A stretch of 64,000 nt of DNA from Hippea sp. KM1. GTDB taxonomy: Bacteria > Campylobacterota_A > Desulfurellia > Desulfurellales > Hippeaceae. Location of the stretch: NCBI RefSeq assembly GCF_000526195.1, contig NZ_JAFP01000001.1, positions 1,090,001 to 1,154,000 on the forward strand. The letters run 5' to 3'. The translations under genes were made by a program, and so were the position numbers. Below, piece by piece: positions 1 through 64,000 of the stretch (position 1 is its first letter; the number at the start of each line of letters is the position of its first letter). The notes beneath the pieces were generated by a model. It did no database searches and was not told where the DNA came from. It worked only from the letters and a program-made list of their open reading frames with translations.

Positions 1-845
1 CCGCTTTTTGGATGTCTAAAGCCCAAAACAAAAGCATGGAGGGCCTGTCTTTTGATTCCCCTTAAAGCTCCACCATAAACGGCATCTCCCACAAGCGGAC
101 AAGCCAAGTATTTCATATGAACCCTTATCTGATGTGTCCTGCCTGTTTGTAATTTAAACATAACCACATCATAGTTTTCAAGTCTTTTTAAGAGCTTGTA
201 AAATGTAATCGCCTCTTTACCCTTCTCAACCACAGCAAACAGCTTTCTATTCTTAGGGTGCCTGCCTATGGGCTTTTCTATCCTGCCACTGCCCTCTTTT
301 AAGTGGCAACTCACAACGCCTATATACCTCCTTTCGATGTAGTGCTCAAAGAACTGCCTGGCAAGGAAGAAGTGCGCCTTATCGTTTTTGGCAAGCACTA
401 TAACACCGCTTGTGTCCTTATCTATCCTGTGCACCACACCACCCCTCAACGGTGCACCTATATTGGACAGACCCACCCCCTTATACCTCAAAGCAGAGAC
501 AACGCTAACATCCTCACACCCAGCCCCCGGATGCACAACGATACCTGCGGGTTTTTCAACCACAACGATATCGTCATCCTCGAACAAGATGTTTATAGGG
601 GCATCCTTGGGCTCTATTCTATTATCCCTTGGCGGGGGTATGGTTATGCTCAGACAATCGTTTGCCTTCAACCTATAGCTTTTAGGAACAACCCTATCAC
701 ATACCCTTATTAGCCCTTCCTTTATGTAATTCTGTATCTGGTTTCTGGGTATGTCTAAAATATCCGAGATAACCTTATCTATCCTCTGATTGAGGTAAAC
801 CCCTTCGATTCTTTCGATGTATATCTCATTGGATTGCATTTTCAT
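1..845 (-). CDS. rluD: RluD-family 23S rRNA pseudouridine synthase (3' end beyond window)
   Basis: Converts specific uridines of 23S rRNA to pseudouridine. Translation from the ATG at 845 (or the in-frame ATG at 839) gives an N-terminal S4 RNA-binding domain (about residues 16-65). The catalytic domain follows, with the family motif GGVVHRIDKDTSG carrying the catalytic Asp, then GRTHQIRVH and PLVGDAVYGG. About 281 codons are visible and the C-terminus runs off the left edge. The start overlaps the 3' end of the PBP1A gene by about 20 bp, so the two are probably co-transcribed. No strong Shine-Dalgarno decides between the two starts. The Rlu type is inferred; RluD or a close paralogue fits best. 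Confidence 0.93.
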   Translation of the reverse strand, partial: MKMQSNEIYIERIEGVYLNQRIDKVISDILDIPRNQIQNYIKEGLIRVCDRVVPKSYRLKANDCLSITIPPPRDNRIEPKDAPINILFEDDDIVVVEKPAGIVVHPGAGCEDVSVVSALRYKGVGLSNIGAPLRGGVVHRIDKDTSGVIVLAKNDKAHFFLARQFFEHYIERRYIGVVSCHLKEGSGRIEKPIGRHPKNRKLFAVVEKGKEAITFYKLLKRLENYDVVMFKLQTGRTHQIRVHMKYLACPLVGDAVYGGALRGIKRQALHAFVLGFRHPKS

Positions 846-2778
846 AGAGCTGTTGAATGGTTGGTTTGGTGGTCTGTAGTTCTTCGGGATTTTCTGGCGG
901 TGAGTTAACCATATCGACAATATCCTTTGTTATGCCTTTAGGTATAGGGAAATCCTTAACGGGCTCTCCCTCTAAGGCATTGGACATAAACTTTATCCAT
1001 ATAGGCAGAGCCGCCCTGGCTCCGGTGGCACCCTTAAATATCATGCGATTATCGTCATAACCCACCCAAACACCACAGACAAGATCGGGGGAATAACCTA
1101 TAAACCACGCATCCCTGTAATTGTTCGTTGTGCCGGTTTTGCCAGCTAACGGCCTTTTTATCACCCTTGCCGCCCTGCCTGTGCCATAGAGTATAACATT
1201 TCTAAGCATGCCGGTTAGGATATACCCATCCACATCGTCAAAAACCCTTCTCAGCCTGGGCTTTGCCCTGTATATAACCCTTCCGTATTTATCAACTATC
1301 TTGGTTATAAATATAGGCTCTGGAAGGAGGCCGTAATTATCAAAAGCAGCATAGGCCCTTACCATCTCTATGGGTTTTACACTCAAAGAGCCCAACGCTA
1401 TGGATAAATTGTGCGGTATCTTCTCTCTTATGCCCAGCTGATGCGCCATGCTTATGACATTACCTATCCCGACACTATTCAATAGGTTTATGGTTGCCAC
1501 ATTAACCGAATGCGCCAATGCATACTTAAGCGTTACGGTGCCATGGAAAACCCTCTCATAGTTCTGCGGCCTCCACTCCTTACCATTAAACCTGAATACA
1601 ATAGGCATATCGGCAATGGTATCATCGGGCAGATACCCTTCGGTCAAAGCGGTCAGGTAAATTATCGGTTTAAAGGAACTGCCGGGCTGCCTTCTTGCCT
1701 GCAACGCCCTGTTGAATTGACTCTTTGAGTAATCAAAACCGCCAATTAACGCCTTAATGTATCCGGTTTTAGGATCCATAGCGATCAAGGCCGCCTGCAG
1801 GCCGTCGTATCTCTTCTTTATGGATAATATACCGCTCTTTACGGCTATGAACGCAAAACGCTGCAGATTTGTATCCAGGGTTGTATACACATTCAGTCCG
1901 CTTTTGTAAACGATCTCCTCACCGTATTTATCTATCAACCAACTCCTGATGTAATCGGTAAAATACGGGGCAACGATAAGACCAAACAGATTGGCAGAGG
2001 GCTTCCTTAAGACTATCTTCGCATTCATAGCCCTTTTATATTGAGAGAGGTTTATAAAATGGTTCTCATACATCCTTCTTAGAACATATATCGTTCTTTT
2101 TCTTGCCCTTTTGGGGTGTTTGTATGGATTGTAATAACTCGGTGCAGCCACAAGGCCTGCAAGCATGGCAGATTCGCTTATTGTTAAATCCTTTGCGTGC
2201 TTATCGAAGTATGTTCGTGCTGCTGCCTCAACGCCCCAGGCGCCATCGCCAAAATAGACCGTATTTAGATAAAGCTGAAGAATCTCATCTTTACTCATCT
2301 CCTTTTCTATCCTGTATGCCAATATTATCTCCTTAACCTTTCTATCAATGGTTCTTGCTGGCGTCAAATATACATTCTTGACAAGCTGCTGCGTTATGGT
2401 GCTTCCACCCTGAACTATTTTGCCCTTTACCACATCAACAATCAAAGCCCTTGCAATACCAACCAAATCTATTGCTCCATGCTCATAGAACCTTGCATCC
2501 TCTGCAGCTAAAATGGCATACCTCATCCAGGGGGAAACATCCTTAAGCTTCACGGGAATCCTGTTTTGCAGTCCAAACTTGGCTATGAGCTTACCATCGG
2601 CAGAGTAAACCTTGGTAGGCAAGGGCAGCATCTTTACACTAATGGCCTTATTGAAATCCTTTTTAACGCTCATATAGACCGACCCGAAATAGACAAAACC
2701 CGCAACCAGACCTATAAGTATGACCGCAGATATCAAACCCAAAAACAGCTTAAAGACGGCTTTAAAGAATCCCCTCAT
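826..2778 (-). CDS. mrcA: Penicillin-binding protein 1A (bifunctional transglycosylase/transpeptidase)
   Basis: Class A PBP that polymerises and cross-links peptidoglycan on the outer face of the inner membrane. The 650-residue protein has an N-terminal membrane anchor (about 8-32). The GT51 domain carries the AEDARFYEHG motif with its catalytic Glu, and GGSTITQQLVKN. The transpeptidase domain has the active-site SSFK (in QPGSSFKP) and KTGTTN. The length is a little short for PBP1A (about 700-850), with no obvious OB insert. The ATG at 2778 overlaps the stop of the upstream TPR gene, so the two are translationally coupled. Confidence 0.95.
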   Translation of the reverse strand: MRGFFKAVFKLFLGLISAVILIGLVAGFVYFGSVYMSVKKDFNKAISVKMLPLPTKVYSADGKLIAKFGLQNRIPVKLKDVSPWMRYAILAAEDARFYEHGAIDLVGIARALIVDVVKGKIVQGGSTITQQLVKNVYLTPARTIDRKVKEIILAYRIEKEMSKDEILQLYLNTVYFGDGAWGVEAAARTYFDKHAKDLTISESAMLAGLVAAPSYYNPYKHPKRARKRTIYVLRRMYENHFINLSQYKRAMNAKIVLRKPSANLFGLIVAPYFTDYIRSWLIDKYGEEIVYKSGLNVYTTLDTNLQRFAFIAVKSGILSIKKRYDGLQAALIAMDPKTGYIKALIGGFDYSKSQFNRALQARRQPGSSFKPIIYLTALTEGYLPDDTIADMPIVFRFNGKEWRPQNYERVFHGTVTLKYALAHSVNVATINLLNSVGIGNVISMAHQLGIREKIPHNLSIALGSLSVKPIEMVRAYAAFDNYGLLPEPIFITKIVDKYGRVIYRAKPRLRRVFDDVDGYILTGMLRNVILYGTGRAARVIKRPLAGKTGTTNNYRDAWFIGYSPDLVCGVWVGYDDNRMIFKGATGARAALPIWIKFMSNALEGEPVKDFPIPKGITKDIVDMVNSPPENPEELQTTKPTIQQLYENAIQ

Positions 2779-5018
2779 CTTTTCAACCTTATATCGTAAG
2801 ATAAGAACACATCCGTATTAAACCAGGCAAGCTTGGCCTTCTTTTTGAGTATTATCTTCAGGTAGTATTTTACACCAACCAGGCTCCCCTTAAAGGCCTG
2901 TATGATAGCCTTGGCCACATAAGCGTTATAGAAGTTGGCCCCTTTTAGAATCGATTTGGTAAAGAAGTTGTCGGCAATCTCCGGATAGCCACTCAAAAGA
3001 TAGGCTATGCCCAATTTGTAATAATCCTCAGCCGTATACACCTTTATGTTATACATCGCCTTATAGGCCTTAGACGGCTCGTTGTTCAAAAGATACATGG
3101 TGGCCATAAGCCTCTTCATGTAATCATTGTCGTAATGCTTAAAGAAATACTCGCATACGCCAACCAGGCTGTCGGTATCCCAGTTTAGGTGTATACTCCT
3201 TTCAAAGGGCTTTTCTATGGACAGGTAATCCAGATCCTCATTTAAGGAGGCCTCAAACAACAAAAAGACCCTCTTCTGAGACTCGCTCAGCTGCTTAAGC
3301 CTCTCCCTATTGAAATTCAGTCTGTCTATGATATAGTCGGCAAACAGCGAAAGGTCTTTCAACTTATCCTGCGCCTGATAGTCCAGCGACTTAAGCCTCT
3401 GTGAGAAGCTGTTGAGATACTTCATTGCATCCATATGTTTGCCTTCCATCTGCTTAATTATGAACATACCCAAATAGGGCAATGGGAACATCGGATAGCC
3501 CGATGTCAGCTGAATCAGCATATCCTTGGCTGTGGCCAAATCGTGGTTTTTTAGGCTCATTATGGCAACATCGTATATAAGCAGGGGGTTTGTCGGGGAT
3601 TTTTTTAAGGCCATCTTGTAATACTTAAGGGATTTTGCATAATCACCTACAGCGTAATACTTACTCGCATACTGACTTAAAAGCACAGCCTCAGAGAACG
3701 AGGCGGCCTTGGAGAACTCCTTGGCTGCATCCTCAGTCAGACCGAGGCTCTGATATACCAATCCCAGCTTTATATTTGGATTTGCCTTCTCAGGCAGAAG
3801 CCCCACAGGCTTTAGATACATATTGAGAACCTCTGCAGCCATCATAAAGTTGAAGTTCGATCGGATAGAGAAGCTCTTTATATTTAGCGGTGAAGATATG
3901 GATGGGATTATCTCAAAACGCCTATAGCAGGCCTCAAAATAATCCTTATTGAGCGATAAAAACCTGCTTGCCGCATCAAACTTCGAATCCCTAAATAAAA
4001 GAAAGAACGCCAGATAGTTCTTACACGGTATCCGCTCTATGTCCATGTAATACATCTTGGGTATGAGCTTTAGGGCTGATTTGTATTGACTATTCTGTGT
4101 ATAGATTAGCGATGTGTTGTAATATACACTGCCCATTGGATAGAGCCTTAAGGCTTTAGAAAAGTACATCAGGGCCTTTTCGGGCTGATTGTTTTTTAGG
4201 TAATAGTCGCCTGCTAAGGATAAAAGCAGGGGCGAATCTGGATACCTGTTTAATAAACCCAAAGCCGCCGTTGCATCGTTGTTCTTTACAAAGTCGTAAT
4301 AGGCCTTCATAAGAACCACATCTTCATCATCGAGCCCTTTGCTCTTTAGGGTGTTTATCATATCCAAGGCCTTATCGTATTCCTTCTGCGCCATATAGAT
4401 CCTGAACAGGTTTACATAACCGTTTATGTAATTGGGATTGTTGTGTATGGCCAATATTAGATAGTTTCTGGTTTTATCAAACAGATACTCCTTCGCCTTT
4501 TCAACCTCACCCATCTGCAGATATATGTAAGCCATGCCGTAATACGATATATACAAATCAACCGTCGCCTGCTTTAGCTGTTTCAAGGCTTCTTTGTATT
4601 TACCCTCCTGTTGCAGCCTCATTGCATTGATGAAATGGACATCAACGATGGGGTTGTATGCAACAGGGCCCTTGGGCTTGGGTTTGGGCTTAGGCTTTGG
4701 TTTGGGTTTTGGTTGTTCTATCTTTTTTTCTATTTTTTTCTGTTTTGGCGGGCTCTTTTTGTGAAAAACAAAAAAGAGTGCTAAAGCGACCACAACCACA
4801 ACGGCCGCTATAGCACCCCCATAAAGCAGAAGTTTACTCTTCTTAGGCCCTTGCTCTTCCTCTTGTTGCTCTTGTTCTTCCCCTTCTAAATCCTGTTCAA
4901 CCTCTTCCTCTTGAGGCGGCTGCTCAGTCTCCTGACTCTCTTCCTCATCCTCAATTATTATAACCTCTTCATCACTATCTGTCTGGTTCTCTTCCTTTAG
5001 CTTGTCTTCATCAGCCAT
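2775..5018 (-). CDS. Membrane-anchored TPR-repeat protein
   Basis: Unnamed protein of 747 residues. Residues 1-56 are extremely Glu/Gln rich. One transmembrane segment (about 63-85) is followed by a Lys-Pro repeat linker (about 103-116). The rest is helical tetratricopeptide-type repeats, recognisable from recurring A-x-x-Y/F and P-x-x-P-L patterns such as EKALMYFSKALRLYP and AKEFSKAASFSEAV. The architecture suggests an acidic cytoplasmic tail and a periplasmic TPR scaffold. The upstream position, overlapping the PBP1A gene, suggests a role in envelope assembly, but that is inference. The Lys-Pro linker resembles TonB-type periplasm-spanning linkers. No catalytic motif is seen. Confidence 0.8.
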   Translation of the reverse strand: MADEDKLKEENQTDSDEEVIIIEDEEESQETEQPPQEEEVEQDLEGEEQEQQEEEQGPKKSKLLLYGGAIAAVVVVVALALFFVFHKKSPPKQKKIEKKIEQPKPKPKPKPKPKPKGPVAYNPIVDVHFINAMRLQQEGKYKEALKQLKQATVDLYISYYGMAYIYLQMGEVEKAKEYLFDKTRNYLILAIHNNPNYINGYVNLFRIYMAQKEYDKALDMINTLKSKGLDDEDVVLMKAYYDFVKNNDATAALGLLNRYPDSPLLLSLAGDYYLKNNQPEKALMYFSKALRLYPMGSVYYNTSLIYTQNSQYKSALKLIPKMYYMDIERIPCKNYLAFFLLFRDSKFDAASRFLSLNKDYFEACYRRFEIIPSISSPLNIKSFSIRSNFNFMMAAEVLNMYLKPVGLLPEKANPNIKLGLVYQSLGLTEDAAKEFSKAASFSEAVLLSQYASKYYAVGDYAKSLKYYKMALKKSPTNPLLIYDVAIMSLKNHDLATAKDMLIQLTSGYPMFPLPYLGMFIIKQMEGKHMDAMKYLNSFSQRLKSLDYQAQDKLKDLSLFADYIIDRLNFNRERLKQLSESQKRVFLLFEASLNEDLDYLSIEKPFERSIHLNWDTDSLVGVCEYFFKHYDNDYMKRLMATMYLLNNEPSKAYKAMYNIKVYTAEDYYKLGIAYLLSGYPEIADNFFTKSILKGANFYNAYVAKAIIQAFKGSLVGVKYYLKIILKKKAKLAWFNTDVFLSYDIRLKR

Positions 5019-5020
5019 AA

Positions 5021-6223
5021 TTATTTAATCTTCTTAACAAACTCCTCCAACCTCTTTACGCCCTCTTTGAGGTTGTCCAGACTTGTGGCAAAAGAGAACC
5101 TCATAAACCTATCATCACCGAAGGCAATACCCGGCACAACGGCTATTAGAGCATGCTCCAACAGAAGCTCTGCAAACTTCATAGAACCCGTAATCTTTTC
5201 ACCCTCATACTCCCTTCCAAAGAAGGCCGAGATGTTGGGGAATACATAGAAGGCGCCCTTGGGTTTGAAGCAGGTTATACCATCTATGTTGTTTAAGGCC
5301 TCAACTATAAAGTTTCTCCTCTCCTCAAACTTAACCCTCATCTTCTCGACGCTATCCTGAGGACCCCTTAAAGCCTCTAAGGCGGCCATCTGGGCTATAG
5401 ATGTGGGATTTGAGGTGCTCTGGGATTGCAACTTTATCATAGCCGCTATAACATCCTTATCGCCGCAGGTATATCCGATTCTCCAACCTGTCATGGAGTA
5501 TGTTTTGCTTATACCGTTTACAACCAGCGTTCTCTCGTATGCGTAATCGGAGAGTCTTGCTATACTGATAGGATCGTATCCATCAAAAACAATATCCTCA
5601 TAGATCTCATCAGAAATTATCCAGAGATCGTGTTTTTCGGCCAGCTTGGCAATAAACTCCAGATCCTCCTTTTCGTATGTTGCCCCGGTCGGATTGGACG
5701 GGTTGTTCAAAAGGATCATCTTTGTATTTGGTGTAATGGCCTTCTCCCAATCCTCAGGTGTCGGTATAAACCCATTCTCCTCTTTTGTCTCTATAATAAC
5801 AGGCTTTGCACCAACATACTTTGCTATCGCCTCATAGGTAACCCAGTAAGGCGCAGGTATGATTATCTCATCGCCTTCCTCAAGCATAACAGCGGCTATG
5901 TTGAATAGTGCATGTTTTGCGCCAACGGATATACAGACATTCTCCCTTTTGTAATCCAGGCCGTTTCTCCTTTTCTGCTTCTCAACCACAGCATCCCTGA
6001 GTTCGTTTATTCCACCTGCTGCAGTATACTTGGTAAACCCATCGACCGTTGCTTTGATGGCGGCAATCTTTATGTTGTCGGGCGTATCAAAATCCGGCTC
6101 CCCCGCAGAAAAGCTCAAGACATCCAGCCCAGCAGCGCACAGCTCCTTTGCCTTTGCGCTGATACCAATGGTCATGGAAGGCTCAATCCTGTTGATCCTT
6201 GCATTAAGCTTTGCTTTACTCAT
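5021..6223 (-). CDS. aspC: Aspartate aminotransferase (class I/II, PLP-dependent)
   Basis: Transfers the amino group between aspartate and 2-oxoglutarate in the cytoplasm. The 400-residue protein begins with the typical MSKAKLNARINRIEPS segment. It has the substrate-binding NNPSNPTGATY, the PLP-binding SDEIYEDI and the Schiff-base lysine in NGISKTYSMTGWRIGY. This is the subgroup Ib form found in thermophiles and many non-enteric bacteria. Its start is 1 bp beyond the coaD stop (6224) and its stop lies 3 bp before the TPR gene start, so it belongs to the same run as coaD and rsmD. Related enzymes in this family can also act on prephenate or tyrosine. Confidence 0.93.
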   Translation of the reverse strand: MSKAKLNARINRIEPSMTIGISAKAKELCAAGLDVLSFSAGEPDFDTPDNIKIAAIKATVDGFTKYTAAGGINELRDAVVEKQKRRNGLDYKRENVCISVGAKHALFNIAAVMLEEGDEIIIPAPYWVTYEAIAKYVGAKPVIIETKEENGFIPTPEDWEKAITPNTKMILLNNPSNPTGATYEKEDLEFIAKLAEKHDLWIISDEIYEDIVFDGYDPISIARLSDYAYERTLVVNGISKTYSMTGWRIGYTCGDKDVIAAMIKLQSQSTSNPTSIAQMAALEALRGPQDSVEKMRVKFEERRNFIVEALNNIDGITCFKPKGAFYVFPNISAFFGREYEGEKITGSMKFAELLLEHALIAVVPGIAFGDDRFMRFSFATSLDNLKEGVKRLEEFVKKIK

Positions 6224-6727
6224 CTAACCTCTCCTTTCGGATAATTTTTTTCTCATAGCCTCTATTACAACCTCAGGCACAAACTTTGATATATCGCCGC
6301 CATTAAAAAAGACATCCTTAACTATGGATGAACTCAAGAAGGAGTACTTTATATATGGCATCATGTAAATCATCTCAACCTCTTCATTTAAGCGCCTATT
6401 CATAAAGGCCATCTGCAGCTCATACTCAAAATCAGAAACAGCCCTCAAGCCCCTTACCACAACCTTTGCATTCTCCCTTTTGGCAAAATCCACAAGCAGA
6501 CCCTTTACACCCTCAACCTCAACACCCCATAGCTCCCTATCGGTCTCAACGACCTTCTTTGTAAGCTCAACCCTCTCCTCAAAGCTAAACAACGGCATTT
6601 TACCGGCATTGGTGGCCACCGCCACTATGATCTTATCAAATATCTTCTTGGCCCTTTTGATTATGTCGATATGTCCGTTTGTGATAGGATCAAAGGTTCC
6701 AGGCACCAAAGCTATAACCTCACTCAT
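6224..6727 (-). CDS. coaD: Phosphopantetheine adenylyltransferase
   Basis: Adenylates 4'-phosphopantetheine to dephospho-CoA, the penultimate step of CoA synthesis. The 167-residue length is typical. The nucleotidyltransferase signature GTFDPITNGH (positions 9-18) is intact. RGLRAVSDFEYELQ and the C-terminal YSFLSSSIVKD motif are also present. It overlaps rsmD by 8 bp; rsmD-coaD is a common bacterial pairing. Pantothenate synthesis genes lie about 45 kb away. Confidence 0.97.
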   Translation of the reverse strand: MSEVIALVPGTFDPITNGHIDIIKRAKKIFDKIIVAVATNAGKMPLFSFEERVELTKKVVETDRELWGVEVEGVKGLLVDFAKRENAKVVVRGLRAVSDFEYELQMAFMNRRLNEEVEMIYMMPYIKYSFLSSSIVKDVFFNGGDISKFVPEVVIEAMRKKLSERRG

Positions 6728-7253
6728 CTATCACCCCAAAATAATCTAAAGTATTCTTGCCAAAACTCCTGCTCTTAAAACGCCTAAACTGCCCAAACTC
6801 ACTGTTTATGGGCGATTTCTTATCGTGCTCAACGCACACTATTGCATCCCTATTAACCATATCGAACAATCCCATCAAGAAACCGTCGATCTCAAACGAA
6901 TAAGGCGGATCCACATAGATGACATCGGCCCTTTTTAAGATGGGTTCATCTAAGAATCTAAACGCATCCATTTTAAGCACATCGACATTGTCCATATCCC
7001 TGGTGTTTTTTCTTATCAAATCAACGCTCTCTTTGGCACTATCCACAAAAATAACCCTTTTTGCACCCCTTGAGAGGGCCTCCATGCCTATAGAACCGCT
7101 GCCTGCAAACAGATCGACAAATACGCTGCCCTCTATCACATCCCTCATCGTATCAAAAAAAGATTTCCTGACTATGCTCCTTGTGGGTCTCAGGAATTGG
7201 TTCTTCTTATAATAAAGTTTCTTATATTTTAACTTACCGGCTATTATCCTCAT
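6720..7253 (-). CDS. rsmD: 16S rRNA (guanine966-N2)-methyltransferase
   Basis: SAM-dependent methyltransferase that modifies G966 of 16S rRNA during 30S assembly. The 177-residue protein opens with MRIIAGKLKYKKL and the RPT segment of the family. It has the SAM-binding VFVDLFAGSGSIGMEALSRGA and the catalytic DPPYSF. The start overlaps the end of the U32 peptidase gene and the stop overlaps coaD, forming a tight translational cascade. Confidence 0.96.
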   Translation of the reverse strand: MRIIAGKLKYKKLYYKKNQFLRPTRSIVRKSFFDTMRDVIEGSVFVDLFAGSGSIGMEALSRGAKRVIFVDSAKESVDLIRKNTRDMDNVDVLKMDAFRFLDEPILKRADVIYVDPPYSFEIDGFLMGLFDMVNRDAIVCVEHDKKSPINSEFGQFRRFKSRSFGKNTLDYFGVIDE

Positions 7254-8436
7254 CGCACCTTCTCAATAGACTAAGCTCCTCTAAATCTTCAGGTATCCTA
7301 ATATACAAAATTTCATTGGGATTTCCACACTTTTTTTTGCAACCATTCTCATCCATAAAACCGTCTATGTAAACCCTCTTTATCTGTAAGCTGGACGAAA
7401 AAACCTCATAGTATCCACTCTCCATCCTATCCCTTACGCCTATGAGATAGCTGTCTTTATCCCTTTTTAGCACCACAGCAGAAAATCTACACTTCCTTAT
7501 GTATCCTGAGCTTTCTATATACTGCTTGGGATGGGCAAGATAGAAGCCAAACGAATAGGGCCTGTGGCTAACCTTTTTAAGCTCCTCCATATAGAACGGT
7601 ATCTTCGATTTAAAATCCCCTCCGCTTAATATCGTATCTATAGCATCCCTGTAAACGGCGGTGGTTACGGCCACATAATAGAGACTCTTCATTCTCCCCT
7701 CAATCTTAAAAGAGCTAACACCGGCATCTATCAACCTATCCAATATGGGCAGGGCGCACATATCGTATGAGTTGAATATAAAGCTGCCCTCGGGATGCTC
7801 CTCAACCTCAAACACCTCATTGGGTCTTTTCTGCTCAATGATCTTATACCTCCACCTGCAGCTTTGCGCACAATCCCCACGATTTGCGCTTCTTCCTGTA
7901 AGATAGGCGCTTAAAAAACACCTGCCAGAATACGACATACACATAGCACCGTGAACAAAGGCCTCAAGCTCCACATTGCTGTTCTTCTTAAACTCCTTTA
8001 TATCCTCAAGCGTTAACTCCCTTGCAAGCACAACCCTCTCCACATTAAAATCTTTCAGAAGGTTTGCGGCGGCCGAATTGGTTATATTGGCCTGTGTGCT
8101 TATATGCACGGGTATATCGGTATACCTATTAACCAAAGACAAAACACCCAAATCGGAAACTATAACGGCATCGGGTGGGTATCTGTTTAGAAAATCCAGC
8201 ACCCTTTTTAGATCGTCTAACTCTCTATCGAAGATATATGAATTCAGCGTCAGATAGAGCCTCTTTGAGCGGGACTTTACAAACTCTATCGCCTCTTTGT
8301 ACTCATCAGGGCTCAAATTGGAGGCACGGGAGCGCAAAGAGAAGCTCTTAAGCGCCGTATACACGGCATCAGCACCGTATTCAATGGCAAACTTGAGTTT
8401 CTCTAAATTCCCGGCAGGACTTAAAAGCTCCACCAT
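7234..8436 (-). CDS. U32-family peptidase / tRNA hydroxylation-type protein
   Basis: Member of peptidase family U32 (YegQ/TrhP/RlhA group); these proteins are now linked to tRNA or rRNA hydroxylation rather than proteolysis. The N-terminus is MVELLSPAGNLEKLKFAIEY. The family's cysteine region is visible as SYSGRCFLSAYLTGRSANRGDC with AQSCRWRY, a likely Fe-S ligand set, and KIEGRMKSLYYVA follows. The frame stays open upstream to a TTG at 8475, but that extension reads across the terminator of the preceding gene (8477-8498), so I chose the ATG at 8436. The stop overlaps the rsmD start. The exact substrate is unknown. Confidence 0.88.
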   Translation of the reverse strand: MVELLSPAGNLEKLKFAIEYGADAVYTALKSFSLRSRASNLSPDEYKEAIEFVKSRSKRLYLTLNSYIFDRELDDLKRVLDFLNRYPPDAVIVSDLGVLSLVNRYTDIPVHISTQANITNSAAANLLKDFNVERVVLARELTLEDIKEFKKNSNVELEAFVHGAMCMSYSGRCFLSAYLTGRSANRGDCAQSCRWRYKIIEQKRPNEVFEVEEHPEGSFIFNSYDMCALPILDRLIDAGVSSFKIEGRMKSLYYVAVTTAVYRDAIDTILSGGDFKSKIPFYMEELKKVSHRPYSFGFYLAHPKQYIESSGYIRKCRFSAVVLKRDKDSYLIGVRDRMESGYYEVFSSSLQIKRVYIDGFMDENGCKKKCGNPNEILYIRIPEDLEELSLLRRCDEDNSR

Positions 8437-8476
8437 AACAGGTGGAACTTTACCATCTCTATGCGTTTTTAACAAG

Positions 8477-8498
8477 AAAAAAGGGGCAAAAGCCCCTT
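8477..8498 (-). terminator. Intrinsic terminator of the metallo-hydrolase gene
   Basis: Read on the minus strand, a 7-bp stem AAGGGGC/GCCCCTT with a 4-nt loop is followed at once by a T-rich tract. It lies 5 bp beyond the hydrolase stop (8503). It separates that gene from the U32 peptidase and supports the shorter U32 start. Confidence 0.85.
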
Positions 8499-8502
8499 GG
8501 GT

Positions 8503-9204
8503 CTAAATATCCAAGCTTTCGCCCGGCATTATGGCCTTAACAGCTGCCTTGTCGCCCACAAGCTTAGCAAATTCGTTTGGATCCTGTTTTATCAAATCCC
8601 AGGCCAGATAGTGTATGGGCATAACCATCTTCGGCTTCAAGAACTCAACCGCCTTGGCCGCATCCTCAGGCCCCATAGTGAAGTTATCACCTATCGGCAG
8701 GATGGCCAAATCGATATCCCTCATCTGACCTATAAGCTGCATATCCAAAAACAGACCCGTATCACCCGCATGGTATATCACCTTGCCATCGATCTCTACC
8801 AAGAATCCGCACGGATTGCCCGTATATACAACACCGTCCTCATCGTTTATAACGGCGCTTCCGTGGTGTGCTATGGTGAGCTTTACCCAAAAATCATCGC
8901 TGAACCTGTGAGCCCCTCCTATGTGCATGGGGTGAACATTCTCAACACCCTTTTTGGAGCAGTAATCCACAAGCTCAAAGGGGGCAACGATTGTGGCCTT
9001 CGTTCTTTTTGCTATATCTATGGCATCACCTAAATGATCCCAGTGGCCGTGTGTTAAAAGGATATAATCCACATTAACATCCTCAGGTTTGAATGTCCCC
9101 TCTTTTACATCAGGATTCCCTGTAATGAAAGGATCGATAATAAACTTAGTGTTATTTCCTTCAACCAACACTGCAGCCTGACCTATCCATGTTACCTTCG
9201 GCAT
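8503..9204 (-). CDS. UPF0173-type metal-dependent hydrolase (metallo-beta-lactamase fold)
   Basis: Cytoplasmic metallo-hydrolase of about 233 residues, annotated UPF0173 or L-ascorbate-6-phosphate-lactonase-like in other genomes. The metal site shows as LTHGHWDHLGD (HxHxDH), the later conserved His in MHIGGAHR, YHAGDTGLF and the final MPIHYL. The physiological substrate is not known. The ATG at 9204 is preceded by AGGGAGG at good spacing. A GTG at 9210 overlaps that ribosome-binding site and is rejected. It has its own promoter (9240-9268) and terminator, so it is a one-gene unit set into the division-gene region. Confidence 0.9.
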   Translation of the reverse strand: MPKVTWIGQAAVLVEGNNTKFIIDPFITGNPDVKEGTFKPEDVNVDYILLTHGHWDHLGDAIDIAKRTKATIVAPFELVDYCSKKGVENVHPMHIGGAHRFSDDFWVKLTIAHHGSAVINDEDGVVYTGNPCGFLVEIDGKVIYHAGDTGLFLDMQLIGQMRDIDLAILPIGDNFTMGPEDAAKAVEFLKPKMVMPIHYLAWDLIKQDPNEFAKLVGDKAAVKAIMPGESLDI

Positions 9205-9239
9205 AGGCACCTCCCTTAATTTTTTATTAGACTAAAACA

Positions 9240-9268
9240 ATAATATATTCAACGGCGTGAAATATCAA
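9240..9268 (-). promoter_or_regulatory. Promoter of the metallo-hydrolase gene
   Basis: Minus-strand -35 TTGATA and -10 TATTAT with exactly 17 bp between them. It lies 36 bp upstream of the start codon, in the gap after the ftsI stop. Confidence 0.75.
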
Positions 9269-9287
9269 GTGCTACTTCATTTTTTAG

Positions 9288-10985
9288 TTAATCTTTATCC
9301 GGCATTACACCGTAATAGTGCAAAACAAACTCCATAACCCTGGCAAATAGGGGGGCTGCCACCTCTCCGCCATAGAACCCCCCTTTTTTGGGGTTGAATA
9401 TAGAAACGGCAACCACAAACTTAGGATGTGAGAACGGAGCGAATCCGACAAAAGAGGCTACATACTGCTTCTGATACTTACCGTGCTTTGCTATCTGGGC
9501 TGTTCCGGTCTTGCCCGCCACAGCATAATCATCCAAAGCGGCATTCTTGCCTGTGCCATAGACAACAACATCCCTCAAAATACCCTTTATCTTTTCAACC
9601 GTTGAGGGCTTTAGTATTCGCTTTTTAAAAACGGTATAGCCCTGTGTTGAATTATCCTTAAATGTTTTAACCATAAAATGCGGTCTAACCCAGTATCCCC
9701 CGTTTGCTATGACACTATACATAACAGACAGCTGAATCTCGCTAACACTGATACCCTGACCGAAGGCCATATTGGCTAAATCCACATCGCCCACATTGAA
9801 TATATCCTTCACTATGCCTTTTGTCTCCGAGATGGTATCAATACCTGTTTTTCTGCCCAAACCAAATCTATTCAAATAGCTATAAAACACTTTTTTGCCA
9901 AGCTTCAGGGCGATCTTTGCACTCCCTATATTGCTGGAATAAACAAACACATCCCTAAACCTTAGCATCTTGAACCTATGAACATCGTGTATCACCTTAC
10001 CGTGCAGCCTCCATCTGCCGTTCTGACAATAAATCCTCTCATTGCCCTTAAATATACCGCTATCTAAGGCAGCCGCCATGGTTAAAAGTTTAAAGACACT
10101 GCCCGGTTCAAAGGCATCGCTAACAGCCCTATTCTTCACATAAACATAACTGTAATGCCAGAAGTGGTTGTTGTCATAGAAGGGATAGGAATCCATCGCT
10201 ACAACCTCGCCTGTGTATGGATCCATAACAACCACAACGCCCTTATCCGCTTCATGCTTCAAAACCGTATTCCTCAGTTGCTCATGCACAAAATCCTGAA
10301 TATCCCTATTTAAAGAGATCTTTAGATTTACACCGTCAATCGGGTTGGCTGCCGTGCGTCTTTTGTATATATCGTATGCGATATCCTCCTTTATACTCAA
10401 ACCCGACAGGTATTTATCGTAATACCTCTCAAGCCCCTCAGCCCCCCTGTTATTCGAATAACAGAAACCGACCACATGGGCAGAAAACTCACCATCCGGA
10501 TAAAACCTCCTAAACCTCTTGATAAAACCAAACGCCCTTATGAAGTTATCGTCGTTTCTGATTCTATTGTAATCATCCAAGGATAGGTTCTTTTTAATCA
10601 CCACATACCGCCTGCTTCTATTGCTATTTATCAACGACCAGAGCCGATTCTTGCTTATATGGAGGATGTTGCTCAAATCCTCAACAAACAACTCCTCACG
10701 CTGCCTGTAATACTCGTCGGTTTTGTATACCTTACGCAACTGAAACAGATAATACGGGTCAACAAACAGATCAAAAACGGGGTAATTCAGGGCAAGCGGC
10801 CTGCCCTTTTCATCGTAAATCAATCCCCTTCTGCCTGAAACCGTAATAGTTTTAACAAGCTTTTTTACATACTCCTCTTTATAGGCCTTGCCCTTTATAA
10901 GCTGTATATAGAACGATTTTATTACAACGATAAGGAAGGAGGCGAATATAAGGGATACAACAAAACTAAATCGAACCCTGTTCAA
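9288..10985 (-). CDS. ftsI: Division-specific penicillin-binding protein (FtsI/PBP3-like transpeptidase)
   Basis: Class B PBP that cross-links septal peptidoglycan. The 565-residue protein has an N-terminal membrane anchor (about 8-28), a PBP dimerisation domain containing RRGLIYDEKGRPLA, and a transpeptidase domain. The active-site motifs are EPGSVFKLL (SxxK), SSN in VYSSNIG and KTGTAQ. No PASTA repeats are present. The first codon appears to be TTG at 10985, overlapping the ftsL-like stop. Gene order mraZ-rsmH-ftsL-ftsI assigns it to division. The usual downstream murE/murF/mraY genes are absent. Confidence 0.93.
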   Translation of the reverse strand: MNRVRFSFVVSLIFASFLIVVIKSFYIQLIKGKAYKEEYVKKLVKTITVSGRRGLIYDEKGRPLALNYPVFDLFVDPYYLFQLRKVYKTDEYYRQREELFVEDLSNILHISKNRLWSLINSNRSRRYVVIKKNLSLDDYNRIRNDDNFIRAFGFIKRFRRFYPDGEFSAHVVGFCYSNNRGAEGLERYYDKYLSGLSIKEDIAYDIYKRRTAANPIDGVNLKISLNRDIQDFVHEQLRNTVLKHEADKGVVVVMDPYTGEVVAMDSYPFYDNNHFWHYSYVYVKNRAVSDAFEPGSVFKLLTMAAALDSGIFKGNERIYCQNGRWRLHGKVIHDVHRFKMLRFRDVFVYSSNIGSAKIALKLGKKVFYSYLNRFGLGRKTGIDTISETKGIVKDIFNVGDVDLANMAFGQGISVSEIQLSVMYSVIANGGYWVRPHFMVKTFKDNSTQGYTVFKKRILKPSTVEKIKGILRDVVVYGTGKNAALDDYAVAGKTGTAQIAKHGKYQKQYVASFVGFAPFSHPKFVVAVSIFNPKKGGFYGGEVAAPLFARVMEFVLHYYGVMPDKD

Positions 10986-11308
10986 TGGATTATCTTAATG
11001 CTATTGCCCGTGGCGTATTGGAGTTTGCCATCCCTGATAACGGAATAGTAATTAAAGATCTGCTGCTGCTTCTTCATTAGTTGCTGCTCTTTAAGCTTTA
11101 AGTCTCTTATCTTGGCCTGTTTAAGGCTTATGTCGTGATTTAGCTGGGCAATGCTGATATTTTGATACCCCACCATATATATCAACATGCCAACCATAAT
11201 GGACACAAACAGATATAGGAGATTTATCCTTAAGGGGTATAAGGTCTCTTTCTGTTTGACTAAAACCTCTTTAGAATCTACAGCCCTCACATCGGCATAA
11301 TCAAGCAT
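10982..11308 (-). CDS. ftsL: FtsL-like cell-division protein
   Basis: A 108-residue bitopic membrane protein: a short cytoplasmic N-terminus, one transmembrane segment (about 29-47, LLYLFVSIMVGMLIYMVGY) and a periplasmic coiled coil rich in Lys, Gln and Leu (KQAKIRDLKLKEQQLMKKQQQI). Sequence alone is not diagnostic. Size, topology and position between rsmH and ftsI match FtsL, which bridges the FtsQB and FtsWI complexes. The start overlaps the rsmH end and the stop overlaps ftsI. Confidence 0.8.
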   Translation of the reverse strand: MLDYADVRAVDSKEVLVKQKETLYPLRINLLYLFVSIMVGMLIYMVGYQNISIAQLNHDISLKQAKIRDLKLKEQQLMKKQQQIFNYYSVIRDGKLQYATGNSIKIIH

Positions 11309-12194
11309 CGTCCCCCTCCTTATTCAATTTCTGGGCGCACCTTAACTTGGCAGACCTTGCCTGCTTGTTGCCTTTAACCTCCTGGGGCGTCGGCCTGATG
11401 GGTTTTTTGTTTATCAGCCTCAAAACACCGTTCTGCTTATTCTCCCTAAAGATGTTCTTTACAATCCTGTCTTCCAAGGAGTGAAAGGATATAGCACAAA
11501 TAATGCCACCGGGCTTTAGCGCCTCAATGGCCGATTTCAACCCTATCTGCAGACTCTCAAGCTCATCGTTTACCACGATCCTTAAGGCCTGGAATGTCCT
11601 TGTGGCCGGGTGTATCCTCCTTGAGATGTTCTTTGGAACGGCCAACTCCACAATCTCGGCCAACTGCCTTGTTGTCTGGATGGGTCTGTTTTTCACTATG
11701 GCCTTTGCAATCCTTCTTGAGAAGTTCTCCTCCCCATACAACCTTAAGATTTTCTCTATCTCCTCAAGATCCCAGTGGTTTACGATCTTTTCTGCCGTTA
11801 AGGGTTTTCTTTTGTCCATCCTCATATCCAACGGCGCATCTATACTAAAGGAAAAACCCCTATCGGATTTTAGCTGATCAAGCGAAACGCCCAAATCCAT
11901 AACCACACCGTCAACTCCATCAATACCCAGATCCTTGAGGTATTCAGAGATTCTGGCATAATCGTCGTTTATCAGAATCAACCTCTCTCCATAGGTCTCC
12001 TTTAGCTTTTCCTGTGCGTGATTAATAGCCTCAATATCCTTATCAAAGGCCACAACAATACCATCCGGCGAGGATAATTTGAGCAACTCCTGTGTATGCC
12101 CTGCAGCGCCTAAGGTCATATCCACATACACCCCGCCGCTTTTTGGTTGTATGATTTCAATTATCCTATTCAAAAGGACGCTTTTGTGCTTCAT
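11301..12194 (-). CDS. rsmH: 16S rRNA (cytosine1402-N4)-methyltransferase
   Basis: Methylates N4 of C1402 in the 16S rRNA decoding centre. The 297-residue protein starts MKHKSVLL. It carries VYVDMTLGAAGHTQELL (SAM site), DLGVSLDQL, RGFSFSIDAPLDMRMD and the late ISFHSLEDRIVK motif, all RsmH (MraW) hallmarks. It is the second gene of the mraZ cluster and begins immediately after the mraZ stop. Confidence 0.97.
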   Translation of the reverse strand: MKHKSVLLNRIIEIIQPKSGGVYVDMTLGAAGHTQELLKLSSPDGIVVAFDKDIEAINHAQEKLKETYGERLILINDDYARISEYLKDLGIDGVDGVVMDLGVSLDQLKSDRGFSFSIDAPLDMRMDKRKPLTAEKIVNHWDLEEIEKILRLYGEENFSRRIAKAIVKNRPIQTTRQLAEIVELAVPKNISRRIHPATRTFQALRIVVNDELESLQIGLKSAIEALKPGGIICAISFHSLEDRIVKNIFRENKQNGVLRLINKKPIRPTPQEVKGNKQARSAKLRCAQKLNKEGDDA

Positions 12195-12638
12195 TTAGAA
12201 TATCCCCAACTTCTCGATCTCTTCTGCCAATTCCTCTTCAGATTCCCTCAAGGCCTTCGATTCCTCATCCCACTTCTGTTTAGACCATATCTCTATGTGG
12301 TCTAAATTGCCCAATATCACCACATCCTTCTCTATGGCAGCATCCTCCCTCAGCACAGAGGGGATTAGTATCCTGCCCTGTTTATCTATGGAGACATCCT
12401 GAGCCGATGAGAAAAACATCCTCTTAAACCTTCTTGCGGCCTTGTTCGTTAACGGCAAGTTCACCGCCTTTCTTTCAAGCTCCTCCCATACATCGTATGG
12501 GTATGCGTATATACACTCATCGAAGACGGTTAATACCAGGCTGTTTTGGTGCTTATCCTTGAGGATATCCTTAAATTTGGGGGGTATCTTTACCCTTCCC
12601 TTATCATCCAGAGCGTATTCAAATCTTCCCCTGAACAT
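12195..12638 (-). CDS. mraZ: Transcriptional regulator MraZ
   Basis: AbrB-like DNA-binding protein of 147 residues, first gene of the division/cell-wall cluster. Two MraZ repeats are visible: FRGRFEYALDDKGRVKIPPKF near the N-terminus and SAQDVSIDKQGRILIPSVLRE in the middle. In other bacteria MraZ binds GTGG-type repeats in its own promoter and represses the cluster. Such repeats lie over its start codon here (12638-12662), so autoregulation is likely. Confidence 0.96.
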   Translation of the reverse strand: MFRGRFEYALDDKGRVKIPPKFKDILKDKHQNSLVLTVFDECIYAYPYDVWEELERKAVNLPLTNKAARRFKRMFFSSAQDVSIDKQGRILIPSVLREDAAIEKDVVILGNLDHIEIWSKQKWDEESKALRESEEELAEEIEKLGIF

Positions 12639-12662
12639 CCACTTTCACCCACAATTACCCAC
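12638..12662 (-). promoter_or_regulatory. MraZ operator: three GTGGR boxes at 10-bp pitch
   Basis: On the minus strand GTGGG, TAATT, GTGGG, TGAAA, GTGGA runs straight into the mraZ start codon, the last box sharing its A with the ATG. Three boxes with 5-bp spacers match the published MraZ-box layout. They lie downstream of the -10 element and cover the expected transcription start, so binding could block both transcription and translation. Confidence 0.8.
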
Positions 12663-12691
12663 TTTTACCTAATTACTATATCGGATGTCAA
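12663..12691 (-). promoter_or_regulatory. Promoter of mraZ-rsmH-ftsL-ftsI
   Basis: A consensus minus-strand -35 TTGACA (12686-12691) is followed after 17 bp by a weak -10 GTAAAA (TAAAAG at 18 bp is the alternative). It ends directly against the MraZ boxes. The -35 is convincing; the exact -10 is uncertain. Confidence 0.6.
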
Positions 12692-12753
12692 GCAAAAAAC
12701 TTAAAAAGGTAAAATTTAGCAAGCCCCGCTTGTCTACAACAGTGATTTTTTTC

Positions 12754-12781
12754 TTGACTATCTAACTAAGATTAGTATATT
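12754..12781 (+). promoter_or_regulatory. Promoter of the receiver-like / GTPase pair
   Basis: TTGACT, 16 bp, TATATT on the plus strand, ending 34 bp before the ATG at 12816. It is divergent from the mraZ promoter. Confidence 0.75.
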
Positions 12782-12815
12782 ACAATTAAATCTTTTGGTT
12801 AGTTATGGAGTGCCA

Positions 12816-13820
12816 ATGGAAAAAAGAGCGTTAGTCGTATGTGATGATCCTATTTTGAACGACATCATTCGGTTCTTCTTTGAAAAACTCTCATACAGGG
12901 CCGAGGTGGTGGACAACCCCAAGGATGCGGTGACAAAGATCGAAAACTCAAACTTCCCTGTTGTCGTCATAGGAAAAAACAAAGGCACTATTGTTAAGCC
13001 CAAATTGGCCGAGATCCTATACTCCAAGGCCATGCAGAAACCCCACATCATAATATTCAAAGAACCCGGCGAGGTGGTTCCTAAAGAGTTTTACATGACC
13101 CCCATACCGAAACCCACATTCGCCGAGGAGATCATAAGAACGCTAAACAAAGAAGGCATAGAGATACAGACCAATTACAACTTAGACGAGATCGACTTAG
13201 ACAGCTTCATAGGCAACCCGATATATAGGGAATGCGACATATTCAACTTCCTGAAGAGTCTAAAGGGCAACACCAAATTCATAATAAAAAACGGTGAATC
13301 CAAACTATACGGCCTAACCATGGGGACAGACCTCTATATTGTCTCATCTGATTTAGAAGAACCGTATGACATAATAGGCCTCAAAAATGTGGAGATAGCA
13401 TCGGAACCCTTAAACCTCAATGAATTCCTATCGATGCCCTTATCCAACAAGGTATTCAAAACAAACCTAAGGGAGTTTGTGGTCAAGGCGATCGACAAGA
13501 TAAACGACAAAGATTTACTTCTGTCTTTTCTGCCCGATTTAGACCACCACATAAGGCTAAAAGCGCCGGCATACATACTAAAACAGATAGACCTCATAAC
13601 GGACAACTTAGACATAGACAGAATAGCATCCAAGGAGGATTCTGTAAGCGTAAGGGAGATAACAGAGAACGGTTCAAACCTCTCAAAGGCAAAGGCTGTC
13701 GTCTGTATGTATCTTTTGAACATGATAGAGTTAAAAGAACCTTCAGCAAATAAGAAATTCGATGTAAAGATAAAAAAGAGTTTTCTGAAAAAAATTATAG
13801 ATAAAATAAGGGGTTTGTGA
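12816..13820 (+). CDS. Receiver-like protein with C-terminal DUF4388-like region
   Basis: Protein of 334 residues of uncertain function. The first ~120 residues resemble a response-regulator receiver (RALVVCDDPILNDIIRFFFEK with an acidic pair; VVVIGKN where the phospho-Asp strand should be). The usual phosphorylatable Asp seems replaced, so it may be a pseudo-receiver. Residues about 140-210 (DIFNFLKSLKGNTKFIIKNGES) recall DUF4388/PATAN-type domains, and a helical, lysine-rich C-terminus follows. The ATG at 12816 has GGAG five bases upstream; an upstream TTG is rejected. The stop overlaps the Ras-like GTPase, so the two probably work together. Confidence 0.7.
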   Translation: MEKRALVVCDDPILNDIIRFFFEKLSYRAEVVDNPKDAVTKIENSNFPVVVIGKNKGTIVKPKLAEILYSKAMQKPHIIIFKEPGEVVPKEFYMTPIPKPTFAEEIIRTLNKEGIEIQTNYNLDEIDLDSFIGNPIYRECDIFNFLKSLKGNTKFIIKNGESKLYGLTMGTDLYIVSSDLEEPYDIIGLKNVEIASEPLNLNEFLSMPLSNKVFKTNLREFVVKAIDKINDKDLLLSFLPDLDHHIRLKAPAYILKQIDLITDNLDIDRIASKEDSVSVREITENGSNLSKAKAVVCMYLLNMIELKEPSANKKFDVKIKKSFLKKIIDKIRGL

Positions 13821-14365
13821 TGATATTCAAAATCATAATTACCGGGAGCTTTAATGCAGGAAAAACGGAATTCATAAAACAGATCAGCGAGATAGACCCA
13901 ATCACGACGGATAAACCTGTAAGCGAGAAGGAGCTAAAGGAAATCAAGGCCTTCACAACGGTGGCAATGGATTTTGGAAGGCTCACAATCGATAACGACC
14001 TTGTAATACATCTGTATGCAACCCCCGGTCAGGAGCGCTTCGATTTCATCTATCCGTTGCTGGTAAAAAACGCCTTGGCCTTGATCATTTTGGGCGACAT
14101 TACAGATGAAAAATCGTTAAGGGCCATCCCCCATTACTTTAAAAAATTCATCACGCTAAAGCGCATACCTACGGTGGTTGCCCTTACAAAAAACGATTTA
14201 GACAACAAGGTGCCTGAAGAGACAATAAAGGAGATCCTGCAGGAGTTGCCCGAGGATATACCCGTAATAAGGATAAACGCCACCAACAAAGAGGATGTCA
14301 AGAAGGCTGTACTGTTTGCATTGGAGCAGCTTGATGCTGAAGATGGCATGGAAGAGGTAATTTAG
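13820..14365 (+). CDS. Small Ras-like GTPase (MglA/conservon type)
   Basis: Cytoplasmic small GTPase of about 181 residues. The G1 loop is [11 protein letters not shown]3 is TPGQERFDF and G4 is TKNDL. The Gln of TPGQ (catalytic in Ras) is present. Similar bacterial proteins act with roadblock or receiver partners in polarity, motility or signalling. The ATG at 13820 shares its first base with the stop of the upstream receiver-like gene and has AAGGGG upstream. No roadblock-domain GAP is encoded next to it. Function is inferred from family only. Confidence 0.85.
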
Positions 14366-14386
14366 CTCCCTCTTACTTTCTTATTC

Positions 14387-14415
14387 TTGACAAAACCCTC
14401 AAACATACCTATTAT
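14387..14415 (+). promoter_or_regulatory. Promoter of trxA-trxB
   Basis: Consensus -35 TTGACA, 17 bp, -10 TATTAT, 36 bp upstream of the trxA start. A purine-rich GGGAGGG ribosome-binding site follows. Confidence 0.85.
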
Positions 14416-14451
14416 TCAAAGGCAAATTTAAGATGTAAAAGGGAGGGAACA

Positions 14452-14772
14452 ATGGCAGAAATACAGTTGACCGAAGCCAATTGGGAAAGCGAGGTTTTGA
14501 ATTCCGATGTCCCTGTTTTAGTTGACTTCTGGGCTCCGTGGTGCGGACCCTGCAGAATGGTTGCACCGGTAGTTGCCGAGATTGCAGAGGAATATGCAGG
14601 AAAACTAAAGGTAGGAAAGCTCAACACCGATGATGAGCCAAATATAGCCGTTAGATACGGCATCATGAGCATACCCACCCTTATGATCTTTAAAGACGGT
14701 GAGGTTGTTGACCAGATCATCGGCGCAGTGCCAAAGGAGTATATAGTAGAGAAGTTGCAACAGGTTTTATAA
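14452..14772 (+). CDS. trxA: Thioredoxin
   Basis: Small cytoplasmic dithiol reductant of 106 residues. The active site WCGPC lies in [15 protein letters not shown], and the cis-proline loop MSIPTLMIF is intact. The start is set by GGGAGGG upstream. The next gene is thioredoxin reductase, 46 bp downstream, so the pair forms a complete NADPH-to-thioredoxin module. Confidence 0.98.
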
Positions 14773-14818
14773 TTCCAAAGCAGCTTCACCATAACCCAAA
14801 TAGAAACTGGAGGAATAG

Positions 14819-15736
14819 ATGTACGATGTCGTTATAATAGGTGGGGGTCCGGCTGGATTGGCTGCAGGCATATACGCCGCCAGGGGTGGCCTAAAGACCA
14901 TAATCTGTGAAGAGAAGGTCTTTGGCGGCCAGATAGTAATGTCGTATGAGGTGGAAAACTATCCGGGCTTTCCTAAGGGCATCAGCGGTATGGAATTGAT
15001 GGATCAGTTCATCAAGCAGGCCGAAAAATTCGGCGTTGAGATGAACTATGACGGCGTAAAGAGCATAGAGGATGAAGGCAAAACCAAGTGTGTAACACTC
15101 TCAAACGGCACAAAACTCTCCACAAAAACAATCATAATAGCAGCAGGGGCATCACCAAACAAACTAAACTGCCCCGGCGAGAAGAAGTTTACAGGCAGGG
15201 GTGTTTCCTATTGCGCAACATGCGACGGTGCGTTCTTTAGAGGAAAGCCCGTTGCCGTCATAGGTGGCGGAGATTCCGCCATAGAAGAGGCCCTCTATCT
15301 GGCCAATTTAGCATCAAAGGTGTATATCATTCACAGAAGGGATCAACTCAGGGCCGTCAAGATACTCCAGGATAGGGCGTTTGAGAATAAAAAGATCGAA
15401 TTTATATTCAACCATGTGGTAAAGGAGATTCAGGGCGATAAATTCGTAAACGGCATACTCATAGAAAATGTAAAGACGGGTGAGTTGTCCAGGGTTGAGG
15501 TGGACGGCGTCTTCATCTATGTCGGCCTAACACCCAACACGGAGTTTGTATCGGATCTGATAAAGCTGGACGAAGAGGGCTATATTATCACCAACGACAG
15601 GATGGAGACGAACATACCGGGGATCTTTGCAGCAGGCGATATCAGGGTAACACCGCTGAGGCAGGTTCTAACGGCTGCTGCAGACGGTGCGATAGCCGCC
15701 TCCTGCGCACAGAAATACATCGAGATGAAGTGCTAA
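14819..15736 (+). CDS. trxB: Thioredoxin reductase
   Basis: FAD-dependent NADPH:thioredoxin reductase of 305 residues. The FAD-binding IIGGGPAGLAAGIYAAR opens the protein. The redox disulfide is CATC (in SYCATCDGAF), the NADPH site is VIGGGDSAIEEALYLA, and the C-terminal FAD motif is GIFAAGDI. GGAGG lies just before the ATG. Its stop lies 2 bp from the stop of convergent znuB, leaving no room for a terminator between the genes. Confidence 0.97.
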   Translation: MYDVVIIGGGPAGLAAGIYAARGGLKTIICEEKVFGGQIVMSYEVENYPGFPKGISGMELMDQFIKQAEKFGVEMNYDGVKSIEDEGKTKCVTLSNGTKLSTKTIIIAAGASPNKLNCPGEKKFTGRGVSYCATCDGAFFRGKPVAVIGGGDSAIEEALYLANLASKVYIIHRRDQLRAVKILQDRAFENKKIEFIFNHVVKEIQGDKFVNGILIENVKTGELSRVEVDGVFIYVGLTPNTEFVSDLIKLDEEGYIITNDRMETNIPGIFAAGDIRVTPLRQVLTAAADGAIAASCAQKYIEMKC

Positions 15737-15738
15737 CA

Positions 15739-16527
15739 CTATCTAACCACCCGAAAAGCAAAGCTAACCATCCATAGAAAGACATAAACAAGGACAATGG
15801 TGGCACCGGTGGGGGCGTTGAAGAAATAGGAGAGCAGAACGCCCCCACTTATGCTTACAATCGATGAGATAACCGCAATGGCGATTATCCCTCTGTAATT
15901 CCTCGATAGATTCAAACCCACCAGGGTCGGCAAGACCAAAAAGGCGTTAACCAGGATTATGCCTATTAGCTTTATGGAAAAGACCACCGTTAGCGATAAA
16001 ACGGCCAAAAAAGCATAGTAAAGCAGGGATGTGTTTATACCCCTAATCCTTGCCAGCTCCTCGTTGTATGTGGATAGCTGCAGATGGGAGAAGAACAGCG
16101 AAACAAACGCAACACCAAGCAGAAAGACACCAACAGCGGCAAATAGGTCATTCCTTCCCACTGAGAGTATATCGCCAAAGAGAATACCCAATATGTTTGC
16201 AGAATACCCCTCAGATAGACTCAAGACAAAGACACCAAAGGCCATAGAAAAAACAAATATAACATCGATCACGCTATCCTCACTGAATCCACCCTTTCTA
16301 TACATAAAACCGATAAAAAGGGATGCCACAAGGCAAAACACAACGGGAAAGACAAAACTGCTAAGGCCAAACAGGAAATTCAAAGCAACACCACCAAAAG
16401 CAGAATGGGCAATGCCGACACCGGCAAATGTCATCTTCCTCATCACAACAAAATAGGACATAACAGATAAGGGTATAGCTATCAAGATACCAACGGCCGC
16501 AGCCCTAATCAGGATCTCCTCAACCAT
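15739..16527 (-). CDS. znuB: Zinc/manganese ABC transporter permease
   Basis: Integral membrane permease of the ABC-3 family, about 262 residues and seven or eight hydrophobic segments. It carries the family pattern KMTFAGVGIAHSAFGGVAL near the N-terminus and LIGIILVNAFLVLPT later. It pairs with the ATPase and binding protein just upstream. The ATG at 16527 has GGGG spaced six bases before it; an in-frame GTG at 16533 is less likely. Metal specificity (Zn or Mn) cannot be told from the permease. Confidence 0.9.
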   Translation of the reverse strand: MVEEILIRAAAVGILIAIPLSVMSYFVVMRKMTFAGVGIAHSAFGGVALNFLFGLSSFVFPVVFCLVASLFIGFMYRKGGFSEDSVIDVIFVFSMAFGVFVLSLSEGYSANILGILFGDILSVGRNDLFAAVGVFLLGVAFVSLFFSHLQLSTYNEELARIRGINTSLLYYAFLAVLSLTVVFSIKLIGIILVNAFLVLPTLVGLNLSRNYRGIIAIAVISSIVSISGGVLLSYFFNAPTGATIVLVYVFLWMVSFAFRVVR

Positions 16528-17290
16528 TGCCACCCCACTTGCAATTCCTGCACGCCTCAGAGTGCAACATTATATTCATACCCTCACCGTAAACGCTTCT
16601 GAGCATCTCGGCATAATCTATAGTGGACGGCTTACCGTGGCAGTGCAGTTTTACATTCAAGCACATAACCTCATCCACATATCGGCTCACAGCCCCTATA
16701 TCGTGCGTTACCATGATTATTGTGATGTTATCCTTACTGCTTAACTCCCTTAGAAGCTCGTATATCATGGAGTTGTAAACGGCATCTATGGCCGTATTTG
16801 GTTCATCCAGGATTAGAATCTCTGGATCGCTCATCATGCACCTTGCAAGCGATACCCTCTGCTGCTGTCCGCCCGACAGGTCCTTTATATATGAATAAGC
16901 CCTATCATCAACGCCAAATCTATCGAGCCAATAGTGGGCCTTTTTAAGCTCATCCTCACTCCACCCCCTAAACAGGCCAAACAACCTAACCCTTTCAATT
17001 AACACAACATCTAAAACCCTTAGGGGCATGCTCCAGTTCACTATGGCCTTCTGCGGCAGATACCCTATGTTCCTTCTGAATTTGATATATTCAAGGGGAT
17101 TTAATCCGTCTATCTTAACAAAACCCTCGGTCGGCCTGATCAATCCCAATATCGTCTTAACAAGCGTGGTCTTACCAGCACCATTGGGGCCTATTATGGC
17201 AACAAACTCGCCCCTTTCAACATTGAAGCAGACACGGTCCAGTATGGACTTATCACCTATCCTTATCGTTAAATCCTTAACCTCTATCAT
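16520..17290 (-). CDS. znuC: Zinc/manganese ABC transporter ATP-binding protein
   Basis: ATPase subunit of 256 residues that powers the ABC-3 permease. The Walker A GPNGAGKTT, the signature LSGGQQQRVSLARCM, Walker B EILILDEPNTAID and the switch His in VTHDIG are intact. The C-terminal stretch CLNVKLHCHG followed by SEACRNCKW is Cys/His rich and may sense or bind metal. It overlaps both neighbours. Confidence 0.94.
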   Translation of the reverse strand: MIEVKDLTIRIGDKSILDRVCFNVERGEFVAIIGPNGAGKTTLVKTILGLIRPTEGFVKIDGLNPLEYIKFRRNIGYLPQKAIVNWSMPLRVLDVVLIERVRLFGLFRGWSEDELKKAHYWLDRFGVDDRAYSYIKDLSGGQQQRVSLARCMMSDPEILILDEPNTAIDAVYNSMIYELLRELSSKDNITIIMVTHDIGAVSRYVDEVMCLNVKLHCHGKPSTIDYAEMLRSVYGEGMNIMLHSEACRNCKWGGNG

Positions 17291-18132
17291 TTAAGCGACT
17301 GCCTAAGCAGGTCTATATTGTGTTTTATGAGTTTTATGTATGTGTTCGTCTCTGGATTCTTTGAAGACCCCAATGGGTTCAAACAAACCGTTGAATAACC
17401 CAACCTGTCGGATAGGCTCTTTGCAAGCTGCCCATTGGATACATACACAACAACACCCTTCTTACACCTGCAGTTTCTAAACAACCTCTTAAGATCGCCA
17501 ACCGTCGGTGAGCGATTGCCCTTTTCTATAACAACACTGCAGCTTTCAAGGCCCAAGCTTTTAAAGAAATACTCAAAGGCCGGTTTTACATCGACTATGC
17601 AGTTGCCCCTAAGGTCGGCCAATGCATTGCTAAAGCCCTTTAGCGATTCCATCAACAAAGATGCATTGGATCTATAAAAGTCGCAATTCTTCTTATCCAG
17701 ACCGCACATGGTTTGAACTATATACGGTATGCCACGATTTCTCATAAAATCCACATCCAGCCAGATATGGGGATTGGCTATGGTTTTTTTGCCTACCTTC
17801 TTTGCATTCAACGGATGGATATAGACATCGCTTAAAAAGATGCTCCTTTTCTTGCCCCTTAAAAAAGCCACCCTGTCATACCAGCTTTCAAAACCAAATC
17901 CGACGCCAATAAACAGATCCGCCTTCTCAAAATCTATAAGATCCTTGGGCTTTGGAGAGAAGACATGCGGATTGGAAGATGAGGGTATAACATACGAAAC
18001 ATGCACCCTATCCCCTCCTATCTGCTTAACCAAAGAGGAGAGAATATAAATGCTGGTTGAGACATTTAAATCGGCAAACGCATCTATACCGACAAAAACC
18101 AAAACCAAAACAAAGAGTGCAATCCTTTTCAT
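17287..18132 (-). CDS. znuA: Zinc/manganese ABC transporter substrate-binding protein
   Basis: Cluster A-I (ZnuA/TroA) solute-binding protein, 281 residues, with an N-terminal signal peptide (KRIALFVLVLVFVGIDAFA). Likely metal ligands are the His of SNPHVFSPKP, the His of NPHIWLDVD and a late acidic residue. No long His-rich loop typical of some ZnuA proteins is present. No lipobox Cys is seen, so it is probably a free periplasmic protein. It begins the znuA-C-B unit. Confidence 0.88.
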   Translation of the reverse strand: MKRIALFVLVLVFVGIDAFADLNVSTSIYILSSLVKQIGGDRVHVSYVIPSSSNPHVFSPKPKDLIDFEKADLFIGVGFGFESWYDRVAFLRGKKRSIFLSDVYIHPLNAKKVGKKTIANPHIWLDVDFMRNRGIPYIVQTMCGLDKKNCDFYRSNASLLMESLKGFSNALADLRGNCIVDVKPAFEYFFKSLGLESCSVVIEKGNRSPTVGDLKRLFRNCRCKKGVVVYVSNGQLAKSLSDRLGYSTVCLNPLGSSKNPETNTYIKLIKHNIDLLRQSLK

Positions 18133-18921
18133 CTATCCCAACCTCTCAATAACAACCTTTAGCACATCCCTATTACCAACCCCTATAAACCTTCGGGTCT
18201 TTTGTGTGGATATACCACACCCAAACGGCTTATCCTCAAGCCACTCAAACAGGCCACCGCCCGCTTCTTCTAATATAACCTTACCAGCCGCATAATCAAT
18301 AACCCTGGCATCATCTAAATGCAGAAACGCATCGAACCCGCCTGTTGCCGTATAGCACATATCCAGAGCCGTCGAACCGTTCTGCCTGACCCTGTAAAAA
18401 GATCTGGCTATCTTTAAAATTTCATCACCGCTGCTTTCCCTTTTTATGCCCTCAACAGCCACAACATTGGCCTCTGAAGCGGTGTTTTTAATCCTTCTTC
18501 CGTTAAAAAACGCACCCTTACCCCTCAAGGCCCAGAACTCATCACCGTTGGCTAAATTCACCACATAGCCGCATACAAGGTCATTCACAGAATCCCCTTC
18601 AGCAAGGCCAATGGATAAGGCATAATATGGAATGCCCCTTTTGGCGTTGAGACTGCCGTCAATCGGATCAACTATTATCAGAGGAAACCTATCGCCCAGC
18701 CTGACCCAGCCCTTCTCTTCTGTCAAAATAGAACAACTCCTCTTGGTATTGCACAGGGCATCTATCACTATATCCTCTGCAAGTTTATCTATAAAGACCG
18801 TATTATCACCAAACTCACCCTTGCCCAGTCTCCTTTTGGCCTTTGATGTTCCTACAATGCCCCTTATTTGATCCAAAACCTGCTTGCCTATAAATCTAAA
18901 TATCTCTATCCACTCATCCAT
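18133..18921 (-). CDS. suhB: Inositol-monophosphatase-family phosphatase
   Basis: Mg-dependent sugar/inositol phosphatase of 262 residues. The metal site shows as ILTEEKGW (Glu), IVDPIDGSLNAKRG and the late VIDYAAGKVILEEAGG, where Tyr replaces the usual Trp of the WDxAA motif. The family includes SuhB, archaeal-type FBPase/IMPase and CysQ. Its place between ispH and znuA gives no clear pathway. The exact substrate is unresolved. Confidence 0.8.
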   Translation of the reverse strand: MDEWIEIFRFIGKQVLDQIRGIVGTSKAKRRLGKGEFGDNTVFIDKLAEDIVIDALCNTKRSCSILTEEKGWVRLGDRFPLIIVDPIDGSLNAKRGIPYYALSIGLAEGDSVNDLVCGYVVNLANGDEFWALRGKGAFFNGRRIKNTASEANVVAVEGIKRESSGDEILKIARSFYRVRQNGSTALDMCYTATGGFDAFLHLDDARVIDYAAGKVILEEAGGGLFEWLEDKPFGCGISTQKTRRFIGVGNRDVLKVVIERLG

Positions 18922-19747
18922 TTACCATATCCCTTATCGATTCATACACCCTTTCTATAATGTAGGACGGTGTGGATGCCCCTGCTGTAATGCCTATATT
19001 TTCGGCATTCTCAAACCAATCCCTTTCTAACTCCCTTTCCGTTTCGATATGGTATGCCCTCTTTGAGTTTTCCTTACATATCTCATACAGCTTCCTGGTG
19101 TTTGCTGAGTTCTTACCGCCTATCACTATCATCACATCCGAACGACGAGCAAGCTCCCTTGCGGCCTTCTGCCTCTTCTCCGTTGCATCACAGATGGTAT
19201 TGAATACCTTAAGTTCCCTGATCCTCTTTGCAAGCTCGCCTATCGTTAGGCCAAACCTTTCAACGGACTGTGTGGTCTGGCACACAACGCCGACCCTTGA
19301 TGCCTTGATGGAGCTTGCAGATTCGGGTGAGTTTATGACAGAGGCCGTATAATCGGTATACCCCAAATGCGCCTTAACCTCAGGATGCTCATTATCACCA
19401 AATATAACAACCTTATAGCCCTCCTCATACAATTGCCTTGCATACCGCTGCGCTTCCTTTACAAACGGGCATGTCGCATCTATAACCTTCAAGCCCCTCT
19501 TCTCTATCTCCTCATAAACCTTCGGTGGAACACCGTGCGATCTGACAAGAACAGGCCCATCCGCCTCATCGAGGCTCTCAATCACCTTTAGACCCTTCTT
19601 CTGATACTCCTCAACCACCTGGGGGTTGTGAATTATAGGCCCAAACGAGCATAAGCTCTTATACTCCCTAAGCGCTTTATCGGCTATCTCTATAGCCCTC
19701 ATAACGCCATAACAAAAACCGGCATTCTCGGCTATTTCTATCTTCAT
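18914..19747 (-). CDS. ispH: 4-hydroxy-3-methylbut-2-enyl diphosphate reductase
   Basis: Last enzyme of the MEP isoprenoid pathway; a 4Fe-4S protein that makes IPP and DMAPP. About 277 residues. The three cluster cysteines are in NAGFCYGVMRA, IDATCPFVKEA and FNTICDATEKRQ. SHGVPP and TAGASTPSYIIE are intact. The ATG at 19747 shares a base with the cmk stop (TGATG). In many bacteria IspH follows cytidylate kinase and is sometimes fused to S1 domains; here it is a stand-alone enzyme. Confidence 0.97.
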   Translation of the reverse strand: MKIEIAENAGFCYGVMRAIEIADKALREYKSLCSFGPIIHNPQVVEEYQKKGLKVIESLDEADGPVLVRSHGVPPKVYEEIEKRGLKVIDATCPFVKEAQRYARQLYEEGYKVVIFGDNEHPEVKAHLGYTDYTASVINSPESASSIKASRVGVVCQTTQSVERFGLTIGELAKRIRELKVFNTICDATEKRQKAARELARRSDVMIVIGGKNSANTRKLYEICKENSKRAYHIETERELERDWFENAENIGITAGASTPSYIIERVYESIRDMVNG

Positions 19748-20373
19748 CACCTACTCTCCATTAAAGACTTTATCTTTTTATAGACACCTTCTATATCCAT
19801 ATTGCTTGAATCTATCTCAAAAGCACCCTCAGGCTTTATAAGGGGTGCAATATCCCTGTTTCTATCCTGCTCATCCCTCTCCTTTATCTCTTTAAAAACA
19901 AACGCAAAATCCTCACCGGTCTGTTTTGACCTCCTTCTTGCCCTCTCCTCAGCAGACGCTGTGAGGTATATCTTAAGGTCTGCATCCTTAAACATCACAC
20001 TGCCGCAATCCCTGCCATCCACCACAAACCTACCCTCTTTTGCAGCGCTTCTTATTGTGGAGTTGACAAAATCCCTTACAAAGCCTATCCTTGCAATCCT
20101 GGAAGCAATCCTTCCTATAGCCTCAGCCTGCAGTTTATCGTCTATCCTCTCACTGTTGTGAAATATGAGCATTCTGCCATCTTTGACCCTAACATCCAGC
20201 TTAAGTCTCTCAAGCTCCTCCTTTTTGGGCTCATCACCCAGAATAAAGGCAATGCTTCGATAAAATGCCCCGCTGTTTATGTGGATAAAACCGTCTCTTT
20301 TGCTTAAGAGTTCAGCTATAGAGCTTTTGCCGCTACCTGCAGGCCCGTCTATGGTTATAATAAACCTACCCAT
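19747..20373 (-). CDS. cmk: Cytidylate kinase
   Basis: Phosphorylates CMP and dCMP using ATP. The 208-residue protein has the P-loop TIDGPAGSGKSS, the NMP-binding HINSGAFYRSIAF, and DGRDCGSVMFKDADLKIYLTA with the lid RARRR. It sits between tyrA and ispH, with overlaps on both sides. Confidence 0.95.
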   Translation of the reverse strand: MGRFIITIDGPAGSGKSSIAELLSKRDGFIHINSGAFYRSIAFILGDEPKKEELERLKLDVRVKDGRMLIFHNSERIDDKLQAEAIGRIASRIARIGFVRDFVNSTIRSAAKEGRFVVDGRDCGSVMFKDADLKIYLTASAEERARRRSKQTGEDFAFVFKEIKERDEQDRNRDIAPLIKPEGAFEIDSSNMDIEGVYKKIKSLMESR

Positions 20374-21205
20374 CCAAGCTCTCCTTAAACAGGCGGGCTT
20401 TCTTCAAATAATCCATTAAACCGTCGTAATCCCCCTCTTCTATCATCCCTTTAAGCCTCAACAATTCATCCACAAAACCGTCTATGGAGGATATCAGGTT
20501 TGTTCTATTCATCAAGAATATGTCGCTCCACATCTTCTCAGAGGATGCCGCAATGCGGGTATAATCCCTAAACCCCCCGCCTATGAATCTGTAATTATCC
20601 CCCTTCCTTGAAGCCAAACCAACCAAAGCATACGCTATGGCATGCGGCAGGTGGCTGACAAAACCAAACACCTCATCGTGCAGCCCAGGATCCATAAACT
20701 TAATCCTCATGCCCAAACCCTCTAAAAAGCGGCAAACCGCCCCCGCCTTGTTTTGATCCATTCCATCATAGGGGGTTATTATGCAATAGGCATTCCTAAA
20801 CAGACCTTTAACGGCGGCATCAACCCCGAATTTTTCAATGCCAGCTATAGGGTGAACAGGCACATAATAGACGCCATCCCTTAAAAAATCCATAACGCCT
20901 TCAACAATTGCACCCTTAACGCTGCCCACATCTATGACTATAGCACCGTCTTTTGCCCTCTCAAAGACCCCCCTCAAAACATCGGGTATGCTCCTTACAG
21001 GGGTGGAAACAACCACAAGGTCGCACTCACCCACATCAAGGCCTGCACCCTTCTTATCAATAACGCCAAGCTGCAGGGCTTTATCAAGAGCAGCCCCATC
21101 CCTATCAAAACCCAAAACCCTATCGGTTAAGCCAAGTGATTTTGCATCTAAGGCGATGCTTCCGCCGATCAGGCCAACGCCTACTATTCCTATGGTATTA
21201 AACAT
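20366..21205 (-). CDS. tyrA: Prephenate dehydrogenase
   Basis: NAD-dependent oxidative decarboxylation of prephenate to 4-hydroxyphenylpyruvate for tyrosine synthesis. 279 residues. The Rossmann motif GVGLIGGSIALD is at the N-terminus, with VDVGSVKG and the substrate region VHPIAGIEKFG. The catalytic His is in VSHLPHAIAYAL. No ACT or chorismate-mutase domain is fused. The neighbouring HisC can transaminate aromatic oxo-acids in some bacteria, so the pair may also serve tyrosine synthesis. Confidence 0.94.
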   Translation of the reverse strand: MFNTIGIVGVGLIGGSIALDAKSLGLTDRVLGFDRDGAALDKALQLGVIDKKGAGLDVGECDLVVVSTPVRSIPDVLRGVFERAKDGAIVIDVGSVKGAIVEGVMDFLRDGVYYVPVHPIAGIEKFGVDAAVKGLFRNAYCIITPYDGMDQNKAGAVCRFLEGLGMRIKFMDPGLHDEVFGFVSHLPHAIAYALVGLASRKGDNYRFIGGGFRDYTRIAASSEKMWSDIFLMNRTNLISSIDGFVDELLRLKGMIEEGDYDGLMDYLKKARLFKESLDG

Positions 21206-22292
21206 TCAGCACTTCTTTTAAGTTCTTGATAAATATCTCATTCTGCCTCTTGGTTCCGATTGTCACCCTCAACATGGTTTTATAACCATAGCCGGCCATT
21301 GATCGTATTATGATGCCCCTTTTTAGCAGTTCCTCATACACATAAGAGGCATCCCTTTTGGCATCGAATAGAATAAAATTCGCATAGGTTTTTATATATG
21401 TTATCCCCATCCTGTCAAATTCTGAATAGAGATACTCCTTGCCAATCCTGTTGGTCTCAACGCTCCTTTTTATATGCTCATCGTCATCCAATGCAGCCAA
21501 AGCGGCATGTTGAGCAACTATATTGACATTGAACGGCGGGCGCACCCTGTTTAGATAATCCACTATCTGCGGGCTTGCAATCCCATAGCCGATCCTTAAA
21601 CCCGCAAGACCATAGGCTTTGGAGAATGTTCTTAGTATTATGACATTGTCGTTTTTATACAGATCCAACAGCTCCTCATAATCATCCTCAGCGATGGCAT
21701 ACTCATAATATGCCTCATCTATAACAACAAGCGTTTTATCCTTATCTGAAGCCTCTATTACCCTCTCTATATCACTCCTTTTTATAATCGTCCCTGTGGG
21801 GTTGTTGGGTGTGTTGAGAAAGATAACCCTCGTATTGCCGTTTATTGCATCAATCAGGGCATCTATATCGTATTCAAACCCCTTAAGCGGTATCTCAACA
21901 AGCCTCTTGTTAAACGAACTGCCTATGATCTTATACTCAACAAAAGACGGATAGCAGTATAGGATCTCATCCTCATCCCTGGTTGCAAATGTCCTAAAGA
22001 TCAGCTCAAGCAACTCATCCGAGCCGTTACCGAATATGAGGTTATCCCTTGACACACCAAGCTTATCCGCCAACCTCTCCTTTAAATAATAACAATCACC
22101 ATCCGGATAGAAGTTGACGCTTTCCGCCACGCTCCTTATAGCCTCTACAGCCCTTCTTGATGGGCCAAGCGGATTCTCATTCGAAGCGAGCTTTATTATC
22201 TCACCCTTAATACCCAACTGCCTCTTCAACTCCTCTATCGGCTTGCCGCCCTCATAGGGCTTCAGCCTTTCTATATACTCCTCAACAAACAT
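21198..22292 (-). CDS. hisC: Histidinol-phosphate aminotransferase
   Basis: PLP enzyme of about 364 residues in histidine synthesis, and possibly aromatic amino-acid transamination. The key parts are KLASNENPLGPS, NTPNNPTGT, VIDEAYYEY and the Schiff-base lysine in RTFSKAYGLAGLRIGYG. I chose the ATG at 22292 because GGAG lies eight bases upstream; an in-frame GTG at 22301 would overlap the diguanylate cyclase end. The location next to tyrA rather than other his genes supports a dual role. Confidence 0.93.
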   Translation of the reverse strand: MFVEEYIERLKPYEGGKPIEELKRQLGIKGEIIKLASNENPLGPSRRAVEAIRSVAESVNFYPDGDCYYLKERLADKLGVSRDNLIFGNGSDELLELIFRTFATRDEDEILYCYPSFVEYKIIGSSFNKRLVEIPLKGFEYDIDALIDAINGNTRVIFLNTPNNPTGTIIKRSDIERVIEASDKDKTLVVIDEAYYEYAIAEDDYEELLDLYKNDNVIILRTFSKAYGLAGLRIGYGIASPQIVDYLNRVRPPFNVNIVAQHAALAALDDDEHIKRSVETNRIGKEYLYSEFDRMGITYIKTYANFILFDAKRDASYVYEELLKRGIIIRSMAGYGYKTMLRVTIGTKRQNEIFIKNLKEVLNV

Positions 22293-22297
22293 AGATC

Positions 22298-23248
22298 TCA
22301 CTCCACAACGCTTATTTCGCCTTTCTGGCTGTGTTTGGTCTGATAAAGGGCCTTATCCACCCTCTCAAGCAGCGATTCCACCGTATCCCCATCCTTCACC
22401 TGGGTTACACCTATCGAGGCGGTGCATTTAAACTCCATCTTATCCTTCTTAAAGGTTACCGATGCTATCTTATCACGGATCTTCTTGGCAACGGTAATGG
22501 CATCCTCAAGCTTTGTCTCTGGCAATACGACTATAAACTCATCGCCGCCGTATCTGATGGGTATATCGCTCCTCCTTGTAATCCTCTTCAATATAGAACC
22601 TATAACCTTCAACACCTCATCGCCCGCTAAATGGCCGTATGTATCGTTTATCTTCTTAAAGTCGTCTAAATCAAGCATTATTATACTGAACACCTTTGAA
22701 TACCTGTTGTAATTGTAAAGAGCTGTGTCCAATACCTCGTTCATGTATTTTCTTAAATACAACCCTGTCAGATGGTCTTTAAGCGAAAGCTCCTTAATGT
22801 TTTCAATGGCCATCTTCTGTTTCTCTAATACCTGCCTTGCAGCCTCAAGCTCAGCCTTCAGGGATGCGTTTATGTATTTGATCTTTTCAAGCTCGGACGC
22901 TATGCTGTCATCTATCCTGCTTTTGTATTCATCGATATTCCTTATGGTCATATCGTATGTATTTTCACTTTCTGTAATGGACTTTTCGACATTAACCGTA
23001 ACATCCTTGACATTGGTGGCGATCTCCAATACCCTCTTTTTGAGTTCCTCAAGTTCTGCAGCAGATACATCCGCCATGCCGTATAGCATCTTATGGATCT
23101 CTGCCTCATCGAGGCCATATTCCAATGCCACCTCGGTAAAGACCTTGTAATAGTTAAACGGGGTTAATACCATGTTCCTCTTGGTCGCCCTGTAAAGCGC
23201 CTCCTTTATGATAGCCGACAGTTTTTCGGATTCGTTTTTCATGCTCAT
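22298..23248 (-). CDS. GGDEF-domain diguanylate cyclase
   Basis: Likely cytoplasmic enzyme making cyclic di-GMP from two GTP. 316 residues. The first ~150 are helical with a coiled coil (about 115-150). The GGDEF domain follows: DHLTGLYLRKYM, IMLDLDDFKKINDTYGH, the intact active site YGGDEFIVVLPET and SIGVTQV. No RxxD inhibitory site is obvious just before GGDEF (ITRRSDIPIRYGG contains RRSD at a suitable distance but is not certain). The N-terminal signal is unknown. Confidence 0.92.
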   Translation of the reverse strand: MSMKNESEKLSAIIKEALYRATKRNMVLTPFNYYKVFTEVALEYGLDEAEIHKMLYGMADVSAAELEELKKRVLEIATNVKDVTVNVEKSITESENTYDMTIRNIDEYKSRIDDSIASELEKIKYINASLKAELEAARQVLEKQKMAIENIKELSLKDHLTGLYLRKYMNEVLDTALYNYNRYSKVFSIIMLDLDDFKKINDTYGHLAGDEVLKVIGSILKRITRRSDIPIRYGGDEFIVVLPETKLEDAITVAKKIRDKIASVTFKKDKMEFKCTASIGVTQVKDGDTVESLLERVDKALYQTKHSQKGEISVVE

Positions 23249-24219
23249 TGAAGGAACCTCACGCTATTTGCCGTTATAACCTTTTTCACATCATCCCCCG
23301 TATCGACCAGCAAAAAGCCGTTCTCATCTATGTCCTTGGCAACACCCTCAAACTTATCCTTATCGGTTATAACCTCAACCCTCCTGCCCAGGGTGTTGTT
23401 GTATTTCCTCCACAGATCAAAAATAGACCTCCTGCCCTGTTTGGTCAACATCTTCACCAGGTTTTCAAAATAGTAAAGTATATTGGACAAAAGCGTTGCC
23501 CTGTCTATATGGGTATTGGTCTCTATCTTTATGCTTGTTGCCTTATCTTTTAGCTCCTCAGGCATCTGGCTCATATTAACATTTATGCCAAAGCCTATGA
23601 TAGCATAATTCAAAACGCCCGATTCGCTCTTTGTCTCCACCAAGACACCTGCAATCTTCTTATCACCAACCATTACATCGTTTGGCCATTTTATCTTAGC
23701 ATCCTCAACACCGAAATCGCTCAAGGCCTCCCTTATGGCTATTGATATGGCAAACATCAAGGCAATAGAATCGGACACATTCATGTTGTTCGGCTTAAAG
23801 ATCAAAGAAACATAGATGTTCTCACCCTGCGGAGAGAGCCACTTCCTCTTCTGTCTGCCCCTGCCGGATGTCTGCTCCTCCGCCACGATTATCGTCCCAT
23901 CTACATTCTCATCCCTCTCTATCAGGTATTCAGCCTCATCCATCGTCGATGATGTAAGCCTGAAGTACTCTATTCGCTTGCCGAACATCTCCGTATTCAG
24001 CCTGCGCTTGATCTCATACGGTATGAGTATATCCTTAGCTTCCTCCTTTAAGATATAACCCACGCTGCGCTTACCCTCAATCTTATAACCTAACTTCTGC
24101 AGGTTCTTAATCCTGTTCCACACAGCTATCCTGCTGATACCCAGCCTCTTGCACATCTTATCGCTGGTTACATACTTACCCAAATTCTTATACAACTCAT
24201 CCAATATTATACTGTTCAT
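23245..24219 (-). CDS. birA: Bifunctional biotin-protein ligase / biotin operon repressor
   Basis: Attaches biotin to carboxyl-carrier proteins and probably represses biotin genes. The N-terminal 60 residues form a winged helix (SDKMCKRLGISRIAVWNRIKNL). The ligase core carries EEQTSGRGRQKRKWLSP, IKWPNDVMVGDKKIAGVLVE and the C-terminal SH3-like domain. At 324 residues it is the full two-domain form. The bio operon itself is not in this window. Confidence 0.94.
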   Translation of the reverse strand: MNSIILDELYKNLGKYVTSDKMCKRLGISRIAVWNRIKNLQKLGYKIEGKRSVGYILKEEAKDILIPYEIKRRLNTEMFGKRIEYFRLTSSTMDEAEYLIERDENVDGTIIVAEEQTSGRGRQKRKWLSPQGENIYVSLIFKPNNMNVSDSIALMFAISIAIREALSDFGVEDAKIKWPNDVMVGDKKIAGVLVETKSESGVLNYAIIGFGINVNMSQMPEELKDKATSIKIETNTHIDRATLLSNILYYFENLVKMLTKQGRRSIFDLWRKYNNTLGRRVEVITDKDKFEGVAKDIDENGFLLVDTGDDVKKVITANSVRFLQ

Positions 24220-25502
24220 CTCTGATTCCTTAACGCTTTATTTAATAGTTTGATTGCACAGAACTTCCCACACATAGTACAGACATCATCCTCATCCGGG
24301 GGTGAGGATTCCCTTTCCCTTCTTGTAAACTCAGGATCGATTGAGAGGTTTATCATCTCCTCCCAATTCAAGGCCTTTCTGGCCTTACTCATCTTCAAAT
24401 CCCACTCAATGGCCCCGGGGATCTTTTTGGCTATGTCTGCGGCATGGGCTGCAATGCGTGTAACGATTACACCCTCCCTCACATCCTCAGGTGTGGGCAG
24501 CCTGACATGCTCAGCCCTGGTCACATAACATAGAAAATCTGCCCCGTATGCGGCCATCAACGCCCCGCCTATGGCACTTGTTATATGATCATAACCCGGA
24601 GCGATGTCGGTAACAACAGGCCCCAATACATAGAAGGGAGCCCCGTCGCACAAGCTCTTCTCTATCTTCGCATTGGTAATCACCTCATCTATAGGCACAT
24701 GTCCAGGCCCCTCTATCATCGACTGGACGCCGGCATCCAAAGCCCTCTTGTGCAACTCGCCAAGCAGTATCAGCTCATGGATCTGGGCCCTATCGGTTGC
24801 ATCAACAATAGCACCGGGCCTAAAGCCATCGCCCAACGATAGCGTAACATCATACTCTTTAGCTATCTCCAAAATCCTATCAAAATGCTCAAACAGGGGG
24901 TTTTGTTTTTTGTTATGGAGCATCCACACACTCAAAAATGAGCCGCCCCTTGATACAATATCCTCCACCCTGCCCTGTCTTATCAGCCTCTCCAGGCTCT
25001 CAAGCGTGACACCGCAATGGAGCGTCATGTAATCTATGCCATCCTCTGCCTGCTTTTCTATTGTCCTGAATATATCATCCTCACTCATATAGACGATAGA
25101 GCCCTTCTTCTGGGCAACCTCAACAGCCGTCTGGTATATCGGAACATTACCTACAACAATAGGGGACCGCTTTAAGATCTCCCTCCTTATGTAATCCAGA
25201 TCGCCCCCTGTGGATAGATCCATTACAGAATCGGCCTTTGCCTCAACAGCCGCATCCAATTTTTTAAGCTCATTCTCCAGCTGGGCTATATCGGAGGATG
25301 TGCCTATGTTGGCATTAACCTTCGTTCTTAAACCCTCGCCTATACCTACAGCCTTTATATCGTGATTCTTGTTTTTGGGGATTACTATTGTTCCCTTCTT
25401 CAGCCCCTCCATTATGAACTCAACGGGTCTGTTTTCCGCTTTGGCCACCTCTTCCATCTCGGGCGTTATAATACCCTTTCTTGCGGCTTCTATCTGAGTC
25501 AT
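24216..25502 (-). CDS. thiC: Phosphomethylpyrimidine synthase
   Basis: Radical-SAM rearrangement of AIR to HMP phosphate for thiamine. The 428-residue length is the short ThiC form that lacks the N-terminal extension of enterobacterial proteins. It contains GLRTKVNANIGTS, YMTLHCGVT, EGPGHVPIDE and APFYVLGPVVTDIAPGYDH. The C-terminal cluster motif reads CTMCGKFC (Cys-x2-Cys-x3-Cys), one residue shorter than the CX2CX4C of E. coli ThiC. It is the first gene of an eleven-gene overlapping run. No THI-box sequence is seen upstream. Confidence 0.95.
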   Translation of the reverse strand: MTQIEAARKGIITPEMEEVAKAENRPVEFIMEGLKKGTIVIPKNKNHDIKAVGIGEGLRTKVNANIGTSSDIAQLENELKKLDAAVEAKADSVMDLSTGGDLDYIRREILKRSPIVVGNVPIYQTAVEVAQKKGSIVYMSEDDIFRTIEKQAEDGIDYMTLHCGVTLESLERLIRQGRVEDIVSRGGSFLSVWMLHNKKQNPLFEHFDRILEIAKEYDVTLSLGDGFRPGAIVDATDRAQIHELILLGELHKRALDAGVQSMIEGPGHVPIDEVITNAKIEKSLCDGAPFYVLGPVVTDIAPGYDHITSAIGGALMAAYGADFLCYVTRAEHVRLPTPEDVREGVIVTRIAAHAADIAKKIPGAIEWDLKMSKARKALNWEEMINLSIDPEFTRRERESSPPDEDDVCTMCGKFCAIKLLNKALRNQR

Positions 25503-25536
25503 AACACTCTCCTTCTACCCATCAAAAGTTATAGCA

Positions 25537-25565
25537 ACTATACAAAACTCCGCCGCATTTATCAA
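25537..25565 (-). promoter_or_regulatory. Promoter of the thiC-to-znuB run
   Basis: Minus-strand TTGATA, 17 bp, TATAGT. It leaves a leader of only about 28 nt before the thiC ATG, with AGAAGGAGA as ribosome-binding site. That is too short for a TPP riboswitch. Confidence 0.7.
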
Positions 25566-25629
25566 TACCATTTGTTAATGTTATAGATAATAAAGGATAA
25601 CTTTATAAAACAAATAGACAGCTAAAATA

Positions 25630-26406
25630 TCAGAGATTGTTTAGAAGATTAATCAGCTCCCTTTTGGCCTCTTCTATCCTCTGCTTGGCCTGCTCTTGCG
25701 TCTGGGCATACGCCGTTATCCTCACACCCATCCTGGATGAGTCAAAACCGACAGGAAGTGATTTTATATAAACGGGATATTTACCCATAACCCTATCGAT
25801 TAGCTCGCCCAACACGCTCTCATCGTTTATATCGACCTCAAAATTCTCAACCACCATTGAAGAGTCGCTTAAATCCTTCAAAATCGGCAAAACCTCACCT
25901 TCGAACATCGGCTTCATCTCTTTAGGGACACCAGGCAGGCAAAATACATGCTTACCATTCTGCTCAACATAGACGCCCCAGGCAGCCCCCACGCTGTTTT
26001 TTAGGGGTTTGCACCCCTCTATGAGATAGGCCATCTTCATTCTCTTCTGGTTTATACCGCCACTTTCTATCTTGCCCTCCTTATGCAGTCGGCTATAGAA
26101 ATCGTGTATAAACCTCAAGGCATCGGTATCTAAATACAGCTTCCTGTTTAAGGCAATAGCTACCGACTCTATGGTTATATCGTCGAATGTGGGGCCAAGC
26201 CCCCCGGTGGTAATGACAACATCCACCCTTTCAAGGCAAAAGTTTACAACATCGACTATATCCTGGGCCTTATCATCACAAGCCATTATAAAGCGGTTGT
26301 ATATACCAATCCTGGATAGATTCGAGGCTATATAGAAAGAATTGCTATCCTGGGTTATCCCTGAGATAATCTCCTTGCCTATGGCTATTACCGCTGATTT
26401 AAGCAT
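25630..26406 (-). CDS. CinA-like / molybdopterin-binding domain protein
   Basis: 258-residue protein of the MoCF-biosynthesis (MoaB/MogA-like) fold, matching the N-terminal half of CinA. Visible motifs are AVIAIGKEIISGITQDSN, TTGGLGPTFDDITIE and VFCLPGVPKEMKPMFE. The C-terminal NMN-deamidase domain (PncC) of full CinA is absent and not encoded nearby. In CinA this N-terminal domain is linked to ADP-ribose pyrophosphatase activity. The function here is inferred. Confidence 0.85.
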   Translation of the reverse strand: MLKSAVIAIGKEIISGITQDSNSFYIASNLSRIGIYNRFIMACDDKAQDIVDVVNFCLERVDVVITTGGLGPTFDDITIESVAIALNRKLYLDTDALRFIHDFYSRLHKEGKIESGGINQKRMKMAYLIEGCKPLKNSVGAAWGVYVEQNGKHVFCLPGVPKEMKPMFEGEVLPILKDLSDSSMVVENFEVDINDESVLGELIDRVMGKYPVYIKSLPVGFDSSRMGVRITAYAQTQEQAKQRIEEAKRELINLLNNL

Positions 26407-26418
26407 CTAAAAAAGAAA

Positions 26419-26495
26419 TGGCGGAGCCGACGAGACTTGAACTCGCGACCTCTGGCGTGACAGGCCAGCGTTCTAACCAGCTGAACTACGGCTCC
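26419..26495 (-). tRNA. tRNA-Asp (anticodon GTC)
   Basis: 77 nt including an encoded CCA. The acceptor stem is GGAGCCG/CGGCTCC with discriminator G. The anticodon loop CTGTCAC gives GTC and the T-loop GTTCAAG is present. Confidence 0.96.
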
Positions 26496-26508
26496 GCAAG
26501 GGTCTCAA

Positions 26509-26584
26509 TGGTGGGCGCAGCAGGACTTGAACCTACGACCCCCTGCTTGTAAGGCAGGTGCTCTTCCAGCTGAGCTATGCGCCC
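26509..26584 (-). tRNA. tRNA-Val (anticodon TAC)
   Basis: 76 nt with encoded CCA. The acceptor is GGGCGCA/TGCGCCC with discriminator A; the anticodon TAC sits in the loop after stem CTGCC. It ends 13 bp before the HU stop and 13 bp upstream of tRNA-Asp, on the same strand. Confidence 0.96.
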
Positions 26585-26597
26585 TATCCTTAAGCTA

Positions 26598-26873
26598 TTA
26601 CTTGTTGACCTTTTCCTTAAAGATCCTGCCGCACTTAAAGCTCGGCAAGTTGAAAGCCTCTATCTGAAGCTTCTCACCCGTTCTGGGGTTCCTGCCCATC
26701 CTTGCTGATCTCTTACTTACATAGAAAGTACCAAATCCCGCAAAACCAACCTTCTCACCTGCTGCCACAGCTTCCATGATGGTTTCCAAGGCTGCATCAA
26801 TGATCTTCTTTGTCTGGCTCTTGGTAGCCCCTGTCTTCTCTGCTACCTTTTCTATTAGCTCAGCCTTTGTCAT
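26598..26873 (-). CDS. hup: HU-family DNA-binding protein
   Basis: Histone-like nucleoid protein, 91 residues. It contains MTKAELIEKVAEKTGATKSQ, FAGFGTFYVSKRSARMGRNP (the family signature with its Arg-rich arm and Pro) and the C-terminal FKCGRIFKEKVN. The ribosome-binding site is GGAGGGAG. It is encoded between tRNA-Glu and tRNA-Val on the same strand and probably shares their transcript. The arm sequence fits both HU and IHF-like proteins. Confidence 0.95.
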   Translation of the reverse strand: MTKAELIEKVAEKTGATKSQTKKIIDAALETIMEAVAAGEKVGFAGFGTFYVSKRSARMGRNPRTGEKLQIEAFNLPSFKCGRIFKEKVNK

Positions 26874-26894
26874 AAACTCCCTCCATTTTTAAAA

Positions 26895-26971
26895 TGGCGT
26901 CCCCAGCGGGATTTGAACCCACGTTACCGCCGTGAAAGGGCGGTGTCCTTGGCCTACTAGACGATGGGGAC
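26895..26971 (-). tRNA. tRNA-Glu (anticodon TTC)
   Basis: 77 nt with encoded CCA. The acceptor is GTCCCCA/TGGGGAC with discriminator G; the anticodon stem CCGCC/GGCGG encloses CTTTCAC, giving TTC. Confidence 0.96.
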
Positions 26972-26981
26972 TTTTAAAACA

Positions 26982-27057
26982 TGGTGGGTCGTGCAGGAAT
27001 CGAACCTGCGGCCAATAGCTTAAAAGGCTACTGCTCTACCGACTGAGCTAACGACCC
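26982..27057 (-). tRNA. tRNA-Lys (anticodon TTT)
   Basis: 76 nt with encoded CCA. The acceptor is GGGTCGT/ACGACCC with discriminator A; the loop CTTTTAA gives TTT. It is the first gene of the tRNA-HU transcript. Confidence 0.96.
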
Positions 27058-27107
27058 ACGCCTCTTGAGGTACCTCTTTTTAAGGCAGCCTCAAATTTGC
27101 GAGAGTG

Positions 27108-27136
27108 ATAATACACATTTAAGTCTTGCTTGTCAA
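27108..27136 (-). promoter_or_regulatory. Strong promoter of the tRNA-Lys/Glu-HU-tRNA-Val/Asp unit
   Basis: Minus-strand TTGACA, 17 bp, TATTAT, a near-perfect match. Its -35 ends 7 bp from the thrC stop. About 45 nt of leader, with the palindrome GAGGTACCTC, precede tRNA-Lys. Confidence 0.88.
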
Positions 27137-27143
27137 CAAAATT

Positions 27144-28508
27144 TTAACCCTTTTCCAAATTTTTCTCTATAAAATTTTTAACCTCTTCAACGCTGTTGTC
27201 AACCACCCACATGCGCTTCTTTTTGTTCTTCAGATTGGCTATAGCCTCAGGCTGAGGCGGATAAATCCCTATAGCCATCTTTATGGCCTCGGGGAACTTA
27301 GCAGGGTGCGCTGTCGAAAGACATATAACATCCTCATGGCCAGACTGCTCTGCTGCAAAGACACCCGCCGCCGTATGAGGGTCAATGATATAGCCCGTCT
27401 TCTCATAAAACGACTTAATGGTGTTAAGCGTATTCTCCTCATCGGCCTTATAGGACTCAAAATCCTCCCTAACCTTTTTAAGAATATCCCCATCGAAGCT
27501 CAGCTTCTTCTTTCTTGAAAACTCATCCATCAACTGCTTTACCCTCTCTTCGCTGCCAAACAGATAATACAGATACCGCTCAAAGTTGCTTGCCACCTGT
27601 ATATCCATCGACGGAGAAAGTGTCTTGACCACCTCACCTGTTGAATAATCACCGAAGTTTACAAACCTATACAGTATATCGTTGGAGTTTGTTGCAAGTA
27701 TAAGCCTTTTTATGGGCAAGCCCATCCGCTTTGCCATATAACCGGCAAATATATCACCAAAATTGCCTGTTGGAACACTGAAATAGACCTCATCGAGACC
27801 GCTTCTAAAGTAAGCATAGAAGTAATAGACAATCTGAGCCAATATCCTCGCCCAATTGATGGAGTTCACGGCCGCCAGATGATACCTCTCCTTAAACTCC
27901 AGATCGTTGAATATGGTCTTGACGATGGCCTGACAGTCGTCAAATGTCCCCTCCACGGCCAGATTGAAAACATTACCATCCTCCACCGTCGTCATCTGCA
28001 ACTCCTGAACTGGGCTAACCTTGTTGTGGGGATGGAGGATGAATATATTGACATTCTCCTTGCCCTTTAGGCCATATATAGCAGCGCTTCCCGTATCACC
28101 GCTTGTTGCCCCAAGCACATTGACATAAGTATGCCTCTTTTTCAACACATACTCAAACAGATTGCCCAAAAACTGCAAAGCCACATCCTTAAAGGCAAAT
28201 GTCGGGCCGTGGAACAACTCTAAAACAAACACACCGTCCCTTCTTACAAGCGGTGTTATCTGGTCTGTGTCGAATGTGGAATAGCTCTTCTCTATAAGGC
28301 CTTTAAGGTCGCCATCGGGTATATCATCAACAAACAGCTTAAATATCTCAAACGCAAGCTCTTTATAGCTCAAATCCTTAAGTGCATCCAGGTCAACGGA
28401 GGGTATATGGCAAGGCACAATCAAACCACCATCCGTCGCAAGCCCCATAAGAAAAGCATCTATAAAGCTGAGATCCCCAACACCCCCTCTGGTGCTTTTG
28501 TATCTCAT
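27144..28508 (-). CDS. thrC: Threonine synthase
   Basis: PLP-dependent conversion of O-phosphohomoserine to threonine. About 454 residues from the ATG at 28508, which is preceded by AGAGGG. The N-terminus MRYKSTRGG is typical of class I ThrC. The PLP lysine lies in FHGPTFAFKDVALQFLG, with LGATSGDTGSAA and SVPTGNFGDIFAGY. The open frame extends upstream to 28559, into the flavoprotein gene, but that start lacks a ribosome-binding site. It is the last gene of the methylmalonyl-CoA operon; threonine degradation to propionyl-CoA could link them, but that is inference. Confidence 0.94.
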   Translation of the reverse strand: MRYKSTRGGVGDLSFIDAFLMGLATDGGLIVPCHIPSVDLDALKDLSYKELAFEIFKLFVDDIPDGDLKGLIEKSYSTFDTDQITPLVRRDGVFVLELFHGPTFAFKDVALQFLGNLFEYVLKKRHTYVNVLGATSGDTGSAAIYGLKGKENVNIFILHPHNKVSPVQELQMTTVEDGNVFNLAVEGTFDDCQAIVKTIFNDLEFKERYHLAAVNSINWARILAQIVYYFYAYFRSGLDEVYFSVPTGNFGDIFAGYMAKRMGLPIKRLILATNSNDILYRFVNFGDYSTGEVVKTLSPSMDIQVASNFERYLYYLFGSEERVKQLMDEFSRKKKLSFDGDILKKVREDFESYKADEENTLNTIKSFYEKTGYIIDPHTAAGVFAAEQSGHEDVICLSTAHPAKFPEAIKMAIGIYPPQPEAIANLKNKKKRMWVVDNSVEEVKNFIEKNLEKG

Positions 28509-28510
28509 GG

Positions 28511-29851
28511 CTATACCCTCTTTATCGCCTGATTTGCGCATACCAATATCGGATCCCACACAGGAGCAAACGGTGGGGAATATGCCAAATCAAGGCCCTG
28601 AATATCCTTTATGGTCATATTGGCATACAGGGCTGCAGCCAATACATCCACCCTCCATACACCCTCGGCATCGCCCACGATCTGACCGCCCAACAACCTG
28701 CCTGAACCCTTCTCAGCCACCAGGCAGACCTTAACCTTACCCTGATGGTGGAAACCGTGTGCTGTTGTTGGCGCCTCTATAGTTGTCTTAAAGGCATCAA
28801 AACCGTTATCCTGAGCCTCTTTCAACGATAGACCGGTCTTGGCAACACCCTTATCAAAAACCCTAAACAGGATAGTACCAACAATACCGGCAAATTCCTC
28901 ATTGGCCCCTGCCATATTGGCACCGCCGATCCTGCCTGCCTTATTTGCGTTTGTGCCAAGCGGCATGTAAACATTCCTATCCAGTATCCTGTGGTATATC
29001 AAGGCACAATCGCCACCGGCATAGACACCATCCATGTTTGTTCTAAAATACCTATCAACGACAATAGCTCCGTTTTCAAGCTCAATGGGTGTGTTTTTCA
29101 AAAAATCGGTATTGGGTTTAACACCGGCAGCTACATTAACAAAGTCTGCCTCAAATACGCCCTTATCCGTTTCAACCCTTAAGGATTCATCTATCCTTTT
29201 CACATCAACACCAACAACAAGCTCAACGCCGTTTCTTGATAGCTCCTCTTTAACGCTATCAACAAGCTCATCCTCAAAGTTTAGCAGTATTCCGTCAAGC
29301 TTCTCTAAAATCACCACATCCATGCCGAGCCTTTTTAGGTTTTCTGCAAGTTCAAGGTTTATAAAACCTGCACCTATCAAAACGGCCTTTTTGGGTTTTT
29401 TATCATCAATATAAGCCTTTATCCTTCTGGCATCATCCAGCACCTTAAGCTTAAACACACCCTCGTTGGTTATGCCCTTTATAGGGGGCAAAAAGGCCTC
29501 AGCACCACTGCCTATAAACAGCTTATCATAAACAAGCTCATACTCCCTATCGCTTGCAATGCTTTTAACCTTAACCTTTTTAGAGTTAAAATCGACGCCT
29601 ATCGCCTCACTCAACAACCTGACATCTATTCCCCTTTTGCTTTTAAACTCATCGGCGGTCAACACAACAAGGTCATCAATATCCCCCTTATAGCCGATAT
29701 TATAGGGCATGCCACAAGCTCCATATGAAACATCCCTGCCCTTTTCAACCACTATGACCTCTGCGGTTTTTATCCTCCTCTTTATCTGGCTGGCCGCACT
29801 CATACCAGCAGCATCACCACCGATAACAACAACCTTAAGCGGTCTTTCCAT
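28511..29851 (-). CDS. CoA-disulfide reductase / NADH oxidase-type flavoprotein
   Basis: FAD- and NAD(P)H-dependent oxidoreductase of 446 residues. The FAD site is VVIGGDAAGMSAASQIKRR. The redox-active cysteine of the CoADR/NOX family is in YGACGMPYNIGY (single Cys with the GMP motif). The second dinucleotide site is AVLIGAGFINLELAENLK, and the GVYAGGDC segment is present. The C-terminal dimerisation domain has GAN-type and HHQGKVKVCL sequences. It may reduce CoA disulfide, persulfide or oxygen; in sulfur reducers such enzymes are proposed as CoA-dependent sulfur reductases. The substrate is not determinable here. Confidence 0.87.
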   Translation of the reverse strand: MERPLKVVVIGGDAAGMSAASQIKRRIKTAEVIVVEKGRDVSYGACGMPYNIGYKGDIDDLVVLTADEFKSKRGIDVRLLSEAIGVDFNSKKVKVKSIASDREYELVYDKLFIGSGAEAFLPPIKGITNEGVFKLKVLDDARRIKAYIDDKKPKKAVLIGAGFINLELAENLKRLGMDVVILEKLDGILLNFEDELVDSVKEELSRNGVELVVGVDVKRIDESLRVETDKGVFEADFVNVAAGVKPNTDFLKNTPIELENGAIVVDRYFRTNMDGVYAGGDCALIYHRILDRNVYMPLGTNANKAGRIGGANMAGANEEFAGIVGTILFRVFDKGVAKTGLSLKEAQDNGFDAFKTTIEAPTTAHGFHHQGKVKVCLVAEKGSGRLLGGQIVGDAEGVWRVDVLAAALYANMTIKDIQGLDLAYSPPFAPVWDPILVCANQAIKRV

Positions 29852-30253
29852 TTACTCCCCCTTAGATACAAGCTCTGTTAACACTATAGAGGATTTTGGA
29901 TGAATAAAGGCTATTCTTGTGTTGGACGAACCCTCAACGGGTTGCTGGTTTATCAGTTGAATCCCATTTTCCTTCAATCTATCCAGCTCACCATCTATAT
30001 CGTCGGTAAAATAGGCTATATGGTGGAGCCCCTCCCCCTTCTTTTCGATGTATTTATAAATCGGGCTATCCTGCGATGTGGGCTCTAAAAACTCTATATG
30101 AACACCGTTTATATCAAACTTGGCAACCCTAACGCCTTGTGATTCGACCTCCTCTATCTCCAAAAGCTCAAAACCCAATACATCCCTATAAAGCGATATA
30201 GCCTTATTTAGATCCTTAACGGCAACGCCTATGTGATCTATCCTTTTAATCAT
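29852..30253 (-). CDS. mce: Methylmalonyl-CoA epimerase
   Basis: Interconverts (R)- and (S)-methylmalonyl-CoA. 133 residues of the vicinal-oxygen-chelate fold. The metal ligands are the His of KRIDHIGVAV, the His of GEGLHHIAYFTDD and a Glu near the C-terminus (IVLTELV). It lies with the mutase and its GTPase chaperone, completing the propionyl-CoA/succinyl-CoA branch. Confidence 0.95.
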   Translation of the reverse strand: MIKRIDHIGVAVKDLNKAISLYRDVLGFELLEIEEVESQGVRVAKFDINGVHIEFLEPTSQDSPIYKYIEKKGEGLHHIAYFTDDIDGELDRLKENGIQLINQQPVEGSSNTRIAFIHPKSSIVLTELVSKGE

Positions 30254-30262
30254 AACCCACCC

Positions 30263-30709
30263 CTAATATGTGTTTGTTTCTTTATAACCCTTGCAGACCT
30301 CTTTTATCGTGTCTTTTATTATCTTTCCGTTTCTGTATTCCCTTACATGAACCTTCTGGCATTTGGTATGCTCATTGGGATTCACAACCGGCTCACCGAC
30401 AGGCGTGGCCTCAACCCTCTCCCAACCGCCGTTTGATGTCTGCCTCTGATAGGCTACAGGCTTTTGATTGGCTATAGCCTCATTTATAGCCCTCTGTTGA
30501 ATCTGATACATAGCCTCACCGGCAACAGCACCCAATATCCCTCCGATAACGACACCCTTCCATTTGTTCTTTGTTGTTGCTGCACCTATACCGGCACCAA
30601 CGGCCGTCCCTAAAGCCACACTCTCACTCTCTGTTGTACAGGAAGAAACAGACATACCCAAAAACGCAAATAGTAAAATCAAAACAACAAAACCCCTCAA
30701 CCTCTCCAT
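30263..30709 (-). CDS. Glycine-zipper outer-membrane lipoprotein
   Basis: 148 residues with a lipoprotein signal peptide ending in the lipobox SVSSC (Cys about 24). A glycine-zipper 2TM-like segment follows (GTAVGAGIGAATTKNKWKGVVIGGILGAVAGEA). The C-terminal part is soluble, with one Cys pair (TKCQKV and KEVCKGY). Related SlyB/Rick-17kDa-type proteins sit in the outer membrane. Its place inside the methylmalonyl-CoA operon is odd and gives no function. The start overlaps the meaB stop. Confidence 0.82.
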   Translation of the reverse strand: MERLRGFVVLILLFAFLGMSVSSCTTESESVALGTAVGAGIGAATTKNKWKGVVIGGILGAVAGEAMYQIQQRAINEAIANQKPVAYQRQTSNGGWERVEATPVGEPVVNPNEHTKCQKVHVREYRNGKIIKDTIKEVCKGYKETNTY

Positions 30710-31701
30710 GGAGCACCCCCTTCACACAAACTCTCTTTAAAACGGGACAGTATATATTCAGCAGCAAGAGAAGGCGTTGTCATCTGGTTGATGACAGCAT
30801 TCTCCATATCCCTGGCAATGGACGATATCTTCTCATTGCTCTCCAAAAGTGACTTTAAACCCTCCATAACAACAGACCACATCCAATCCACAGACTGCTT
30901 CTTTCTCTTTTTCTCAAACGCACCGCTTGATTTTCTCATTTTAACATATCTATCTATCGTTGAAAAGACCTCATCTATACCCCTCTTCTCTCTTGCACTG
31001 ACAAGTATCACAGGTGTCTGCCAATCCTTATCCTGCCTCTTTAAGATACCAAGGGCATTCTCAAGCTGTTTCTTTGCCAGCTCCGCCCGTTTGATGTTAT
31101 CTGAATCGGCTTTATTTATTATGATGGCGTCGGCAACCTCCATTACGCCGCGCTTGATACCCTGCAGTTCATCGCCGGCATTGGGCAGTTGCATCAACAA
31201 GAACATATCAACCATAGAGGCAACACTTATCTCAGACTGCCCCACACCAACCGTCTCGATGATAATCATATCATAACCCGCAGCCTCGCATAAAAATATG
31301 CTCTCCCTGGTTCTCCTTGCCACACCGCCGAGTGAATCACCCGAAGGGGAAGGCCTGATAAACGCCTCCTCCCTCCGTGAGAGCTCCTCCATCCTGGTCT
31401 TATCACCCAAAACCGAGCCACCCGTTATCTGTGATGAAGGGTCGACGGCCAAAACGGCCACCCTATGCCCCCTCTCAATCAGATAAAGGCCAAAAACCTC
31501 TATGAAGGTGCTCTTACCCACCCCAGGAACGCCGCTTATACCAATCCTAACAGAATTGCCCGTATAGGGGAGTATGCCCTCTAAAAGCTTTCTGGCAAGC
31601 TCCTTATGGTGGGGATTTTTGCTCTCAATAAGCGTAATGGCTTTGGCCAAAGCCCTTCTTTTCCCCTTTAACAGGTCTTCCTTTAGTTTTTGTATATCCA
31701 C
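30697..31701 (-). CDS. meaB: Methylmalonyl-CoA mutase GTPase chaperone MeaB
   Basis: G3E-family GTPase (MeaB/ArgK) that guards adenosylcobalamin loading of the mutase. 334 residues: Walker A GISGVPGVGKSTFIEV, AVDPSSQITGGSVLGDKTRM, ETVGVGQSE and the NKAD motif in IINKADSDN. The start is GTG at 31701, nested in the mutase stop (TAGTG), with AGAGGG upstream. This is classic coupling of mutase and chaperone. Confidence 0.96.
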   Translation of the reverse strand: MDIQKLKEDLLKGKRRALAKAITLIESKNPHHKELARKLLEGILPYTGNSVRIGISGVPGVGKSTFIEVFGLYLIERGHRVAVLAVDPSSQITGGSVLGDKTRMEELSRREEAFIRPSPSGDSLGGVARRTRESIFLCEAAGYDMIIIETVGVGQSEISVASMVDMFLLMQLPNAGDELQGIKRGVMEVADAIIINKADSDNIKRAELAKKQLENALGILKRQDKDWQTPVILVSAREKRGIDEVFSTIDRYVKMRKSSGAFEKKRKKQSVDWMWSVVMEGLKSLLESNEKISSIARDMENAVINQMTTPSLAAEYILSRFKESLCEGGAPWRG

Positions 31702-33872
31702 TATTTACCCTCTAAAATCCTTCTTGGTGTTCTTTTTTCTTTTATAGCCTTAAGCAGTTCTTTGGCCGATTTAAGCAGTGATGTGCCCGGGCCAAAGACA
31801 GCCGCAACACCCTTGGAATAGAGGAATTCGTAATCCTTCTTCGGTATGACGCCACCAACAGTGACCACTATATCATCATCGGCTTCTAACCTTTTAAGCT
31901 CCTCTATAAGCTGTGGCACCAATGTGTTGTGCCCTGCTGCAAGGCTCGATGCGCCTATTGCATGAACATCGTTCTCAACGGCCATCTTGGCGGCCTCCTC
32001 AGGCGTCTGGAACATAGGCCCAACATCCACATCAAAGCCCATATCGGCATAGCCTGTGGCCACAACCTTTGCGCCCCTGTCGTGGCCATCCTGACCCATC
32101 TTAACAATCAAGATCCTCGGCCTTCTGCCCTCTTGCTTTTCAAACTCCTCTATCTCCTTCTGGATTTCTTTAAACTCATCGTCATCCTCAAAGAGGCTTC
32201 CGTATGCACCGCTGACAAGCTTGATCTCGGGCTGGTATCTGCCAAATACCTTCTCCATTGCATAAGAAATCTCACCCAGGGTGGCCCTCAACCTTGCAGC
32301 CTCAACGGCAGCCTCCAATAGGTTTCCACCCTCTTCTGCAACCTTGGTTATTTTATCTAAAGCCTTCTGAACCTTATCGTTATCCCTGGTCTCCTTTATC
32401 TTTTTGATCCTTTCGATCTGTTTATTCCTGACGGCCGTATTGTCTATATCCAGCACCTCAACCGGCTCATCCTCCTCCTCTGGTATTACATACTTGTTCA
32501 CACCCACTATCACATACTCGCCCTTGTCGATCATGGCCTGTCTTTTGGCTGCAGACTCCTCAATCCTCAACTTAGGCATGCCGGTTTCGATGGCCTTGGT
32601 CATGCCACCCATCTCTTCTATCTCGTTTATGATCTTTTCTGCCTCCCTAATCAGGGCGTGTGTCAGGGACTCTATAAAATAGGAGCCGGCCAGTGGATCA
32701 ACAGTCCTGCAGACATTACTCTCCTCCTGTAATATCAGCTGCGTATTCCTTGCAATGCGTGCAGAAAACTCAGTCGGCAGGGCTATAGCCTCATCCAAAG
32801 CGTTTGTATGCAAGGACTGTGTGCCACCCAAAACAGCAGCTAAAGCCTCAATGGTTGTCCTTATGATGTTGTTGTAAGGCTGCTGAGCCGTTAAGCTCCA
32901 ACCGGATGTCTGGCAGTGGGTTCTTAAGGCCATGGAGCGTGGATTTTTCGGGTTGAACTGACTCATAAGCTTTGCCCACAAGAACCTTGCAGCCCTGAGC
33001 TTTGCAACCTCTGTAAAGAAGTTCATGCCGATGCCAAAGAAGAACGACAACCTCGGGGCAAATGAGTCTATATCCAAACCCCGCGCCAAAGCGGTCTTCA
33101 CATACTCAAGGCCATCGGCCAGTGTAAATGCAAGCTCCAAAACGGCGTTGGCGCCCGCCTCTTGAATGTGATAACCGCTGATACTGATTGAGTTGAACTT
33201 GGGCATGTATTTGCTTGTGTATTCGATAATATCAGCCACAATGCGCATGGACGGCTGAGGCGGATAGATGTATGTATTTCTAACCATAAACTCCTTCAGA
33301 ATATCGTTCTGGATCGTGCCAGAGAGCTGCTCCTGTTTTACACCCTGCTCCTCTGCAGCAACGATATAAAACGCCATGACGGGAATTACAGCACCGTTCA
33401 TCGTCATCGAAACAGAGACCTTATCCAGAGGAATGTCATCGAACAATATCTTCATATCCTCAACGGTATCTATGGCAACGCCAGCCTTACCCACATCACC
33501 CACAACGCGCGGATGATCCGAATCGTATCCCCTGTGCGTTGCAAGGTCGAAGGCCACGGACAATCCCTGCTGACCAAGAGCCAAAGCCTTTCTATAAAAA
33601 GCGTTGGACTCCTCAGCCGTTGAAAAACCCGCATACTGCCTGATCGTCCACGGTTTCACCGTGTACATTGTGGCCCTTGGACCCCTGATAAACGGTGGAA
33701 AACCGGGGAATGTATCTAAATATTCAAGCTTTTCTATATCCTCTGCTGTATAGAGCGGATAAACATCTATTCCTTCTGGTGAATGCCATACCAAATCACC
33801 TATATCCCGACCCTTTAATTCCTTTTTTGCCAATTCTTCCCACTGCTCCTTGGTAACCTTTTTAAACTCCAT
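31701..33872 (-). CDS. mcm: Methylmalonyl-CoA mutase (catalytic subunit with B12 domain)
   Basis: Adenosylcobalamin-dependent isomerisation of methylmalonyl-CoA and succinyl-CoA. About 723 residues from the ATG at 33872, set by AAGGAGG. The TIM-barrel part has [31 protein letters not shown] and [17 protein letters not shown]. The C-terminal cobalamin-binding domain carries the [10 protein letters not shown] motif with its Co-ligating His, then [14 protein letters not shown]. It matches the large (MutB) chain with no separate small subunit gene nearby, so the enzyme is probably a homodimer. Confidence 0.97.
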
Positions 33873-33910
33873 CGGGAACCTCCTTAACAATTATCTTATT
33901 ATCATTACAC

Positions 33911-33939
33911 ATTTTAAAAAGAATTTAATCATATTGCAA
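33911..33939 (-). promoter_or_regulatory. Promoter of the mcm-meaB-mce-thrC operon
   Basis: Minus-strand TTGCAA, 17 bp, TAAAAT, in the AT-rich gap between the lytic transglycosylase stop and the mutase start. Confidence 0.72.
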
Positions 33940-33957
33940 CAACAAATAAAGATTTAA

Positions 33958-34842
33958 TTAGCGAATTCTTTTACATATCTCTTCAGACAATCTATAGGCC
34001 GCCATTGCATAGTTCTTTGTTCCGTTATATCTCTTCAATGCCCAGAAGTTCTTAAAGGCCAAGAAACACTTAACCCCCTGTTTATACGAAAACACAACAA
34101 CCCTTCCACCCTTGAGCCTTTTACCCTTCATCTTGAGGCAGTAGCCTTTATCAGATGAGAGATACTCAACGACCCTTTCAGATCTCTTCCATCCGTGCTT
34201 AATCAGATAGTTGGCAATACTGGCAAAGGCGTCAGGTTCTTCGTCTAAATTCAGGCCGTTGCCGTTGAAATCGACACCGTATCTATCTATGTTGGACGGC
34301 ATAAATTGCGGCATACCCATGGCTGCGGTGAGCGAGCCCTTAATGGTAAATGGGTTCAATTTATGACGATAGGTATAGACTATGAAGCTTTCAAGCTCAG
34401 AGAGAAAATAAGACCTTCTTCTTGAATAGATAGAAAGCGTATAGAGCGCATTTAGGGCGTTGGTTTTGGGTTTTATCCTGCCCAGATCGGTCTCTATACT
34501 CAAGATGGCCACAACGATACACGGATTTACGCCAAATCTTTTGTAAATCCTTTCAAGCAGTTCCCTATGTTTAAGATAGTAATCAACGCCGTCTTCGATG
34601 CGCCTTTTGTTTACAAAAAGCTTAACAAACTCACCAAACGGATAGGTCTTCTCAGGCGAGTTCTCAACCCTATAGATAAACGATCTAACATCCTCCACAA
34701 CCCTGGCCCTTGAAAGTATGCCCCTTGTGTAATCTATGGGGATAGAGTATTGCTTGTTCAGCTTGTAAGCAATTGAGTCTATATCAAGGGCGTAAGAGGC
34801 AACGGCCACACACAACAATAATACAGTCAACACCAAACGCAT
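33958..34842 (-). CDS. mltB: Lytic murein transglycosylase (MltB-like, SLT_2 family)
   Basis: Cleaves peptidoglycan glycan strands in the periplasm. About 294 residues, with a signal peptide (MRLVLTVLLLCVAVASYA). The catalytic Glu lies in AILSIETDLGRIKPKTNALN. AAMGMPQFMPSNIDRYGVDFNGNG is the family's substrate-groove motif. No lipobox Cys is at the cleavage site, so it may be soluble. An upstream in-frame GTG (34857) overlaps the -10 element, so the ATG at 34842 is preferred. Confidence 0.9.
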   Translation of the reverse strand: MRLVLTVLLLCVAVASYALDIDSIAYKLNKQYSIPIDYTRGILSRARVVEDVRSFIYRVENSPEKTYPFGEFVKLFVNKRRIEDGVDYYLKHRELLERIYKRFGVNPCIVVAILSIETDLGRIKPKTNALNALYTLSIYSRRRSYFLSELESFIVYTYRHKLNPFTIKGSLTAAMGMPQFMPSNIDRYGVDFNGNGLNLDEEPDAFASIANYLIKHGWKRSERVVEYLSSDKGYCLKMKGKRLKGGRVVVFSYKQGVKCFLAFKNFWALKRYNGTKNYAMAAYRLSEEICKRIR

Positions 34843-34847
34843 GCCGA

Positions 34848-34876
34848 ATTTTACCACATAGCCGCCGACTTGACAA
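34848..34876 (-). promoter_or_regulatory. Promoter of the lytic transglycosylase gene
   Basis: Minus-strand TTGTCA, 17 bp, TAAAAT. The predicted transcription start falls on or next to the ATG at 34842, so the mRNA may be leaderless. Its -35 shares bases with the divergent purH promoter. Confidence 0.6.
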
Positions 34877-34898
34877 AGAAGTTTAATTAAAATACATT
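34870..34898 (+). promoter_or_regulatory. Promoter of the purH operon
   Basis: Plus-strand TTGACA, 17 bp, TACATT, followed by GGGGAGG before the purH ATG. No PurR-like operator or riboswitch fold is seen in the 28-nt leader. Confidence 0.78.
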
Positions 34899-34926
34899 AC
34901 AGTTAAACATAAGCTGGGGAGGTAAG

Positions 34927-36432
34927 ATGGAAAAAGCCGCTTTAATTAGCGTTTCAGACAAAAGGGGGATTGTTGAGTTCTCAAGGTTCCTTGTGGATAA
35001 GGGTTATAGAATACTATCCACAGGCTCAACAGGTAAACTATTGAAGGAAAACGGCATTGATGTGGAATTTGTGGAGGATTACACAAACGCCAAAGAGATG
35101 CTTGATGGCAGGGTAAAGACGCTTCATCCCAAAATCCACGGTGGAATCCTATACAGAAGAGACCTAAAAAGCCATTTAGATACTATAAAACAGTTAGGCA
35201 TATACTCCATAGACATAGTGGTGGTTAACCTCTATCCCTTTGAGCAAACAGCCCTAAAGACAGATAACGAGGAGGAATTGATAGAAAATATAGACATAGG
35301 TGGGCCAACCCTTATCAGGGCTGCAGCCAAGAATTACAAGGATGTATTGATAGTCTGCGATCCGGATGATTACAGAAGCGTAATGGATGAATTCGACTCA
35401 ATCGACGAAAACAAGAGAAAGGAGTATGCCCTAAAGGCGTTTGCAAAGACATCGTATTATGACGGTTTGATCGTCGAAAAACTATCCAACGAATGGGCGC
35501 TAAAGGAGAAGGCCGTATCGCTCAAGATACACAGCAAGCTCAGATATGGTGAAAATCCGCATCAGGAGGCATACTTTGCAAGATCCCCATTTAAGATGGG
35601 TATATCCGATCTTGTTCAGCTAAACGGCAAGGAGCTTTCATACAACAACATACTGGACATAGATGTGGTTTACCGCATGATGGTTGAGTTTGATGAGGGT
35701 TTATGCGTTATAGTAAAACACAACACACCGTGCGGTGCTGCTATATCCGATGACCAGTTAGAAGCCTACCAGGGGGCCTTGGAGTGTGACCCAATCAGTG
35801 CATTCGGCGGCATAATAGGTATAAATTCCACACTGAAAAAGGATGTTGCTGAGGCTATAGCCGAGAGGTTCTATGAGGTTGTCGTCGCCTTTGATTTTGA
35901 GGATGAAGCAGTTGAAATCCTAAAGAGTAAGAAGAATCTAAGGGTTATAAAACTGCCAAAGACCAATTACAGCTTCTTTGAGATAAAAACTGTATTGGGC
36001 GGATATTTGATACAACAAAACGACTATGAGAGTGAGTTTAGGTATGAGGTTGTCTCCAAATCAAAGCCAACGCAAGAGCAGCTGAAAGATTTGGCATTTG
36101 CATTCAAGGTGGCAAAATTCGTAAAGTCCAATGCCATCGTCTATGCAAAAGGCGGCAAGACCCTTGCCATCGGTGGGGGGCAAACATCGAGAGTGGACTC
36201 GGCTAAATTCGCCATAGCAAGGGCAAATGAACTGAACATAGATCTAAACGGTTGCGTAATGGCATCAGACGGCTTCTTCCCTTTCAGGGATAGCGTCGAT
36301 GAGGCGGCTAAGGCGGGTGTTAAGGCCATTGTCGAGCCGGGGGGTTCCATAAGGGATAAGGAGGTCATAGAGGCTGCAGATGAATACGGCATACCACTTC
36401 TGTTTACACACATAAGACACTTTAGACATTAA
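34927..36432 (+). CDS. purH: Bifunctional AICAR formyltransferase / IMP cyclohydrolase
   Basis: Catalyses the last two steps of IMP synthesis. 501 residues. The N-terminal cyclohydrolase domain has ALISVSDKRGIVEFSRFL, LSTGSTGKLLKENG and GRVKTLHPKIHGGILYRR. The formyltransferase domain has LRYGENPHQEAYFA, VKHNTPCGAA, FGGIIGINS and GQTSRVDSA. It heads a long plus-strand operon with glmU, glmS and other genes. Confidence 0.97.
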   Translation: MEKAALISVSDKRGIVEFSRFLVDKGYRILSTGSTGKLLKENGIDVEFVEDYTNAKEMLDGRVKTLHPKIHGGILYRRDLKSHLDTIKQLGIYSIDIVVVNLYPFEQTALKTDNEEELIENIDIGGPTLIRAAAKNYKDVLIVCDPDDYRSVMDEFDSIDENKRKEYALKAFAKTSYYDGLIVEKLSNEWALKEKAVSLKIHSKLRYGENPHQEAYFARSPFKMGISDLVQLNGKELSYNNILDIDVVYRMMVEFDEGLCVIVKHNTPCGAAISDDQLEAYQGALECDPISAFGGIIGINSTLKKDVAEAIAERFYEVVVAFDFEDEAVEILKSKKNLRVIKLPKTNYSFFEIKTVLGGYLIQQNDYESEFRYEVVSKSKPTQEQLKDLAFAFKVAKFVKSNAIVYAKGGKTLAIGGGQTSRVDSAKFAIARANELNIDLNGCVMASDGFFPFRDSVDEAAKAGVKAIVEPGGSIRDKEVIEAADEYGIPLLFTHIRHFRH

Positions 36433-36444
36433 AAGGAGTCAAGC

Positions 36445-37803
36445 ATGGAAGCTGTAATACTGGCTGCCGGCAAATCCACAAGGATGAAATCAAAAACCAG
36501 CAAGATCTTCCACAATATCTGTGGAAAACCGATGATTTTCTATGTGGTCGAGGCGCTAAGGCGATACAAGATCCATATAGTATCAAACACACAGACAAAT
36601 GATACACTAAAAGAGCTATTCCCCCAGGCCACTATACACATACAGAAAGAGCAAAAAGGAACAGCCGATGCTGTGGCCTGTGCCATCGACTATATAAAAG
36701 AGGACACATTCATCGTTGTAAATGCGGATATGCCATTGATAGACCCAAATGACATAGAGAGTGCATACGGCATACTAAAAAGCAGGGGGTTGGATTGCGT
36801 TCTTTTGACAGCAGAGTTGGATGACCCCAAAGGATACGGCAGGATCATCAGGGATAATGGCTGCATAAGGATAATAGAGGAAAAAAACGCCGACGAGAAT
36901 ACAAGAAAGATAAAGGAGATCAACTCCGGCATCTATATATTCAAAACGGAGTCTGTAAAAGAGGCACTCCCTAAGATTGAAAGGGATGCTGTAAGCAACG
37001 AGTATTACCTAACAGACATCATACCCCTACTCAAGGGCGTTGAGGCTGTGAGGGTCAATCCGCAGCACATACTCGGTGTAAATACACGCAAGCAGCTTTC
37101 AGAGGTAAGAAACATTATGCAGAGGAGGATAATTGATAAATTTGACGATGTCACATTCATAGACTCCGAAAACACCTATATCAACTATGATGTCGAGATT
37201 GGCGAGGATACGGTTATATATCCCAATGTCCATCTAAGGGGCAAAACCACCATAGGCAGAAACTGCATAATAGAAAACGGCTCGGTCATAGAAAACTCCG
37301 TCATCAAGGACAATGTCCATATAAAACCGTACTGCGTCATAGAGGAAAGCACCATAAAGAACAACTGCGAGATCGGTCCATTTGCCCACCTAAGGCCCCA
37401 CAGCGAGCTGTCTGAGAATGTAAGGATAGGCAACTTTGTCGAGACAAAGAAGGTTAGAATCGGCAGAAACACCAAAGCAAGCCACCTGACATACTTAGGC
37501 GATGCAACATTAGGCAGCGATGTCAATGTGGGATGCGGCACAATAACATGCAATTACGATGGATACAGAAAGAATGAAACCATTATAGGCGACAGGGTCT
37601 TTATAGGCTCTGATGTCCAGCTTGTTGCACCTGTAAGGATAGGAAACGATGTATTGATAGCCGCAGGCACAACCGTTACCAAGGATGTTGAGGATTTCTC
37701 CCTGGCCATATCGAGGGTGCCACAGGTTAACAAGGAAGGATGGGTAAAAAAATACAGGCAATCGATGGAGAAAAAGCTCAAAGAGGAGAAAAAGGCCAAG
37801 TAA
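36445..37803 (+). CDS. glmU: Bifunctional GlmU: GlcN-1-P acetyltransferase / GlcNAc-1-P uridylyltransferase
   Basis: Makes UDP-GlcNAc for peptidoglycan and LPS. 452 residues. The N-terminal uridylyltransferase has VILAAGKSTRMKSKTSKIFH, EQKGTADAVACA, NADMPLI and EINSGIYIF. The left-handed beta-helix acetyltransferase shows hexapeptide repeats (GRNCIIENGSVIENSVI) and CGTITCNYDGYRK. It works in the same pathway as glmS two genes downstream. Confidence 0.96.
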   Translation: MEAVILAAGKSTRMKSKTSKIFHNICGKPMIFYVVEALRRYKIHIVSNTQTNDTLKELFPQATIHIQKEQKGTADAVACAIDYIKEDTFIVVNADMPLIDPNDIESAYGILKSRGLDCVLLTAELDDPKGYGRIIRDNGCIRIIEEKNADENTRKIKEINSGIYIFKTESVKEALPKIERDAVSNEYYLTDIIPLLKGVEAVRVNPQHILGVNTRKQLSEVRNIMQRRIIDKFDDVTFIDSENTYINYDVEIGEDTVIYPNVHLRGKTTIGRNCIIENGSVIENSVIKDNVHIKPYCVIEESTIKNNCEIGPFAHLRPHSELSENVRIGNFVETKKVRIGRNTKASHLTYLGDATLGSDVNVGCGTITCNYDGYRKNETIIGDRVFIGSDVQLVAPVRIGNDVLIAAGTTVTKDVEDFSLAISRVPQVNKEGWVKKYRQSMEKKLKEEKKAK

Positions 37804-37806
37804 TTA

Positions 37807-39579
37807 ATGGCTATCTTTAAGCCGACCGACGATGTCATAGAAGAGGGCAAACTGCTATCCTATGCAGGTGTGGTCGGTGTAATAACCGGATTGGGCGCTG
37901 TGGCGTTCCTTGTGGCAACGCACTTCTTCAGCGTCTATATCCTCCACAACATAGCAGGCTATCCCTTAGTCGAACCCAGGGGCGAGCCAGAGCTATTTGA
38001 AAAGCTAAACAAGCAGTTCAATCCCGTCTTGTTAGTTGTGATAACAACCATAGGTGGCCTATTGTCTGGAATATTGGTCTATACATTTGCACCAGAGGCA
38101 GAAGGCCACGGCACAGACGGGGCTATCGACGCATACCACAGAAAAGATGGTCTCATAAGGCCAACCGTTCCAATAGTAAAAATGATAGCAAGCGCCATTA
38201 CGCTGGGCAGCGGCGGCTCAGGCGGCAGGGAAGGCCCTATAGCGCAGATCGGTGCGGGTTTTGGCTCCTTCTTTGCAACAAAACTCAACCTAACGCCCAG
38301 ACAGAGGAGGATACTCCTTGCAAGCGGTATGGGGGCAGGCGTGGGGGCTATATTCCATGCCCCTATGGCTGGTGCTATTTTTGCAAGCGAGGTGCTATAC
38401 AAAGAACCTGAGATGGAGGGGGAGGTTTTTATATACACGGTTGTGGCATCCATCGTCGCATACTCCACATTCTCCCTGTTTTTTGGATGGAAACCGTTGT
38501 TCTATACGCCTGTATTTCGGTTTACAAACCCCATCGAGTTATTATCGTACACCGTATTGGCCTTTAGCGTCGGCTTATTTTCCGTATTCTATATAAAGGT
38601 CTTTTACGGTATCAGGGATCTATTCAAAAGGATAAGGCTCATACCACACATAAAACCGGCCATCGGCGGGTTTATAGTTGGCCTAATCGGCATATTCATA
38701 CCGGATGCCATCTCAAGCGGATACGGTCTGCTTCAGAGGGCTATCGATGGGACAGCACCCATAAAGCTCCTCCTGCTTGTGGCTGTATTGAAGGTTCTGG
38801 CAACATCCTTCACCATATCCAGCGGCGGCTCGGCCGGTGTATTCGGACCGTCTATGGTCATAGGCGGATCGTTGGGGGGTGCTATAGGCCTGCTTTTGCA
38901 CAACATATCACCATCGCTGGTCAGTCAGCCGGCCTCGTTTGTGTTGGTGGGTATGGTGGGTTTCTTCAGTGCTGCGGCCAACACGCCCCTATCGACAATC
39001 GTTATGGTTACAGAGATGACGGGCAGCTATCATCTAATAGTGCCTGCTATCTGGACGGCAACCATTAGCTATATAGTGGCCCAGAAGTGGACGATATACG
39101 AAAAACAGGTAAAAAACAGGAAAAACTCACCGGCCCATCTGCTGGAATACAAACGGGATCTGCTTGAGGAGATCCTTATAAAGGACATAATGAAAAAGGA
39201 CTTTGCAAGCGTCAGTCCGTTTACATCCCTTCAGGAGATATTTAGAATATTCTCAACAATCAACGACGACGATATATTGGTGCTGGACACAAACGGCAAA
39301 TTGAAGGGTATTATTACGCTAAGGGTCTTAAAATCGCTCCTTGCAGAAAAGCAACTCCCACCCATCTTGATTGCAGACGATGTGGCCAACACAAAACTCA
39401 TAACAACAACACCCAACGAAAACCTCCACAACCTCATGCACAAGATAGGGCTTAAGGATATAAACCTCATACCGGTGGTAGATGAAAACGATCCGACAAG
39501 GGTATTGGGTGTCGTAAAAAGAAGCGACATCATAAGGATATACAACGAAATAACACAAAAGATAAACAGGAGTGTTTGA
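37807..39579 (+). CDS. ClC-family chloride channel/antiporter with CBS domains (first copy)
   Basis: Polytopic membrane protein of 590 residues. The ClC core (about 15-440) has the selectivity segments GSGGSGGREGPIAQIG (gating Glu in GREGP) and SAGVFGPSMVIGG. The first motif is GHGTDGAIDAYHRK rather than canonical GSGIP. Two CBS domains form the cytoplasmic C-terminus (about 465-585: IMKKDFASVSPF and VVDENDPTRVLGVVKRSDI). It lies 3 bp after glmU and is paralogous to the protein at 41422-43206. Transported anion and mechanism are unknown. Confidence 0.9.
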   Translation: MAIFKPTDDVIEEGKLLSYAGVVGVITGLGAVAFLVATHFFSVYILHNIAGYPLVEPRGEPELFEKLNKQFNPVLLVVITTIGGLLSGILVYTFAPEAEGHGTDGAIDAYHRKDGLIRPTVPIVKMIASAITLGSGGSGGREGPIAQIGAGFGSFFATKLNLTPRQRRILLASGMGAGVGAIFHAPMAGAIFASEVLYKEPEMEGEVFIYTVVASIVAYSTFSLFFGWKPLFYTPVFRFTNPIELLSYTVLAFSVGLFSVFYIKVFYGIRDLFKRIRLIPHIKPAIGGFIVGLIGIFIPDAISSGYGLLQRAIDGTAPIKLLLLVAVLKVLATSFTISSGGSAGVFGPSMVIGGSLGGAIGLLLHNISPSLVSQPASFVLVGMVGFFSAAANTPLSTIVMVTEMTGSYHLIVPAIWTATISYIVAQKWTIYEKQVKNRKNSPAHLLEYKRDLLEEILIKDIMKKDFASVSPFTSLQEIFRIFSTINDDDILVLDTNGKLKGIITLRVLKSLLAEKQLPPILIADDVANTKLITTTPNENLHNLMHKIGLKDINLIPVVDENDPTRVLGVVKRSDIIRIYNEITQKINRSV

Positions 39580-39613
39580 AAAAAAATAAAATAGGTGCTA
39601 TAAGAGGTAGGTT

Positions 39614-41425
39614 ATGTGCGGTATCGTTGGTTATTGCGGCAAACAGGAAGCCTTAAAGGTGCTGCTTTCTGGGCTTCAGGCCTTAGAATACAGGGGATAC
39701 GATTCGGCAGGCATATCGCTCAAATCGGGCAATACCATAGAGACGGTTAAAACCAAAGGCAAGGTAATTGACCTGATAACATTGATAGCCAACAGTTCCA
39801 TAAACACGCAGGCCTCAATAGGGATAGGTCATACCAGATGGGCAACACACGGTATACCCAGCTCAGAGAACGCCCATCCGCACTTTACAGAGAGGGTATC
39901 GGTTGTCCACAACGGCATAATAGAGAACTACAGGGAATTAGAGGCGCTTCTAAACCAAAACGGCATAAAGAGAAAGACCCAGACGGATACGGAGATCATA
40001 GCCTTACTCATAGACTTCTTTTTAAAAGACAAGCCATTCGAGGAGGCGTTTAAGGAGGCCGTAAAACTACTAAAGGGCAGCTTCGCCATTGCAGCCATAT
40101 CAAAGGATGAGAACTTCATCATGGCGGCAAAACACGAAAGCCCGCTTGTTATAGGTTTATCCAAAAACCAGACATTCATAGCAAGCGATGTATCCGCCAT
40201 GATAGAGCACACAAACAGCTTCATATTCTTAGAGGATGGAGATATAGCCAAAATATCTAATGAAAAGATAGTTATCTGGGATAAAAATGGCAAAATAGTA
40301 AACAGGCAGCCAACCACCATAAATTGGTCTAAACAGACAGCCCAGAAGGGCGGATACAAACACTTCATGCTAAAGGAGATCGCAGAAGAGGACGAGGCCG
40401 TTAGAAACACCATACAGTCAAGGATATCAGAGGATGGAAGGATACTGCTGGATGATGAGATAACAATAGATGAGAAGTTTATAAAGAACATAGACAGGAT
40501 AACCATTGTGGCATGCGGCACAAGTTTCTATGCAGGACTAACCGCAAAACCAATATTGGAAAAATACACAGGCGTCAAGGTGGATGTCGAGATAGGCAGC
40601 GAGTTTAGGTATTACGACTATCCATATTCTAAAAACAACCTCTTTGTCGCCATATCACAATCCGGCGAGACAGCAGATACAAAAGAACCCCTCCGCATGG
40701 CAAAGAACAAGGGCATAAAGACGCTTTCCATCGTTAATGTTAAGGAATCGGCCATTGCACGCATGGCAGACTCATGCATATACACCTTAGCAGGTCCAGA
40801 GATCAGCGTGGCATCAACCAAAGCCTTTGTAAGTCAGCTGGCCGTTTTGTACATGCTGGCCTTCTATATCGGCCAAAAAAAGGGTAAAGACAATACAGAG
40901 CGCTCAAGGATACTCCTAAGCATGCCAAAACTCATAAAGGAGACATTCAACGCCACAAACCAAACGACAAAAGAGCTGGCAGAGACATACCATAGATACA
41001 GAAACTTCCTCTATTTAGGCAGGGGGCTTTGCTACCCTTTGGCTTTGGAGGGGGCATTAAAGCTTAAGGAGATCTCATACATACATGCTGAAGGCTATCC
41101 AGCCGGTGAGATGAAGCACGGCCCTATAGCGTTAATCGACGAAAACACGCCAACGGTGGTTATCGCACACCAAAAAGAACCGCTTTATTCCAAAAGCCTA
41201 TCGAACTGCGAGGAGATAAAATCAAGAGACGGAAAAATCATACTAATAAGCGACAAACCCGCATCCATAGTTGATCAAACAATAGAGGTGCCGATTGTGG
41301 ATTATGAGTTTTTGCCCTTTATCTATGTGATTCCACTGCAGCTGTTTGCCTATTACATGGCCCTATTTTTGGGTTATGACATAGATCAACCCAGAAACCT
41401 TGCAAAGAGTGTAACGGTAGAATGA
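39614..41425 (+). CDS. glmS: Glutamine:fructose-6-phosphate aminotransferase (isomerising)
   Basis: Makes glucosamine-6-phosphate. 603 residues. The N-terminal nucleophile Cys2 is in MCGIVGYCG, with HTRWATHG and HPHF(T). The two SIS domains carry CGTSFYAG, SQSGETADT and ASTKAFVSQ, and the C-terminal RNLAKSVTVE is complete. A short leader of about 34 bp with AGAGGTAGG precedes it. There is no glmS ribozyme. It is set between the two ClC paralogues. Confidence 0.97.
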   Translation: MCGIVGYCGKQEALKVLLSGLQALEYRGYDSAGISLKSGNTIETVKTKGKVIDLITLIANSSINTQASIGIGHTRWATHGIPSSENAHPHFTERVSVVHNGIIENYRELEALLNQNGIKRKTQTDTEIIALLIDFFLKDKPFEEAFKEAVKLLKGSFAIAAISKDENFIMAAKHESPLVIGLSKNQTFIASDVSAMIEHTNSFIFLEDGDIAKISNEKIVIWDKNGKIVNRQPTTINWSKQTAQKGGYKHFMLKEIAEEDEAVRNTIQSRISEDGRILLDDEITIDEKFIKNIDRITIVACGTSFYAGLTAKPILEKYTGVKVDVEIGSEFRYYDYPYSKNNLFVAISQSGETADTKEPLRMAKNKGIKTLSIVNVKESAIARMADSCIYTLAGPEISVASTKAFVSQLAVLYMLAFYIGQKKGKDNTERSRILLSMPKLIKETFNATNQTTKELAETYHRYRNFLYLGRGLCYPLALEGALKLKEISYIHAEGYPAGEMKHGPIALIDENTPTVVIAHQKEPLYSKSLSNCEEIKSRDGKIILISDKPASIVDQTIEVPIVDYEFLPFIYVIPLQLFAYYMALFLGYDIDQPRNLAKSVTVE

Positions 41426-43206
41426 AGGTATCACCAATCTCAGAGTTGATGTTTATCATAAAAAGCCTAAAACATTCCCAGACCAGCAAGATGTTGATAT
41501 ACGCATCCATTGTGGGCGTGCTGGCCGGCGTGGGTGCAATTGTGTTCTTTGTGTTATTGGATTTGACATCGGTGACCCTGCTAAACCACATAGCAGGATT
41601 CCCCATAAGCCACCCGACAAACGAAGAACCGCTCATACCGCTTATACACAAACCATTCAACCGCATAGCATTTCTCATAATCATCACAATTGGTGGCTTT
41701 ATAAGCGGACTGCTCATACACCTGTTGGCTGAGGAAACAAAGGGCGGCGGCACCGGTGAGGTTGTAAAGGCCTATCATAACAACCAGCCAATAAGGAAAA
41801 GGGTGCCGTTTGTAAAGCTCATCGTATCTGTCATATCGTTAGGCGTAGGCGGTGCAGGCGGTAGAGAGGGCCCTGCAGCCCAGATCGGTGCGGGTTTTGG
41901 CTATCAGTTTGGAAACTTCTTAAAATTAACGGATAAAGAGAAGAGGATATTGATGATAGCCGGTCTTGCCGGGGGTGTGGGTGCTATATTCAGAAGCCCC
42001 ATGGGGGCTGCTATATACGCCGTTGAGGTGTTGTATAAGGATATAGACTTCGAATACGAGGCGCTTCTTCCTGCTGCCATATCATCCATTATCGCATACT
42101 CCATATTCTCAGCAAAATTCGGCTGGGTTCATATGTTCTCAACACCACCACTGGCCTTTCACAACCTAAGGGAGTTTGCATCATACACAGTCTTAGCTGT
42201 TGTCTGTGCCTTAAGCGCCATAGCGTTTATAAACATATTCAACGCCTCATCCAACATGTTCTCAAGGATAAAATCACCGCTTTACATAAAAACAGCCCTG
42301 GGCGGATTCCTGGTTGGTTTATTCGCCATGTTCATACCCGACAGCGCCGGCATGGGATACGGCATAATGCAGAGTGCATTCTTAAACGAAACGGGCTTTC
42401 AGATGCTTCTGATGTTGGGGCTTGTCAGGATGTTTACAACATCCATAACATTGGGCAGCGGCAACTCCGTTGGTCTATTTGCACCAACACTCGTTATAGG
42501 GACGGCAATCGGTGGCGGCATAGGTGGACTAATAAAAAGCATATTCCCCATGATGGTTGACAACCCCGCATCATTTGCCATAGTGGGAATGGCCGGCTTC
42601 TTTGCCGCTACAAACAAGACGCCGCTTTCCATTATAATAGTCGTTGCAGAGATTACGGGGAACTATGAGCTTATAGTGCCCTCCATGTGGGTCGTTGCCA
42701 TAAGCTTCCTTTTAACAACCAGATACAGCATAGAGAAACACCAGGTCAAAAACAGGGCGCACTCCCCCATACACAAGTACGAGTTTGTCAGGGATGTATT
42801 GGAGGGCATAAAGGTAAAAGAACTAATGAAAAAGGACTTCGTAAGCGTTTCAAACTCAACGAGCCTTGCAAAGATATTCGAGATACTCTCAGAGGCAAAG
42901 CAGACAGATATACCCATCATAGACAACTCAAACAAGCTTCAGGGCATAGTAACCCTGCATGTGCTTAAATCCATACTGGGCGAGGGCGAGCTGGCCGATT
43001 TCCTTGTGGCTGAGGATGTGGCCAACAAAGATGTCATAACAACAACAAAAGAAGAGAACCTCAACACGCTTATGCACAAGATAGGCTTTAGGGAGATAAA
43101 CACCATACCCGTTGTTGATGATGAGGGTAAGGTTATAGGCATAATAACAAGAAAGGACATTATAAAGGCGTATAACGATGCAACAGAAAAATTACATAAT
43201 AGATGA
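41422..43206 (+). CDS. ClC-family chloride channel/antiporter with CBS domains (second copy)
   Basis: 594-residue paralogue of the ClC protein two genes upstream, with the same plan: ClC core, then two CBS domains. The filter segments are GVGGAGGREGPAAQIGAG (gating Glu kept) and NSVGLFAPTLVIG, with GGGTGEVVKAYHNNQ at the first motif. The start overlaps the glmS stop (ATGA). Its 3' end overlaps the UvrD-type gene by 29 bp. Confidence 0.9.
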   Translation: MKVSPISELMFIIKSLKHSQTSKMLIYASIVGVLAGVGAIVFFVLLDLTSVTLLNHIAGFPISHPTNEEPLIPLIHKPFNRIAFLIIITIGGFISGLLIHLLAEETKGGGTGEVVKAYHNNQPIRKRVPFVKLIVSVISLGVGGAGGREGPAAQIGAGFGYQFGNFLKLTDKEKRILMIAGLAGGVGAIFRSPMGAAIYAVEVLYKDIDFEYEALLPAAISSIIAYSIFSAKFGWVHMFSTPPLAFHNLREFASYTVLAVVCALSAIAFINIFNASSNMFSRIKSPLYIKTALGGFLVGLFAMFIPDSAGMGYGIMQSAFLNETGFQMLLMLGLVRMFTTSITLGSGNSVGLFAPTLVIGTAIGGGIGGLIKSIFPMMVDNPASFAIVGMAGFFAATNKTPLSIIIVVAEITGNYELIVPSMWVVAISFLLTTRYSIEKHQVKNRAHSPIHKYEFVRDVLEGIKVKELMKKDFVSVSNSTSLAKIFEILSEAKQTDIPIIDNSNKLQGIVTLHVLKSILGEGELADFLVAEDVANKDVITTTKEENLNTLMHKIGFREINTIPVVDDEGKVIGIITRKDIIKAYNDATEKLHNR

Positions 43207-45181
43207 ACTCAATCCGCAGCAGAAGCAGGCGGTATTGGAAAACAGCTGCAACCTGCTCATATTGGCAGGGGCAGGCAGCGGAAAAACAAAGACCATCACG
43301 CATAAGATAGCCTTCATACTCAACGAAGGCCTGGCAAAGCCCCACCAGATTTTAGCCTTAACCTTCACCAACAAAGCAGCAGGCGAGATGAGGGAAAGGA
43401 TCGAAAAGCTCATAGGCAGCCAGGCATCCGATATGTGGATCGGCACATTCCACTCCATAGCGCTGAGAATACTAAGACATGAGGGCTTTAGGCCCACCAT
43501 TTATGACTCAAAGGATCAGGAAAACCTCATAAAGGAGATACTAAAAAAGCTCAACATAGATCCCAAAAAATACACACCTAAGTCTTTTTGTGCCTCCATC
43601 TCATCATTGAAACTCAAACTAACAAAACCCGATGGCCTAAAGGTAAGTTCACCCTTTGAAAAATACCTAAAAAGCGTCTATAAGCTGTATGAGGAGGAGC
43701 TAAACAAGGCAAACGCCGTTGACTTTGACAACATAATCCTCAAAGCAATCGAGCTTTTAGAAGAAAACCAGCGAATCAGAGAGAAATACTCAAACAGGTT
43801 TAAATACATATTCATAGACGAATACCAGGATACAAACTATCCACAATACCTATTTGTCCGCCTGCTGTACAACAAATCCAATATAGTCTGCGCCGTGGGG
43901 GATGAGGATCAGTCCATATACGGCTTCAGGGGAGCGCAGATAGACAATATACTCAAGTTCGACAAGGAATACGATAACTGCAAGGTCATAAAGCTTGAGA
44001 AGAATTACCGCTCGGCACAGGAGATACTCAACATAGCAAACACATTGATATCAAAAAACAGCCTCAGAAAGGAAAAGAGGCTCTATTCGGACAAGATCGG
44101 TGGCAGAATAAGCATAGTAAATTTGGCAAACGAAAACGAAGAGGCCTCATTTGTGGCAGAACAAATACAAAAGCTCCAATACAACGGCGAGAGCCTATCC
44201 GATATTGCCGTATTGTACAGAACAAACTTCCAATCAAGAACGATCGAGGAGGCCTTAATAAGATACGGCATACCATACAACATCATAGGCTCAAAGAGGT
44301 TTTTGGAAAGAAAAGAGATTAAGGATGTAATCGCCTATCTGAAGCTTTTGATTAACCCAAGCGACAATCTGGCATTCTTAAGGGCCATAGGCTCCCACCC
44401 CCGTGGTATAGGGGCAAAGCTCATACAAACCATCTCAAAAACAAGCGATGACCTCGATACCTCGATGTTTGAGGCATCGCAGTGGCTATTGGAAAATAAC
44501 AGGCTAACCCCAAGGCAGACAAACGCACTAAAACAGTTCTTAGAGATATTCACAATAGACACCAAGCAGAGCGTGGATAGGATCATAGATGCAATCATAG
44601 ACAGAAGCGGCTTTAAAAATCATCTTGAACAAACGGGCGATTTTGATAGAATAGCCAACATCATGGAGCTTAAGAATGCGGGTAATTTAGACAGCTTAGA
44701 GGCCTTTTTGGAGGATCTCTCCCTTCTGGATTACTCAAACGAATTAGAAGAGCAGAAGGAAAGCGTAAGGCTGATGACAATACACGCATCGAAGGGTCTG
44801 GAGTTCAACACGGTCTTTATAGTGGGGGTTGAGGAGGGGCTTTTCCCCAACGAAAACCTAAAAAGGGATGAGATGGATATAGAAGAGGAACGCAGGCTGT
44901 TCTATGTGGCCATAACAAGGGCCAAAACCAACCTCTTTATAACCCACGCATCGGCAAGAAAAAGGGGCATGGAGTATCAGCCATCAAAACCATCGAGATT
45001 CCTGTTAGAGATAAAACAAGCCCAAAAACCCACCTCTTTAAAAAGGGGCGATAGAATAAAGCATGCCGTATACGGCGAGGGCGTGGTTTTAAGCAAGGAC
45101 GGTCAGTTGCTTGTGGTTAATTTCCTAAAAAACGGAATAAAGAAGATCTTAGAAAAGGATAGAAATCTAAGTGCAATCTAA
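43178..45181 (+). CDS. UvrD/PcrA/Rep-type superfamily 1 DNA helicase
   Basis: 3'-5' helicase of 667 residues acting in repair or replication restart. Motif Ia region LTFTNKAAGEMRERI, Walker A LAGAGSGKTKTI, motif II FIDEYQDTN, motif III VGDEDQSIYGFRGA, motif IV YRSAQEIL, motif V MTIHASKGLEFNTVFI and motif VI VAITRAKTNLFI are all present. The C-terminal GDRIKHAVYGEGVV is the Tudor-like RNA-polymerase-binding segment of PcrA/UvrD. It starts inside the ClC gene end. Confidence 0.95.
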   Translation: MQQKNYIIDELNPQQKQAVLENSCNLLILAGAGSGKTKTITHKIAFILNEGLAKPHQILALTFTNKAAGEMRERIEKLIGSQASDMWIGTFHSIALRILRHEGFRPTIYDSKDQENLIKEILKKLNIDPKKYTPKSFCASISSLKLKLTKPDGLKVSSPFEKYLKSVYKLYEEELNKANAVDFDNIILKAIELLEENQRIREKYSNRFKYIFIDEYQDTNYPQYLFVRLLYNKSNIVCAVGDEDQSIYGFRGAQIDNILKFDKEYDNCKVIKLEKNYRSAQEILNIANTLISKNSLRKEKRLYSDKIGGRISIVNLANENEEASFVAEQIQKLQYNGESLSDIAVLYRTNFQSRTIEEALIRYGIPYNIIGSKRFLERKEIKDVIAYLKLLINPSDNLAFLRAIGSHPRGIGAKLIQTISKTSDDLDTSMFEASQWLLENNRLTPRQTNALKQFLEIFTIDTKQSVDRIIDAIIDRSGFKNHLEQTGDFDRIANIMELKNAGNLDSLEAFLEDLSLLDYSNELEEQKESVRLMTIHASKGLEFNTVFIVGVEEGLFPNENLKRDEMDIEEERRLFYVAITRAKTNLFITHASARKRGMEYQPSKPSRFLLEIKQAQKPTSLKRGDRIKHAVYGEGVVLSKDGQLLVVNFLKNGIKKILEKDRNLSAI

Positions 45182-45194
45182 ATGGAGGTAAGGA

Positions 45195-45638
45195 ATGGCT
45201 ACTTTAGAGGAAAGGTACAATCAGTTTAACAACGGCCTGGCATTGGTAAACATAAGGATGAAAAAGCTGAGTTGTGAGTTTGACGATGAAAAGTTGGATG
45301 TACCGCCCGAGACGCAAAAGGTCTATATCAACAAGAATTCCTATTATCAGGTTCTTGCAGATAACTTCGTAAGGGTATTTCAGGATTATACGCTAAAGAT
45401 CGCCAACAAAGAGGACGAGAACGATGTGTTTGTAAAGATAGAAACGACCTTTTTGCTCGATTTTCAGGTTGGCGGTCCGATAGACGATGAGATATTCAAC
45501 ATATTCTCAGAATCAACCGTTCTGATAGATAGCTGGCCTTACTTCAGGGAGCTTGTTCAGAATTCGCTTTTGAGGATGGGTCTTGCACCGGTGATTATAC
45601 CGCCGATTCAGTTCACACCACCGCAGCAGCAAAATTAA
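45195..45638 (+). CDS. SecB-like export chaperone
   Basis: 147-residue acidic protein. The C-terminal pattern SWPYFRELVQNSLLRMGLAPVIIPPIQF matches the SecB family's WPYxRE...GxPPLxLPPxxF. The N-terminal half shows beta-rich strands (LSCEFDDEKLDVPPE). SecB holds precursors unfolded for SecA, and SecB-like proteins also act as chaperones for toxin-antitoxin pairs. No toxin-antitoxin gene is adjacent. The start is defined by ATGGAGGTAAGG just upstream. Confidence 0.72.
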   Translation: MATLEERYNQFNNGLALVNIRMKKLSCEFDDEKLDVPPETQKVYINKNSYYQVLADNFVRVFQDYTLKIANKEDENDVFVKIETTFLLDFQVGGPIDDEIFNIFSESTVLIDSWPYFRELVQNSLLRMGLAPVIIPPIQFTPPQQQN

Positions 45639-45641
45639 GGG

Positions 45642-46205
45642 ATGATAAACCTGATAATAGATGGAAGCAATACCTTCTTAGACCTCTCCATATTTGAGAG
45701 TGGGGAATTGCTATACACCTCTTTCTTAAAAGGAGGTAAGACCTTCTCCCGCATATTGATAAAGCTTGTGGATGATGCCCTGTATTATACTAACAACACA
45801 CTCGATGATGTTGGAGAGGTTTACTGCGTTGCAGGCCCGGGCAGACACACCTCATTGCGTGTGGTTATCTCGACCCTAAAAGGGCTGTTCTTTTCAAAGA
45901 ATGTAAAAGCATACAGAATAAACGCCATGGACCTTACAGCAGCCGCATACGAAGGCTCAAGATTCAGGGTTGTAAGCGAGACATTCTCATCACTCCTTTA
46001 CTTTTGCGATTATGTTCGGGAAGATGGAAAGCCCGTAAGACTCAACTGCCAAAAACAACGGATAAGGGAAGAGGAGGCCTATAAAACAGACCTGCCCGTT
46101 GTAAGGACAAACGACGAGAGGTTAACACCAAAGACAAGATATATTCACAGTATAAAGGATTATGCCGAAGAAGTTGACCTGATAAACCTAAACCCCATCT
46201 ATTGA
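45642..46205 (+). CDS. tsaB: TsaB-like tRNA t6A biosynthesis protein
   Basis: 187-residue protein with the TsaB/TsaD ASKHA layout: LIIDGSNTFLDLSIFESGELL at the start, then GEVYCVAGPGRHTSLRVVISTLKGLFF, which matches TsaB's VGPGSFTGLRIG segment. It is a short, divergent form; the N-terminal Asp is kept. In bacteria TsaB scaffolds TsaD and TsaE for t6A37 synthesis. A TsaC/YrdC homologue lies at 55027-55605. Confidence 0.78.
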   Translation: MINLIIDGSNTFLDLSIFESGELLYTSFLKGGKTFSRILIKLVDDALYYTNNTLDDVGEVYCVAGPGRHTSLRVVISTLKGLFFSKNVKAYRINAMDLTAAAYEGSRFRVVSETFSSLLYFCDYVREDGKPVRLNCQKQRIREEEAYKTDLPVVRTNDERLTPKTRYIHSIKDYAEEVDLINLNPIY

Positions 46206-46215
46206 AGGAGTTTGT

Positions 46216-47415
46216 ATGGCAAATATCTATCCGTTTAAGGGTATTCTATACAAGGAAGACTTAAGAAAGGCATCCGTAATGGCGCCGCCTTACGATGTTA
46301 TAAGCGATGAGTACAGAGCCAAGCTTAACAAAAACAATCCATACAATGTGGTTAGATTGACGCTTCCTGAGGTATACGACAAGGCAAAAGAGTATTTAGA
46401 TAATTGGCTCGATGAGGGGATACTTAAGTTTGACAGCGACTGTTGCTTTTACGGCTATACCTGCGATTATGAATTTGACGGCAAAAAGAGGCAGCTTAAA
46501 GGCATACTTGCAGCACTCAAGCTTGAGGAGTTTGGAAAACACATAAGGCCACACGAGAAAACGCTTAAAGGGCCCAAGATCGACAGATTCAACCTCATAA
46601 CAACCACAAATGCGAGCTTCTGCCCTATTATGGGTTTGTATGACAAAAGCCATACCATAAGGGAGCATCTAAGCAAGGCCTCAAGCAAAAAGCCTATATT
46701 TGAAGCCACATTTGAAGGCCAGCTCCACAGGTTGTTCAAGATTACAGACAAAGAGGCAATAAAGGCCATAGAAGAGGACTTCTCCAACAAGATAGTTATC
46801 ATCGCAGACGGGCACCACAGATACGAAACGGCGTTGATGATCAAAAAGCATTACAACGAGCAGGGCATCAAGGAGGGCGGATTTGATTACATAATGATAC
46901 TGCTTGTTGAGGCAGAGGATGGCGGATTGAGCCTCGGGGCTATACACAGATTGATAAAGAAACTAAACGATTTAGACTCGTTTATAGGGAAACTTAAGGA
47001 GTATTTCCAGATAGAAGAAGGCAGAAACCCCTCTGCCGATTTCATCATGTATACAGACAAGAGGTTCTATTCCCTGACACTGAAGGGCAAAAGACAAAAG
47101 GGGATACTAAACAGCCTCGATTCAAAGGTCTTTGAGGATGTAGTCTATAAGGGCATACTGAAACTGACCGATGAGGATATAAAGAATCAAACCGTATCCG
47201 GCTATGCCCATTCAGAGGAAGAACTCATAGAGCTTGTGGACAAACAGAAGGCAAAGGTGGGTTTTATTCTAAAACCCATGAGTTTCGAACAGCTCGTAAA
47301 AATCACAGAAGAAGGCCTGACCGTCCCGCAGAAATCGACATTCTTCTATCCAAAGATACCCTCAGGCCTTGTGGGGTATCACTTTAGAAGCATTGAGGGG
47401 TGCCTTGATGTTTGA
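46216..47415 (+). CDS. DUF1015 family protein
   Basis: 399-residue cytoplasmic protein of the widespread DUF1015 family. It opens with ANIYPFKGILYKEDLRKASVMAPPYDVIS and has NPYNVVRLTLPE, the conserved IIADGHHRYETAL and, near the C-terminus, QKSTFFYPKIPSGLVGY. Members were once linked to serine metabolism or HipA-like folds, but the function is unproven. The ribosome-binding site is GAAGGAG. It overlaps queD by 8 bp. Confidence 0.88.
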   Translation: MANIYPFKGILYKEDLRKASVMAPPYDVISDEYRAKLNKNNPYNVVRLTLPEVYDKAKEYLDNWLDEGILKFDSDCCFYGYTCDYEFDGKKRQLKGILAALKLEEFGKHIRPHEKTLKGPKIDRFNLITTTNASFCPIMGLYDKSHTIREHLSKASSKKPIFEATFEGQLHRLFKITDKEAIKAIEEDFSNKIVIIADGHHRYETALMIKKHYNEQGIKEGGFDYIMILLVEAEDGGLSLGAIHRLIKKLNDLDSFIGKLKEYFQIEEGRNPSADFIMYTDKRFYSLTLKGKRQKGILNSLDSKVFEDVVYKGILKLTDEDIKNQTVSGYAHSEEELIELVDKQKAKVGFILKPMSFEQLVKITEEGLTVPQKSTFFYPKIPSGLVGYHFRSIEGCLDV

Positions 47416-47785
47416 AATCACCATAACAGACGATTTTGCAGCGGCGCACAGGTTAAACAATTACAACGGGGCCTGCGAGAATCTGCATGGCCACAACTTC
47501 ATTGTTGAGGTAAGTGTTGTATGCGACAAACTCGACAAGGCCTACATAGCCATAGATTTCAAAGAACTAAAGGCCATTACAAAAGGGATACTGTCTAAAT
47601 TAGACCACAGATACCTAAACGAATTAGAACCATTCAAAAGCACAAACCCGACATCGGAGATGATAGCAAAATACATATTCGATGAGTTAAAGAAAGCCCT
47701 AACTGGCAAAGACTGCAAGCCATCAAGGGTCTCTGTATACGAATCCCTCAAGGCAAAAGCCACATACTCAGAGATCAATAGATGA
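47408..47785 (+). CDS. queD: 6-carboxy-tetrahydropterin synthase (QueD)
   Basis: Second step of queuosine synthesis. About 125 residues. The Zn-binding histidines are in FAAAHRL and NLHGHNFIVEV, the catalytic Cys in GACENLHG, and the late Glu in SVYESLKAKATY. I placed the start at the ATG at 47408, preceded by GAGGGG; the frame is open further upstream, within DUF1015. Its 3' end overlaps the convergent tonB stop by 11 bp. Confidence 0.93.
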   Translation: MFEITITDDFAAAHRLNNYNGACENLHGHNFIVEVSVVCDKLDKAYIAIDFKELKAITKGILSKLDHRYLNELEPFKSTNPTSEMIAKYIFDELKKALTGKDCKPSRVSVYESLKAKATYSEINR

Positions 47786-48617
47786 AATAGTTGCTCAGTT
47801 TGTATTCAAAGGTGGCATAGATGTTTAAGACATCTATGCCCAACCGTTTTGGCAAAGGCGCAAACGGCGATGCATCCCTAACAGCCTGCAATGCGGCATC
47901 ATCAAGCACGGGATAGCCGCTTGAGCGTATAAGCTTTAATCTAACCAACCGACCGTTTTTATCTATGCTAAACAGAATCAATAAGGCGCCCTGCTGGCCT
48001 GTCTGAATGGCTTTATTGGGATACACCCAGACAGCCTGTATCTTGTTTTTCAGCTTTGCCATATAGGATGCATACTTTAGCTGTTGCGTTCCTATACTTA
48101 TTGTGGCCTCTCTTTTGGCGTTTTTGTATTCATACTGGCTGGATGTGCCCGAAGCAAAACCACTCTTCTTGTTTAATACACCCTCTCTAAACAGGCCGCC
48201 CTTTATCTTTACGATATTGCTCTTTTTCTGCCTATTTATGCCAGAGGATTCCTTTTTTTGCCTTGATGGTTTCTTAAAAACTGTCTTATGTTCTATCCTA
48301 TTTTTTGATACCCTGGGTTTTACGGATCGGGACTTTGCCTGGCCAAGCGGTATTTTCTCCTGTTTCGAATAGACCCGCGCCACACCCTTGCGTTGTATAT
48401 TCGCCGCTATCTTGTGTTTTTCTTGGCTCTGACTCTTCTGTTTTACTGCCTTTTTGGGCTCTGGCAGGCTAACAACATCAACAAACACCTGCTCAGGCGG
48501 CTTTGGAATCGGGAGTTCTTTCGGTTTTAAAAGCATAAATAAAACAAAAAACAAAGCGGCATGGAGAAAAACGGAAAACGCTATAGATAAAAAAACAGAC
48601 CATCTAAACTTCTTCAT
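47775..48617 (-). CDS. tonB: TonB-family energy transducer
   Basis: 280-residue inner-membrane protein that passes proton-motive energy to outer-membrane receptors. The N-terminal anchor (about 8-30, SVFLSIAFSVFLHAALFFVLF) includes the conserved His. A long basic Pro/Lys/Gln linker crosses the periplasm. The C-terminal TonB domain is GALLILFSIDKNGRLVRLKLIRSSGYPVLDDAALQAVRDASPFAPLP, where the family patterns are clear. No exbB/exbD genes are adjacent. Confidence 0.92.
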   Translation of the reverse strand: MKKFRWSVFLSIAFSVFLHAALFFVLFMLLKPKELPIPKPPEQVFVDVVSLPEPKKAVKQKSQSQEKHKIAANIQRKGVARVYSKQEKIPLGQAKSRSVKPRVSKNRIEHKTVFKKPSRQKKESSGINRQKKSNIVKIKGGLFREGVLNKKSGFASGTSSQYEYKNAKREATISIGTQQLKYASYMAKLKNKIQAVWVYPNKAIQTGQQGALLILFSIDKNGRLVRLKLIRSSGYPVLDDAALQAVRDASPFAPLPKRLGIDVLNIYATFEYKLSNYFIY

Positions 48618-48624
48618 CGAAGAG

Positions 48625-48653
48625 AATATATAACCAAACGGTTTAATTTACAA
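48625..48653 (-). promoter_or_regulatory. Promoter of tonB
   Basis: Minus-strand TTGTAA, 17 bp, TATATT in the 42-bp gap between the panE stop and the tonB start. The predicted transcription start lies very close to the ATG. Confidence 0.6.
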
Positions 48654-48659
48654 GAAAAG

Positions 48660-49598
48660 CTAAGGCTCTATAGCCTTGATAAGCTCAACAATAAACTCAT
48701 TATAAGGCGTTGGAATGCCCTTATCCTTTCCAAGTCTAACCACAATACCGTTTAGCGAATCTATCTCGGTCTTTTGCAAATTCTCTATATCCTGCAACAT
48801 GGATGAACGATGGGTGTATGTTAAGGGTATCAGCTTTGAGTAAAACACATCCTTATATTCGGCAGCGCTTTTGAAGAATGTCTCATAGCCGTAAGCATGC
48901 ATAACATCAAATATCTCATCGATGATTCTGTCCATGATCCTCTTTGTCTGGGGCTTTTCGGCCAATTTTCCATATTCTGTCCTCAAGATAGCACCCAACG
49001 GGTTTAAGGCACAGTTGTAAAGGAGTTTTGCCCACAGATGCTTATCCACCTCCTCAGAAACCACAGCATCGAATCCGCCCCTATTCAGGGCATCAACAAC
49101 CCCCTGGGTCTGACTTGATAGCTCTTTTTTAAAGATGTTGCCCAAAACCATCTTATCTGCATGCACTGTAATTTCAACCTCATTGGGCGATTTCCTGTAA
49201 AAACCGGTGATTATACGAGCTGAAAAAACCCTCTCCTTAAAAAAACACCCCTCAAATCGCTCGGCATTGCCCCATCCATTTTGAACAACGAGCAGGCGGG
49301 TATTTTTAAGCCTATCCTTAACCCTGCACAGCTCAAAAGCCACCCTATCGTTTACATAGGTTTTTGTCGTTATCAAAACCCAATCGAACGAATCATCTAT
49401 CTCATCAAATCCCTTAATTAAATCGTATTGACCACGCCCAAAGGCAAACTCGCCGAATATGCCGTTTACCTTAAAGCCCCTTTGCAGGTAATCAAAACTC
49501 CTTTTTGTGGAAAACAGGCACACATCCTGACCTGCATTCAACAGGAATGCAGAAAGACCCAATCCCACACCGCCGCTGCCTATAACCAAAAACCTCAT
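48660..49598 (-). CDS. panE: 2-dehydropantoate 2-reductase (ketopantoate reductase)
   Basis: NADPH-dependent reduction of ketopantoate to pantoate. 312 residues. The Rossmann motif is FLVIGSGGVGLGLSAFLL. The catalytic Lys is in VDKHLWAKLLYNCALNPLGA, and a late Ser/Asp pair lies in SSMLQDI. It is the last gene of the pan operon, overlapping DUF4387 by 4 bp. It completes aspartate/ketoisovalerate to pantothenate with panB, panC and panD upstream. Confidence 0.93.
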   Translation of the reverse strand: MRFLVIGSGGVGLGLSAFLLNAGQDVCLFSTKRSFDYLQRGFKVNGIFGEFAFGRGQYDLIKGFDEIDDSFDWVLITTKTYVNDRVAFELCRVKDRLKNTRLLVVQNGWGNAERFEGCFFKERVFSARIITGFYRKSPNEVEITVHADKMVLGNIFKKELSSQTQGVVDALNRGGFDAVVSEEVDKHLWAKLLYNCALNPLGAILRTEYGKLAEKPQTKRIMDRIIDEIFDVMHAYGYETFFKSAAEYKDVFYSKLIPLTYTHRSSMLQDIENLQKTEIDSLNGIVVRLGKDKGIPTPYNEFIVELIKAIEP

Positions 49599-49885
49599 AT
49601 CTCTACATCCAATAGGGGTATATAGAAATTAGCGCCCAAACAATCCGTATCCGTCAAAGAACCTGCAGCCGAATCCCTCAAGAACGACACCTTTAGGGTA
49701 TTAATACCGTCGCACTCAAAATACCTCAAATCATCCCTATTGTAAAGCCTTTTGAAGAAATCCTCATTCAGCTTGAGTTTGGCCTTTTTGTAAACCTCTT
49801 CGTCCTTAAATACAATATCTATCGTTATATGCCAAACACCGGCATTCTTGCTCCTTAAAACACTTACAGCCTCTTTCAACCTCAA
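49595..49885 (-). CDS. DUF4387 family protein (AtuA partner)
   Basis: 96-residue protein recognisable as DUF4387 by LRSKNAGVWHITIDIVFKDEE and DTDCLGANFYIPLLDVEI. DUF4387 is almost always encoded beside an AtuA/DUF1446 protein, as here, and may be its small subunit. The start appears to be TTG at 49885, overlapping the AtuA stop, with GGAG eight bases upstream. Function unknown. Confidence 0.8.
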   Translation of the reverse strand: MRLKEAVSVLRSKNAGVWHITIDIVFKDEEVYKKAKLKLNEDFFKRLYNRDDLRYFECDGINTLKVSFLRDSAAGSLTDTDCLGANFYIPLLDVEI

Positions 49886-51216
49886 AGCTCTATCTCCTCT
49901 ATATAAAACCTATCCTCAATCTTCTCATCCTCTGCTATATGATACACACTAAATTCATACACACCGCCCACATCTATCTCAGCCGGCGAATACGGAAAAG
50001 CCACATTGGCGCCTGTTGCTATCCTGCCCTTGTAATCATAATGCTGCAGATGGGCCTTCACAACGGAACAGACCCTATGGGCAAACCTCTGATCCTCAGC
50101 AACAACATCCACAATCAAGCCTACCTCATGAAGATTACTATCAAACTCAAAGCTCCCCAAGACGCCGTTTTTGCCGTATTGCCTAAAGGTTAAGCTAAAT
50201 CCATCACCAAACTCACTTGCCGCCCTATCCCTAACATCATCAAGTATACCATCAAGCTGAGCTATCATATCGGGGTTTCTTATGCCCATTATGGCTATCG
50301 TTCTATATCCAGAGAACCTGGCACCCTCAAGCTTAAAGCTCTTTTTGCTCTTTTCCTTCCATTCTGCACCGTAAATCCTAACCGTCCTTTGGTCATACTC
50401 CTCATAAACGGCATTGTTCAAAAATAGCGTCCCATCTGGCTCCTCTATAACATACGGGTCTGTGTTTTCATAAAGCGAATGTGCTAAAGCCGACGACGGT
50501 GTGCATCTCCTAACTGGATTGGGCGGCCTTAAATAGAAGGCATCATCATCAACAAAACCTAAAAGGGCATCAGACGGGCTTGCCGGTTTTGCGCATAAAG
50601 CCCCACATTCGATAATCTTTGACATATGCCACACCAAAGCAGGATCATAACCCTTAAGGAGTGGATATGCAGCATAGATGGATGCATCCGTCGCCCTGCC
50701 TGCAACAATCAAATCCGCCCCCATCTTCAAGGCCTCAATAAACTTAGAAACACCCATCTGGGCAACTATGTGTGTTGAGGAGAGTATATCCTCCTCATTG
50801 AGTTCTGGATTGCCCTCATAGCTTTTAATCTTACCCTCTCTTAAAAGTGATAGCACATACTCCTTATCAAGCTCAGAATGTATTACTGCCACCTTAAGAT
50901 GGAGATTGTTGTCCCTTGCTATGTCCCTAACAACCTCCATAAACCCATCAAGGTGAACATCGGCCCCTGCATAGCCAGCAGAACCAACAATAAAGGGGAT
51001 TCCCCTTTTTGAAGCCTCAATCAATGGATACTCTAAATCGTTGCGGGTTGCCTGATAGTTGGCCTTCATGCTCCCAGAACCCAGAAAGAACGGACCTGAA
51101 TCGATAGAACCTGCATCCACACCGATATAATCGATATCCTCTGCTATAGCCCTATCAAAGGACTCCTTGTTATAGCCATAACCCAACTGCCCCATCAAAG
51201 AGAGCGCTTTCAGCAT
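49882..51216 (-). CDS. AtuA-like (DUF1446) acyclic-terpene-utilisation-family protein
   Basis: 444-residue protein of the AtuA/DUF1446 family. It begins KALSLMGQLGYGYNKESFDRAI and has VDAGSIDSGPFFLGSGS, HSELDKEYVL, IVAGRATDASIYAAYPLL, ECGALCAKPASPSD and NPVRRCTPSSALAHSLYEN. In Pseudomonas AtuA is tied to citronellol/geraniol catabolism, but the family is broad and biochemically unproven. Here it sits inside a pantothenate operon with its DUF4387 partner. Confidence 0.85.
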   Translation of the reverse strand: MLKALSLMGQLGYGYNKESFDRAIAEDIDYIGVDAGSIDSGPFFLGSGSMKANYQATRNDLEYPLIEASKRGIPFIVGSAGYAGADVHLDGFMEVVRDIARDNNLHLKVAVIHSELDKEYVLSLLREGKIKSYEGNPELNEEDILSSTHIVAQMGVSKFIEALKMGADLIVAGRATDASIYAAYPLLKGYDPALVWHMSKIIECGALCAKPASPSDALLGFVDDDAFYLRPPNPVRRCTPSSALAHSLYENTDPYVIEEPDGTLFLNNAVYEEYDQRTVRIYGAEWKEKSKKSFKLEGARFSGYRTIAIMGIRNPDMIAQLDGILDDVRDRAASEFGDGFSLTFRQYGKNGVLGSFEFDSNLHEVGLIVDVVAEDQRFAHRVCSVVKAHLQHYDYKGRIATGANVAFPYSPAEIDVGGVYEFSVYHIAEDEKIEDRFYIEEIEL

Positions 51217-51582
51217 TTACATACCTCTATGTTGCTCAACTATCCTGTTGTTGTCATCCACTATAACAATGTGTGGCTGATACCCATCAAGCTTTTCTTC
51301 CTCCATCATGCCAAAGGCGGCTATGATTATCTTGTCACCCACGGCCACCTTCCTTGCAGCCGCACCGTTTAGACATATAACACCGCTGCCGCGCTTGCCC
51401 TTTATCGTATAGGTCTGAAAGCGCTCACCGTTGTCTATGTTCCAGATATGAACCAGCTCAAACTCCCTCATATTGGCAGCTTCCATCAGATCCTCATCGA
51501 TCGTTATGCTGCCAACATAGTTTAAATCGGCCTCTGTCACCGTTGCCCTGTGAATCTTACCAATCAAAACTTCCCTCAACAT
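51217..51582 (-). CDS. panD: Aspartate 1-decarboxylase
   Basis: Pyruvoyl enzyme that makes beta-alanine. 121 residues. The self-cleavage site Gly24-Ser25 lies in [10 protein letters not shown], which would give the pyruvoyl group on the alpha chain. [27 protein letters not shown] and [14 protein letters not shown] complete the family pattern. Its stop lies directly next to the AtuA start. Confidence 0.97.
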
Positions 51583-51607
51583 CTATTCAAACCTCCAAAC
51601 ACTTTTT

Positions 51608-52450
51608 TCAAAACCACATGTTATCAATGAGTCTTGTTGAACCCAAAAATACAGCCAAAGAGACAAGCGTATCGCCATCCTTGACCTCATTTATAGGCTC
51701 AAGACTGCTTAAGCTATTTACGCTTATGTAATCTATCCTCGCAAGCGGATACTCTTTTATAACCCTTTCCATCTCATTTTTGATTGCCTGCGCATCCTTT
51801 TCTCCATTCTCTATAAGCTCTTTGGCCCTCAACAGGGCTCTATACAAACACACCGCCTGCCTTCTTTCCTCTTCATTGAGGTATTTATTACGGGAACTCA
51901 ACGCAAGCCCATCGCTCTCCCTTACAATGGGCATACCCACTATCTCTATATCCATATTGAGGTCCTTGACCATCCTCTTTATGACTATCAACTGCTGGGC
52001 ATCCTTTTTGCCGAAATACGCCCTGTGGGGTTTTGTTATATTAAACAGCTTTGCAACGACGGTCGTAACCCCCCTAAAGTGCGTCGGCCTGCTCTTGCCC
52101 TCAAGCACCCTGGTTAGCTTATCGACCTCCACATAGGTCTGGAATCCATCGGGATACATATCCTCCACGGAAGGATAAAAGACAAAATCAACCCCTTCCC
52201 CCTCCAGCAGAGCCTCATCCCTTTCTATATCCCTCGGATACCTATCCAGATCCTCATTGGGCGCAAACTGAAGCGGATTTACAAATATACTGACAAACAC
52301 CACATCGTTGTCCTCTTTGGCCCTCCTAACAAGCGACAAATGGCCCTCATGCAGATAGCCCATCGTAGGCACAAAGCCTATCCTTTTGCCCCATTCCCTG
52401 TATTTATTGGCAATGGCCTGCATCTCTAAGGCAGAATGAACCACCCTCAT
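51608..52450 (-). CDS. panC: Pantothenate synthetase
   Basis: ATP-dependent ligation of pantoate and beta-alanine. 280 residues. The HIGH-like motif is GYLHEGHLSLVRRA; VFVSIFVNPLQFAPNEDLDRYPRD, YFGKKDAQQLIVIKRM and LALSSRNKYL are all present. It lies between panB and panD in the operon. Confidence 0.97.
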   Translation of the reverse strand: MRVVHSALEMQAIANKYREWGKRIGFVPTMGYLHEGHLSLVRRAKEDNDVVFVSIFVNPLQFAPNEDLDRYPRDIERDEALLEGEGVDFVFYPSVEDMYPDGFQTYVEVDKLTRVLEGKSRPTHFRGVTTVVAKLFNITKPHRAYFGKKDAQQLIVIKRMVKDLNMDIEIVGMPIVRESDGLALSSRNKYLNEEERRQAVCLYRALLRAKELIENGEKDAQAIKNEMERVIKEYPLARIDYISVNSLSSLEPINEVKDGDTLVSLAVFLGSTRLIDNMWF

Positions 52451-52459
52451 ATTAGCACC

Positions 52460-53254
52460 TCATAGGTAAGAATGTTCATCGGTCGGAAACTCTCCGTTTT
52501 TGACCTCTTTTATGTATTCTTTTATACCATCAACAGCGTCCTTTTTGAGATGGGCATACCTCTTTACGAACTTCGGCTTGAAATCATCAAACAGGCCCAG
52601 CATATCGTGGAATACCAGCACCTGCCCATCTGTATGAACGCCCGCGCCTATGCCAATGGTTGGCACCTTGACGGATTCTGTAATCTCTCTGGCAAGCTGT
52701 TTTGGAACAGACTCAAGCACTATCGAAAAGACGCCGGCCTCTTGCAAGAACCTTGCATCCTCCTTGATCTTATTTGCTTCAGCCTCATCCTTGCCCCTGG
52801 CCTTGTATGAACCAAAAATGTTTATCGACTGCGGTGTCAATCCCAGATGACCCATCACGGGTATACCTGCTGCCACAATGCTGTTTATTGTAGGCACAAA
52901 CTCCCTTCCACCTTCAAGCTTAACCGCATCGCAGCCGGTCTCCTTTAATATTCTGCCAGCGTTCCTTACAGCCTCAACATAGTCAGCCTGATAACTCATA
53001 AACGGCATATCCACAACGATTAACGCATTCCTTACCCCCTGGCGCACCATCTTTGCATGGTAAATCATCTCATCAACCGTCACAGGTATGGTTGAGTTCT
53101 TACCCTGCATAACCATAGCCAGGGAATCGCCCACCAGTATAATATCGATACCGGCCTCATCTGCAATTCGAGCAGATGTATAATCGTATGCCGTTATCAT
53201 GGTGATCTTCTCTTTTGCCTTCATCTCCTTAATCTTAGGAACGGTAATAGCCAT
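52460..53254 (-). CDS. panB: Ketopantoate hydroxymethyltransferase
   Basis: Transfers a hydroxymethyl group from 5,10-methylene-THF to ketoisovalerate. 264 residues. MITAYDYTSARIADEAGIDIILVGDSLAMVM contains the metal-binding Asp; VKLEGG, GHLGLTPQSIN and IGIGAGVHTDGQVLVFHD complete the signature. It is the first gene of the pan operon, directly downstream of the structured leader at 53278-53371. Confidence 0.97.
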   Translation of the reverse strand: MAITVPKIKEMKAKEKITMITAYDYTSARIADEAGIDIILVGDSLAMVMQGKNSTIPVTVDEMIYHAKMVRQGVRNALIVVDMPFMSYQADYVEAVRNAGRILKETGCDAVKLEGGREFVPTINSIVAAGIPVMGHLGLTPQSINIFGSYKARGKDEAEANKIKEDARFLQEAGVFSIVLESVPKQLAREITESVKVPTIGIGAGVHTDGQVLVFHDMLGLFDDFKPKFVKRYAHLKKDAVDGIKEYIKEVKNGEFPTDEHSYL

Positions 53255-53277
53255 AAAAAAACCCCCTTTTTACAAAT

Positions 53278-53319
53278 AAAAAAAGCCTGAAAATACACCC
53301 ACCCGGTGCATCTTCAGGC
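53278..53319 (-). terminator. Long leader hairpin plus U-tract before panB (attenuator; second pan-like hairpin)
   Basis: On the minus strand a 7-bp stem GCCTGAA/TTCAGGC is followed by a 2-nt internal loop (GA/TT) and a 6-bp upper stem closed by a short loop, then seven T. As a terminator it could end the folK transcript or attenuate panB. It contains the sequence GAAGA also found in the hairpin at 53341-53371. Confidence 0.75.
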
Positions 53320-53340
53320 CATTTGAATCGCTTTTATGGT

Positions 53341-53371
53341 GGCTCAAAGCCCCGATCTGGGGTCTTCTGCC
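53341..53371 (-). promoter_or_regulatory. Candidate pan RNA motif hairpin upstream of panB
   Basis: Minus-strand hairpin: outer stem GGC/GCC, an internal loop, stem AAG/CUU, a single bulged A, then CCCC/GGGG closed by AGAUC. The pan RNA motif (a published candidate cis-regulatory RNA upstream of panB/C/D) is a hairpin with conserved bulged adenosines, often in tandem. This hairpin and the next share GAAGA at the bulge. Assignment is from remembered description, not a covariance search. Confidence 0.55.
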
Positions 53372-53397
53372 TATTAACAACAAATAAGATACCCCTT

Positions 53398-53880
53398 TTA
53401 GCAGGTCTTGAGGTGCTGATTGCCTTCAAGCCTGCCCTTGAGTTCTTCCAAGCTCAAACCGTTAAGCCTTAGATGCGCCCCCAAATCCAAAAGAGGCACG
53501 ATCACAAAAAGCCTCTCGGCCGCCCACCTATGGGGAAGCCACAGCTGCTTGGTTTTTAGCATTATATTGCGATAGGCAACTATGTCAACATCAACGGTGC
53601 GCGGTCCCCATTTAAATTTCTTATTTCTGCCTAATTTCTTTTCTATCTGTTTAGCAAGCCTAAGTAATTCATAAGGTTTTAAATGTGTATTAACCTTTAA
53701 CGCCATGTTGCAAAAATTCTTTTGCCTCTCATACCCCCACGGTTCGCTATTGTAAAATTTAGAGCAGGCCACCACTGAGAGGCGCCTTTTCAAATAGGCA
53801 ACGGCCAATCTTAAGTTTTTCTTTCTGTTGCCCACATTACTCCCTATCGACAGATAGACCCACCGATTAAACGGCCGCAC
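53398..53880 (-). CDS. folK: 2-amino-4-hydroxy-6-hydroxymethyldihydropteridine pyrophosphokinase
   Basis: Folate-pathway kinase of 160 residues. It has [61 protein letters not shown] (the RxxxxxRxxDxDI signature) and [16 protein letters not shown]. The start is GTG at 53880, overlapping the dapL end. Folate synthesis feeds methylene-THF to PanB just downstream, though the terminator hairpin separates them. Confidence 0.94.
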
Positions 53881-55024
53881 TCCTTATCCTCTCAACGGCC
53901 TCTTCTATCCTTGGATTGGTTATGCTTATCCTAAAATAGCCCTCACCCGCATCGCCGAAGCCGTTTCCAGGCGTTACAACGATGCCTTTTTCCTGCAGAA
54001 GCTTCTTGGTGAATTCAGCAGAGCTAAAGCCCTCTGGCACCTTAACCCAGAAATAGAATGTCGCCTTTGGTGTGTTAAACTCAAAACCGGCCTTGTTTAG
54101 GGCCTCTGCCATCTGATCCCTTCTTTTCTGGAATATCTTTATTATCTCAGAGTTCAGGCGCTCTGCATTATCCAGCGCATACGCACCTGCAACCTGAATG
54201 GCCTGAAATATGCCTGAGTCTATATTGGTTTTCACCTTACCCAGGGCAGCAATGACATCCCTATTGCCCACAGCAAAGCCTATCCTCCAGCCGGTCATGT
54301 TGAATGTCTTTGAAAGCGAGTGAAACTCTATGCCCACATCCTTTGCCCCTTCGACCTCTAAAAAGCTGATGGGTTTATAGCCGTCATAGCAGATCTCAGA
54401 ATAGGCATTGTCGCTTGCAACAATAAAATCATACTCCTTTGCAAGCTCAACAACCCTTTTATAAAAACCCTCATCGGCAACGGCTGAAGTGGGATTATTG
54501 GGATAGCCCAAAAACATCAACTTTGTCTTTTTAAGAACATCCTCATCGATGCTATCAAGGTCAATTAAAAAGCCGTTCTCCTCCTTTAAGGGCATCTTAT
54601 AAACCTCTCCGCCGGCAAACATCACCGCCACCGGATATACAGGATACCCCGGATCAGGAACAAGCGCATAATCGGAAGGATTTATATAGGCCAAGGGGAG
54701 ATGGGCGATACCCTCCTTAGAACCTATAAGGCTTACCACCTCGCTTTCGGGGTCAAGCTCAACGCCAAACCTCCTTTTATACCAATTAGCAACAGCCTCC
54801 CTGAATTTCAACATACCCACATAGCTGGGGTATTGATGGTTTGCTGGATCCTCTATAGCCTTCTTTGCAACCTCAACAATTTCCTTTGGTGTGGGTATAT
54901 CCGGATCGCCTACACCAAGATCGATAATATCCACGCCCCTTTTTGCTACCTCTTCCTTGAGCCTATCGATTTCTGCAAACAGATAAGGCGGCAGTTGTTT
55001 TATCCTATCTGCTAACTTAACCAT
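53867..55024 (-). CDS. dapL: LL-diaminopimelate aminotransferase
   Basis: Makes LL-diaminopimelate directly from tetrahydrodipicolinate, bypassing DapD/DapE, for lysine and peptidoglycan. About 385 residues. It begins [24 protein letters not shown], typical of the DapL2-type group. [36 protein letters not shown] and the PLP lysine in [20 protein letters not shown] are seen. The ATG at 55024 follows GGGAGG and sits just past the YrdC stop. Confidence 0.92.
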
Positions 55025-55026
55025 AA

Positions 55027-55605
55027 TCAACCTCCCATCATTCTCAGCTTTTCTATATTAAAGCCTTTTCTTAGAATATTAACCCTCCCCCCTTCAAGCT
55101 CTACAATTGTTGAGCTTACGCCCTTAACCTTACCGAGAACTATACCATCCACTCGATTTTTGTAAAGCCTTATAAGTTGAATGGGCAGGTTTACCTCCTT
55201 TGCATTGGAGATATTAGCACTTGTTGATGTGATAGGTTCAATAGAGCATACCTTTTTAAGAAACTCCGTATTGGCAAGCCTGAAGGCGGTCTTATGAAGA
55301 AAGGATGCCCACCACGGCAGATCAATCCTTGTTTTAATCACAACGCTAAAGCCGCTATCCAAAAGGAAGTTTAGCTTATCCTTATCGACATCACCTGCCA
55401 CATCCCATATGAATTCCTTATGGGCTATGACAATAAAGGGTTTATGCATGCTCCTTTTCTTGAAAAGATAGATCTTCTTGTTTGCCGCTCCACTGAACAG
55501 AAAAGCGCTAAAACCGTAAATCGTAAAAGCAGGGCAAACTATCACACCGCCGGCTTTAAGGAGCGCTATAGCAGGATTTGCTTCTTTCTCGCTTATGATT
55601 ATCAT
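55027..55605 (-). CDS. tsaC: Sua5/YciO/YrdC (TsaC-like) L-threonylcarbamoyladenylate synthase
   Basis: 192-residue YrdC-domain protein. The substrate-binding lysine/arginine motif is [13 protein letters not shown] (KxRxxxxP form), with TSTSANIS and [17 protein letters not shown]. It is a divergent form: the usual YGL is YGF and the N-terminal PTxT motif is PAFT. In t6A synthesis it works with TsaB (45642-46205). It is read with tRNA-Lys and tRNA-His just upstream. Confidence 0.85.
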
Positions 55606-55628
55606 TCAGCGATTACCTTTAAAAAAGA

Positions 55629-55705
55629 TGGGGTGAGTAGTGGGACTTGAACCCACGGCCACCAGGGCCACAACCTGGTGCTCTGCCAACTGAGCTATAC
55701 TCACC
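55629..55705 (-). tRNA. tRNA-His (anticodon GTG)
   Basis: Acceptor GTGAGTA/TACTCAC with the extra G at -1 opposite discriminator C, diagnostic for tRNA-His. The loop TTGTGGC gives GTG. CCA is encoded. Confidence 0.96.
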
Positions 55706-55729
55706 ATAAGGAAAATAAAAAAAGAAAAA

Positions 55730-55805
55730 TGGTGAGCCGCGTAGGGATCGAACCTACGACCGACGGATTAAGAGTCCGTTGCTCTACCAGCTGAGCTAGC
55801 GGCCC
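55730..55805 (-). tRNA. tRNA-Lys (anticodon CTT)
   Basis: 76 nt with encoded CCA. The acceptor GGGCCGC/GCGGCTC has one G-T pair; the loop CTCTTAA gives CTT. It complements the TTT isoacceptor at 26982. Confidence 0.96.
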
Positions 55806-55816
55806 ACTCGCCAATG

Positions 55817-55845
55817 AATATACTCATCTTACCCCGATTAGTCAA
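55817..55845 (-). promoter_or_regulatory. Promoter of tRNA-Lys-tRNA-His-yrdC-dapL-folK
   Basis: Minus-strand TTGACT, 17 bp, TATATT, ending 12 bp before the 5' end of tRNA-Lys. Confidence 0.82.
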
Positions 55846-55877
55846 GAGGAAAAATAACAGACCAAAAGAATTAACAA

Positions 55878-55906
55878 TTGACAACATCGCCTTACGGTAA
55901 TAAAAT
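55878..55906 (+). promoter_or_regulatory. Promoter of the AAA-ATPase gene
   Basis: Plus-strand TTGACA, 17 bp, TAAAAT, giving a leader of about 67 nt before the ATG at 55980. The leader holds a small hairpin around AGGGCTAAATTTTAACCCT. It is back-to-back with the tRNA-Lys promoter. Confidence 0.75.
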
Positions 55907-55979
55907 TTCGAAAAGCTCAACGGGAGGGCTAAATTTTAACCCTGTATTTAAATCTTACACCTATTAGAGTGCAAGTGCT

Positions 55980-57524
55980 ATGAAAAAACTCCCAATAGGC
56001 ATCCAGACCTTTAGCGAGATCATACAAGAAGGTTATTACTATGTTGACAAAACAGAGTTTGCATACAAGCTCTTGACAAAGGGCAAGTATTACTTCCTCT
56101 CCCGCCCCAGACGCTTCGGCAAATCACTCTTCCTTGACACATTGGCAGAGATATTCTTAGGACACAAGGAGCTATTCAAAGGACTATACATCTATGACAA
56201 GTATGACTTCAAGCCCCACCCTGTTATAAGGATATCATTTGGCAGCGGGGATTACTCTTTGGATGAGAGCCAGACGATCAATGAGATAAAGTACATATTA
56301 GAGGACAACTTGGAGACTCTGGGTTTAGAGTGTAAAGACCTAAATGACTTCAAAGACTGTTTCAGACAACTCATAAAAGAAGCCTATCTTAAACACTCCC
56401 AACGAGTCGTCATCCTCATAGACGAATACGACAAACCCATCCTTGACAACATCACAAACAAGGATATGGCAAAAAGGGCAAGAAACATTCTAAAGAACTT
56501 CTACTCTGTGATAAAGGACAGCGACAGATATATCAGGTTTGTCTTTATCACTGGAGTAAGCAAGTTCTCAAAGCTCAACCTCTTCAGTGGTTTGAACAAC
56601 TTAGAGGACATCACCCTCAATGAAGAGTTTGCAGAGATCTGTGGTTATACACATGATGATCTGTTGACCGTCTTCAAAGACAGAATAGAGGGTATAGACT
56701 TAGAGTTGGTCAAGAGGTGGTATAATGGCTACAACTACTTTGGCAAACCCCTATACAACCCATTTGACATACTTCTGTTTCTCTCAAACAACGGCACATT
56801 CCGCAACTACTGGTGGCAGACAGGAAACCCATCGTTTCTGATAGAATTACTAAAAGAGGATGATTACTATATCCCTGAGCTTGAATACTCAGAGGTTACA
56901 GAAGAGATACTGAATGCGTTTGATGTTGACTACATTGACCTAAGGGCACTTCTTTGGCAAACAGGTTATTTGACATTTGACAAAAGGATAGCAGACAACC
57001 TTGGGGGATACACCTACACACTCAGGGTACCAAACACAGAGGTGAGAATCTCACTAAACCAGCTCCTCATAGATTATCTAACCAACCAAAGACAACAGAA
57101 GGCCAGATACCGCCTTGATATGTTCAACTATTTAAACAGAAACGACATCAACGGTTTTGTTGAACTGTTTAAGAAGATCTTTGCCTCTATTCCATACACA
57201 AACTATGTAAACAATGTAATATCAAACTACGAGGGTTATTACAGCAGCGTTGTTTTTGTCTACCTGATGGCTTTGGGCTATGATGTGATACCTGAGGATA
57301 TAACAAACAGGGGAAGGATTGATTTAGCAGTTAAGACAGAGGATAAGATACTGATTGTTGAGTTCAAGGTTGATGCAAAAGAGCAGCCGATAAAGCAGAT
57401 AAAAGAGAGAAGATACTACGAGAAATACCTGAATGAGAACAAAGAGATATACCTCATTGGTATGGTGTTTGACTCAAAGGAGAGGAATATTAGCCAGTGG
57501 GAAGTTGAGAGGGTGGATGGGTGA
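55980..57524 (+). CDS. AAA-ATPase / PD-(D/E)XK nuclease-like protein (DUF1703 group)
   Basis: 514-residue member of a mobile, often multi-copy family. The N-terminal domain begins MKKLPIGIQTFSEIIQEGYYYVDKT, with Walker A in SRPRRFGKSLFLDTLAEIF and Walker B VVILIDEYDKPIL. The C-terminal domain has GRIDLAVKTEDKILIVEFKVD, a PD-(D/E)XK nuclease pattern (Asp, then Glu-x-Lys). Cellular role is unknown; defence or selfish-element roles have been suggested. It has its own promoter and marks the start of the accessory region. The gene end runs into an 8-bp tandem repeat covering the stop codon. Confidence 0.88.
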   Translation: MKKLPIGIQTFSEIIQEGYYYVDKTEFAYKLLTKGKYYFLSRPRRFGKSLFLDTLAEIFLGHKELFKGLYIYDKYDFKPHPVIRISFGSGDYSLDESQTINEIKYILEDNLETLGLECKDLNDFKDCFRQLIKEAYLKHSQRVVILIDEYDKPILDNITNKDMAKRARNILKNFYSVIKDSDRYIRFVFITGVSKFSKLNLFSGLNNLEDITLNEEFAEICGYTHDDLLTVFKDRIEGIDLELVKRWYNGYNYFGKPLYNPFDILLFLSNNGTFRNYWWQTGNPSFLIELLKEDDYYIPELEYSEVTEEILNAFDVDYIDLRALLWQTGYLTFDKRIADNLGGYTYTLRVPNTEVRISLNQLLIDYLTNQRQQKARYRLDMFNYLNRNDINGFVELFKKIFASIPYTNYVNNVISNYEGYYSSVVFVYLMALGYDVIPEDITNRGRIDLAVKTEDKILIVEFKVDAKEQPIKQIKERRYYEKYLNENKEIYLIGMVFDSKERNISQWEVERVDG

Positions 57525-57554
57525 ATGAGTAGATGGGTAAATGGGTGGATGGGG
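57515..57554 (+). repeat. 8-bp tandem repeat (five units of RRATGGGT) over the AAA-ATPase stop codon
   Basis: Five consecutive octamers: GGATGGGT, GAATGAGT, AGATGGGT, AAATGGGT, GGATGGGG. The first unit encodes the last residues and the stop codon lies at the first unit boundary. Since 8 is not a multiple of 3, unit gain or loss upstream of the stop would shift the C-terminal frame. Confidence 0.85.
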
Positions 57555-57575
57555 AATTCCCTTTTTTCCATCTAC

Positions 57576-57660
57576 GAGGTGCAAAAAAGGGGGGGCGGGG
57601 AATGAAGGATTTTGGATTTTGGGTTGGGAATGGTGAGTTGGGGTGCTGGTTTTGCACCTC
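57576..57660. repeat. 11-bp inverted repeat flanking a G-rich stretch
   Basis: GAGGTGCAAAA (57576-57586) and its exact complement TTTTGCACCTC (57650-57660) bracket a 63-bp purine-rich segment with a run of seven G. It lies between the convergent AAA-ATPase and NrN-CorA genes. No T-tract follows either arm, so it is not a clear terminator. It could be a cruciform or the remnant ends of a small element. Confidence 0.6.
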
Positions 57661-57678
57661 TATAAAGCTGAATTAGTA

Positions 57679-59922
57679 TTACCCGGAAAAATAAAAACAT
57701 CCGAAACTCAATAATATTACAATTGCAAAGGAGATAAGAAATAGTATTAGGCCAGAAAGTTTTGTGTATTTGCCTTGTTTAAGTCCAAGAAAGCCCGCAA
57801 CAAACGATAAAACAAGGGCGAAGATACCTAACACTATTCCTAAAAAATTGTTGCATTTATCGAAATTACCCACATTCATACCCAAGATTCCTGCAATTAA
57901 AGATGGAGGCAGCAAAAGATAGCCCAGCTTATTCAGGCTATCCAGCTCCATATTCCTTTTACTCTCAACCCTGAAATTGATATAGTTGTTCAGCTCTTCA
58001 ATCTCCCTATCAAAATCCTTTAGCAAACCCTCTATGCCCATCACAGCAAAGGCCTTCCTGTAAATTTCAATACCCTGATCCTGGGGTGTTATTTCCTTGA
58101 AATATATGCCGTTTAGAAAACTTAAGTATTTTTCATAAATCCCCTTTGCCTCTTCTGATATATTATCAAAACTCTCTTTTTCGCTTATCAATTGCACCAT
58201 TTTTTGCACCTGTGTATTCAGATAAACAAGATAGGCCTTATAAGACAATAGAAGAATAACCATATCGAAATACATGCTATTTGCATGCTCCATGATAAAA
58301 TCCGCGCTGCTTATGCCCACAAACGAATATCTCGTTATACCCCATAAAGTGCCCCAATCAATCCATCTATCGTAAGTTGACTCTTTCACGACCTCCTTAC
58401 AAAAAACCCTATTGGCACATGATTTATCTTTTCCATCAACAAACAGAAACTTATACCACCAATCGTCATCAACATAACCATACTCACCACTATCGAACTT
58501 CATAAGCCTATTTAAAACCCTTTTCTTCTCATCCAAATGAAAGCTGACAACAAACATCCTATCGTCAATTATAGGCAGAACCGCATCTCCGACTATCTTT
58601 TTGATAAACGACGGTATCATCTTTGATTCAACCCTATCCAACTTGGCAATCTCACCATCCAAGCTTTTAAAATTAGAAAAGTCTTCAACAACAGTATGAC
58701 CGTTTATCTTAAGTTCTATCCTATCCGCCAAAAAAGCATCTTTCGCTGCTTCCACAAAATCATTATTTTTTTTCAAAAATTGCGGATATATCCTTCTTCC
58801 AAAGTCGTTTATCTTGAGTATCTCATTTTCGTTGTATTCGTAGTTTTTAAGATGAAACGATAAAATGCCAATACTTTTATCGAACACATAAAGCGTAAGC
58901 TTCTCTAAAATCAAAGAAAACTCATTCTCTTCTTTTTTCATTTTGATTTTGATTTTATAAACAGATCCTTCTTCAGCGATTAACTCTTTTGTCTCACTTA
59001 GAGAATTTTCACCAGTTCTTGGAAAAAGCACTTTTCTTATATGCGGATAAAAATAAGAAAACTCGTTATAAAGCCCAGCAGAGTTCAATTCTGTTTTAGC
59101 TTCCCGCCACTCTCCAAATTCACATTTATTGAGCGCATCTCTGAATTTATCGTAATCCTTGATCACAAAAGGAAACATAAAGGTATGTGTACTAACAGGT
59201 CTACCAACAGCCATTAGAACCCTCTTTAGCACATTTTTATCTATTTTTTTATTAACGCCCAAAAACCCTCTTTCGCCGCCTCCCCAAAAATCGGCCTTAA
59301 TCCCAATTTTTTCAAGATAGTTTTGTAAATCCTCCACATCAAAGCCATAAAACATCGCAAGCCTATCATTATAGACAATAAACTCCATCCACGGCTTTTC
59401 AAAGAAAATCCTATCGCAAAGCGGGGAGAAGCGCTCATAGTTAAAGTAAATAATTCTCTTTAATTCCACACTCTTTGACGCTTCTTCTTCTTGCTCTGAC
59501 ACACCCTGGCACAGTCTATCCAGCCTTCTTATTCTTTCTATATCAGCCATGCCAAATCCCTCGTTCATTAAGGCCTTAATATAAGCCTTATCATTCAACG
59601 CAACTGCATATTCAAATCTGCTTAATTTATGATTTAAAATCACTGCTACCTGCTCAATACTTGAGGGTTTATCTGAATTATCGTTGTGGTGGTCTATAAA
59701 AACAACATTGCCGTTTTTTATGTTAAGGTCGTTTTCAAGCTCTACGGCATAAATTGTTTGGTTTTTGAACTGCTCAAGCTCTGACTTGTATGCACTAATC
59801 TTTGCGCCCCACTCAAGGTTTTTGTCGATAAACTTAACGCCATGCTTTTTTAGTATCCTCTTTATGGCGCACATCTCCAAATCTCTGCCACCTAATAGGA
59901 AAACCATATCACTATTTTGCAT
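57679..59922 (-). CDS. Putative DHH-DHHA1 (NrN-like) phosphodiesterase fused to CorA-type membrane effector, CRISPR-adjacent
   Basis: 747 residues from the ATG at 59922 (an in-frame TTG at 59934 is possible). Residues 1-225 look like a DHH-DHHA1 phosphodiesterase: FLLGGRDLEM (acidic motif I, 9-18), VFIDHHND (DHH at 77-79), ALNDKAY (Asp about 111) and WGGGERGFLGV (213-223), a degenerate DHHA1 GGGHxxAxG motif. From about 240 it resembles CorA proteins: THTFMFPF, WGTLWGITRYSFVG, a long helical region, and three C-terminal hydrophobic segments, with the CorA signature GMN (681-683) after the first. In type III CRISPR systems CorA is a SAM-AMP-gated membrane effector and NrN degrades SAM-AMP. The fusion would join effector and off-switch. 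It lies 47 bp downstream of a CRISPR array on the same strand. No cas10 is in the window. CorA-type Mg transport is the main alternative for the C-terminal part. Confidence 0.72.
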   Translation of the reverse strand: MQNSDMVFLLGGRDLEMCAIKRILKKHGVKFIDKNLEWGAKISAYKSELEQFKNQTIYAVELENDLNIKNGNVVFIDHHNDNSDKPSSIEQVAVILNHKLSRFEYAVALNDKAYIKALMNEGFGMADIERIRRLDRLCQGVSEQEEEASKSVELKRIIYFNYERFSPLCDRIFFEKPWMEFIVYNDRLAMFYGFDVEDLQNYLEKIGIKADFWGGGERGFLGVNKKIDKNVLKRVLMAVGRPVSTHTFMFPFVIKDYDKFRDALNKCEFGEWREAKTELNSAGLYNEFSYFYPHIRKVLFPRTGENSLSETKELIAEEGSVYKIKIKMKKEENEFSLILEKLTLYVFDKSIGILSFHLKNYEYNENEILKINDFGRRIYPQFLKKNNDFVEAAKDAFLADRIELKINGHTVVEDFSNFKSLDGEIAKLDRVESKMIPSFIKKIVGDAVLPIIDDRMFVVSFHLDEKKRVLNRLMKFDSGEYGYVDDDWWYKFLFVDGKDKSCANRVFCKEVVKESTYDRWIDWGTLWGITRYSFVGISSADFIMEHANSMYFDMVILLLSYKAYLVYLNTQVQKMVQLISEKESFDNISEEAKGIYEKYLSFLNGIYFKEITPQDQGIEIYRKAFAVMGIEGLLKDFDREIEELNNYINFRVESKRNMELDSLNKLGYLLLPPSLIAGILGMNVGNFDKCNNFLGIVLGIFALVLSFVAGFLGLKQGKYTKLSGLILFLISFAIVILLSFGCFYFSG

Positions 59923-59969
59923 ACTCAATCCCAATAGTCAATAGATCTCACAAATATCAAAATCGGGGA

Positions 59970-61101
59970 GTAATTAAATCACCATTCAACATACTCCCCA
60001 GTCGACAAGACTAAGATTAACGTATATTTCTGGGATGATGGAATGTCTCGAAATCACCATTCAACATACTCCTCAGTCGACAGTTTGTTGCGCAACAGCT
60101 AAGGAAATGGTTTAAAGATGTCTCGAAATCACCATTCAACATACTCCTCAGTCGACGAGACTAATCAATTTCATAAAAAGGTCTGCTCCTCAGTACACGT
60201 CTCGAAATCACCATTCAACATACTCCTCAGTCGACAGTTGAATACGAGTTGAATGGACATCATCTAGATTATGTGGCATTCGTCTCGAAATCACCATTTA
60301 ACATACTCCCCAGTCGACTCCGGTCTAATCGTCGGAACACTGCTCGTTGAGGCGAAATATCTCGTCTCGAAATCACCATTTAACATACTCCTCAGTCGAC
60401 TTGTCAATTTTATTAAGCGAACAGCTCCGATGTATAGCAACGCAGGTCTCGAAATCACCATTTAACATACTCCTCAGTCGACGTTCTGTCGAAGTTATTG
60501 CTAAAAGATAAACCCAACGAGTATTTCGTCTCGAAATCACCATTTAACATACTCCTCAGTCGACACTACTACTGAAAGACAAACCAGATAACTATATAGA
60601 GAAAGGTCTCGAAATCACCATTTAACATACTCCTCAGTCGACTGGTTCAAATATGGGTTCTGCAGCGGCTTGATTATGTCTCGAAATCACCATTTAACAT
60701 ACTCCTCAGTCGACAACTTCTATTCTCACACTCTATAGGAACTTAAAAAAGAATGTCTCGAAATCACCATTTAACATACTCCTCAGTCGACCACATTTGA
60801 AGTAGACGCTCCGAAAGTAGAGGACTGGATGGAGTCTCGAAATCACCATTTAACATACTCCTCAGTCGACTTATTATAATCATTTCATTCGGTTTTATTT
60901 TGTATCTAATGTCTCGAAATCACCATTTAACATACTCCTCAGTCGACTTATCAGAATGTCAGAGCGAAAGCTGGAAACATACATTTTATGTCTCGAAATC
61001 ACCATTTAACATACTCCTCAGTCGACAGGTGAGTTATGATGACATTCGAGGGTCAACTGCAAAAGTCTCGAAATCACCATTTAACATACTCCTCAGTCGA
61101 C
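59970..61101 (-). CRISPR. CRISPR array: 15 repeats of 37 bp, 14 spacers
   Basis: Repeats begin GTCTCGAAATCACCAT and end CTCCTCAGTCGAC in plus orientation. Starts: 59970 (degenerate), 60045, 60120, 60199, 60282, 60364, 60446, 60528, 60606, 60678, 60755, 60834, 60911, 60990, 61065. Spacers are 35-46 bp. The left terminal repeat has lost its first bases, and repeats 1-4 carry a C where later ones have T, so the left end is the old (trailer) end and the leader lies right. A matching minus-strand promoter sits at 61116-61144, so crRNAs read leftward and the repeat reads GTCGACTGAGG...TTTCGAGAC. No cas genes accompany it here. Confidence 0.97.
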
Positions 61102-61115
61102 TGATGTTATAACTA

Positions 61116-61144
61116 AGCATAATGCAAATTACCGATTTTTTCAA
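61116..61144 (-). promoter_or_regulatory. CRISPR leader promoter
   Basis: Minus-strand TTGAAA, 17 bp, TATGCT, 14 bp upstream of the first (newest) repeat, in an AT-rich leader. Transcription would start near 61109 and run through the array toward the NrN-CorA gene. Confidence 0.7.
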
Positions 61145-61178
61145 ATCAATATCTCTTGTTGTTTCTATGCAGTGATGC

Positions 61179-61500
61179 AAAAAAGTTGGAGAATGTATGC
61201 CTAAATTCATTTTCAAACCTTGCATTCTGGGCATGTCATTTCCATATATTGGCGTCATGACAACAAATTAACTTTTGAAAAAGTTAGAGAATCACCTTGT
61301 AAAATACAAAACAACCCTCGATTCTCCAACTTTTGCAAAAACACCCCTTAGAAAATGGCGTCAAATTAACATCCAAAAATCGCAAAAATCGAAAAGTTGG
61401 AGAATCGATTTTCAGAAAGACAAAAATATGGGATTCTCCAACTTTTTTGAAGCGATAACGAAATTATGTAAAAAATAAGGGGTAAAAAAGTTGGAGAATC
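61179..61500. repeat. Six dispersed copies of AAAAGTTGGAGAATC in direct and inverted orientation
   Basis: Copies: 61179-61194 (+), 61277-61293 (+, one mismatch), 61320-61335 (-), 61391-61406 (+), 61432-61449 (-), 61483-61500 (+). Copies 2/3 and 4/5 face each other and could form hairpins of about 15 bp. The 61102-61580 interval contains no convincing gene. The set lies between the leftward CRISPR promoter and the rightward TerB-GTPase promoter, so operator sites for a shared regulator are plausible. Confidence 0.9.
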
Positions 61501-61520
61501 AACAGAGGTGGGGATAGTAT

Positions 61521-61549
61521 TTGACAGGGTTAGTTTATGGGATTAGAAT
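61521..61549 (+). promoter_or_regulatory. Promoter of the TerB-GTPase operon
   Basis: Plus-strand TTGACA, 17 bp, TAGAAT, followed about 25 bp later by AGGAGGT before the GTG start at 61581. The sixth copy of the 15-bp repeat ends 20 bp upstream of the -35. Confidence 0.78.
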
Positions 61550-61580
61550 TTAGTAAAAACACAATTTTAGGAGGTGTAAT

Positions 61581-61979
61581 GTGTTTCTGAATAAACTCAC
61601 TGATGACGAAAAAAAAGCTTTTATTAAACTTGCTTATTACCTGGCGAAAATAGACAAAAGGTTTTCAAAGGAAGAAAAGGATATTGTCTCTTCTTTTTTG
61701 AGAGAAATGAATATGGAAGACCCTGGTTTTAACGAGGAAGAGTTTGATTTATATGATGTTCTGTCTAATTTTAAAAGGAAAATTTCTAAAAACATTGTAG
61801 TTGTTGAGCTGTTTAGCCTTGCTTTAATTGATGATTATATGAGTATTGAAGAGAATGAACTGTTGAAAAAAGTTATTAATTATTTTGAAATAGACCCAAA
61901 GCTATTAATTTTGCTTTATAATTTTTCTAAAGCTTATGTTTCACTCTATATTCAAGGTGAAACTCTAATAACACTTTAG
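61581..61979 (+). CDS. TerB-like protein
   Basis: 132-residue helical protein with the tellurite-resistance TerB look: AFIKLAYYLAKIDKRFSKEEKDIV followed by a second acidic helix pair (LIDDYMSIEENELLKKVINYF). TerB-like domains are metal-binding and often occur in membrane-associated defence or stress modules. The start is GTG, set by AGGAGGT seven bases upstream; an overlapping ATG in another frame stops after three codons. First gene of a four-gene operon with dynamin-like GTPases. AT-rich relative to the core genes. Confidence 0.72.
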   Translation: MFLNKLTDDEKKAFIKLAYYLAKIDKRFSKEEKDIVSSFLREMNMEDPGFNEEEFDLYDVLSNFKRKISKNIVVVELFSLALIDDYMSIEENELLKKVINYFEIDPKLLILLYNFSKAYVSLYIQGETLITL

Positions 61980-61991
61980 AGGAGTGAAGAA

Positions 61992-62861
61992 ATGGATGCA
62001 ATGGAAAAAATCATAGAAATAGAAAGACTTGTCCCAATAGCATCGGAAGACCTAAAAAAACTGAAACATTTGTTGGAGAATATGGAAAAAAACAGAAAGC
62101 CTGTAGTTGCCGCTATAGGTTTATATAACCACGGCAAGAGCTCAATATTAAACGCTTTGATTGACGATTTAGATAACAGAACTTTCAAAGTAGCCGACAA
62201 AAGAGAAACAAAGAGAATAGAAATAAAAGATATGGATGATTTTGTATACATGGATACACCTGGTATAGATGCAAGGGAAGACGACGACAGAAGGGTTTTA
62301 GACGCTGTCATGGATATTGATGCTATACTTTTTGTTCATAACCCTTCAACAGGTGAGCTTGCAAGCAAAGAAGTGGAGTTTTTACATCTGATTAGAAAGA
62401 GTTTTAAGGATGTTAGAGAATTTGCAGATAGAACGATTTTTGTGTTGTCTCGTATAGATGAATTGGAAGAGGGTGAGGTTGAAAGGGTAAAAAATAAAAT
62501 AAAAAGCCAAATAAAGGAATACTTAGGAGCTGATATTTACATAAAAGAGGTGTCGGCCAAAAGGTATTTTAAGGGTGTAAAGGAAAACAAAAATATTTTT
62601 ATTGAAAAAAGTGGTATAGTTTCCTTGATGGATGCGATTTTTACTATAATTAGATTAAATGCTGACAAAATGATGGCTTCTAAAAAAGAGAAAGTTATAA
62701 AAACCATAGATTCTATAATATCTAATTTAAACAGAAGAGCTAAAAAACTGTATAAAGAAGTAAATATTCTAACACAAGAAAAGCAAAAATTTGAGTCAGA
62801 CATTTTTGAGGAATTGTGGCTAATAAATTCTACAATAGAAGAGTACAAGAAAGCTTTATAA
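61992..62861 (+). CDS. Dynamin-like / GTP-binding protein (first GTPase)
   Basis: 289 residues. G1 is IGLYNHGKSSILNAL, G3 is MDTPGID, and the G4 position reads LSRIDE, where Ser-Arg replaces Asn-Lys, so base specificity may be relaxed. A helical C-terminal region (about 215-289) ends in a coiled coil. The layout fits a short bacterial dynamin-like or LeoA/HflX-distant GTPase. A GAGGAG ribosome-binding site precedes the ATG, 12 bp after the TerB-like stop. Confidence 0.8.
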   Translation: MDAMEKIIEIERLVPIASEDLKKLKHLLENMEKNRKPVVAAIGLYNHGKSSILNALIDDLDNRTFKVADKRETKRIEIKDMDDFVYMDTPGIDAREDDDRRVLDAVMDIDAILFVHNPSTGELASKEVEFLHLIRKSFKDVREFADRTIFVLSRIDELEEGEVERVKNKIKSQIKEYLGADIYIKEVSAKRYFKGVKENKNIFIEKSGIVSLMDAIFTIIRLNADKMMASKKEKVIKTIDSIISNLNRRAKKLYKEVNILTQEKQKFESDIFEELWLINSTIEEYKKAL

Positions 62862-62873
62862 GTGGAGGATCGT

Positions 62874-63302
62874 ATGTTTATTATATATGATTTAGTTGAA
62901 TACATTTATAATCAAATAAAAGAATTAGTTGACCCTGAGCCAACGCCAACACCGCCATCTCATGCCTATAGAAAGAAAGACGAGAGCGAGTATTTAAAAA
63001 GAAAAAAACAGGAAGAGGAGAGGCGAAGATATATATTAAGCAGGGAGTTGAACTCATACAAAAGCCAATCTGCTATATTCATGAAAAACAAATATGGAGT
63101 TACAATAAACTTTGAGCCCAGTGGGTCGGATATCCATGAGTTAGGCTCTAAACGTATAGACTTTAAAAATGTTTTTCTGGTGTCTGCAGGAGAACAATAT
63201 AAAAACCTTTGTTATGAGATAGAACAAAAGGAAAGCGAGTTAAAGAGGATAGTTGAAGCGATTAATGAATTAGAAAAAATTAAAAGGAGTATGCAGGGAT
63301 GA
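62874..63302 (+). CDS. Coiled-coil protein between the two GTPases
   Basis: About 142 residues from the ATG at 62874, which has GGAGG upstream; an in-frame GTG at 62862 overlaps that site and is rejected. A short hydrophobic N-terminus (FIIYDLVEYIYNQIKEL) is followed by a Pro-Thr stretch (DPEPTPTPPS), a highly charged helix (RKKQEEERRRYILSREL), and a C-terminal coiled coil (YEIEQKESELKRIVEAINELEKI). I do not recognise the family. The end overlaps the next start (ATGA). Probably a partner of the GTPases. Confidence 0.7.
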   Translation: MFIIYDLVEYIYNQIKELVDPEPTPTPPSHAYRKKDESEYLKRKKQEEERRRYILSRELNSYKSQSAIFMKNKYGVTINFEPSGSDIHELGSKRIDFKNVFLVSAGEQYKNLCYEIEQKESELKRIVEAINELEKIKRSMQG

Positions 63303-64000
63303 ACACTGAGGTAATGGAGAAATTTTATAGGGGAATAGAGGAAATAAGTGTTCATTCAAAGGATTCCCAGGCATTTCTTGAGAGGATAAATAAGATACTG
63401 GAAGGTTTCTCCAAAAAAGTGGAAGCAACTGATATAGCGCGCAGTTTAAGAAAAAATAGGGACATGTACGAACTGGCAACCAATGTTTTAGAGAATATAA
63501 AAAACGGTGTAAATGCTTGGAATGCAGAAATAAACAAATTAATCAAAGAGGAAAAGCTCAGGGAGGAGCTTAGAAATGAATTTGTTGTTATAATCTATGG
63601 TAAAGTGAAAGCAGGGAAAAGCACGCTTGGCAATTTTGTAGCCAAAAACCCAATCAGCAAAAAACTTAATAAAAAGCCGTTCTTTTTTGTTTACGACAAA
63701 GCGGGTAATAAACAAAGTATAGAAGAGCTACAGGAAATAAAGGATGACTCAGGATTTAAGACGGACACTTTGGAATGTACTTCGGAAATACAGGGTTTTA
63801 AGCTTGATGGGTTAGCTTGGATTGATACGCCTGGTTTAGCGTCTATGAATAAGGAAAACGGCGAACTGGCCAAACAGTATATAAACGCAGCCGATTTTAT
63901 AATCTTTCCTACTTCTTCTGATTCGCCTATGCAAAGAACAGAAATGAAAGAAATAGGCGAGCTAATAGAGTACAACAAGGTCTTCTATATTGTGATTACA
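63299..64000 (+). CDS. Dynamin-like GTPase (second), cut by the right edge
   Basis: 234 codons are visible from the ATG at 63299. A helical N-terminal region (about 1-95, including INKILEGFSKKVEATDIA) precedes the GTPase domain: G1 VVIIYGKVKAGKSTLGNF, G3 WIDTPGLASM, then IIFPTSSDSPMQ. The domain order and the GKxKAGKST loop fit bacterial dynamin-like proteins such as LeoA-type GTPases. The rest lies beyond the window, so the membrane-binding paddle cannot be seen. Confidence 0.8.
   Translation, partial: MNTEVMEKFYRGIEEISVHSKDSQAFLERINKILEGFSKKVEATDIARSLRKNRDMYELATNVLENIKNGVNAWNAEINKLIKEEKLREELRNEFVVIIYGKVKAGKSTLGNFVAKNPISKKLNKKPFFFVYDKAGNKQSIEELQEIKDDSGFKTDTLECTSEIQGFKLDGLAWIDTPGLASMNKENGELAKQYINAADFIIFPTSSDSPMQRTEMKEIGELIEYNKVFYIVIT

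Follow-up and report, generated by a model that had tools for sequence, protein, structure and literature searches.

The chromosome of Hippea sp. KM1 encodes a single-chain fusion of an NrN-type phosphodiesterase and a CRISPR-type CorA membrane protein. This protein is very probably the SAM-AMP-gated membrane effector of the single III-B (Cmr) system of the organism, carrying its own SAM-AMP hydrolase. The gene, referred to below as nrn-corA, lies in the analysed window, a stretch of 64,000 nucleotides belonging to a complete 1.74-Mb chromosome. Its ATG is found at position 59922 and its stop at 57679 on the minus strand; an alternative in-frame TTG start, 12 nt upstream, would give a product of 751 aa. 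The gene and its two domains are as follows.

57679..59922, minus strand: nrn-corA fusion gene, 747 aa, one uninterrupted open reading frame
59224..59910, minus strand: NrN (DHH-DHHA1-type phosphodiesterase) domain, residues 5-233; PADLOC profile PDLC01149 (DHH_CorA), E=1.7e-56; PDB 9lq9, E=2.5e-41
57790..59196, minus strand: CRISPR-type CorA (soluble sensor plus membrane part), residues 243-711; PADLOC profile PDLC01174, E=4.5e-132

Both PADLOC domain matches are far beyond chance, and a second PADLOC profile of CRISPR CorA proteins matches the chain with E=2.7e-97, the two CorA profiles scoring 439 and 324 bits. The initial annotation had proposed the fusion from the DNA alone and suggested profile searches of both parts. 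The NrN and CRISPR CorA searches bore the proposal out, whereas the general Pfam CorA model (PF01544) stayed at 19.4 bits, below its cut-off of 27, and covered residues 640-705 only; the NCBIfam search of the protein gave no match. The motifs quoted in that annotation are likewise all present, including WGTLWG, which begins at residue 523. The features of the CorA half are listed below.

58792..58809, minus strand: NDFGRR, residues 372-377, with R376-R377 invariant in an alignment of five fusions
58561..58566, minus strand: D453-D454 within P-I-[IL]-D-D-R-M-F, invariant in the same alignment
57874..57882, minus strand: GMN signature of the CorA pore, residues 681-683; GMN in four of the five fusions, GIN in Haliscomenobacter
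57787..57843, minus strand: hydrophobic segment after GMN, residues 694-712, TM2-like for a CorA protein according to hydropathy
57694..57750, minus strand: further C-terminal hydrophobic segment, residues 725-743, from hydropathy; present in all five fusions

Judging from spacing and context, R376-R377 probably correspond to R152-R153 of the Bacteroides fragilis CorA, and D453-D454 are the probable counterpart of its D219-D220; mutational data exist for both of these B. fragilis pairs, which belong to the putative SAM-AMP site (PMC10600005). The structure of the full protein, predicted from a two-sequence alignment, had a mean pLDDT of 33.7 and was too poor for use. The GMN signature and the weak Pfam match would also suit a conventional magnesium transporter of the CorA family that has acquired a DHH phosphodiesterase by fusion and plays no part in CRISPR signalling, the alternative which the initial annotation itself had named. 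This reading is scarcely credible, as the CRISPR-specific CorA profiles give 439 and 324 bits against 19 for Pfam CorA, and the examined relatives sit either in Cmr loci or in a genome with a SAM-type Cas10. Canonical CorA Mg/Co transporters (PDB 4eeb, 3jcf) have the pore-proximal helix and the GMN-type signature in common with the fusion, but they lack its CRISPR-specific soluble domain, the extra C-terminal hydrophobic segment and the phosphodiesterase, and there is no significant full-length match between them. With a profile of the five fusions, canonical CorA structures match the pore region weakly but genuinely (E about 1e-3).

The NrN half contains two motifs that bear on catalysis.

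59686..59694, minus strand: DHH catalytic motif, residues 77-79, equivalent to D85-H86-H87 of B. fragilis NrN (function from PMC10600005)
59275..59283, minus strand: DHHA1 GGG, residues 214-216, followed in the sequence by Glu217

The nearest solved proteins by sequence are the NrN chains 9lq9, 9lqa and 9lqc (residues 7-231, E=2.5e-41), and the match improves to E=9.4e-66 when a profile of the five fusions is used. The deposited chains differ from one another: 9lq9 reads DLEM and NDKAYI, 9lqa has DLAM, and 9lqc has NAKAYI; the Glu and the Asp were presumably altered in the latter two to block turnover. The fusion protein retains both of these positions (E16 and D111) along with the DHH triad, and DLE(M), DHH and ND(xx)YI are invariant in the five fusions and in two unfused NrNs. 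DHH begins at residue 86 in the solved NrN, against the D85 quoted for B. fragilis NrN (PMC10600005), an offset that a tag of one residue on the B. fragilis protein would explain.

The catalytic residues of the NrN half are thus intact, and by analogy with the B. fragilis system the fused copy would be expected to hydrolyse SAM-AMP. Ordinary DHHA1 domains carry a His after GGG, and its replacement by Glu had been taken in the initial annotation as a possible sign of a slowed enzyme or of a sensor. A non-catalytic NrN half, binding SAM-AMP and tuning the channel, is very improbable. The His is no requirement of the family, since the solved NrN reads GGGI and not GGGH, and the position is occupied by E, K, R, E and F in the five fusions; Glu217 is therefore normal for an NrN and uninformative about the rate of the enzyme. 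The invariance of DLEM, DHH and NDxxYI argues against a mere sensor as well, and so does the purifying selection on this half of the protein (dN 0.037, dS 0.244 in comparison with the homologue of 88% identity). For the whole fusion, the same comparison gave dN 0.065 and dS 0.352. With dN well under dS, the fusion is under purifying selection and both halves are maintained.

The initial annotation had also pointed to an adjoining CRISPR array and to the search for a cas10 with a matching repeat, and both were found in this genome.

59970..61101 (about), no strand assigned: CRISPR array 1, 15 repeats of 37 nt (GTCTCGAAATCACCATTYAACATACTCCYCAGTCGAC), the first repeat degenerate

Array 1 begins about 50 bp upstream of nrn-corA. 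Its repeat occurs at three places in the genome: in array 1, in array 2 and as two lone copies near 866 kb. The lone copies (chromosome contig C1, 866340-866437, minus strand) lie among housekeeping-type genes and might be an array remnant or an ectopic seed. Array 2, at 1157.0-1158.6 kb of the genome and outside the window, has the identical repeat and is placed beside cas2. Its neighbours, all on the minus strand, are cmr1, cas10, cmr3, cmr4, cmr5, cmr6, a gene for a CARF-PD-(D/E)xK nuclease, RT-cas1 and cas2. The III-B (Cmr) operon is complete and located on the same chromosome as nrn-corA, outside the window and about 9-18 kb from it. nrn-corA itself is not part of the operon. Some 9 kb lie between it and cas2, and some 16 kb between it and cas10, a distance that spans an array and a cluster of dynamin-like genes. 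That cluster, on the plus strand between the two arrays (from window position 61581-63302 to chromosome position 1156589), encodes a TerB-like protein and three dynamin-like GTPases, which match the Eleos defence proteins LeoA and LeoBC. Together with the CRISPR locus, it looks like a defence island. On the other side, downstream of nrn-corA, a gene for an AAA-ATPase-like/PDDEXK_9 protein (window 55980-57524, plus strand) was noted, and a related ORF also flanks the fusion of another genome of the phylum, G013. The RT-Cas1 protein (RVT_1 plus Cas1; chromosome 1159286-1161400, minus strand) is itself a fusion, suggesting that spacers may be taken from RNA. Cas6 was not found in the genome with Pfam PF10040, a weak negative, since the model matched only 2 of 14 control genomes.

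With 90 bits, the operon cas10 stands far above every other Cas10-palm match in the genome; the remaining palm2 hits are weak, at 31 bits or less, and the Cmr2 model recovered none of them. The Cas10 protein has 484 aa and keeps GGDD, and no HD domain was shown by Pfam. Its D71 and D145 align with D70 and E151 of the B. fragilis protein (PDB 9lq5 numbering). These two acidic residues are conserved in the Cas10 proteins of CorA-1 systems; D70N alone caused a strong defect, and SAM-AMP synthesis was lost when both residues were mutated (PMC10600005). The second position is thus Asp instead of Glu in Hippea, and relatives have D, E and E.

The operon includes a further putative effector.

Chromosome contig C1, 1161315-1162493, minus strand, outside the window: CARF-PD-(D/E)xK nuclease, 392 aa; PADLOC profile PDLC01891, E=2.3e-123; Pfam Card1 endonuclease

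The gene is placed between cmr6 and RT-cas1. Among 386 genomes, strong full-length members of this nuclease family (E below 1e-90) were confined to two, and it is these same two that combine the fusion with a SAM-type Cas10. In the second of them, G020, the nuclease gene again precedes RT-cas1; on contig C160 of that genome, the CARF homologue lies in a 399-aa open frame without a stop, although one TGA was reported near the end of the aligned stretch, where the frame overlaps RT-cas1. A third copy is present about 5 kb from the Arcobacter fusion, which brings to three the lineages in which the nuclease is linked to an NrN-CorA fusion. The protein retains an intact nuclease motif, NEFD...ECK. 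The CARF loop reads N[TSA]TDGL[SV] (TDGLS in this genome), against NITGG[TN]K in four more distant CARF nucleases, namely those of the phylum with a readable loop. As a TxGL-like loop is likewise seen in APE2256-type CARF proteins of CRISPR systems, the altered loop is a lead to, and not a proof of, a change of ligand.

Card1-like proteins are normally gated by cA4, and we know of no CARF protein that senses SAM-AMP. The presence of such a nuclease in the operon could indicate that the fusion answers another signal, for example a cyclic oligoadenylate, as was proposed for CorA in type III loci of Actinomyces. This is very improbable: the fused NrN belongs to a family whose specificity for SAM-AMP has been demonstrated, Cas10 bears the SAM-type acidic pair, and the loop of the CARF protein is itself atypical. 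A literature survey found that type III loci tend toward one signal, with CorA as an outlier (PMC11229360). Set against the cA4 gating of Card1-like proteins, this tendency leaves two options: a CARF domain that responds to SAM-AMP or some other ligand, or a Cas10 with more than one signal product. It is conceivable, if rather unlikely, that the nuclease is a second SAM-AMP effector with a rewired pocket, in which case one signal would open the channel and arm the nuclease; alternatively, Cas10 would make two kinds of signal.

The initial annotation had allowed that similar fusions might already be on record, and they had indeed been described: nrn-corA fusions in Aliarcobacter butzleri and relatives were reported by Chi et al. 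2023 in Nature (PMC10600005). The NrN-CorA architecture is therefore not new, and the present locus extends it to another phylum. Within this phylum, the single-ORF fusion recurs in two other genomes with 88% and 54% identity, so that 3 of the 25 genomes carry it; Cas10 is found in two of these three. In G013, where no Cas10 was found, the fusion is located on a contig of 3.2 kb with low coverage. In the sample of 386 genomes, a CRISPR-type CorA was detected in nine and a strong NrN match in four, three of the latter being fusions, all of this phylum. In G122, a CorA without fused NrN follows a Cmr6-like gene, and in G116 NrN and CorA are encoded separately. Outside the phylum, the fusion is carried by plasmids of Arcobacter (37-39% identity) and Haliscomenobacter (31-33%). 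Plasmid records of Arcobacter (36.7%) and H. hydrossis (31.2%) have it at the head of a Cmr operon. Scanning viral contigs with the five-fusion alignment revealed no relative; in a phage collection, the sole hit was a weak, partial match of CorA to an unannotated record of 8.3 kb, and the relative with 88% identity was the only match among public genome contigs. A frameshift or assembly artefact was considered as the source of the single frame and rejected, given its recurrence as one ORF in the phylum and on the Arcobacter and Haliscomenobacter plasmids, and the purifying selection.

The Arcobacter fusions resemble the Hippea protein in having NrN followed by CorA in one chain (the order was checked in the Arcobacter plasmid) and in their company of a III-B Cmr system with RT-Cas1 and Cas2 and a nearby CARF-PDDEXK gene. 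They differ in sequence (about 37-39% identity) and in heading the cmr operon, whereas the Hippea gene stands alone beside an array, outside the cmr operon. In an NrN tree, whose seven sequences are too few to settle the history of the fusion, the fused Arcobacter NrN is placed beside its unfused B. fragilis counterpart (support 0.89; 45% identity) rather than with the NrN of this phylum's fusions (39% identity), which hints at more than one fusion event or at a later split. B. fragilis has homologous halves with conserved catalytic residues and a D/E pair in Cas10, compared with D/D here, but it encodes NrN and CorA as two genes. The pairing of the same channel with an enzyme degrading SAM-AMP is also known from systems with a SAM-AMP lyase (Clostridium botulinum) or a DEDD nuclease, where the degrading enzyme is unrelated.

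In the B. fragilis system, the SAM-AMP made by Cas10 is bound by CorA, which compromises the membrane, and is hydrolysed by NrN (PMC10600005, PMC12255297). By analogy, the Hippea Cmr complex, guided by crRNA, would bind foreign RNA, upon which Cas10 would join ATP and S-adenosylmethionine into SAM-AMP. Binding of SAM-AMP to the soluble domain of the CorA half would then open or disrupt the membrane pore, and the infected cell would be halted. The NrN half would hydrolyse the signal on the same chain as the channel, tying the lifetime of the signal to the number of channels; if the CorA half is pentameric like its relatives, each pore may bear five hydrolases. The fusion would also supply the degrading activity that CorA requires in published reconstitutions and guarantee that no channel is made without the enzyme.

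A reading of the NrN half purely as an off-switch, as in the timer suggested by the initial annotation, is too simple because of the data on this requirement (PMC12255297), and a purely timer-like role is a guess. CorA alone is toxic and gives no immunity, and a lyase or NrN rescue it equally (PMC10600005, PMC12255297). As a tentative refinement, which does not exclude the explanation given above, the NrN half may not be chiefly an off-switch but hold the local SAM-AMP level low against desensitisation, or assist folding or gating. This would explain why B. fragilis CorA without an active degrading enzyme confers no immunity and why a lyase can take the place of NrN (PMC10600005, PMC12255297), and the fusion would place the enzyme at the mouth of the channel. 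Since CorA alone is toxic and non-immune, and lyase and NrN are equivalent in rescue, the fusion fits a timer and a protection from desensitisation alike, and the two look the same at the level of sequence.

According to the literature, the need of CorA for a SAM-AMP-degrading enzyme in immunity is unexplained. In a natural fusion of the Hippea type, enzyme and channel subunit are present in a fixed ratio of one to one, and such a protein is suitable for comparing the timer with protection from desensitisation. The linked CARF nuclease, in turn, bears on whether CARF domains may read SAM-AMP or one Cas10 may drive two classes of signal.

What the first reader, a model, noticed from the sequence alone, without database searches (positions are those of the whole stretch)
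60483..60605. Adjacent spacers 7 and 8 encode the same heptapeptide with only synonymous differences
Spacer 7 (60483-60527) reads in frame ...LLLKDKPNEYF and spacer 8 (60565-60605) reads LLLKDKPDNYIEK. The shared LLLKDKP is encoded with six synonymous base changes (for example GAT/GAC, CCC/CCA). This codon-level signature implies two acquisitions at the same site of one gene family in two related viruses. It also fixes the sense strand as plus, so crRNAs from the leftward transcript are antisense to the mRNA, as RNA-targeting type III interference needs.
Basis: partly seen in the sequence, partly recalled or inferred. Interest (0 to 1): 0.72.

Follow-up and report, generated by a model that had tools for sequence, protein, structure and literature searches.

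The report
CRISPR array repeatedly sampling related genes
A heat-vent bacterium's reverse-transcriptase-linked CRISPR arrays hold many DNA snippets that are synonymous versions of the same few viral gene sites, all in the orientation that lets the guides bind messenger RNA; this points to an undiscovered family of small viruses, possibly with RNA genomes.

Summary
Spacers 7 and 8 both encode LLLKDKP in the + frame, with six base differences, all synonymous. It is far from chance, and it is one case of a larger pattern. The genome's three arrays with this repeat (35 spacers) contain seven groups of spacers that encode the same site with mostly synonymous or conservative differences. An eighth site is shared with an array in a different genus of the family. 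In all, 19 of 35 spacers fall into such groups. Mismatches concentrate at codon position 3 (52, against 34 at position 1 and 13 at position 2). Every strong pair reads on the + strand. The leader is on the right, so crRNAs are antisense to the mRNA. Just outside the window lie RT-Cas1, Cas2 and a Cmr (type III-B) operon.

The genome's own type I array shows nothing similar and shares no site with these arrays. The coincidences imply a target pool of only about 2-4 kb. No protospacer was found in IMG/VR patterns, phage records or 25 genomes of the phylum. The plasmid and 84,980-species collections were tested with one query each.

An undiscovered RNA-virus family is plausible and not shown.

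The parts
59970..61101 (-). CRISPR array 1: 15 repeats of 37 nt (+ strand GTCTCGAAATCACCATTTAACATACTCCTCAGTCGAC), 14 spacers of 35-46 nt; transcription inferred to run leftward
   Evidence: degenerate repeat at left end 59970
61102..61400 (-). leader side of array 1; nearly identical sequence flanks the right end of arrays 2 and 3
60483..60527 (+). spacer 7: VLSKLLLKDKPNEYF (site C)
60565..60605 (+). spacer 8: LLLKDKPDNYIEK (site C, six synonymous base differences over LLLKDKP)
60157..60198 (+). spacer 3: RLINFIKRSAPQY (site A; same site as S6, and S21 and S34 of array 2)
60401..60445 (+). spacer 6: VNFIKRTAPMYSNA (site A)
60082..60119 (+). spacer 2: FVAQQLRKWFKD (site B; overlaps S25 KWFKTGFYVGVVTS of array 2)
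60643..60677 (+). spacer 9: WFKYGFCSGLI (site B)
60319..60363 (+). spacer 5: SGLIVGTLLVEAKYL (site G; same site as S29 TILIELKYLLRRI of array 2)
61027..61064 (+). spacer 14 (leader-proximal): probable gene start, AGGTGA then ATGATG, MMTFEGQLQ; exact 15-nt overlap with S26 of array 2 (GQLQKVKEEHYTDV)

Best explanation
The array belongs to a reverse-transcriptase-linked type III-B (Cmr) CRISPR system of a Desulfurellales bacterium. Its spacers are pieces of messenger-sense coding sequence from a family of related, small-genome viruses met repeatedly. Shown from sequence: several spacers are independent samples of the same protein sites from relatives that differ largely by synonymous changes, and the guides would be antisense to the coding strand. 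Inferred: RT-Cas1 copies viral RNA into spacers, spacers in the useful orientation survive selection, and Cmr-crRNA complexes bind the viral transcripts (Cas10 with GGDD would then signal by cyclic oligoadenylate). Each new synonymous viral variant weakens old guides, so the same site is sampled again. The source may be an RNA virus or the transcripts of a small DNA virus; I lean slightly to an RNA virus.
For: Seven plus/plus spacer pairs score 34 or more and none in other strand combinations. With host coding fragments from a 66-kb pool as a null, 120 sets averaged 0.56 such pairs, maximum 3, largely expected from overlapping draws of the same gene. Codon-position mismatches over 12 pairs: 34/13/52. 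The array of a different genus (G010, Desulfurellales MAG) holds LVLMYIVPKITQ against S27 MIAMYIIPKITQ, 25/36 nt identical. S16 and S33 both span a gene junction: NKILEEVSEW* or NKLKEVF*, with AGGAGGTG and ATG. The + strand is preferred in 29/35 spacers; calibration on true coding fragments gives 86% correct, so about 95% sense; own type I array 26/48. RT-Cas1 (704 aa, FADD, Cas1 motifs MGIEG/LHTLD/DLIEEFR), Cas2 and Cmr2-6 sit beside array 2. Type I spacers share no peptide site with these spacers.
Against: No protospacer was found: degenerate-pattern scans of IMG/VR gave none or chance hits. tBLASTn and blastn of phage records and one tBLASTn of plasmid records gave none. Peptides hit no PHROG and no convincing Pfam family. 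Some of these queries used a frame for S14/S26 that I later judged wrong; the corrected frame was tested, but not against plasmids. 'Virus' and 'RNA-derived' are therefore inferences. The strand bias could come from selection alone.
Confidence: 0.8

Rival explanations
1. A sharper version of the main reading: the sources are RNA viruses, and the spacers record genomes of an undiscovered ribovirus family infecting Desulfurellales.
For: RT-Cas1 present; estimated target pool 2-4 kb under uniform sampling; near-complete sense orientation; deep synonymous divergence between variants; no trace in the DNA collections searched and no counterpart among 48 own type I spacers; start codons preceded by Shine-Dalgarno-like motifs, as in prokaryotic riboviruses (PMC10847044).
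Against: No RdRp motif or RNA-phage family recognised; absence from DNA collections is weak evidence, since spacers of RT-linked systems rarely match anything (PMC5513706).
Confidence: 0.45
2. The sources are small or heavily transcribed DNA phages; the few-kilobase pool is a set of hot, highly expressed genes.
For: Marinomonas RT-Cas1 takes spacers from both RNA and DNA, and its type III-B system acts on transcribed DNA (PMC5576922); a few RT-linked spacers match DNA viruses (PMC5513706).
Against: No DNA relative in IMG/VR patterns, phage records or genomes of the phylum; the own type I array has no spacer against the same sites.
Confidence: 0.4
3. One target has internal repeats or paralogues, so the 'pairs' are copies within a single genome.
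For: Adjacent spacers 7 and 8 could in principle come from one genome.
Against: Many different sites show it, including a gene junction (S16/S33); overlapping spacers tile onward in one order (S2-S25-S32, S34-S3, S14-S26); one pair spans two host genera.
Confidence: 0.06
4. Chance similarity of short peptides.
For: Spacers encode only 11-15 residues.
Against: Score 43 against a maximum of 30 in 4,970 control spacer pairs; no plus/minus or minus/minus pair reaches 34 within the arrays.
Confidence: 0.01
5. Host-derived (self) spacers from a gene family.
For: RT-Cas1 can sample host mRNA (PMC5576922).
Against: The translated sites hit only the arrays in the host genome; antisense self spacers would be counter-selected.
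Confidence: 0.02

Closest known systems
Marinomonas mediterranea MMB-1 RT-Cas1 type III-B system (PMC5576922)
   Same: RT-Cas1, Cas2 and a six-gene cmr cassette with arrays; guides must be antisense to transcripts
   Different: There the orientation of new spacers is only marginally biased; here about 95% of standing spacers look functional, and many re-sample the same sites
Arthrospira RT-linked III-B spacer repertoire (PMC5513706)
   Same: Spacers of an RT-linked III-B system with essentially no findable source
   Different: That study describes a hyperdiverse repertoire; here comparing spacers with each other as peptides reveals a small, self-consistent target set
RT III-B spacer of Candidatus Accumulibacter matching a levi-like RNA virus contig (PMC7508674)
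   Same: RT-linked III-B system, possible RNA-virus target
   Different: There one nucleotide match to a known contig; here many internally consistent spacers but no contig
Octopus Spring virome lysozyme variants (PMC2612747)
   Same: Synonymous or conservative variation at a CRISPR-targeted viral site
   Different: There the variation was in virome reads against one spacer; here it is among spacers within one host's arrays

Membership tests
[quoted passage not shown]
   704-aa ORF: RVT_1 E 5e-34 and Cas1 E 6e-60; FADD and Cas1 motifs present
[quoted passage not shown]
   Cas2 TIGR01573 E 2e-19; array 2 ends about 400 bp from cas2
[quoted passage not shown]
   Cmr6, Cmr5, Cmr4, Cmr3, Cmr2 detected; Cmr3 and Cmr5 fall below the NCBIfam cut-off but pass Pfam cut-offs
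[quoted passage not shown]
   408-aa ORF at the operon start, no family hit
[quoted passage not shown]
   Leader side right, coding sense plus; inferred from coding signal, not from a protospacer
[quoted passage not shown]
   Needs an acquisition assay
CRISPR immunity against RNA phage | protospacer in an RNA-virus genome | tested here: inconclusive
   No protospacer in any collection searched; no dedicated RNA-virus or metatranscriptome collection was available

The most novel reading that the evidence does not exclude
The arrays are a fossil record of an undiscovered family of small RNA viruses that infects at least two genera of Desulfurellales, and comparing RT-linked spacers with each other as peptides can reveal the proteins of viruses never sequenced.
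Probability: 0.4. Interest if true: 0.87.

Novelty: new member of a known kind. Interest (0 to 1): 0.64.

Why it matters
What RT-linked type III CRISPR systems actually record is an open question: almost none of their spacers match anything (PMC5513706), and only a solitary match to a levi-like virus had been reported by 2020 (PMC7508674); later targeting of riboviruses by RT-containing type III systems is cited in PMC10847044. These arrays show that the answer can be approached without the virus: comparing spacers with each other as codons gives protein fragments, the coding strand, gene junctions and a rough genome size. It also indicates that nearly all standing spacers are in the functional orientation, although acquisition in the studied relative is almost unoriented. 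The peptides are ready-made probes for vent metatranscriptomes.

Tried and rejected
Eight degenerate-pattern scans of IMG/VR, covering sites A, B, C, D and H: zero hits or chance hits; no contig matched a second spacer peptide clearly above the reversed-sequence control. The best weak hit, L196 (GWFKSGFYYGSISTII against KWFKTGFYVGTAITTI), has no second site and was treated as chance. tBLASTn of composite peptides and blastn of the first 26 spacers against phages, one tBLASTn against plasmids: nothing. Pfam and PHROG scans of the peptides: nothing convincing. One scan of 84,980 genomes found only the G010 array. My first reading of S14/S26 (VSYDDIRGSTAK / GSTAKSQRGTLYRRG) was replaced by a gene start, MMTFEGQLQKVKEEHYTDV, after the codon model; the searches made with the wrong frame do not count for that site. 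Likewise S17/S19 fits best in the frame LDQRISYL / LEQRISYL. A shared 11-mer between S23 and a G010 spacer was judged chance. Type I arrays looked at first as if they also had pairs, but those are nucleotide duplicates or near-duplicates.

Full report
THE OBSERVATION. The window holds a CRISPR array at 59970-61101: 15 repeats of 37 nt and 14 spacers of 35-46 nt. Over LLLKDKP they differ at six bases in five codons, all synonymous; the flanking residues diverge (NEYF against DNYI).

IT IS NOT CHANCE. I scored every spacer pair by the best ungapped translated match on the three strand combinations. The S7/S8 pair scores 43. In 4,970 comparisons between these spacers and spacers of other arrays of the order, four strand combinations each, the maximum was 30.

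IT IS PART OF A LARGER PATTERN. The window is G000:C1:1090001-1154000 of a 1.74-Mb genome. Two more arrays with the same repeat lie outside it: array 2 at 1156992-1158607 (20 spacers, S15-S34) and a two-repeat array near 866 kb (S35). Same-site groups across the 35 spacers are: A: S3 INFIKRSAPQY, S6 VNFIKRTAPMYSNA, S21 FIRRTAPQFTDA, S34 RFIDFIKK. B: S2 RKWFKD, S25 KWFKTGFYVGVVTS, S9 WFKYGFCSGLI, S32 YGFYVGTAITTI. C: S7, S8. D: S14 and S26, with an exact 15-nt overlap. E: S17, S19. F: S16, S33, both across a gene junction. G: S5 TLLVEAKYL, S29 TILIELKYL. A further site H joins S27 MIAMYIIPKITQ to a spacer LVLMYIVPKITQ in another genome. Groups D and F, and the S34, S2 and S32 links, rest on short overlaps or were assigned by eye; the seven pairs scoring 34 or more are the firm core. 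Site assignments cover 19 of 35 spacers.

CODON SIGNATURE. Over 12 aligned pairs, mismatches by codon position are 34 (first), 13 (second) and 52 (third). These pairs share members, so the counts are not independent. One pair (S17/S19) was counted there in a frame that I later replaced; in the better frame its mismatches are third-position-rich.

SENSE STRAND. All seven strong pairs are plus/plus and none is minus/minus or mixed. A codon model trained on window genes prefers plus in 29 of 35 spacers. It is right for 86% of true coding fragments, so the estimated sense fraction is about 95%. The genome's own type I array gives 26 of 48 (Fisher P = 0.009). RT-linked spacers with G010 added give 34 of 41, against 68 of 133 for the non-RT arrays together (Fisher P = 0.0003).

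ORIENTATION OF THE GUIDES. The right flanks of all three arrays are nearly identical for over 200 bases, as expected of a leader, and the degenerate repeat is at the left end. Guides should therefore be transcribed leftward and be antisense to the plus coding sense. Transcription itself has not been tested.

THE CAS LOCUS. About 5-15 kb beyond the right end of the window, on the minus strand and reading toward array 2: cas2 (G000:1159014-1159289), RT-Cas1 (1159286-1161400; 704 aa), a Card1-like endonuclease-domain ORF, then Cmr6, Cmr5, Cmr4, Cmr3, Cmr2/Cas10 (GGDD; no HD dipeptide in the first 150 residues) and an unassigned 408-aa ORF in the position expected of Cmr1. RT-Cas1 matches the solved Cas6-RT-Cas1 chain and group II intron RTs. 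This is an RT-linked type III-B system.

ANOTHER GENUS. A Desulfurellales MAG (JALWEJ010000062.1; same family, different genus) has an array with the same repeat, the same degenerate terminal repeat (GTAATTAA...), and the same neighbouring CorA-like gene, but different spacers. One of its spacers is the counterpart of S27 (25 of 36 nt identical), so the same site was sampled in two genera. That the window's genus is Hippea is my own guess from genome size and order, not a tool result; the vent habitat is likewise from general knowledge of the group.

CONTROLS. In the type I arrays of this order, high-scoring pairs are nucleotide duplicates or near-duplicates. None of the type I spacers reaches 34 against the RT-linked spacers. 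In the host genome the sites tested occur only in the arrays.

SIZE OF THE TARGET POOL. If spacers were drawn uniformly, 7 to 15 overlapping pairs among 595 correspond to roughly 1.2-4 kb, depending on the overlap needed for detection. Hot spots would make the true genome larger; undetected diverged overlaps would make the pool smaller. It fits an RNA virus, a small DNA virus, or a few highly expressed genes. The boundaries of spacers within a group differ, so a fixed acquisition site is not needed.

SEARCH FOR THE SOURCE. Nothing was found: see Tried and rejected. The available collections are mostly DNA, exact degenerate patterns demand conserved residues, and no metagenome scan was allowed, so the negative result is weak.

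MECHANISM. Shown: same-site spacers with largely synonymous differences, and consistent coding orientation antisense to the expected guides. From the literature: type III interference needs guides antisense to the RNA (PMC5576922). Inferred: acquisition from viral RNA by RT-Cas1, selection retaining the functional orientation, and repeated sampling because synonymous drift lets variants escape. In Marinomonas, orientation at acquisition is only marginally biased (PMC5576922), so selection or an unknown orienting step would be needed here.

VERDICT. The system is a known kind. The content of its arrays is unusual and informative. I rate the related-source and sense-strand reading at 0.8, and an RNA-genome source at about 0.4-0.45.

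Noticed in passing
L095:10035-12293 (G000 about 480.0-482.3 kb): The cas1 of the genome's type I locus is split by a Mutator/IS256-type transposase ORF (Pfam Transposase_mut E 1.6e-80), so RT-Cas1 appears to be the only intact Cas1 among the Cas1 matches in the genome, while a 49-repeat type I array persists.
   Followed up: partly
L095:6499-9653: The type I array has duplicated spacers (1=5, 2=6, 3=7, 18=19), which suggests block duplication within the array.
   Followed up: no
L031:14316-14975: 219-aa ORF with a Card1-like endonuclease domain and no CARF domain detected, overlapping the start of RT-Cas1; possibly a reduced type III accessory nuclease.
   Followed up: no
window 57679-59934: 751-aa protein with a weak CorA-like C-terminus directly beside the trailer end of array 1, conserved in the same position in G010.
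   Followed up: partly
L088 (G006:C132): A genome of the same genus has a different RT-Cas1 (870-aa open frame) with its own short arrays and unrelated repeats; its spacers share no peptide site with these.
   Followed up: partly
window 61581-63302 and L031:8079-9590: A TerB-like gene and dynamin/GTPase-like genes lie between arrays 1 and 2; a possible further defence or stress cluster.
   Followed up: no
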